Below, piece by piece: positions 1 to 22,513 of a stretch of 22,513 bases of DNA. The DNA lies in IMG/VR virus record IMGVR_UViG_3300034104_001062, positions 1 to 22,513 of that record; one strand, written 5' to 3'. The translations under genes were made by a program, and so were the position numbers. The DNA comes from a virus. The notes beneath the pieces are model-generated. The model saw only the letters and a program-made list of their open reading frames with translations, was not told where the DNA came from and made no database searches. The first letter of the stretch is position 1, and each line of letters opens with the position of its first letter.

Positions 1-511
1 TAACGTCAAGGTTTGCATTGCAGATCGTATGGGAATGAATGGCACTTTGAACCATTGGGCATTATGGTTCTCACCTGACTATGACTACATCTGTTTTATG
101 GGTGATGACCACCTACCCCGTACTGGTGGGTGGGATACCAAACTTGCAGAAGCGATTGGCGCAGAACCGGGCATTGCATACGGTAATGATTTACTACAAG
201 GCGAAAACCTACCAACTGCCGTTGTCATGTCTAGCAAAATCATTAGGGCTACTGGATTTATGTCACCGCCAGCATTGAAGCATTTGTTCCTAGATAACTA
301 TTGGCTTGCAATGGGTCACGCTTTAGAAAACGTGAACTACCTGCCAGACGTAATTATTGAACACCTGCATTACACAAACGGCAAGGCAGCGCATGACGAT
401 AGATACGCAGCTGTAAACACAGTAGAAATGCACAACGGGGATCAGGCTATTTTTGCTGAATACCTAGCAACAGAATTTGCTAACGATGTTGAGAACGTCA
501 AGGCTTGGTAA
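1..511 (+). CDS. Glycosyltransferase, GT-A fold (partial, 5' end missing)
   Basis: The frame is open from base 2, so the N-terminus lies outside the window; the first internal ATG is at 29. The visible part has the look of a GT-A (family 2-like) glycosyltransferase: a hydrophobic strand (DYDYICFMG) running into GDDH, which fits the metal- and nucleotide-sugar-binding DxD-type motif, followed by WDTKLAEAI, then acceptor-side sequence rich in aromatic residues and His (residues FLDNYWLAMG, EHLHYTNGKAAHDD). Such an enzyme transfers a sugar from a nucleotide donor, in the cytoplasm. Its stop codon overlaps the ATG of the epimerase that follows, so the two are translationally coupled and probably act in one sugar pathway. 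Its place just before the head-tail connector suggests virion (capsid or tail) glycosylation, as established for some mycobacteriophages; that link is inference. Confidence 0.72.
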   Translation, partial: NVKVCIADRMGMNGTLNHWALWFSPDYDYICFMGDDHLPRTGGWDTKLAEAIGAEPGIAYGNDLLQGENLPTAVVMSSKIIRATGFMSPPALKHLFLDNYWLAMGHALENVNYLPDVIIEHLHYTNGKAAHDDRYAAVNTVEMHNGDQAIFAEYLATEFANDVENVKAW

Positions 512-1377
512 TGAAAATACTTATTACAGGGCATAAGGGATTTGTTGGGCGTAACTTTTTTAAGGCATTGCCAGATAGTGAAATAACAGGCATTGACTTA
601 AAAGACGGAAACGACTGCCGCGATTTTTTTAAGACCAACACAGAACAGTTTGATTTAGTAATTCACCTAGCTGCAATTGTTGGTGGTCGCGCCACTATCG
701 AGGGTGAGCCGTTAAGCGTTGCCACAGACCTATCCATAGATGCTGAATTTTTTAACTGGGTGCAAAGAACAAAACCCATAAATACGGTTTACTTCTCTAG
801 TTCAGCTGCATACCCAATTGTTTTACAAAACTCACACCGCCGCTATCGGTTGGCTGAATACGACATTAACCTCGATGCCGTTCTAAATCCTGACCTGACT
901 TACGGCTGGGCAAAACTGACTGGTGAATACCTAGCGCAGTTTTTAGAAGGCACGAACCTATTTGTGTTCAGGCCGTTTAGTGGTTACGGATCAGATCAAG
1001 ATGCGGATTATCCATTTCCTAGTTTCATTGACCGCGCACTAGCTGGCGTAGAAGTCTTTGACATTTGGGGTGACGGTGAACAGGTGCGCGACTTCATACA
1101 CATTGAGGACATTGTTCAGGCTGTGTTGTGGCACGTTCAGACGGGCTACTTTGGCACGTTTAATCTATGTTCAGGTTTTGCAACTAGCTTTAATGATTTG
1201 GCACAAATGGTTTGTGAAGAAGCAGGAATTAAACCAATGTTCAACCACATAGTGACTGCACCTACTGGTGTTGAGTATCGCGTTGGTGATTCGCATTTAT
1301 CGCATCAGTATTTTATTCCGCAGATTAGTTTGCGTGATGGAATCCGCAGGGCATTGCAAGAGCGAAAAACCCAATAG
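511..1377 (+). CDS. NAD-dependent sugar-nucleotide epimerase/dehydratase (extended SDR)
   Basis: The 288-residue product begins with a Rossmann strand and the glycine motif G7-x-x-G10-x-x-G13, has an acidic residue after the second strand (GIDL, Asp29), the HLAA segment around residue 52, an SSSAAYP strand near 96-102 and the catalytic Tyr131-x-x-x-Lys135 (YGWAK). These are the hallmarks of extended short-chain dehydrogenases such as UDP/dTDP-sugar epimerases and GDP-fucose synthase. The substrate cannot be read from sequence. I chose ATG 511, which overlaps the preceding stop as TAATG; a TTG at 505 in the same frame would add only two residues. Together with the glycosyltransferase before it this is a two-gene sugar module inserted beside the structural genes. 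Confidence 0.88.
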   Translation: MKILITGHKGFVGRNFFKALPDSEITGIDLKDGNDCRDFFKTNTEQFDLVIHLAAIVGGRATIEGEPLSVATDLSIDAEFFNWVQRTKPINTVYFSSSAAYPIVLQNSHRRYRLAEYDINLDAVLNPDLTYGWAKLTGEYLAQFLEGTNLFVFRPFSGYGSDQDADYPFPSFIDRALAGVEVFDIWGDGEQVRDFIHIEDIVQAVLWHVQTGYFGTFNLCSGFATSFNDLAQMVCEEAGIKPMFNHIVTAPTGVEYRVGDSHLSHQYFIPQISLRDGIRRALQERKTQ

Positions 1378-1417
1378 ACACGCGGTATTTGCAATGTATA
1401 ACAAAACCTGATACTCT
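1365..1417 (+). promoter_or_regulatory. Promoter of moron-like cassette 1 with operator-like palindrome
   Basis: TTGCAA (1389-1394) and TACTCT (1412-1417) are separated by exactly 17 bases, and the -10 element is preceded by TGA, giving an extended -10. Inside the spacer lies TGTATAACA (1395-1403), whose reverse complement TGTTATACA occurs at almost the same place in the second cassette promoter (14366-14374). A 19-base upstream block (1365-1383) matches 14314-14332 at 17 of 19 positions; it overlaps the end of the epimerase gene. The start of transcription would fall near 1424, where the conserved leader begins. Confidence 0.62.
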
Positions 1418-1423
1418 CTTGTT

Positions 1424-1460
1424 ATAGGCGTAGGGCAACCTACTAGGACAGGAGTAAAAA
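1424..1460 (+). ncRNA. Structured 5' leader with GNRA-tetraloop hairpin, copy 1
   Basis: GTAGG (1430-1434) and CCTAC (1439-1443) form a perfect five-base-pair stem closed by the GNRA tetraloop GCAA. Bases 1424-1450 align without gaps to 14394-14420 with three differences: two form a compensatory U-A to C-G pair in the stem and the third changes GCAA to GAAA, also GNRA. This pattern supports a conserved RNA fold. The ribosome binding sequence GGAG (1451-1454) lies just downstream, seven to eight bases after the hairpin, so the element could tune translation or mRNA stability. Confidence 0.6.
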
Positions 1461-1811
1461 ATGCGCAAGGCATTTAAGGTAACAAAGAAAACGCAAGAAG
1501 ATCTGTATGGTGCGTTTGACACCTACGATGCAGAAGTTTCAATGGGCAATTACAAAGCAGACCTATGGGACATTGACGAACCAGATACTTTGTTAGTAAA
1601 TGGCGCAGAAGGTGCAGCTATGTTTTTGAGTTGCGCTCATGGTGAACTAATGAACTGCAATAACGCTATGGATTACAATTGGGATCGCGCAGATTATGGT
1701 CGTGCCTACCGCGCTCATGCACGAATTACAAAACTAATGGATCAGGTTTTAGAAGTTTACAAAGATGAAATTGTAAGCAACTATTACGGATACTGGGAAG
1801 TTAAATCCTGA
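1461..1811 (+). CDS. Unknown 116-aa acidic protein of moron-like cassette 1
   Basis: I do not recognise this protein. It starts with a basic stretch (MRKAFKVTKK) followed by an acidic, aromatic-rich body (YGAFDTYDAE, ADLWDIDEPD, NNAMDYNWDRADYGRAYRAH) and a helical C-terminal half, with no signal peptide or membrane span and two Cys. ATG 1461 follows GGAGTAAAAA. The gene sits between sugar and structural genes but has its own promoter, leader and terminator, the organisation of a moron, so it is probably expressed independently of the virion genes. It shows no obvious similarity to the protein of the second cassette at 14433. Confidence 0.8.
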   Translation: MRKAFKVTKKTQEDLYGAFDTYDAEVSMGNYKADLWDIDEPDTLLVNGAEGAAMFLSCAHGELMNCNNAMDYNWDRADYGRAYRAHARITKLMDQVLEVYKDEIVSNYYGYWEVKS

Positions 1812-1823
1812 CCGACTAACTCA

Positions 1824-1857
1824 GCAAACAGCCCTGCCTGACGGTGGGGCTGTTTGC
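1824..1857 (+). terminator. Terminator-like hairpin of cassette 1
   Basis: GCAAACAGCCC (1824-1834) pairs perfectly with GGGCTGTTTGC (1847-1857), and the inner TGCC/GGTG segments extend the stem through two G-U wobbles to fifteen pairs around a TGAC loop. The bases after it (GTTTGTCTG) are only moderately T-rich, so termination may be partial. The 20-base core 1831-1850 recurs exactly at 14679-14698. Confidence 0.7.
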
Positions 1858-1898
1858 GTTTGTCTGCCATAGAATAGAAACAGACTTTAGGAGTTTCA

Positions 1899-2504
1899 TT
1901 GGCAATCACAAATGGCTACGCCACACTTGCACAGGTTAAAGCGGCATTACGCATTTCAGATACTGTTGATGACACATTACTTGAAATGGCTATTGAGTCT
2001 GCATCACGCGCTATTGACGGTCACGCTGGGCGATACTTTTATTCATCAGGAACAGCTACTCGTTACTATGCAGCTGAAGATTCTTTCCTAACTCAAATAG
2101 ATGATGTTTCTGGAACTGCTCTAACATTGCAGACTTCATCAGGTGGTGATGGTGTCTTTGATACAACTTGGGCTGTTGGCGATTACCAGCTAGAACCACT
2201 TAACGGAAATGTAGATGGGCTTGCTGTTCCGTACACACGAATTCGTGCAGTAGAAAATTATCTATTCCCAGTAGAGGTAGATCAGGCATTAGTTAAACTA
2301 ACTGCTGTATTTGGTTGGGCATCTGTTCCTATCTCAATTACACAGGCTTGTGTTATTCAATCCAGTCGTATCTTCAAGCGTTTAGATTCACCACTCGGCA
2401 TAGCTGGATTCGGTGACATGGGCGCAATGCGAGTTAGCCGTTACCTAGATCCTGACGTTGAACAGTTGGTTGCGCCGTATCGCCGCGTTAGGAACTTTGC
2501 TTAA
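1899..2504 (+). CDS. Head-tail connector protein (HK97 gp6-like)
   Basis: The 201-residue product opens with YATLAQVKAALRI and a helical segment DDTLLEMAIESASRAID ending in GRYFY, the pattern of gp6-like connector proteins, which form a ring under the portal and join head to tail. The middle is beta-rich, and residues near 140-160 (FGWASVPISITQACVIQSSRIFKR) are helical as usual. The start is TTG at 1899, supported by AGGAG at 1889-1893 five bases upstream; no ATG is equally well placed. It opens the structural operon, with the next gene overlapping its stop by one base. Confidence 0.75.
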   Translation: MAITNGYATLAQVKAALRISDTVDDTLLEMAIESASRAIDGHAGRYFYSSGTATRYYAAEDSFLTQIDDVSGTALTLQTSSGGDGVFDTTWAVGDYQLEPLNGNVDGLAVPYTRIRAVENYLFPVEVDQALVKLTAVFGWASVPISITQACVIQSSRIFKRLDSPLGIAGFGDMGAMRVSRYLDPDVEQLVAPYRRVRNFA

Positions 2505-2911
2505 TGGCTTCGATTTCAGAGCTACGCGCAGGAATCAAAACGAATCTTGCAACGATTTCAGGATTACGGGTTTCAGACTTTCAGCCTGACAACATAAATC
2601 CACCTATTGCAATTGTCTTTCCAATTAGCGTTAATTATGACGATACGTTTCAGCGTGGAATGCAAACCTATACATTCGCAGTTCAAGTAATTGTTGGCAG
2701 ACAGTCAGAGCGTTCAGGTCAAAACTCCATAGATGCCTACTGTTCAAGCACAGGGGCTAACAGTATTAAACTAGCGATAGAATCAAACAAGACACTTAGT
2801 GGCAAGGCGTTCGATCTCAGAGTTACTGATATGCGTAACTATGGAGAACTACTTGTTGGTGAGGTAAACTATTTATCGGCAGAGTTCGTAGTTCTCTGCT
2901 ACGCAGACTAG
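2504..2911 (+). CDS. Tail terminator / neck protein-like
   Basis: This 135-residue protein overlaps the connector stop as TAATG. It has an N-terminal helix (ISELRAGIKTNLATI), a proline-flanked strand (NPPIAIVFPISVNYDDTF) and strands with YTFAVQVIVGR, consistent with the small alpha/beta tail terminator or tail completion proteins that lie between connector and tail tube genes in siphoviruses. The assignment rests on fold pattern and position. It would cap the tail tube and attach it to the head. The next gene follows after AGGAG. Confidence 0.55.
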   Translation: MASISELRAGIKTNLATISGLRVSDFQPDNINPPIAIVFPISVNYDDTFQRGMQTYTFAVQVIVGRQSERSGQNSIDAYCSSTGANSIKLAIESNKTLSGKAFDLRVTDMRNYGELLVGEVNYLSAEFVVLCYAD

Positions 2912-2924
2912 GAGCAACAAAAAA

Positions 2925-3332
2925 ATGCCAAAATTCGCCGCAACGGATTACAAGGTCACCATCAACGGTACAAACCTATCCACTTCACTTAATCAGGTTG
3001 AACTAGCTTTAGAATCAGATGACTTAGAAACAACTGCATTCGGTGGAACATTCCGCGAACGCATTGGTGGTCTAAAGACTGGTTCAGTAACACTTCAGTT
3101 CATGCAGGACTTTGCAGCAGCAGCAGTAGATGCAACCATCTTCCCGTTGTTCAACACACTTGCAACAGTTGTTATCGTTCCAACTTCAGGAACTGTAACT
3201 GCAACCAACCCAAGCTACACCGCAGTATGCCTAGTGAACTCATACAGTCCACACGCATCATCTGTTGGTGACATTGCTACCTTCAGCGTTACATGGCCTA
3301 CATCAGGCACAGTCACACGCGGTACTGTCTAA
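2925..3332 (+). CDS. Major tail tube protein
   Basis: The 135-residue product has the sequence character of a siphovirus tail tube subunit: an N-terminal beta strand with a T/S-rich loop (DYKVTINGTNLSTSLNQVELAL), then DLETTAFGGTFRERIGGLKTGSVTLQF, a combination typical of tube proteins (a DxxETTxxG-type loop and a conserved arginine), and a Ser/Thr/Val-rich C-terminal beta half. Position agrees: after the neck genes and directly before the tail chaperone. AGGAG lies a dozen bases before the ATG. It should be among the most abundant virion proteins. Confidence 0.78.
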   Translation: MPKFAATDYKVTINGTNLSTSLNQVELALESDDLETTAFGGTFRERIGGLKTGSVTLQFMQDFAAAAVDATIFPLFNTLATVVIVPTSGTVTATNPSYTAVCLVNSYSPHASSVGDIATFSVTWPTSGTVTRGTV

Positions 3333-3334
3333 CT

Positions 3335-3586
3335 ATGAAAATCAACCTGCGCGTTACTTTTAATGATGAAACAGTAGAAGAAGTATCTGCTACTGCTCGT
3401 GATCTTGTTGCGTTCGAGGACAAGTTTACAAAATCGGTTGCTTCACTAGAAACAGATTTCCGCATTACTGATCTATTGTGGCTGGCATGGCATTGGCTAG
3501 AGCGTCAGGGTAAAACCAAAAAGACGTTTGAAGATTGGTGCGATGAAGTAGACACAATCGAAGCGAGTGAAGAAGCCCCAAAATAA
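3335..3586 (+). CDS. Tail assembly chaperone, short form (gpG-like)
   Basis: The zero-frame product has 83 residues (MKINLRVTF start, TARDLVAFEDKFTKSV, then an acidic C-terminus EASEEAPK). Start ATG 3335 lies two bases after the tail tube stop. Small size, acidic tail and location between tail tube and tape measure fit the gpG-type chaperones that coat the tape measure protein during tail assembly and are not found in the virion. The stop follows directly on a slippery heptamer, which permits a longer -1 product described separately. Confidence 0.82.
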   Translation: MKINLRVTFNDETVEEVSATARDLVAFEDKFTKSVASLETDFRITDLLWLAWHWLERQGKTKKTFEDWCDEVDTIEASEEAPK

Positions 3587-3735
3587 CTGGGTTGGGTGAC
3601 TCATCCCAACATTGGTATTTGGCTTATCTATCCGTTGAAACTGGTATTGCTCCATCAGTTTTAATGGATGAATCTGAACGTATGCTTTATACAATGGGTA
3701 TGTATCTGCGCTGGCGAAATAGTCAGGGAGTCTAA
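3335..3735 (+). CDS. Tail assembly chaperone, frameshifted long form (gpGT-like)
   Basis: A -1 shift on CCCAAAA (3577-3583) lets ribosomes bypass the TAA at 3584-3586 and read ATA ACT GGG and so on for 50 further residues (ITGLGDSSQHWYLAYLS at the start, WRNSQGV at the end) to TAA 3733-3735, giving 133 residues. The extension is rich in aromatic residues, as is usual in the T part of lambda-type gpGT, and its stop overlaps the ATG of the next gene. Neither part of the extension has its own good start codon, which supports expression by frameshifting only. Confidence 0.82.
3577..3610 (+). promoter_or_regulatory. Programmed -1 ribosomal frameshift site with hairpin
   Basis: The heptamer CCCAAAA is in the correct X-XXY-YYZ phase (codons GCC CCA AAA, then TAA). 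Seven bases downstream GTTGGG (3591-3596) pairs with CCCAAC (3605-3610) around an eight-base loop. Slippery heptamer, spacer length, stop codon and hairpin together are the standard arrangement for -1 frameshifting. Confidence 0.8.
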
Positions 3736-4250
3736 TGTTATCTATGCGCGTTGTTGGTATTGCTGAAGTTGCCAAGACTCTAAAGGCAATAGATAACGAT
3801 CTAGTTAAACAAGCCCGTAAGGATTTGCGTACAGGTGCAAAACCAGTAGCTGATGCTGTTAAACAAAACATTCCAACCGAAGCACCACTACGCGGCATGG
3901 TTCATAGTGGGCGTACAGGATGGCAACCATCAGGCGTAAAGGTAACTGTTAAAACTAACTTTACTAAAAAGGCTGAACGTAAAGGTACGTCATTAGTTTC
4001 TATTGTTGCCGGCGCACAGGGTAAGAATTCAATGGGTGCTGCTGCATTTCAAATAGCAGACATGGCAGGCAGAAAACGTAAAGGAAATACACCATCAGGT
4101 CGTGGAATGATACGCGCTCTGAATTCATCAGGTCGTGCATCCAGATACGTTTACCCAGCTGCACTTAGACAAGTTCCATACGTTCAAGATGTGGTGCGCG
4201 GTACAATTAGAAAACTGCAACGTGACTACACAAACAGACTAAAGAGATAG
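3735..4250 (+). CDS. HK97 gp10-like minor structural protein
   Basis: The 171-residue, strongly basic product starts with VVGIAEVAKTLKAIDNDLVKQARKDLRTGAKPV, close in style to HK97 gp10-like head-tail or tail completion proteins (VxGLxELxKxLK start, then a helix and an AKPVADAVKQNIP segment). The rest has many Lys, Arg and Gly. Its place is unusual: such genes normally lie before the tail tube, whereas here it lies between chaperone and tape measure. ATG 3735 overlaps the stop of the frameshift product; ATG 3744 is an alternative three codons in. A role in tail or neck completion is inferred. Confidence 0.55.
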   Translation: MLSMRVVGIAEVAKTLKAIDNDLVKQARKDLRTGAKPVADAVKQNIPTEAPLRGMVHSGRTGWQPSGVKVTVKTNFTKKAERKGTSLVSIVAGAQGKNSMGAAAFQIADMAGRKRKGNTPSGRGMIRALNSSGRASRYVYPAALRQVPYVQDVVRGTIRKLQRDYTNRLKR

Positions 4251-4258
4251 GTGCAATT

Positions 4259-6385
4259 ATGGCTGTAATCTTTCCTATTCTCTCTACCTTCGATGCTGCT
4301 GGCGTAAACAAAGCACAAAGAGCATTCAAGGGTTTAAGCGGCGTAGCAAAAGTTGGCGCAATTGCATTTGCTGCATTAGGTGCAGCCTCAGTTAAATTTG
4401 GTGCGGATGCCGTTACAGCTGCTGCTGCTGACCAGAAGGCACAACTTAAATTAGCGCAAACTTTACGAAATGTCACAGGCGCAACAGACGGCGCAATTGC
4501 AGCAACAGAGCAGTTCATTACTGAACAACAATTTGCAACAGGTGTATCTGACAATCAACTTCGACCTGCCTTAGAAAACCTGACACGCGCAACAGGTGAT
4601 GTAACTAAAGCGCAAAACTTGTTGAAACTTGGTTTAGACATAAGTGCAGGATCAGGGCGCGACCTTGAAGCGATTTCGTTAGCCTTAGCTCGTGCGCAGG
4701 GTGGGCAGTTCACAGGCTTACAGCGTTTAGGCATTATCATTCCTGAAAACATTAAGAAGTCTAAAGACTTTGGACAAGTTCAGGAATACTTGAACGGATT
4801 GTTTGGTGGTCAGGCTGCCGTTGCTGCTGGTACATACGAAGGCAAACTAGCAATTCTTGGCGAACGCATGGGTGAAGTTAAAGAAACTCTTGGCGGTGCG
4901 CTTATCCCAGTCCTAACAAGTTTTGCTGACAAGGTTCTTAGAGATGTTATGCCGTCAATAGAAGTCTTTGTTAATGCGCTGACTGGAAGCACCAGCGTTT
5001 CAAGGTCACTAAGTGAGTCTGAACAAACTGCATTAAATTGGGGCAACACCATCCGCGCAGTATTCCAAACAGTCATAAATTATCGTGGCGAAATAGTTGC
5101 GTTTGGCGCAGTTATTGTTGGTGTCTTTGCTGTCGCTAAAATTGCCGCTGCTGCATCTGCCATTGTTTCTATTATCAAGGGCGTGATTGGTGTCTATCGC
5201 GCATTGCAAACTGCTGCGGTTCTAGCTGCTACTGCTTCCGCATTTGCATCAGGTGGTTTATCTGTTGGTGCTGGTATTGCTGGTGCTGCTGTTGGCGTTG
5301 CTGCTGTTACGGCAACTCTTGCTGGCGTTAATGCAGTTGTTAATACATACCAAAAGAATGTAGCCGATTTACCAAAGATAAACATTGCTCCTGACGGAGT
5401 CTTGGCTGATGCCAAAGTTTACAACGATGTTGTTTTACCAACTGTGGATAATGTTGGCAAGGCTGGTAAAAAAGCAGGCAAAGGTCTTAAAGAAATTGGT
5501 GATGCAGCCAAATACATTAAGGCGCAAATTGCAGCATTCACAGATGAACTAGGCAAAGCCAACGGCGTTCTTGATAACGCTAGACAAGCCTTTGCAAGTT
5601 TCAAGTCCAGCGTTGCAGATACATTAACTGGCATTCTAGATTTTGGTGCTGCCGCTACTGCTGAAACTGGATCGTTCGTAGAAAACCTAGTTGCGCAGGC
5701 TGGTAAGGCTGCAAACTTTGGTAGCAAGATTCAACAACTTTTAGGCATGGGATTATCTGAATCTGCAATTGCTAAGGTTCTGGAAGCCGGCGCGGATGCT
5801 GGAACAAAGATTGCTGATGAGATTATTGCTGGTGGTGCATCAGTTGTTAATCAGGTGAACACTTTAATTACAGCTACCCAAACAGTTGCTGATGCGGTTG
5901 GTGAATCCGCAGCATCACAGTTCTACACCGCAGGCATTAGTGCAGGTCAGGCATTAGTAGACGGCGTTAAGGCTGCTATTGCTGCTGCTGGATTCGCCGT
6001 AAATACAGAAGGCGTAGTTGTTAATCAGCGTGGCATAGATGCAGTAAATGCGGCTATCGCAAAAGCAAAATCTGGCAAGGGTAATAAAAAGAAAGTTACA
6101 AAGAAAGAACGCAAGTCAATCGAGGACTTGGCTGCATCGCTTGGTGTTGAAGTTCCAGCCTTTGCAAAGGGTGGCATTGTTACCGGGCCAACGCTAGCAC
6201 TAATCGGTGAAGCCGGGCCAGAAGCAGTTGTGCCTTTGACTGGTCGCAACGCACCTATGGGAAACACAATCAACCTAACTGTGAATGCAGGCATGGGCGC
6301 AGACGGAAACCAAATAGGTCGTGAGATCGTAGATGCCATTAAGCGTTATGAGCGCATAAGTGGCCCGGTCTTTAAGAGTGCGTAA
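4259..6385 (+). CDS. Tape measure protein
   Basis: At 708 residues this is the longest protein in the window and lies where the tape measure is expected. It is Ala-rich and helical, with a hydrophobic stretch around residues 280-350 and Lys/Gly/Ala-rich segments. The C-terminus carries the common tape-measure motif GGIVTGPTLALIGEAGPEAV at residues 638-657 followed by VPLTG. The protein sets tail length, fills the tube and is ejected with DNA; using the known rule of about 0.15 nm per residue the tail would be about 105 nm. Its stop overlaps the ATG of the hub gene. Confidence 0.92.
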   Translation: MAVIFPILSTFDAAGVNKAQRAFKGLSGVAKVGAIAFAALGAASVKFGADAVTAAAADQKAQLKLAQTLRNVTGATDGAIAATEQFITEQQFATGVSDNQLRPALENLTRATGDVTKAQNLLKLGLDISAGSGRDLEAISLALARAQGGQFTGLQRLGIIIPENIKKSKDFGQVQEYLNGLFGGQAAVAAGTYEGKLAILGERMGEVKETLGGALIPVLTSFADKVLRDVMPSIEVFVNALTGSTSVSRSLSESEQTALNWGNTIRAVFQTVINYRGEIVAFGAVIVGVFAVAKIAAAASAIVSIIKGVIGVYRALQTAAVLAATASAFASGGLSVGAGIAGAAVGVAAVTATLAGVNAVVNTYQKNVADLPKINIAPDGVLADAKVYNDVVLPTVDNVGKAGKKAGKGLKEIGDAAKYIKAQIAAFTDELGKANGVLDNARQAFASFKSSVADTLTGILDFGAAATAETGSFVENLVAQAGKAANFGSKIQQLLGMGLSESAIAKVLEAGADAGTKIADEIIAGGASVVNQVNTLITATQTVADAVGESAASQFYTAGISAGQALVDGVKAAIAAAGFAVNTEGVVVNQRGIDAVNAAIAKAKSGKGNKKKVTKKERKSIEDLAASLGVEVPAFAKGGIVTGPTLALIGEAGPEAVVPLTGRNAPMGNTINLTVNAGMGADGNQIGREIVDAIKRYERISGPVFKSA

Positions 6386-8355
6386 TGGCTGTTCCAGAAA
6401 CCAAAGTATTTATTGCTTTTGATTTAACAGCTGCTGGTGGAAGTTACTTCACACTAGATGACACAACTAAAGGTGTATTAAACTCCGTCTACTTTTTAGG
6501 TGGTGAAATCCTGACTGACGTAACTCAATACGTTGCATCTGTTTCTACGAATCGTGGCAAGTCGCGTGAGCAGGATCGCTACACCGCAGGAAACTTGTCG
6601 GTTACTTTACACAATGAATCCCGTATCTTTGATCCGTTCAATTCAGAAGGTATCTTTGCCGGGCAGGTTCTACCGCGCAAGGCTATTGCAGTTGAAACAA
6701 ATGGCGTTCGTATGTTTACGGGCATCATTGACGATTGGGACTTTACCTATGACATAAGTGGCAAGGCATTTGCAAACGTGTCTGCCGTTGATGGTTTCCT
6801 AATCCTGTCAGCTGCGGAACTAGATTCGTTTACAGCTACTAGCCAATTGAGTTCAGATCGCGTTAGCGCAATTCTTAGCAGACCAGAAGTGAACTGGCCT
6901 AGTGGACAACGGCAGATCGCAACGGGTCTAACCACTTTGGTTGCAGATGTAGTTCCTGAAAATACAAACGCTTTAAGTTACTTGCAACTGGTAGAAGAAA
7001 CTGAGAACGGTCAGTTGTTCATTAACAAGTCTGGACAACTTACTTTCAAGAATCGTTTAACCGTTCCACCTGAAAACAACTTTGTTATTTTTACAGATGA
7101 TGCAGGATTCGTAGTTAATGAACGCTTTAACTTAATACCTAATCCATCTTTTGAAATAGATGTAACTGGTTGGACTGGCAGCAACATAACTGGCATTCGC
7201 AGCGCGCTGTTCTCTGATGGTCGCGTTGAAGTAACTGATGGCGGTGGTTCATTTGGCAGCCTTGCTGTTGTTGATCCTGTAAAGACTCCACCGACTGCTA
7301 TTCCACAAACATCTAAGTTTGGAACATTCTCGTATCAGGGAACAATAGCCACTACTGGAACTAATAGGTACATTCAGAAAGACCCTAGTGATGTTTTAAT
7401 TACTGCTGAGCTTGAGTATTCCTATTCGTGCTACGTCTTTCTGCCAGCTACTAATACCGCAGATGTAACGCTAAAGTTGCAGGCCGTACCTCACGCAGGA
7501 GTTAGCGCGTTAGCAACAATAGATTTGGATAGCAAGTTAATCGAACGCGGTAAGTGGACACGACTACAAGGAACATTCACCGCGCCAGCGACTGCAACTA
7601 ACTGCGCGTTTCGTGTAATCAACGAAGCATCTATGGCAGCAGGTCAATTCATTTACGTTGATGGCGCATTGCTAGAACAGTCCTCTAGTGTTGCTGGATA
7701 CTTTGACGGTGCTAGTTTTGGATGTTCATTCTTGGGTTCGCCATTTAATAGCATCAGTCAGAAGCCAACTATTGCCAATGTGAACTACACCAACATTGGA
7801 GTAATTTACGGCACAGAAAATCTAACTAACAGGGTTACTGTTACAAGATTAGGTGGCACACCACAAACCGCAGACTCAGCTAGATCACAAGCGGCTTATG
7901 GAATTGCAGCAACTTCTAAAGATGGGTTGCTACTGACCACAGATGCAGAAGCATTAGCACTAGCTAGTTATCTGACCGGTATTTACAAAGACCCAGAACT
8001 TAGAATAAATGAAGTCACCGTAGTTCTTGAAGATAAGAATGACGTGCAGGTTGATCGTCTAACTGCTATTGAAATTGGCGATGTAGTTCAGGTCGTATTT
8101 ACTCCTAGAGGTTTTGGAACTCAGGTAGATCAGTTTGCAGTTGTAGTCAGTATCAAGAACAACATAGGCATAGACCGCCACTCCATGACCTTTGGCTTAG
8201 GTGCGGTAAACATTTACCCACTCATTCTTGATGACCCTTACTACGGCAGGCTTGGCGGTAGGTATCCGCTTTATGACACAGCTATTACTTCCTATGACAA
8301 CCAACTGGTAGACTTCGAGGGTATTGAACTGCCCGGCTTTGTTCTCGCTTACTAA
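6385..8355 (+). CDS. Tail hub / distal tail protein with inserted carbohydrate-binding-like domain
   Basis: The 656-residue product follows the tape measure as the tail-tip hub does. The N-terminal part (residues 1-245) contains ILTDVTQYVASVSTNRGKSREQDRYTAGNLSVTLHNESRIFDP, a pattern common in actinophage minor tail proteins, and the C-terminal part returns to a hub-like fold (NRVTVTRLGGTPQTADSARSQAAYG, then IEIGDVVQVVF). Between them, about residues 247-440, lies a jelly-roll-like module with the start LIPNPSFEIDVTGW, the segment YSYSCYVFLPA and WTRLQGTFTAP, and IYVDGALLEQ near its end. These are typical of CBM_4_9-type carbohydrate-binding modules. It probably contacts host surface sugars during adsorption; that function is inferred. 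Confidence 0.78.
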   Translation: MAVPETKVFIAFDLTAAGGSYFTLDDTTKGVLNSVYFLGGEILTDVTQYVASVSTNRGKSREQDRYTAGNLSVTLHNESRIFDPFNSEGIFAGQVLPRKAIAVETNGVRMFTGIIDDWDFTYDISGKAFANVSAVDGFLILSAAELDSFTATSQLSSDRVSAILSRPEVNWPSGQRQIATGLTTLVADVVPENTNALSYLQLVEETENGQLFINKSGQLTFKNRLTVPPENNFVIFTDDAGFVVNERFNLIPNPSFEIDVTGWTGSNITGIRSALFSDGRVEVTDGGGSFGSLAVVDPVKTPPTAIPQTSKFGTFSYQGTIATTGTNRYIQKDPSDVLITAELEYSYSCYVFLPATNTADVTLKLQAVPHAGVSALATIDLDSKLIERGKWTRLQGTFTAPATATNCAFRVINEASMAAGQFIYVDGALLEQSSSVAGYFDGASFGCSFLGSPFNSISQKPTIANVNYTNIGVIYGTENLTNRVTVTRLGGTPQTADSARSQAAYGIAATSKDGLLLTTDAEALALASYLTGIYKDPELRINEVTVVLEDKNDVQVDRLTAIEIGDVVQVVFTPRGFGTQVDQFAVVVSIKNNIGIDRHSMTFGLGAVNIYPLILDDPYYGRLGGRYPLYDTAITSYDNQLVDFEGIELPGFVLAY

Positions 8356-8363
8356 GGATTTGA

Positions 8364-8798
8364 ATGCCTACTAACTTTCCTACATCGGTTGATTCGTTAG
8401 TCAATCCATTATCAACTGACCCACAGAACGCACCAAGTCATTCAGCACAACACGCCAACGCCAACGATGCCATAGAAGCAATCGAAACTTATTTGCTAGA
8501 ACCGTTTACAGTTTTAGCCAACGGCACTACTGCAATGGCACTAGCTGCAAATATAAATGTTCGAGTCACTCCAACGGCCAATGCAACCTTTACAACAACT
8601 GTTCCTGCTGCTGGCTTAACAGCAACTATTATGATTCTCACCTCTGGCGCATCTAGTTATACGATCACATTTGGTTCAGGGTTTAGAACCACAGGAACAC
8701 TAGCAACTGGAACAACAACAGCGCGTTATTTTATGCTGTCATTTATCTCAGATGGTACAGTTTTAGTTGAAACCTCACGCACAGCAGCGATGGCTTAG
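8364..8798 (+). CDS. Minor tail / fibre-like protein
   Basis: The 144-residue protein opens with NFPTSVDSLVNPLSTDPQNAPSHSAQHANANDAIEAIETYL in pieces, an N-terminal attachment-type sequence often seen in actinophage tail fibres and appendages. The remainder is a Thr/Ala/Ser-rich beta region (VRVTPTANATFTTTVPAAG, SYTITFGSGFRTTGT) of the kind that forms trimeric shafts or knobs. AAGGA precedes ATG 8364. It is a likely virion surface protein at the tail tip, downstream of the hub. Confidence 0.62.
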   Translation: MPTNFPTSVDSLVNPLSTDPQNAPSHSAQHANANDAIEAIETYLLEPFTVLANGTTAMALAANINVRVTPTANATFTTTVPAAGLTATIMILTSGASSYTITFGSGFRTTGTLATGTTTARYFMLSFISDGTVLVETSRTAAMA

Positions 8799-8806
8799 GA
8801 GTAATA

Positions 8807-9538
8807 ATGCCCGGTTTAGGAAAGAAAACATTTACCGCAGGTGATGTGTTAATTGCAGGTGACGTAAACAATTACCTGATGGATCAAACCGTTATGAACT
8901 TTGCAACAGTAGCTGCACGTTCATCTGCAATTCCAGTTCCATCAACAGGAATGGTCACCTATGTTGGTGATACTGGTACTGATGCCGCAACCAACGCAAC
9001 GATTGTAAACCTGCCACAAATGGAAGCGTACACAGGTGCAGCGTGGCAAAGTCTTGATGGTTTAACACTTGTTGCAAGAGCAACCATCACTGGCACAGTT
9101 GCCACCGTTACTATGAGCAACGTATTCAGCGCAGCATATGATACTTACAAAATCATTGTGACAGGTGGCGCACTTACAACTACCGCAGATGTTTTATTTC
9201 AATTGACAGGAATCACTACGGGCTACGAAACCATGTTGATCTATGGAAACTATGCAGGATCTAGTGCTTTATCAACTAACGGTGACGGTGCATCAACTTC
9301 GTGGACTGGATCGGGAACAGTGAACGGCATAATTGTTAATCTTGATTTGTCTATGCCTTTTGCCGCTAAACAAAAACAAATTTCGGCAGTCTACAACGTA
9401 GCAGGGCCAACAGGAAATAGTGGATTTTCAAATAGTTTTAATAGTTCAACGGCATCCGCAAGTGGATTTACTATGAGCCTTAATACTGGCAGTTTTACTG
9501 GTGGAGATATTTACATCTATGGATACAGGAAGTCTTAG
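8807..9538 (+). CDS. Minor tail / receptor-binding-like protein
   Basis: This 243-residue protein begins MPGLGKKTFTAGDVLIAGDVNNYLMDQTVMNF, a start frequent in actinophage fibre proteins (an FTAGxVLxAxDVNxYLMDQ pattern), then a short segment on the parameters of the attachment (FATVAARSSAIP, NLPQMEAYTGAAWQSL) and a long beta-rich Ser/Thr/Gly C-terminus (GDGASTSWTGSG, NSFNSSTASASG, GGDIYIYGYRKS) suited to a receptor-binding knob. AGGAG lies ahead of the ATG. The last residues IYGYRKS are typical of such proteins. Binding partner unknown. Confidence 0.62.
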   Translation: MPGLGKKTFTAGDVLIAGDVNNYLMDQTVMNFATVAARSSAIPVPSTGMVTYVGDTGTDAATNATIVNLPQMEAYTGAAWQSLDGLTLVARATITGTVATVTMSNVFSAAYDTYKIIVTGGALTTTADVLFQLTGITTGYETMLIYGNYAGSSALSTNGDGASTSWTGSGTVNGIIVNLDLSMPFAAKQKQISAVYNVAGPTGNSGFSNSFNSSTASASGFTMSLNTGSFTGGDIYIYGYRKS

Positions 9539-9540
9539 TA

Positions 9541-9756
9541 ATGAGCGAAGTTTTAATGAAGCAAGTAATTGACGCACTAACTGGTGAATCAGTAACAGTT
9601 CCACTAACTGATGCAGAAGCAATCGCACATAAAAAAATGCAAGACAATTATGTAACACTTGATTCTATAAATGAAGCCAGAAAAATTGCGCGTGCATCTG
9701 CCGTTGCTAAGTTAGCCGCACTTGGTCTAACTGCTGATGAAGTTGCAGCCCTGTAA
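9541..9756 (+). CDS. Small tail-region protein, unknown function
   Basis: The 71-residue protein begins two bases after the fibre-like gene. Its second half is a predicted helix (DSINEARKIARASAVAKLAALGLTADEVAAL), ending in a pattern common to short proteins that follow actinophage fibre genes and describe the next residue positions as a helical hairpin. It may be a fibre chaperone or small appendage protein, but no function can be claimed. A 41-base gap follows before the lysis genes. Confidence 0.6.
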   Translation: MSEVLMKQVIDALTGESVTVPLTDAEAIAHKKMQDNYVTLDSINEARKIARASAVAKLAALGLTADEVAAL

Positions 9757-9797
9757 ACTTGTTCTAACACCCTGCGCTTAAATCTTTTGGAGTTACA

Positions 9798-10040
9798 TTG
9801 AAGCGCAAGCAAGTCAAAGACATAATTACCCGTATGGTCGCAGTTGTTGTGGCATCTGTTATGGGAACAATCGGTGCTGGTTCGATCATTGGTGTTGAGT
9901 TGTGGAAGTCAGCAAGTATGGCTGCGATCCTTGGTGTGGCTATCGTGCTTGAAGGTCTAGCTCGTGCCTACATCACAGACGGCAAACTTAGCGAAGATGA
10001 AATTAACGATTCATTCGGTAAGGCCAACGGCAAGAAATAA
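9798..10040 (+). CDS. Holin-like membrane protein
   Basis: The 80-residue product has a basic N-terminus (MKRKQVKDIITR), two adjacent hydrophobic stretches (residues about 12-31 and 38-54) and a charged, hydrophilic C-terminus (DGKLSEDEINDSFGKANGKK). This size and topology match small phage holins, which permeabilise the inner membrane at lysis. The start is TTG at 9798 with GGAG at 9789-9792. It lies upstream of the M23 endolysin with two genes between. Other small membrane proteins at 11117 and 12215 could share or take this role. Confidence 0.6.
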   Translation: MKRKQVKDIITRMVAVVVASVMGTIGAGSIIGVELWKSASMAAILGVAIVLEGLARAYITDGKLSEDEINDSFGKANGKK

Positions 10041-11120
10041 ATGAAGCGCATCAGGGTTGCCCTAACTGCGCTACTTGTCGGAGCATTTATGTTTGCAACA
10101 CCTGCTCAAGCAGATGTTGTTTGTAACACTTACACGTTCACCGGTCACGATGACACCGCTTATCCTGCCAACCTGCCGTTCACACTAAAGCTAGGACAGA
10201 CGGAATACGAGAACGTATTTGTTACCACTAATGGCACACTTACCTTTGGCAATCCTGATGCAACATTTCACGACTATCCACAAACGCCATCTTTATCAGT
10301 TGCAGGTTATGACTGGGTAACATTTGGCGAAGGTGCTTATGTTTCCTTTGGCTCAACTGCTAACACGTTATGCGTTGAATGGAGTTTGCGCCCATACCCA
10401 CAATCAACAGGTGATCTAACTCAGATACGTCTAGTGATTAACAAGTACCCCAATGGGACTTGGCATGGCGAGGTTACAAGCTTTGGCTGGTTGCCAGCTG
10501 ATCTAAGGCGCGGTATTCGCTATGAACAGGGCGCACCAGTTGTAACTATTGCTGGGGCATTTGATGTTGGTAACGGTGGTGTTCCTGTTGAGGTTGAACC
10601 TGCACCTACGCCTAGCAGCTTCACAGAACCGCCAGTTATTCCAACGCCAGAGCCTAGCCCTGAACCGTCTATGCCTGTTGAACCGCCAACGCCAACGCCG
10701 CTAGATACGCCAACGCCAACGCCGTCACCCATAATCGAAGCCACACAAACACCAGAGCCTACACCAGAACCGACAGCAAGCCCTGAGCCGAGCGTTAGCC
10801 CATCACCTGAACCAACGCCTACACCTGAACCAAGCGTGTCTGAGCTGGCTGCTGTGCCTGTTGTAGAGCCAACACCGATAGCACCAGATTTAGTGCCAAA
10901 TTCAGAGCCAACAGAACTTGCACAAGAATCCGTACAAGTTGTCACGCTGGAAGCCCCTAGCGCATTGGCAAACATCCCCGGCATTACCGCAGTTTTTGCA
11001 GCTGCGGAAGCATTTATGAACATTGGCTCAGACATGACAGATGAGGAACGCGAACAATCGCAGTCAGTCGTTGTGGCCGCCGTAATCGTTGGACAAATAG
11101 CAATGAGGAAAACAAAATGA
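10041..11120 (+). CDS. Secreted/surface protein with Pro-Thr-Glu-rich linker
   Basis: The 359-residue product has a clear signal peptide (MKRIRVALTALLVGAFMFATPAQA, likely cleavage AQA|D after residue 24). Residues 25-180 form a beta-rich domain with the segment YENVFVTTNGTLTFGNP and one Cys pair (Cys28 and the Cys in NTLCVEW), resembling nidogen-like or similar extracellular sandwich domains. Residues about 186-290 are a PTPEPSPEP-type linker. A weakly hydrophobic segment (VVVAAVIVGQIAM) and a basic tail KTK close the protein; no LPXTG sorting signal is present. It starts directly after the holin-like stop. It may sit in or cross the cell wall during lysis or alter the cell surface; function is not known. 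Confidence 0.72.
   Translation: MKRIRVALTALLVGAFMFATPAQADVVCNTYTFTGHDDTAYPANLPFTLKLGQTEYENVFVTTNGTLTFGNPDATFHDYPQTPSLSVAGYDWVTFGEGAYVSFGSTANTLCVEWSLRPYPQSTGDLTQIRLVINKYPNGTWHGEVTSFGWLPADLRRGIRYEQGAPVVTIAGAFDVGNGGVPVEVEPAPTPSSFTEPPVIPTPEPSPEPSMPVEPPTPTPLDTPTPTPSPIIEATQTPEPTPEPTASPEPSVSPSPEPTPTPEPSVSELAAVPVVEPTPIAPDLVPNSEPTELAQESVQVVTLEAPSALANIPGITAVFAAAEAFMNIGSDMTDEEREQSQSVVVAAVIVGQIAMRKTK
10585..10880 (+). repeat. Low-complexity Pro/Thr/Glu-coding tandem repeats
   Basis: Within the secreted protein gene, codons for Pro, Thr, Glu and Ser alternate (ACGCCAACGCCG-type units near 10680-10730 and CCTGAACC-type units near 10650-10830). The repeats are degenerate and in frame, so this is a protein linker and not a CRISPR or origin. 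Confidence 0.8.
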
Positions 11121-11299
11121 AATGGTTAAAAACATACCTGCGTGAAGTAACTGGTGAAACATGGACATTCGTAGGTTTGTTGACTGCCTATTTCACGTTG
11201 GCCGGATCAGCTAAAAAGGTAACTGGTTTGCTTATCCTAATTGGGGCATTTGTCTGGCTGGTAACATTGCCTTTAAGACAAAATGATGACAAGGATTAA
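11117..11299 (+). CDS. Small two-span membrane protein
   Basis: The 60-residue protein overlaps the stop of the secreted protein gene (ATGA). It has two hydrophobic segments (FVGLLTAYFTLAG and VTGLLILIGAFVWLVTL) joined by a short basic turn (SAKKV), and a charged tail NDDKD. Directly before the endolysin this is a position typical of holins or antiholins. It could pair with the 9798 protein; sequence alone does not separate these roles. Confidence 0.6.
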   Translation: MKWLKTYLREVTGETWTFVGLLTAYFTLAGSAKKVTGLLILIGAFVWLVTLPLRQNDDKD

Positions 11300-11304
11300 A
11301 TAAA

Positions 11305-11760
11305 ATGGGTTCACCAATCGCAGGCAAGACACCTTCTACGCCATATAAACGCCTAGGGAAATTTTGGTCTAAGGGCTACCACACAGGAATTGACTACGCC
11401 GTTCCAGTTGGTACTGATGTTCTAGCAGTAGCTGATGGAAAGATTACCAATGCTAACTGGGGTCGTTCTTATGGCACACAATTGGTTCAGGCCGTAGATG
11501 GTGGATGGTTTATCTATGCGCATCTTTCAAGCACGTTGGTCAAGGCCGGCGATGTAGTAAAAGCTGGACAGGTTATTGCAAAATCCGGTAACACCGGTAA
11601 TAGCACCGGACCGCATCTTCACGCAGAACTCCGGAACAACATTAGATGGAGCGCAGGTACTGATCTTGATCCTGCTGCTTTGGTTGGTATCAAACCTGCA
11701 TCTGTTGCTAAAAAAGCAAAGGCTAAAGTTGCTGCGCCAATCGTCAAAAAGAAAAAGTGA
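11305..11760 (+). CDS. Endolysin, M23 family zinc metallopeptidase
   Basis: The 151-residue enzyme has all M23 (LytM/lysostaphin-type) zinc and catalytic residues: His26-x3-Asp30 (HTGID), His73 (YAHLS) and His104-x-His106 (HLHAE), with the conserved GNTGNSTGPHLH context. M23 enzymes cut peptide cross-links of peptidoglycan. There is no signal peptide, so export should depend on a holin. The C-terminus is a Lys/Ala-rich tail (VAKKAKAKVAAPIVKKKK) in place of a recognised cell-wall-binding domain; its positive charge could help bind the wall. AAGGA precedes ATG 11305. The following gene overlaps by four bases. Confidence 0.88.
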   Translation: MGSPIAGKTPSTPYKRLGKFWSKGYHTGIDYAVPVGTDVLAVADGKITNANWGRSYGTQLVQAVDGGWFIYAHLSSTLVKAGDVVKAGQVIAKSGNTGNSTGPHLHAELRNNIRWSAGTDLDPAALVGIKPASVAKKAKAKVAAPIVKKKK

Positions 11761-12215
11761 CGCGGTTAGTTTTAACCTGCGCACTAATTCTTTCATTACT
11801 TGGAGCATCACAGGCCAGCGCAAATAGCGTTGAGCCGTATGTAGTTTCAACGGCTAAAAAATCTGGACTATGCAAAAACGATAATGCCCAAAAGGTTACG
11901 GGTAAATGGCAGACATTTGCCGGCTGTGAGCCGTTTGCATTAGGTGGGGATCGTTCCCTGTTCTTTGTTCAGCTGCACATCAACTGCACTAAGCGACCTA
12001 AGTATGTCAAATTGCGTTTAGCCCGTTTGCTACCTAACGGCAAGCGCGACACAACAGGTACAACCACGTTCTCATTTACTAAAGACACAACTAAAGACTG
12101 GCAAGGAACTATGTGGTGGGAAGCAAAAACTAAGCATCCAATCGTGGCGCAGTATAAAGTTGTGGGTGGTAAGTGTTATTCAGATCAACGACAATTCAAA
12201 TGGTGGCAACCGTAA
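11757..12215 (+). CDS. Secreted protein with four cysteines, unknown function
   Basis: GTG 11757 overlaps the endolysin stop (GTGA). The 152-residue product has a signal peptide (MTRLVLTCALILSLLGASQASA, cleavage near residue 22) and a mature part with four Cys (39, 57, 77, 140) that could form two disulfides, and much Lys and Trp. It is not a recognised enzyme. Its place between endolysin and a membrane protein suggests action outside the membrane during lysis or at the cell surface. Confidence 0.68.
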   Translation: MTRLVLTCALILSLLGASQASANSVEPYVVSTAKKSGLCKNDNAQKVTGKWQTFAGCEPFALGGDRSLFFVQLHINCTKRPKYVKLRLARLLPNGKRDTTGTTTFSFTKDTTKDWQGTMWWEAKTKHPIVAQYKVVGGKCYSDQRQFKWWQP

Positions 12216-12493
12216 TGGGAATCATTGAACTAGGGCAATACGCAGGCGCAATTATGGCGATCTTAATTCTTGCTGGCACAGCTATTAAATGGGGAATTGT
12301 TAAACCTATTAAGTCGTACATAGATCAGGCCACCTATCCAATCCACCCAGAATCCAACGGTGGCAGGTCGCTTCCGGACATAGCAAAAACTGTAAACCGT
12401 ATCGAAATTAAACTGTCTGAGGTTGATGAACGCCTTGTTGCAGTAGAAAACCACGTTACAAAACCGACACGCACCAAAAAAACAACGAACTGA
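12215..12493 (+). CDS. Single-span membrane protein with coiled coil (DUF2746-like)
   Basis: I take ATG 12215, which overlaps the previous stop as TAATG, over an upstream alternative at 12173 that would start inside the previous gene. The 92-residue product has an N-terminal membrane span (residues about 8-26, AGAIMAILILAGTAIKWG), a linker with IHPESNGGRSLPD, and a helix with heptad pattern (IAKTVNRIEIKLSEVDERLVAVENHV) before a basic tail. This resembles DUF2746-type proteins near actinophage lysis genes, sometimes thought to be holin partners. It ends the structural/lysis gene block. Confidence 0.6.
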   Translation: MGIIELGQYAGAIMAILILAGTAIKWGIVKPIKSYIDQATYPIHPESNGGRSLPDIAKTVNRIEIKLSEVDERLVAVENHVTKPTRTKKTTN

Positions 12494-12521
12494 CAGACTT
12501 GCGCTCTAGACTTATCTAGAC
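12490..12521 (+). promoter_or_regulatory. Candidate promoter with tandem operator-like repeats
   Basis: CTGACA (12490-12495) and TTATCT (12512-12517) lie 16 bases apart. The -10 region is covered by two TCTAGAC heptamers (12505-12511 and 12515-12521), each with a palindromic CTAG core, repeated at a ten-base period, one helical turn. The site lies directly before the HTH gene. Autoregulation by that protein is possible. Confidence 0.4.
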
Positions 12522-12535
12522 GAAAGGTGGTCACA

Positions 12536-12778
12536 ATGGCCTTACTTGACGATCTAGAAACTGTTTCCAAAAGCAGCTATGAATGTTCTATTAAGCGCGT
12601 ACTAAAGCAACTGAACGCAAAAGAATCAGCAGCCCTAACCAAACTAATAGATGACCCTGATACAAGCCCAACAAGTTTATCTAGGGTTTTAACAAAAAAT
12701 GGTTTTGAGATTAGCCGCCAAACAATTCACAGACACCGCAGGCGCGGTATTAAAGACATTGGATGTACCTGCCCATGA
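12536..12778 (+). CDS. Helix-turn-helix DNA-binding protein
   Basis: The 80-residue protein starts at ATG 12536 after AAAGGTGG. It opens with a helix (MALLDDLETVSKSSYECSIKRVLKQL in parts), and residues about 40-70 (DTSPTSLSRVLTKNGFEISRQTIHRHRRRG) form a helix-turn-helix with a basic recognition helix. A short C-terminus holds two Cys (GCTCP). Similar short proteins accompany metallophosphoesterase or terminase genes in actinophages, so it could be a regulator or a terminase small-subunit-like DNA-binding protein. The tandem repeats just upstream are candidate binding sites. It overlaps the next gene by four bases. Confidence 0.62.
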   Translation: MALLDDLETVSKSSYECSIKRVLKQLNAKESAALTKLIDDPDTSPTSLSRVLTKNGFEISRQTIHRHRRRGIKDIGCTCP

Positions 12779-13953
12779 GCCTTACAGATGATCTATCTAA
12801 ATTAGGCGATGACGAACAGCGCAAGCGCGTAGCCAAATCTATTCCAGCAGGATTTGAACCCGGCATTGAATACGATTCAAGCGGTGGCGTTCTGCGTTCA
12901 GTACCACGACCAGCAGGTGATGAACCTGATCATGCTGAACTACTAGCTGAGTTTGAACTAGACCCTGCTAAGTGGCGTATAACAGGTCTACGCCGTAGCA
13001 AGTGGCAGCGTTGGGATGGCGAATGGCTGGAATCATTTAGAGCCACGTTCGTACCTACAACAGGCACACACCACGTTCTCATAGATGATCTACTGGAAAT
13101 TGTAGGGAAGTGGAAACCTAGCAATACCCCTAGGAAGCCCACAGAAGCCCGTACAGGCTCGATGGCCTATGTTGTGGTACTAGCAGACACCCAAGTTGGA
13201 AAGATTGACGGTGGTGGCTCTGAACAAATAATTAAAAACGTATTACACAAAACAGATTTAGCTGTTGCCAGACTCAAAGAACTACGCAAGGCAGGGCGCG
13301 ACATTGGAACGGTCTATCTGCCGCAGCTGGGCGATTGCATAGAAGGGTTCAGTAGTCAGGGCGGCAAAAATGTTTGGCGAACGGATTTGGATTTAACTTC
13401 ACAAATTCGTGTCTATCGCCGTTTGTTATTGCACATGGTTAAGGCATTTGCGCCACTAGCTGACAAAGTGATTGTGCCATGTGTTCCCGGTAATCACGAT
13501 GAAGCGGTGCGTATTGGTAATTCGATGGCTACGACTTACACAGATTCATTTGCCCTAGATGCTGCTTCTGCCGTTGCTGATGCGCTGGCAGATCACCCAG
13601 ATTACAAACACATAAGTTTTACCTTTCCTAAATACGACACATTGACGGTCACATTAGACATAGCTGGAACAGTTGTAGGTCTAGCTCATGGACACCAATG
13701 CAGGGGTAAGGCAGTGGACTGGTGGAAGAACATGGCACATGGGCAACAGGACATAGGCGAAGCTACTTTGCTATTGACCGGCCACTATCACCATTTGCGA
13801 ATTGAACAGTCAGGGCGCAAGACTTGGATACAAGCACCTGCATTAGATGGCGGCTCAACATGGTTTGAAAATTCATCAGGGCAGGCCGCACCAGCAGGAA
13901 TGCTTACATTAACAGTCGGACAAGGTAGGTGGGATGATGCCAAAATCTTGTAG
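12775..13953 (+). CDS. Calcineurin-like metallophosphoesterase
   Basis: ATG 12775 overlaps the HTH stop (ATGA). In the 392-residue product the metallophosphoesterase motifs are in order: Asp138-Thr-Gln140 (LADTQVGK), Gly186-Asp187 (QLGDCIE), Gly239-Asn-His-Asp-Glu243, His305-Gly-His307 (AHGHQ) and Gly336-His-Tyr-His-His340. The first motif is D-x-Q where the family consensus is D-x-H, so one metal ligand position is altered. An N-terminal 125-residue region with WRITGLRRSKWQRW and an acidic stretch has no known role. Such phage enzymes are related to SbcD-type nucleases or phosphodiesterases; substrate unknown. Confidence 0.85.
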   Translation: MSLTDDLSKLGDDEQRKRVAKSIPAGFEPGIEYDSSGGVLRSVPRPAGDEPDHAELLAEFELDPAKWRITGLRRSKWQRWDGEWLESFRATFVPTTGTHHVLIDDLLEIVGKWKPSNTPRKPTEARTGSMAYVVVLADTQVGKIDGGGSEQIIKNVLHKTDLAVARLKELRKAGRDIGTVYLPQLGDCIEGFSSQGGKNVWRTDLDLTSQIRVYRRLLLHMVKAFAPLADKVIVPCVPGNHDEAVRIGNSMATTYTDSFALDAASAVADALADHPDYKHISFTFPKYDTLTVTLDIAGTVVGLAHGHQCRGKAVDWWKNMAHGQQDIGEATLLLTGHYHHLRIEQSGRKTWIQAPALDGGSTWFENSSGQAAPAGMLTLTVGQGRWDDAKIL

Positions 13954-14041
13954 CCATGATTGGCTATACGTTAAATCAACAGAAGGCGATTATGAAACGT
14001 GTCGCGTATGTAGTGAATTTAGGTTAGTCCATGACAAGTGA
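13934..14041 (+). CDS. 35-aa zinc-ribbon-like small protein
   Basis: This small frame overlaps the end of the metallophosphoesterase gene by 20 bases and the next ATG by 11 bases, the tight packing expected for a real gene. The product has a Cys-x-His near its start (CSHDWL, residues 6-8) and Cys-x2-Cys (CRVC, residues 23-26), enough to bind one zinc ion. The pattern C-x-H-x-W-L ... C-x2-C also occurs at the N-terminus of the WhiB protein at 16981. ATG 13937 is an alternative start one codon later. Function unknown. Confidence 0.6.
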   Translation: MMPKSCSHDWLYVKSTEGDYETCRVCSEFRLVHDK

Positions 14042-14252
14042 AGAACTAGCTGATCAGGTTACGCGGTGCGTTGAATCCCTGCGGTCACGCATTATGGGTA
14101 CAGGTGACGAACAATACAGTCGTGGCACTGAACAAAGCATTGAAACTAAATCAGGTGAACAGATCGTTTTAGAAACGCTGGAAGAACTAGATGATGCAAT
14201 TGTGTATTTGGCACATTTACGCGCTAGACTGGGCAAACTTGCGCAGCTCTAG
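14031..14252 (+). CDS. Unknown 73-aa helical protein
   Basis: The protein has two acidic helical segments (EELADQVTRCVESLRSRIM and QIVLETLEELDDAIVYLAHLRARLGKL) separated by a polar linker with many Gln, Glu and Thr. No membrane span or metal motif is present. It is the last gene before a strong hairpin at 14267-14306, so it ends the operon that begins at the HTH gene. I do not recognise a family. Confidence 0.65.
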   Translation: MTSEELADQVTRCVESLRSRIMGTGDEQYSRGTEQSIETKSGEQIVLETLEELDDAIVYLAHLRARLGKLAQL

Positions 14253-14266
14253 GCGATCCCTAGACC

Positions 14267-14306
14267 GTAAATGCCACCTGCTTATGCTTTGTCGGGTGGC
14301 ATTTAC
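14267..14306. terminator. Intergenic hairpin terminator
   Basis: GTAAATGCCACC (14267-14278) pairs perfectly over 12 bases with GGTGGCATTTAC (14295-14306) around a 16-base loop, followed by TTTGCC. The A-rich left arm and T-rich right arm would allow action in both directions. Rho-independent strength is moderate because the T-run is short. Confidence 0.7.
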
Positions 14307-14313
14307 TTTGCCA

Positions 14314-14387
14314 AAAAACCCTATAAACACGCCATTTTTTAGGTATTTCCCAATTGGCTTGCATTTGTTATACAGGTATGCCAAGAT
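14314..14387 (+). promoter_or_regulatory. Promoter of moron-like cassette 2 with operator-like palindrome
   Basis: TTGCAT (14359-14364) aligns exactly with the -35 of cassette 1 when the leaders are aligned (constant offset 12970). The matching -10 position holds CAAGAT (14382-14387), a weak element with the conserved A and T. TGTTATACA (14366-14374) lies in the spacer. The upstream block 14314-14332 matches 1365-1383 at 17 of 19 bases, but is 20 bases farther from the -35 than in cassette 1. Confidence 0.5.
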
Positions 14388-14393
14388 CATTAC

Positions 14394-14432
14394 ATAGGCG
14401 CAGGGAAACCTGCTAGGACAAAGGAAATCAAA
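14394..14432 (+). ncRNA. Structured 5' leader with GNRA-tetraloop hairpin, copy 2
   Basis: GCAGG (14400-14404) pairs with CCTGC (14409-14413) around GAAA. In 27 aligned bases it differs from copy 1 at three positions: a compensatory stem pair and one loop base that keeps the GNRA pattern. The sequence CTAGGACA follows the stem in both, then the ribosome binding sequence AAAGGA (14420-14425). Confidence 0.6.
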
Positions 14433-14663
14433 ATGCATCCGACAGTAGAACAGAACAAAGCACACCGCGAAGATCTTAGCTGGGTAAAAGTCGGCAAGTC
14501 TGAATACATGAACTCAAACGGCACAACAATTAAGAAAGACGTAAATTCGGGCTACTGGTTCATCACTGACATAGACGGTAACAACATTAAGTATTTTGCT
14601 CGTACCTATGGTCACGCAAGTTTAACAAATGCAAAATACCATGCAGAAAGATTTGAACTCTAA
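14433..14663 (+). CDS. Unknown 76-aa protein of moron-like cassette 2
   Basis: The protein has a polar N-terminus (MHPTVEQNKAHREDL), a compact beta-like segment with SEYMNSNGTTIKKDVNSGYWFITDIDGNN in pieces, and a helix near the end (SLTNAKYHAERFEL). Small proteins of this composition occur in actinophages, but I know no function. It has its own promoter, leader and terminator, independent of the neighbouring operons, and although its control elements match cassette 1 the protein does not. Confidence 0.75.
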   Translation: MHPTVEQNKAHREDLSWVKVGKSEYMNSNGTTIKKDVNSGYWFITDIDGNNIKYFARTYGHASLTNAKYHAERFEL

Positions 14664-14671
14664 AAATTTAC

Positions 14672-14705
14672 GCAACGCGCCCTGCCTGACGGTGGGGCGT
14701 TTTGC
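14672..14705 (+). terminator. Terminator of cassette 2
   Basis: GCAACGC and GCGTTTTGC flank a core GCCCTGCCTGACGGTGGGGC (14679-14698) that is identical to the core of the cassette 1 terminator. The stem continues around a TGAC loop, with T-rich sequence (GTTTTGCCTTTG) at its foot. The outer arms differ from copy 1 while pairing is kept. Confidence 0.68.
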
Positions 14706-14730
14706 CTTTGTTAGACAGTTCGTATAACGT
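14702..14730 (+). promoter_or_regulatory. Candidate promoter for the Mom-like gene, possibly leaderless
   Basis: TTGCCT (14702-14707) and TAACGT (14725-14730) are separated by 17 bases. The start of transcription would fall at about 14737, right at the ATG 14738, and no ribosome binding sequence is visible. This fits a leaderless mRNA, common in actinobacteria. GTATAAC (14722-14728) resembles the operator-like nonamer of the cassettes but is incomplete. Confidence 0.4.
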
Positions 14731-14737
14731 CAGACAC

Positions 14738-15406
14738 ATGAAGCAGATGCAGTGGCAGTCAAGTTTTTTTGACGTACTAGATGGGTACTCGGTTGCACCG
14801 ATAAAACCACAAGATGCTGATTACCTAATTCTGAATGTTCATTATGCAAAGCGCAGGCCGTCAATCAGTTATGCCTTTGGTTTATTCAACGCAGGCCAGC
14901 TAGTCGGAGTAGTGACGTATGGAACGCCAGCATCATCTACCCTGCTACGCGGTGTCTGTGGTGACGATTGGGCGCAGCACGTTCTGGAACTAAACCGGTT
15001 GGTGTTAGTTAATAACCAGCCACACGAAGCCAGTAGATTGGTTGGCGCATCATTAAAACTGTTGCCTAAACCCAGCATCATTGTTAGTTACGCAGACACA
15101 AAACAAAAGCATGAAGGCATTGTTTATCAGGCCACAAACTTTATTTACACAGGGTTGAGCAGTAAATTCCGCGATCCAGTAGTGCGTGGTTTAGAACATC
15201 AGCATCACGCGACCTATGCACATGGCCTAACTAATAAACAGCTAATAGAAAAGTATGGTGAGGACAATGTTTACTTCATCGAACGATCTAGAAAACACCG
15301 TTACATAATTTTTGTTGGTTCTAAAACACAACGTAAACAAATGCTAAAAGACTTGCGGTATGAAATCCAACCGTATCCAAATAAAGAAAGGTCTGCCAAT
15401 GGCTGA
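14738..15406 (+). CDS. Mom-like DNA modification protein (GNAT fold)
   Basis: The 222-residue product, counted from ATG 14738, has the sequence features of the phage Mu Mom family, which converts adenine in DNA to a carbamoylmethyl-type derivative and protects phage DNA from restriction. Visible are the His35-Tyr36 pair (VHYAKRRPS), the GNAT-like strands LFNAGQLVGVVTYG and VCGDDWAQHVLELNRLVL, and VSYADTKQKHEGIVYQATNFIYTG with Ser117 and Asp120 at the positions expected for Mom-type active-site residues. A basic C-terminus (KTQRKQMLKDLRYEIQPYP) could bind DNA. An upstream TTG (14702) in frame overlaps the candidate promoter and terminator and is less likely. I infer the reaction from family only. 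Confidence 0.78.
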   Translation: MKQMQWQSSFFDVLDGYSVAPIKPQDADYLILNVHYAKRRPSISYAFGLFNAGQLVGVVTYGTPASSTLLRGVCGDDWAQHVLELNRLVLVNNQPHEASRLVGASLKLLPKPSIIVSYADTKQKHEGIVYQATNFIYTGLSSKFRDPVVRGLEHQHHATYAHGLTNKQLIEKYGEDNVYFIERSRKHRYIIFVGSKTQRKQMLKDLRYEIQPYPNKERSANG

Positions 15407-15557
15407 CGAACAGAAAGAAACGAAAGAAAATCTAATTGCCCTGCGACTGAATAATGAGCAGATGCTGGCAGTTAGACAATGGGCGCATCAACATAACGCC
15501 AATGTAAGTCAAGTAATCAGATCGGCAATAGAACTAATGACAGGAGCAAAACAATGA
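15399..15557 (+). CDS. Ribbon-helix-helix-like regulator
   Basis: The 52-residue protein has a basic/acidic start, then ENLIALRLNNEQMLAVRQWAHQHNANVSQVIRSAIELM, the strand-helix-helix of Arc/MetJ-type proteins: a strand (LIALRLN), helix, turn with Asn, and helix beginning VSQVIRSAIE. ATG 15399 follows AAAGAAAGG (15384-15392). A longer frame from ATG 15360 lies inside the Mom-like gene and lacks such a site. It may control the Mom-like gene or the replication genes next to it; no target site is identified. Confidence 0.68.
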   Translation: MADEQKETKENLIALRLNNEQMLAVRQWAHQHNANVSQVIRSAIELMTGAKQ

Positions 15558-15859
15558 GAACACCAAGCGAACAGCTAGTGCAAACAACATGGATGGCAGA
15601 TCATTCACTATTCAAAAACCATGACACCGTAACCCCAGTTGATTGGGCTAAAGTTTGGGAAATTGTAGATGACATAGACACAGGCGAGTTCGATGCTAAC
15701 CAGCTAGTAATGGTTGCAGTTCTAGAATTTCTGTGTGGTTCTGAAATGGTCGAAGTTAGCCTAGACGAAATTGCCAACCTGCCAGAATTAGAACGTCAGG
15801 CAGTAGTAGATGCATTGCGTTTAAAGTGGTCTAAGGTCGAATTCCAAGAGAACCTGTAA
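15554..15859 (+). CDS. Unknown 101-aa acidic protein
   Basis: The gene overlaps the previous one by four bases (ATGA) and the next by one. The product is acidic and helical (WAKVWEIVDDIDTGEFDANQLVMVAVLEFL, LDEIANLPELERQAVVDALRLKW), without metal or membrane motifs. Its place directly before the replication initiator suggests a role in replication or its control, but I do not recognise the family. Confidence 0.68.
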   Translation: MRTPSEQLVQTTWMADHSLFKNHDTVTPVDWAKVWEIVDDIDTGEFDANQLVMVAVLEFLCGSEMVEVSLDEIANLPELERQAVVDALRLKWSKVEFQENL

Positions 15860-16635
15860 TGGACAACGACAAAGCAGAAATACACGTTGATCCACTACCG
15901 TTCCAACAAATACCAAATTGGGTCTTTGAGTCTGATGTTTCAGCTACGGCTATAAAACTTTATCTAGTGCTGCGCAAGAACGGGGATAACAAACGTGGCG
16001 TTAGTTTTTGGTCACGCAAAAAACTAGCAGAGCAAATGGGTTCATCTATTGCAACGGTTGATAGGGCTAAAACAGAACTAATAACCATTGGTGCTATCTG
16101 CTACATCAAACGCAAAAATGAAACTGGTGACTGGACTTCAAACCTGTATCACATCCACACAGCCACCGCGCATAATTGCAGCTACCTAGCATCAAAAATG
16201 AAGCCACCTAGCCCCAAAAATGATGCTACGGGTAGCCCCAAAAGCGATGCTCTAACTAATAACCATATAGAACTAAGAACCAAAGAACTTAATACTCGCA
16301 CCTACGGTGACGAGATTGTTCAGGCGTGTGATCTACTAGCTGACCTAATTGCAGCGAATGGATCACGCAGGCCACAGGTTACGGATAAATGGTTAATTGA
16401 CATGGAACGAATACACCGCATAGATGAACGTAGCTGGGAACAGATCACCAAAGCTATTCAGTGGTGTCAGGCTGATGACTTTTGGCGTGGCAACATTTTG
16501 AGTCCAGCCAAACTAAGGAAACAATACGACCAGTTACGACTGGCAGCACAGCGCAACACAAAACAAAGTAAGTTCACTAAAACAATGGACTGGTTAAAAA
16601 ACCTAGAGAACGAAACAAAGGAACTAGAACAATGA
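15859..16635 (+). CDS. Replication initiator, winged helix with DnaD-like C-terminus
   Basis: The 258-residue protein starts with PLPFQQIPNWVFESDVSATAIKLYLVLRKNG followed by FWSRKKLAEQMGSSIATVDRAKTELITIGAICYIKR, a winged helix-turn-helix of the kind at the N-terminus of phage initiators. A Pro/Ser/Asn-rich linker (residues about 110-145) is followed by a helical region with WEQITKAIQWCQADDFWRGNILSPAKLRKQYDQL, the YxxxIxxWxxDxFWxxNIxSPxxLxxxxxxL-type motif of DnaD-like domains. It should bind the origin and help load helicase. The linker DNA contains iteron-like repeats, so the origin may lie inside the gene as in lambda O. Confidence 0.8.
   Translation: MDNDKAEIHVDPLPFQQIPNWVFESDVSATAIKLYLVLRKNGDNKRGVSFWSRKKLAEQMGSSIATVDRAKTELITIGAICYIKRKNETGDWTSNLYHIHTATAHNCSYLASKMKPPSPKNDATGSPKSDALTNNHIELRTKELNTRTYGDEIVQACDLLADLIAANGSRRPQVTDKWLIDMERIHRIDERSWEQITKAIQWCQADDFWRGNILSPAKLRKQYDQLRLAAQRNTKQSKFTKTMDWLKNLENETKELEQ
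16186..16250 (+). repeat. Three iteron-like direct repeats, candidate origin of replication
   Basis: Three copies of about 19 bases start at 16186, 16208 and 16232 (22- and 24-base spacing, about two helical turns). The consensus is TAGCCCCAAAAATGATGCT; copy 2 and copy 3 differ at two bases, copy 1 at more. Copy 2 carries TAGC/GCTA at its ends, a short inverted repeat like that of lambda iterons. An A/T-rich stretch follows (about 16250-16300). Confidence 0.5.
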
Positions 16636-16973
16636 ACAAAGCAGACATAGGCAAAGTGTTAGCAGTTGCAATGGCGATAGATGCCAGACTTGGTGCAGCT
16701 GATGAATCAGCGTTTAGAGCAAAGGTTGAAGGTTGGTCGTTGTCATTATCTGAAACTATGGAATTTGAATTTGCGCGTGATGCAGTTGGCAGGCACTACA
16801 AATCAGCAACAGAAACTTTAATGCCGGCACATCTGAACGCAATGTGGACTGCTCATAGATCACGTCAGCACGAAATAAACAACGTGCAAGCGATTGGTTC
16901 TAGTCCTAGATCGCAGGGAATGCCAGACGATGTACGCGCCAAATTGGTGGAACTGGGGTTGAAGCGACCATAA
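16632..16973 (+). CDS. Unknown protein, possible helicase loader-like
   Basis: The 113-residue protein overlaps the initiator by four bases (ATGA). It begins MNKADIGKVLAVAMAIDARL and continues with a helical domain ending MPAHLNAMWTAHR. The pattern of a helix, a middle HYKSATETLMPAHLNAM segment and a basic tail recalls the small loader-type proteins (G39P/gp59-like) found next to DnaD-like initiators, where the phage relies on host helicase. This is inference from position and pattern. Confidence 0.5.
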   Translation: MNKADIGKVLAVAMAIDARLGAADESAFRAKVEGWSLSLSETMEFEFARDAVGRHYKSATETLMPAHLNAMWTAHRSRQHEINNVQAIGSSPRSQGMPDDVRAKLVELGLKRP

Positions 16974-16980
16974 TGGTCTA

Positions 16981-17319
16981 ATGCTAAAAGATTGCGACCA
17001 TGAAGCGTGGCTAGATTCTGGAATGTGCCTAATCTGCACCGCGCCAGATTCGTGGATGTATTCAGCTGGTTGCAGAGATTCGCACCCTGACACTTGCTTT
17101 CCAGAAAATGACGAACCCCACCTATACGCCATAGCCAAACGATTATGTGAAGAATGCCCAGTTGTAGGATTCTGCCTAGAGATTGGCCTAGATGAGAAAT
17201 GGGGTATGTGGGGCGGAATGACCCCAGACGAACGGTACAAATTAGCCAAGTCTGGCAAAGTACCTAAAGACAAACTAGATAAACGCCGATTTTTACGGGT
17301 TTTTGCCTACACAAATTAG
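16981..17319 (+). CDS. WhiB-family protein with extra N-terminal Cys/His motif
   Basis: The 112-residue protein has the WhiB core: Cys31 (GCRDSHPDTCFPEN, which replaces the usual C...ELFFP), then Cys56-x2-Cys59-x5-Cys65 and the turn GMWGGMTPDER, with a basic C-terminus (KDKLDKRRFLR). WhiB proteins bind a 4Fe-4S cluster and interact with the host primary sigma factor; phage copies may alter host transcription or block superinfection. Unusually, residues 5-19 form a further Cys-x-His ... Cys-x2-Cys set (CDHEAWLDSGMCLIC) like the free small protein at 13934. An extra Cys39 lies close to the first ligand. Confidence 0.82.
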   Translation: MLKDCDHEAWLDSGMCLICTAPDSWMYSAGCRDSHPDTCFPENDEPHLYAIAKRLCEECPVVGFCLEIGLDEKWGMWGGMTPDERYKLAKSGKVPKDKLDKRRFLRVFAYTN

Positions 17320-17364
17320 AACAAATGTACGAAAAAGAAAATTAAAAAAACTTGCAAAATGGGC

Positions 17365-17446
17365 TGGACAACTACCCCAATTCGTGTATTGTTATACACA
17401 TAAGGAGAACCACAGGGGTTCTAGAGAAGCAAAGGAAACAAAGCAA
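17365..17446 (+). promoter_or_regulatory. Candidate promoter, operator-like site and leader hairpin (third, divergent copy)
   Basis: TGGACA (17365-17370) and TATTGT (17387-17392) are 16 bases apart. TGTTATACA (17390-17398), identical to the site in cassette 2, overlaps the -10. A leader hairpin follows: AGAACC (17406-17411) pairs with GGTTCT (17417-17422) around ACAGG, ending in CTAG as in copies 1 and 2, and AAAGGA (17431-17436) is the ribosome site. The stem sequence is unrelated to copies 1 and 2, so kinship is uncertain. Confidence 0.42.
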
Positions 17447-17743
17447 ATGGAAACTACATACATAACACCAGCTGAAACAGCAAAGCTAATTCGCGCAGAA
17501 CTAAAGGCCGCATTCGCAGGCGTTAAATTTTCAGTACGCAAAGAACATTTTGCAGTATGGGTAACAATTCCAGCAACAGCATCAGTAACAGTAGCTGACG
17601 TAGAAGCAATCACAAAAAACTACGAAGGTTCAACATTTGACGGCAGCATTGACCTAGCATCAAACCAGATTCACCTAGTAGACGGCAAGAAAATTCAGTA
17701 CCTAGCAGATTATGTATTCGTACAGAAAGATCAGGTGGCGTAA
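17447..17743 (+). CDS. LPD29-like domain protein
   Basis: The 98-residue protein has the arrangement of the LPD29 domain found in large polyvalent phage proteins and as free small phage proteins: a start with ETAKLIRAELKAAFAGVKFSVRKEHF, a strand AVWVTIP, and the segment YEGSTFDGSIDLASNQIHL. The domain's function is unknown. ATG 17447 follows AAAGGA; the longer frame from 17303 would run through the promoter and leader, so I exclude it. It opens the recombination operon and overlaps the next gene by one base. Confidence 0.68.
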   Translation: METTYITPAETAKLIRAELKAAFAGVKFSVRKEHFAVWVTIPATASVTVADVEAITKNYEGSTFDGSIDLASNQIHLVDGKKIQYLADYVFVQKDQVA

Positions 17744-17949
17744 TGAAACTCAAAGCAGTTAAAGATTCAATCGGTGGCTACCGCGTAGCCGGCACAGAAG
17801 TAATTTGGGCGCGTGAAAACTTTTGCAGATGTTGCTGGTATGTCTGGGACATTGCGGAAACAGAAGTTATAGATAGCGGTTTGTCATACGTAAGAGCTAA
17901 AGAAGTTGCATTCAAATACGTTCAAGAAATGGAGTTGCAAAATGCGTAA
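17743..17949 (+). CDS. Unknown 68-aa protein with Cys cluster
   Basis: The product carries a CRCCWYVWD cluster near residue 30, within strands that start KLKAVKDSIGGYRVAG, and a helix at the end (VRAKEVAFKYVQEMELQ). Three adjacent Cys could bind a metal but no standard motif is complete. It begins at the LPD29-like stop as TAATG and overlaps the next small gene by eight bases. Confidence 0.62.
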   Translation: MKLKAVKDSIGGYRVAGTEVIWARENFCRCCWYVWDIAETEVIDSGLSYVRAKEVAFKYVQEMELQNA

Positions 17950-18064
17950 CTGGAACTGGACACCACGAGCAAGATTTATAGGCAATCTAATAACAGCAGT
18001 GTCAGTAGTCGCAGCTGGTTGGGTTCTATTCGTTGGAACATGGTTTGCGCTAGGTGGTAACTAA
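17942..18064 (+). CDS. 40-aa single-span membrane protein
   Basis: The protein has a short basic N-terminus (MRNWNWTPRARF) and one membrane span (about residues 15-38, rich in Val, Ala, Trp and Gly). It overlaps the genes on both sides by eight bases and one base, which supports translation. Two further single-span small proteins lie in this operon (18842, 20366). Function unknown. Confidence 0.6.
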   Translation: MRNWNWTPRARFIGNLITAVSVVAAGWVLFVGTWFALGGN

Positions 18065-18285
18065 TGGGATTCGTACCTTTTGGAATGGAACGCGCCACAC
18101 TTAACGACAAACACAAAATTAGAAAGATGCTTGAATACTTAGGTATTACGCATCCAGCGCATCAAGTCGAATTTATGTCAGCCCTACTTGATAGACCATT
18201 TGATACAACCAAAATGAGTAGGCAAGATTTCTACACGTTAGTTACAAAGATTCAAAACATACAAGAGAACAGGAACAAAGCATGA
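18064..18285 (+). CDS. Unknown 73-aa protein of recombination operon
   Basis: The protein has a helical middle (DKHKIRKMLEYLGITHPAHQVEFMSALLDRP) and a basic C-terminus (LVTKIQNIQENRNKA). It overlaps the annealing protein by four bases (ATGA), so co-expression is likely. I do not recognise a family. Confidence 0.65.
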   Translation: MGFVPFGMERATLNDKHKIRKMLEYLGITHPAHQVEFMSALLDRPFDTTKMSRQDFYTLVTKIQNIQENRNKA

Positions 18286-18845
18286 AACAGGAACAACAGG
18301 ATGCGTTACGCGCACCGTTTGCAAAAGAGCAAATTCAAAAATTACCTACTGGCGGTTTGCAGCTAGATTACGTCAGCCATGCATGGGTAACTGATCGTTT
18401 ACTGCAAGTAGACCCATTGTGGAGTTGGAAACCATTAGCGTTTACGGATGCAGGACTGCCTGCATTTGATTCAAACGGTGGTCTATGGATTGAATTAACT
18501 ATCTGCGGTGTCACACGCTACGGCTACGGTGAACCACAGGGGCGAGATAAATTTGACATGACTAAAGGCGCAATCGGAAACGCGATTAGAAACGCAGCTA
18601 TGCGCTTCGGAGTTGCGCTCGATCTATGGGCAAAGGAATCACCAGCAGAAACGAAGCCATCACCTAAAGCAACTAAAGAACTCAGCACAGCTACACAAAA
18701 GATGATCGAACGTATCAACAACGCAGGCTCATTAGTAGAACTAAGCGAAGTTGTGCCACTGATTCAATCTGGTGAATTTAACGAAGCAGAAAAGCGCAAC
18801 CTACGGCTGATCTTTAATAACAAGAAAACGGAGTTGGGAGCATGA
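18282..18845 (+). CDS. Rad52-like single-strand annealing protein
   Basis: The 187-residue protein includes LRAPFAKEQIQKLPTGGLQLDYVSHAWVTDRLLQVDPLWSWKPL, the beginning typical of Rad52/DdrA-type phage annealing proteins, then GLWIELTICGVTRYGYGEP and GAIGNAIRNAAMRFGVALDLWAK, with the Gly/Ala-rich helix at the end of the core fold. The C-terminal part (residues about 125-187) is a variable charged tail. These proteins anneal complementary single strands in recombination-dependent repair or replication. Its neighbours, RusA and SSB, fit this role. Confidence 0.84.
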   Translation: MKQEQQDALRAPFAKEQIQKLPTGGLQLDYVSHAWVTDRLLQVDPLWSWKPLAFTDAGLPAFDSNGGLWIELTICGVTRYGYGEPQGRDKFDMTKGAIGNAIRNAAMRFGVALDLWAKESPAETKPSPKATKELSTATQKMIERINNAGSLVELSEVVPLIQSGEFNEAEKRNLRLIFNNKKTELGA

Positions 18846-18991
18846 CGTTTGTATTAGGGTCAGTTTTATTTTTACTAGGTGGTTTTTTTGGAATGCTGAT
18901 CATGGCATTTGCGCAATCACTACCACGCCAGATTCAAGAACAGCAAGATGCATTGGTAGCACAGTTACGGCTGGTGGTTGAAGATGAGTGA
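18842..18991 (+). CDS. 49-aa single-span membrane protein
   Basis: The frame overlaps the annealing protein by four bases (ATGA) and the next gene by eight. Residues 2-25 are a membrane span (VLGSVLFLLGGFFGMLIMAF), followed by an amphipathic tail with PRQIQEQQDALVAQLRLVVEDE. It has no recognised family. Confidence 0.62.
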   Translation: MTFVLGSVLFLLGGFFGMLIMAFAQSLPRQIQEQQDALVAQLRLVVEDE

Positions 18992-19283
18992 ACTAAAACA
19001 ACATGGAATGCAACTAGCTTTAGATGCGCAACCAGATTGGGCTGATCAAGCACTGATAGCAATCCTGCAACTTGCAAAACAAAACATTGAATTTACTAGC
19101 GAGGATGTTTTGGCAATTACTGGATTACCATCAGGTGCAATTGGTCAGCACAAAAACAACGCATCAGGGGCAATTATGAACAAAGCAGCTCGTGCTGGAT
19201 GGATTCGCAAAGTTGGTTACGGAAAAGCAAAGCGCAAAGAATCACATGGCGCAGTTCTAGCGATTTGGATTGGCAATGTATAG
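18984..19283 (+). CDS. Winged-helix-like protein next to RusA
   Basis: ATG 18984 is taken over the TTG at 18978. The 99-residue product has a central helical segment (WADQALIAILQLAKQN, then FTSEDVLAITGLPSGA) and a final part with GAIMNKAARAGWIRKVGYGKAKRKESHG ending in a strand, the style of small winged-helix proteins often found before RusA in actinophages. DNA binding is inferred, with basic residues in the last third. Confidence 0.6.
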   Translation: MSELKQHGMQLALDAQPDWADQALIAILQLAKQNIEFTSEDVLAITGLPSGAIGQHKNNASGAIMNKAARAGWIRKVGYGKAKRKESHGAVLAIWIGNV

Positions 19284-19671
19284 CTACTGGATTGACGGCG
19301 AACCTGCACCACAGGGTTCTAAAAATGGTTTTGTTAAAAATGGTCGTGTTGTAATGGTTGAATCTAGCAAAAAGGTAAAGCCTTGGCGCGAAGCGGTTGC
19401 AGCAACTACACAAAAACAAGTCACCTGTTCATTACAGAATGCGGTAGAAATAGCACTGGTATTTCATTTGCCTAGACCTAAAACCGTCACCCGTAAATGG
19501 CCAGCTGTTAAACCTGATCTAGACAAACTGATTCGCAGCACATTTGACGGCCTAACAACTGGTGGTCTTTACACAGATGATGCCCTAGTTATAGCTGTTA
19601 GCGCATCTAAACAATACGCCACAGATCGTATTGGGTGTCAGGTAATAGCCAGCGAGGTTCAAGATGTTTAA
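19276..19671 (+). CDS. RusA-family Holliday junction resolvase
   Basis: The 131-residue protein counted from ATG 19276 has the RusA order: a start with YWIDGEPAPQGSKN, LVFHLPRPKT, then Asp81-Leu-Asp83 (KPDLDKLIRSTFDGL), where the family has DxDN, and Thr-Asp101-Asp102 (GLYTDDALV). Acidic residues in these places bind magnesium and cut four-way junctions. The usual Asn after the second Asp is Lys here. RusA acts with the annealing protein and SSB in recombination. It overlaps both neighbours by eight bases. Confidence 0.84.
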   Translation: MYSYWIDGEPAPQGSKNGFVKNGRVVMVESSKKVKPWREAVAATTQKQVTCSLQNAVEIALVFHLPRPKTVTRKWPAVKPDLDKLIRSTFDGLTTGGLYTDDALVIAVSASKQYATDRIGCQVIASEVQDV

Positions 19672-19990
19672 TACAGAACAAGCAAACTGTTTAGGGGTAG
19701 ACCCAGAGTTATTCTTTCCAATTGGAGCAATAGCACCATCTACTGAAACTACACTCAGACGAATCTGCATGAACTGCAACGTGTTCTGGCAATGCTATGA
19801 ATACGCGCTAAATGTAAAGGTGGATGGTTTCTGGGCAGGAACTACCGAATCACAACGCAAGACACTAAGAAAAGAATTGGGCATCGAAGCACAACGCATA
19901 GATGAACCATACAAAGAATCCTTTGAATCACAGTCAAGGGATGCTAAAAACAAACGCGCTGAACGCCAGCGCATGAGAGAAGCAGGATAA
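19664..19990 (+). CDS. WhiB-family iron-sulfur regulator
   Basis: The 108-residue protein has a classic WhiB set: Cys9, Cys35-x2-Cys38-x5-Cys44, the VDPELFFP segment at residues 12-19 and the turn GFWAGTTESQRKTLRKELG. The C-terminal tail is highly charged (QSRDAKNKRAERQRMREAG). It should bind a 4Fe-4S cluster and the host sigma factor. Placed between RusA and SSB, it is a second WhiB in addition to that at 16981; the two differ in sequence. Confidence 0.88.
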   Translation: MFNTEQANCLGVDPELFFPIGAIAPSTETTLRRICMNCNVFWQCYEYALNVKVDGFWAGTTESQRKTLRKELGIEAQRIDEPYKESFESQSRDAKNKRAERQRMREAG

Positions 19991-19994
19991 AACA

Positions 19995-20369
19995 ATGGCA
20001 CTACCAACAATCACAGCACAGGGAAATTTGGTATTTGAACCAGATTTCCAAGTAACCGCATCAGGCATTAGCCGTTGCAAGTTGCGCATCGCGTGTAACG
20101 AACGCAAGAAAGCAGACAATGGAACATGGTCAGATGGTGACACCAGTTACTTCGACATTGTTTTATGGCGTGGACTAGCTGAAGCGGCAGCCGATACATT
20201 CAAAAAGGGTCAGCCAATTCTAGTTGTAGGTAAAGTTCGCGTATCCAAATACGAGGACAAGAACGGCGTTGAACGTACAGCCGTAGAAATCACAGCTGAT
20301 GAAATTGCAGCAGTAGTTAAAGCAAACAAAGCGAAAGAAGTTAATCCAGAAAGTGACCCTTGGTTATGA
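19995..20369 (+). CDS. ssb: Single-stranded DNA-binding protein
   Basis: The 124-residue protein shows the SSB OB fold: LPTITAQGNLVFEPDFQVTASGISRCKLRIACNERK, then SYFDIVLWRGLAEAAADTFKKGQPILVVGKVRVSKYEDKNG and RTAVEITADEIAAV. The C-terminus is short, ending ESDPWL, a variant of the acidic DDIPF-type tip that recruits partner proteins. It coats single strands in replication and recombination. ATG 19995 lies four bases after the WhiB stop. Confidence 0.93.
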   Translation: MALPTITAQGNLVFEPDFQVTASGISRCKLRIACNERKKADNGTWSDGDTSYFDIVLWRGLAEAAADTFKKGQPILVVGKVRVSKYEDKNGVERTAVEITADEIAAVVKANKAKEVNPESDPWL

Positions 20370-20569
20370 TTATTGCCCTAATACTTTCAGTCGTATCTGT
20401 AACTATCGTGGTATTTCTTGCAGGCTATCGCTTGGCAATGCACCACCAGAAAATGTATGCAATGAGTTTGTTTGAAGAAGGTGGATCATTAGAACCAATC
20501 TTTGCAAAGTTGGATCGTGAATACGCATACACAGACGATCTAAGTAAACCGTTTACTGATGAAAAGTAA
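20366..20569 (+). CDS. 67-aa single-span membrane protein
   Basis: ATG 20366 overlaps the SSB stop (ATGA). Residues 2-22 form a membrane span (IIALILSVVSVTIVVFLAGY), and a polar cytoplasmic-type tail with acidic residues follows (FEEGGSLEPIFAKLDREYAYTDD). Its function is unknown. It is the third single-span small protein of this operon. Confidence 0.64.
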   Translation: MIIALILSVVSVTIVVFLAGYRLAMHHQKMYAMSLFEEGGSLEPIFAKLDREYAYTDDLSKPFTDEK

Positions 20570-20828
20570 ATGCGGTGTTTGTCCCCGGTCATCCTCGCAA
20601 GGGGATGGCTGGTGGACAGTCCACAACTACAAAACAGAACCGCCAACTGTTTACGATCTATGCCCTAGCTGTTACAGGAACAAAAGCCTAATTGCTTACA
20701 AAGAAACAATGATTGAAGCACTACAAGAAATAAAGATTACAGACTCCGATCCGTCTATTCATGTGGCAATGCAGGTTATGAAACAACGGTGCATGGCTGT
20801 TGTTAGGGATTTAACCTTCAATGACTAA
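20559..20828 (+). CDS. Zinc-ribbon-like protein
   Basis: The 89-residue protein has Cys5-x2-Cys8 (CGVC) and Cys35-x2-Cys38 (CPSC), a complete four-Cys zinc ribbon with knuckles 26 residues apart, and a helical C-terminal half (ETMIEALQEIK, IHVAMQVMKQRCMAVVRDL). It overlaps its neighbours by 11 and 8 bases. Function unknown; a nucleic-acid or protein-binding ribbon is likely. Confidence 0.65.
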   Translation: MKSKCGVCPRSSSQGDGWWTVHNYKTEPPTVYDLCPSCYRNKSLIAYKETMIEALQEIKITDSDPSIHVAMQVMKQRCMAVVRDLTFND

Positions 20829-20928
20829 ACCAAATCCTTACACACCTGATCCAGACTGTGAAAAGTGCCAACAGGACAACATTGCTTGCATAGAGCATTA
20901 CATGGCAAACGGTGGCTGGAATGATTAG
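20821..20928 (+). CDS. 35-aa Cys-rich small protein
   Basis: A short frame overlaps the previous gene by eight bases and the next by eight. The product has Cys13-x2-Cys16, Cys23 and His26 (CEKCQQDNIACIEH), a possible single zinc site. It belongs to the run of small metal-binding-like proteins at the right end of the window. Function unknown. Confidence 0.52.
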   Translation: MTKPNPYTPDPDCEKCQQDNIACIEHYMANGGWND

Positions 20929-21193
20929 ACCACGTTCTAAAAAGATGGAAAGCCTGTACGCAACTCAACGGCGCAAATTAGTCCAAGAGTTGCTACGGGA
21001 CTTTCCAGCGTGTCAGCGTTGCGCTGTGGCCTATGCAACAGACGTACATGAAATCAAGACACGCGCTAGGGGTGGCAGCATTGTAGACAGGGATAACCTT
21101 GCATTGCTTTGCAGGCCATGTCATACATTTATTACACAGAACCCAGCACAAGGCAAGGCTGAAGGCTGGCTTAAAAACAGTTGGGATGACTAA
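20921..21193 (+). CDS. HNH endonuclease
   Basis: From ATG 20921 the 90-residue protein has Cys31-x2-Cys34 (CQRC), then DVHEIKTRARGGS with His43, and DNLALLCRPCHTFIT with Asn59, Cys64-x2-Cys67 and His68. This is a complete HNH nuclease with a structural zinc. A GTG at 20912 in frame would add three residues. In many cos-packaging phages such a gene lies next to the terminase genes and helps cleave or package DNA. Confidence 0.86.
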   Translation: MIRPRSKKMESLYATQRRKLVQELLRDFPACQRCAVAYATDVHEIKTRARGGSIVDRDNLALLCRPCHTFITQNPAQGKAEGWLKNSWDD

Positions 21194-21306
21194 TGGAAGC
21201 CAATGGAATCTGCCGCGCAGGTTGCGACACACAAGACCACGACAGCTACTGGGAATGTTTACAGGCAGCCAACGTGTCAATAGACAAGACCAGTCTTAGA
21301 CCTTAA
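21193..21306 (+). CDS. 37-aa Cys-rich small protein
   Basis: The frame starts at the HNH stop as TAATG. The product holds CRAGCDTQDHDSYWEC, with Cys7, Cys11, Cys22 and His16 as possible metal ligands, then a short tail. The pattern C...DHxSYxECL is one I know from small N-terminal motifs of actinophage proteins, without a known function. Confidence 0.52.
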   Translation: MEANGICRAGCDTQDHDSYWECLQAANVSIDKTSLRP

Positions 21307-21318
21307 TAGACTAAACGC

Positions 21319-21615
21319 ATGAACTGGACAGATACTGTTGGCATTACGATTCACAATGACCTAGTGCGTTCAGCATTAAAAAACAAACCAGATGCAGACA
21401 TAGACAAACTAGAAGCATCAGTTAAACGAATCAGCCTATCCGTAGGCATCACACGCAACGCCATAGCATCAGTCATTGAAGCGGAAGTTGAAGCGATGCT
21501 GGCCTATCGCGCATTGGGTGACACTAGCATTACACCTGAGTATGTTGCAGGGTTACAAAGTGCAGCTGACTTGGTTAGATACGGCGTACACCTAAGCGAT
21601 GGAATCAAACTATGA
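21319..21615 (+). CDS. Unknown 98-aa protein
   Basis: The protein has a helical composition (VRSALKNKPDADIDKLEASVKRISL and IASVIEAEVEAMLAYRALG), then a polar tail. No recognised motif is present. It overlaps the HslV-like gene by four bases (ATGA), so they are likely co-translated; a shared role is possible but not shown. Confidence 0.68.
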   Translation: MNWTDTVGITIHNDLVRSALKNKPDADIDKLEASVKRISLSVGITRNAIASVIEAEVEAMLAYRALGDTSITPEYVAGLQSAADLVRYGVHLSDGIKL

Positions 21616-22175
21616 CAACGATAGTAACTACAACAGGCAACAACTTCTGCACACTAACAGCAGATCAGGGGATTACATCAGACCTAATACATCCCGATAT
21701 GCCAAAGATAGTTCAGCAAGACACATGGTTAATTGGTGTGGCAGGTAGCGCAAGAGTTTGCGATCAGTTGCAGTATTCAATCGAATACCCAAAGCCACCA
21801 GTTGAAGTAGTTAAGTCTGGTGAATGGTTGAAATGGTTGGTTACTAGAGTGATCCCACTAATAGATGACACGATCAAAGATACTGAAATGGATGCAGAAG
21901 CGTTACTGATTACGCATGGCAAAGCATTCCTGATAAGCGAGAACCTAAGTGTTCTAACTGCCAACCCGTATTGGGCTATCGGATCAGGGGCAGACCTAGC
22001 ACTAGGGTCATTAGCTGATAAACAATACAAACCTGATTGGCACAAGAACCATGATCTATCTGCACTACGAGCTATGGAGTCGGCCAGTATGCACGATCCA
22101 AATACACGCGGAACACTAGACCAGTACCGCAGCTACTCCACCGGTAGGGTCATGGCTAGAACCAATGGCGTTTAA
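21612..22175 (+). CDS. HslV/proteasome-like Ntn hydrolase
   Basis: The 187-residue protein begins MTTIV, as does HslV, and shows TLTADQGITSD with an aspartate at position 17 of the mature protein, the same position as the catalytic Asp17 of HslV, and PKIVQQ with a Lys near position 31, close to catalytic Lys33. The nucleophile would be Thr2, freed by methionine removal. The strand LIGVAGSARV and YWAIGSGADLALGSL with LRAMESASMHDPNTRG are the central and C-terminal features of proteasome-type subunits. No HslU-like ATPase is seen in this window. A phage role in head maturation, host protein turnover or defence is open. Confidence 0.74.
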   Translation: MTTIVTTTGNNFCTLTADQGITSDLIHPDMPKIVQQDTWLIGVAGSARVCDQLQYSIEYPKPPVEVVKSGEWLKWLVTRVIPLIDDTIKDTEMDAEALLITHGKAFLISENLSVLTANPYWAIGSGADLALGSLADKQYKPDWHKNHDLSALRAMESASMHDPNTRGTLDQYRSYSTGRVMARTNGV

Positions 22176-22470
22176 TAAACCATGTTTGAAATGCAAGGCA
22201 TTGCATCGCAACCCTTCCCTATGTGATACCTGCCAACAGTTACATGATGCAACTAGGAACGCATCTAGACCGCATTACAAAGGTAATTACGCTAAACAGG
22301 CAAAGATAGTTAGGGATACTGCCACTGTGTGTTGGTTATGTGGTTTAGGCCGCAGACCTGATGACCCGTTTACAGCTGACCACTACTACCCCAGCGATCC
22401 AACCAGCCCACTAATAGCAGCACATCGCTCATGTAACAGTCGCAGGGGCAATACTCCCCATACGCCATAA
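22165..22470 (+). CDS. HNH endonuclease with N-terminal zinc ribbon
   Basis: The 101-residue protein overlaps the HslV-like gene by 11 bases. Its N-terminus has CLKCKALHRNPSLCDTC, a four-Cys zinc ribbon, and its C-terminal half has CWLCGLGRRPDDPFTADHYYP with His and AAHRSCNSRRGN, the HNH pattern with zinc-binding Cys. It is the last gene in the window, where HNH genes commonly precede terminase in phage genomes. The two HNH proteins of the window are unlike in sequence and architecture. Confidence 0.8.
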   Translation: MAFNKPCLKCKALHRNPSLCDTCQQLHDATRNASRPHYKGNYAKQAKIVRDTATVCWLCGLGRRPDDPFTADHYYPSDPTSPLIAAHRSCNSRRGNTPHTP

Positions 22471-22490
22471 CGGGGGGTGGGTAAAAATTT
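22453..22490 (+). other. GC-rich hairpin at right end, possible terminator or cos-proximal site
   Basis: ACTCCCC (22453-22459) can pair with GGGGGGT (22472-22478) with one wobble, around a 12-base loop, then GGGTAAAAATTT. The G-run followed by an A/T run lies between an HNH gene and the expected terminase genes. Neither a terminator nor a packaging site can be shown from the sequence alone. Confidence 0.3.
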
Positions 22491-22513
22491 CATACGGGTA
22501 TCACCAGCAATAC

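Follow-up and report, generated by a model that had tools for sequence, protein, structure and literature searches.

Small hairpins placed early in phage transcripts are known from the nut boxB site of lambda, which has a 5-bp stem with a GNRA-type loop, and from HK022 put. The ompA, papA and aprE leaders and engineered 5′ hairpins likewise place a stem-loop near the mRNA 5′ end, with an open ribosome site and in front of unrelated coding sequences. In Cluster K mycobacteriophages and Cluster EF Microbacterium phages, SAS and extended SAS (ESAS) motifs lie upstream of the start codons of unrelated small genes (PMC3203893, PMC7302621), and according to their authors there is little support for RNA pairing of the ESAS inverted repeats (PMC3203893, PMC7302621). 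Microbacterium phages of Clusters EC, EG and EI have short repeated motifs in small intergenic gaps, which in EC and EG precede the start codons by 14–30 bp; the Cluster EG motif is an inverted repeat with the fixed DNA sequence GATCAACCNNGGTTGATC (PMC7302621).

The element described here belongs to a known kind, the leader hairpin RNAs, and its closest published counterparts in actinobacterial phages are SAS/ESAS and the Microbacterium phage repeats. With SAS/ESAS it shares the repetition of one motif upstream of unrelated genes in similar places. However, SAS is a fixed 13-mer at the ribosome binding site (RBS) itself, whereas the leader hairpin lies upstream of the RBS, next to the promoter, and its pairing is strongly conserved; a 13-bp GGGATAGGAGCCC-like SAS motif at the RBS was not present in the leaders when these were read base by base. 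The EC, EG and EI motifs are similar short repeats upstream of starts, but that of EG is fixed DNA and not a covarying hairpin. In contrast to stabilisers of the ompA, papA and aprE type, the element is predicted usually to have about 6 nt before its stem, its flanks are conserved and it is repeated across one phage genome. Lambda nut boxB and HK022 put differ from it in that the present leaders have no boxA and a single small stem, in cassettes that are ended by terminators. A search of Rfam with the analysed DNA returned no match up to E 1, in agreement with the first-pass annotation, which knew of no named element of this form. An RNA mimic of a CRISPR repeat was also considered and rejected: 84,980 bacterial genomes contained three matches, all single copies without stems, no arrays and no host copy.

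The analysed stretch (hereafter the window) is the 22,513-base virus record IMGVR_UViG_3300034104_001062, positions 1 to 22,513, with 44.7% GC. Its GC content and a WhiB gene resemble those of isolated phages of freshwater Nanopelagicales (PMC10202952), which as a pointer to the host is only a lead. The following features are relevant here.

1389–1417, plus strand: predicted promoter of cassette 1, TTGCAA (1389–1394), 17-nt spacer and TACTCT (1412–1417), assigned by eye and from the relatives' alignment
1395–1403, plus strand: dyad TGTATAACA, possible operator, in the spacer of the cassette 1 promoter
1424–1450, plus strand: leader element copy 1, AUAGGC, stem GUAGG (1430–1434), loop GCAA (1435–1438), stem CCUAC (1439–1443) and UAGGACA; predicted +1 at A1424
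1450–1454, plus strand: Shine-Dalgarno sequence AGGAG of the cassette 1 gene, read from the sequence and unpaired in the predicted fold
1461–1811, plus strand: cassette 1 gene, 116 aa, no family match
1824–1857, plus strand: cassette 1 terminator, 15 pairs followed by a T-rich stretch
14359–14387, plus strand: predicted promoter of cassette 2, TTGCAT, 17-nt spacer and CAAGAT (weak), from the alignment with relatives
14366–14374, plus strand: dyad TGTTATACA, the reverse complement of the cassette 1 form, in the spacer of the cassette 2 promoter
14394–14420, plus strand: leader element copy 2, AUAGGC, stem GCAGG (14400–14404), loop GAAA (14405–14408), stem CCUGC (14409–14413) and UAGGACA
14433–14663, plus strand: cassette 2 gene, 76 aa, no family match
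14677–14700, plus strand: cassette 2 intrinsic terminator
17390–17398, plus strand: dyad TGTTATACA in the early promoter, inside GTGTATTGTTATACAC
17400–17430, plus strand: third, divergent leader hairpin, of the early operon (hairpin 17400–17422), AUAAGG, stem AGAACC (17406–17411), loop ACAGG, stem GGUUCU (17417–17422) and AGAGAAGC
17447–17743, plus strand: opening gene of the early operon, downstream of the third hairpin; starts with ATG and has an LPD29 domain

The 27-nt copies at 1424–1450 and 14394–14420 align without gaps and with three differences, as the first-pass annotation had reported. T1431/C14401 and A1442/G14412 are the two sides of one stem pair and compensate each other (U-A versus C-G), while C1436/A14406 turns the loop GCAA into GAAA, both GNRA. 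When up to three mismatches were allowed, the two-copy pattern matched only the 1424 and 14394 sites in 22.5 kb (0.00 in shuffles). Folded alone, copy 1 reached −7.2 kcal/mol (z −2.1) and copy 2 −9.2 kcal/mol (z −3.4). The block begins at the predicted +1 of cassette 1, 6 nt past a −10-like hexamer, as had been claimed, the promoter hexamers there being weak; likewise, the 116- and 76-aa proteins behind the two copies proved to be unrelated to each other. The element is not limited to the cassettes, as had been supposed, since a third, divergent copy overlooked in that annotation starts the early operon (17400–17422; fold z −3.2). Thus, the window phage has three different stems, GUAGG, GCAGG and AGAACC. 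Because one covarying pair in two copies is weak evidence on its own, relatives were examined.

An exact scan of viral contigs matched six stretches. With the exonuclease/metallophosphoesterase gene at 12763–13953, we found about 40 close relatives, in which the equivalent site (site 2) was read independently of the hairpin. About half of them have a cassette with such a leader at this site, and in every one of these a stem lies at the position of the window's stem and its letters differ. Examples are GUUGG/CCAAC (L153), GAGGA/UCCUC with the loop GCAA (L137) or GCGA (L148), GCGG/CCGC (L158, L162, L167), GGAUG/CAUCC (L157) and GCGGA/UCCGC (L155). A covariance model made from eight leaders was searched over 51 whole records (the window and its relatives) and matched in 28 of them at E ≤0.5, the weakest of these matches being chance; matches below about 16 bits are mostly chance hits in coding sequence, and no phage has more than three convincing copies. 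Three places have copies, namely site 1 (5′ of the head-tail connector gene), site 2 (5′ of the early region) and the beginning of the early operon. In relatives, the element recurs both at equivalent and at different sites. The leader of the early operon is in some relatives canonical (AUAAGC-GAACC-GCAA-GGUUC-UAGGACA) and in others belongs to other classes, several of which have A-rich loops and other flanks.

Beyond this group the searches yielded little. Among the matches listed for a very loose free-stem pattern, 24 loci were rechecked, including all those of a second loose scan, and contained one weak model match (E 0.084), which is not a promoter-linked leader. With the early promoter motif as the only anchor, mostly unrelated contigs without the leader were retrieved, and all six contigs of this phage group among them carry the hairpin. 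Only one phage record, that of Pontimonas phage phiPsal1, matches the tail gene across more than half of its length, and it lacks the element. Within the group, the leader hairpin is absent from the gaps before late genes in one relative (G005, L319/L320), which suggests that it is restricted to early-type units. One of these late-region gaps has a candidate promoter (GCGTAAACTGAATCCATG) and may give rise to a leaderless mRNA.

The covariation anticipated from the two window copies was found at all five pairs in a set of 20 distinct leaders with a 5-bp stem and a four-base loop. Standard pairs occupy all 100 of the 100 stem cells, and changes on both sides occur at every one of the five pairs. 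Cells with two-sided changes numbered 34 compared with 9.0 in shuffles (none of 500 shuffles as high), and the covariation score was 0.94 versus 0.22; as the leaders share descent, these counts and those of the loops are not independent events. When the partners were slid by 1–3 columns, only 27–55% of the positions were paired. The closing GC pair is near-invariant (19/20 leaders). The least biased test of the stem is a search with the flanks alone (AUARGC...UAGGACA, stem ignored): all 26 distinct leader matches have a 4–5-bp stem with a GNRA loop, while chance matches elsewhere have zero to three outer pairs. In 40 of 41 folded leaders, the minimum-energy structure has a stem of 4 bp or more close to the predicted +1. 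A count of any such stem is, however, a weak statistic, since 46% of control gene starts show one too (stems of 5 bp or more: 22% of controls versus 33/40 leaders), and we therefore relied on covariation. The one leader that fails the simple stem rule (L154) has GUAGG/CCUGC around a 9-nt loop, read by eye.

Covariation alone would also be compatible with a DNA palindrome bound by a dimeric regulator, with the RNA hairpin as a by-product, because a symmetric DNA site would likewise give paired changes. The loops argue against such a site: of the 38 four-base loops in the wider set, GNRA is read on the sense strand in 31 and its antisense equivalent in none, and the elements lie upstream of an ORF on the same strand. 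This asymmetry points to RNA and not to a DNA operator. Moreover, the arms vary from 4 to 8 bp (mostly 5), several stem sequences occur within one genome, and two divergent leaders contain U-G pairs (L135, and L154 by eye). As an operator, the upstream dyad TGTTATACA is the better candidate, and we regard the palindrome as very improbable. On these comparative grounds, the leader is shown to be a real structured RNA element, conserved as a sense-strand fold in the leaders of the early operon and of exchangeable cassettes in one group of uncultured actinobacterial phages. The proposal of a small structured RNA element reused before unrelated genes is thus borne out by the five covarying pairs in 20 sequences and by its recurrence at various sites. 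As to the expectation that homologues keep both the stem and a GNRA loop, the first part held and the second did not, the other loops including GAUA, GUUA, UAAA, AAAA, ACACA and one of 9 nt. Given the early leaders with A-rich loops and other flanks, GNRA and UAGGACA are typical but not required, and the stem is the constant part.

The genes behind the leaders are exchangeable. The cassette 2 gene has a homologue, 80% identical, at site 1 of relative G010, which indicates that genes move between the sites. Comparison of the window, L003, L006, L135, L153 and G010 revealed gene cassettes swapped between leader and terminator and between sites 1 (1424–1863) and 2 (14359–14711); the MATKQKVTKALAELGA family, for instance, occupies site 1 in L003 and site 2 in L006, L135 and L153. 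Could the leader then be a sequence shared through recent cassette exchange and kept as a recombination seam without any RNA function? The upstream sequence, the leader and the terminator are common to cassettes at both sites, and L003 has window leader 1 before a different gene. Yet the two versions of this leader, the most similar alleles in the set, are identical through the promoter and the 27-nt element save for one swapped pair (U-A to C-G), and shared descent does not give compensated changes at five pairs. We find such a seam scarcely credible.

The gene directly after cassette 2 (14702–15406) encodes a Mom-like DNA modification protein (PF25680, E 1e-37; phrog_1384), and relatives have DNA methyltransferase-like or HNH-like genes, or no cassette, at or near this variable site. 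Elsewhere in the window, 16981–17319 encodes a WhiB protein (Pfam), 19664–19990 is a second cysteine-rich WhiB-like reading frame, recognized by eye only, and 21612–22175 matches a phage HslV-type peptidase family (phrog_1040, E 2e-19). Prophage morons were considered as well; Phage_integrase is absent from 32 related records, several of which are fragmentary.

The hairpin travels in a standard module consisting of a dyad promoter, the hairpin leader, a small gene and a terminator, and this arrangement serves both the early operon and exchangeable accessory genes. In the cassette leaders, a −35 hexamer and a 17-nt spacer are followed by a −10 hexamer ending 6–7 nt before the element (assigned by eye). 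A consensus promoter scan of the window listed neither cassette promoter, the hexamers being weak; clear promoters, only some of them near consensus, were seen only in relatives (e.g. TTGACT-17-TATACT in L006). The window contains three instances of the 9-bp dyad TGTTATACA/TGTATAACA (0.54 expected), one at each hairpin leader and none elsewhere. It is located between the −35 and −10 hexamers of the cassette promoters and overlaps the −10 hexamer and the start in the early promoter. Likely, the dyad is a shared candidate operator of one regulator, part of it resembling a −10 box. A 65-aa protein encoded at 15360–15557 has a weak match (E 8e-4) to phrog_876, a family of phage transcriptional repressors. 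In two relatives (L145, L159), the TGTTATACA dyad lies without a hairpin directly upstream of the 65-aa repressor-like gene, a position that would suit an autoregulated regulator.

The terminators of cassettes 1 and 2 are 85% identical (family D12), and they bear on a further reading, by which the hairpin acts on RNA polymerase close to the promoter, as an antitermination or pause signal of the put or boxB kind. Its site at the predicted transcript start, its presence also on the long early operon and its small GNRA-loop form, as in lambda-type boxB, would agree with this. A processive antiterminator would, however, defeat the intrinsic terminators that end both cassettes right after one gene, and neither a boxA-like sequence nor a second stem-loop was seen in the leaders. 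We consider this reading improbable.

At a roughly even chance, we favour a cis-acting leader that stabilises the mRNA at its 5′ end and insulates the ribosome site, with reuse in early as well as exchangeable accessory cassettes. According to this proposal, a hairpin with a 4–8-bp stem, in most cases closed by a stable loop that is GNRA or rich in A, would stand where early-type phage mRNAs are predicted to begin, slow their decay from the 5′ end and keep the downstream purine-rich ribosome site single-stranded, so that any gene placed behind it would be expressed reliably. Stem letters would be free to drift because only pairing would matter. A stabiliser and insulator would explain why pairing is conserved while its letters are free, why very stable loops are preferred and why any gene may follow, and also why the hairpin keeps to the boundary of the ribosome during initiation. 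Its base is 17–24 nt from the AUG in 47 leaders, and the Shine-Dalgarno sequence and AUG are mostly unpaired in the predicted folds of 41 leaders. According to reviews, bacterial mRNAs are stabilised by 5′ stem-loops, and one placed too close to the Shine-Dalgarno sequence gives no help (PMC7509114, PMC3997798). We infer the transcript starts, and any effects on stability, translation and function, from the sequences.

Simple masking of the 5′ end is nevertheless not a clean fit. If the predicted +1 is right, the leaders have unpaired 5′ tails of 0–8 nt (6 nt in 27/41), and about six unpaired nucleotides suffice for a B. subtilis-type pyrophosphohydrolase, whose minimum is two (PMC3997798). 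In addition, UAGGACA is conserved at 1.2–1.6 bits, AUARGC and UAGGACA are kept in most cassette leaders, and this flank conservation exceeds what a pure stability hairpin needs. The unpaired bases and conserved cassette flanks thus leave room for a protein or a standby site. The hairpin and its flanks may be bound by an RNA-binding protein of phage or host, which would govern the translation or decay of the early and the cassette mRNAs together as a post-transcriptional regulon, a minor but real possibility. The conserved AUARGC/UAGGACA flanks, the near-invariant closing pair and the presence of one element before unrelated genes and the early operon would agree with such a protein, but the early-leader class has GAGAGAAGC in place of UAGGACA and non-GNRA loops, the stem sequence is free even inside one phage, and no candidate protein was found. 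Still tentative, and in our view unlikely, is the broader idea that the hairpin with its AUARGC/UAGGACA flanks is a recognition element of phage-encoded RNA-level control, which would mark early and accessory mRNAs for preferential stability or translation during infection.

Alternatively, the leader might provide ribosome standby and enhance translation: the 30S subunit would land on the purine-rich flanks beside the hairpin, where UAGGA is Shine-Dalgarno-like, and then shift to the main site. The AGGA of UAGGACA just upstream of a second Shine-Dalgarno sequence, the stem-to-AUG spacing and the open Shine-Dalgarno sequence and AUG are all consistent with this. Against it, UAGGACA is missing from many early-class leaders, and on sequence such a leader is hardly distinguishable from a stabiliser and insulator; we rate standby as rather unlikely.

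Repeated start-associated motifs in actinobacterial phages have previously been described without a clear case at the RNA level. In the present leaders, the compensatory changes are direct evidence that selection acts on an RNA fold. For actinobacteria, the hairpin leader offers an expression part that can be tested, and in phages whose hosts are uncultured it serves as a marker by which accessory cassettes can be found.
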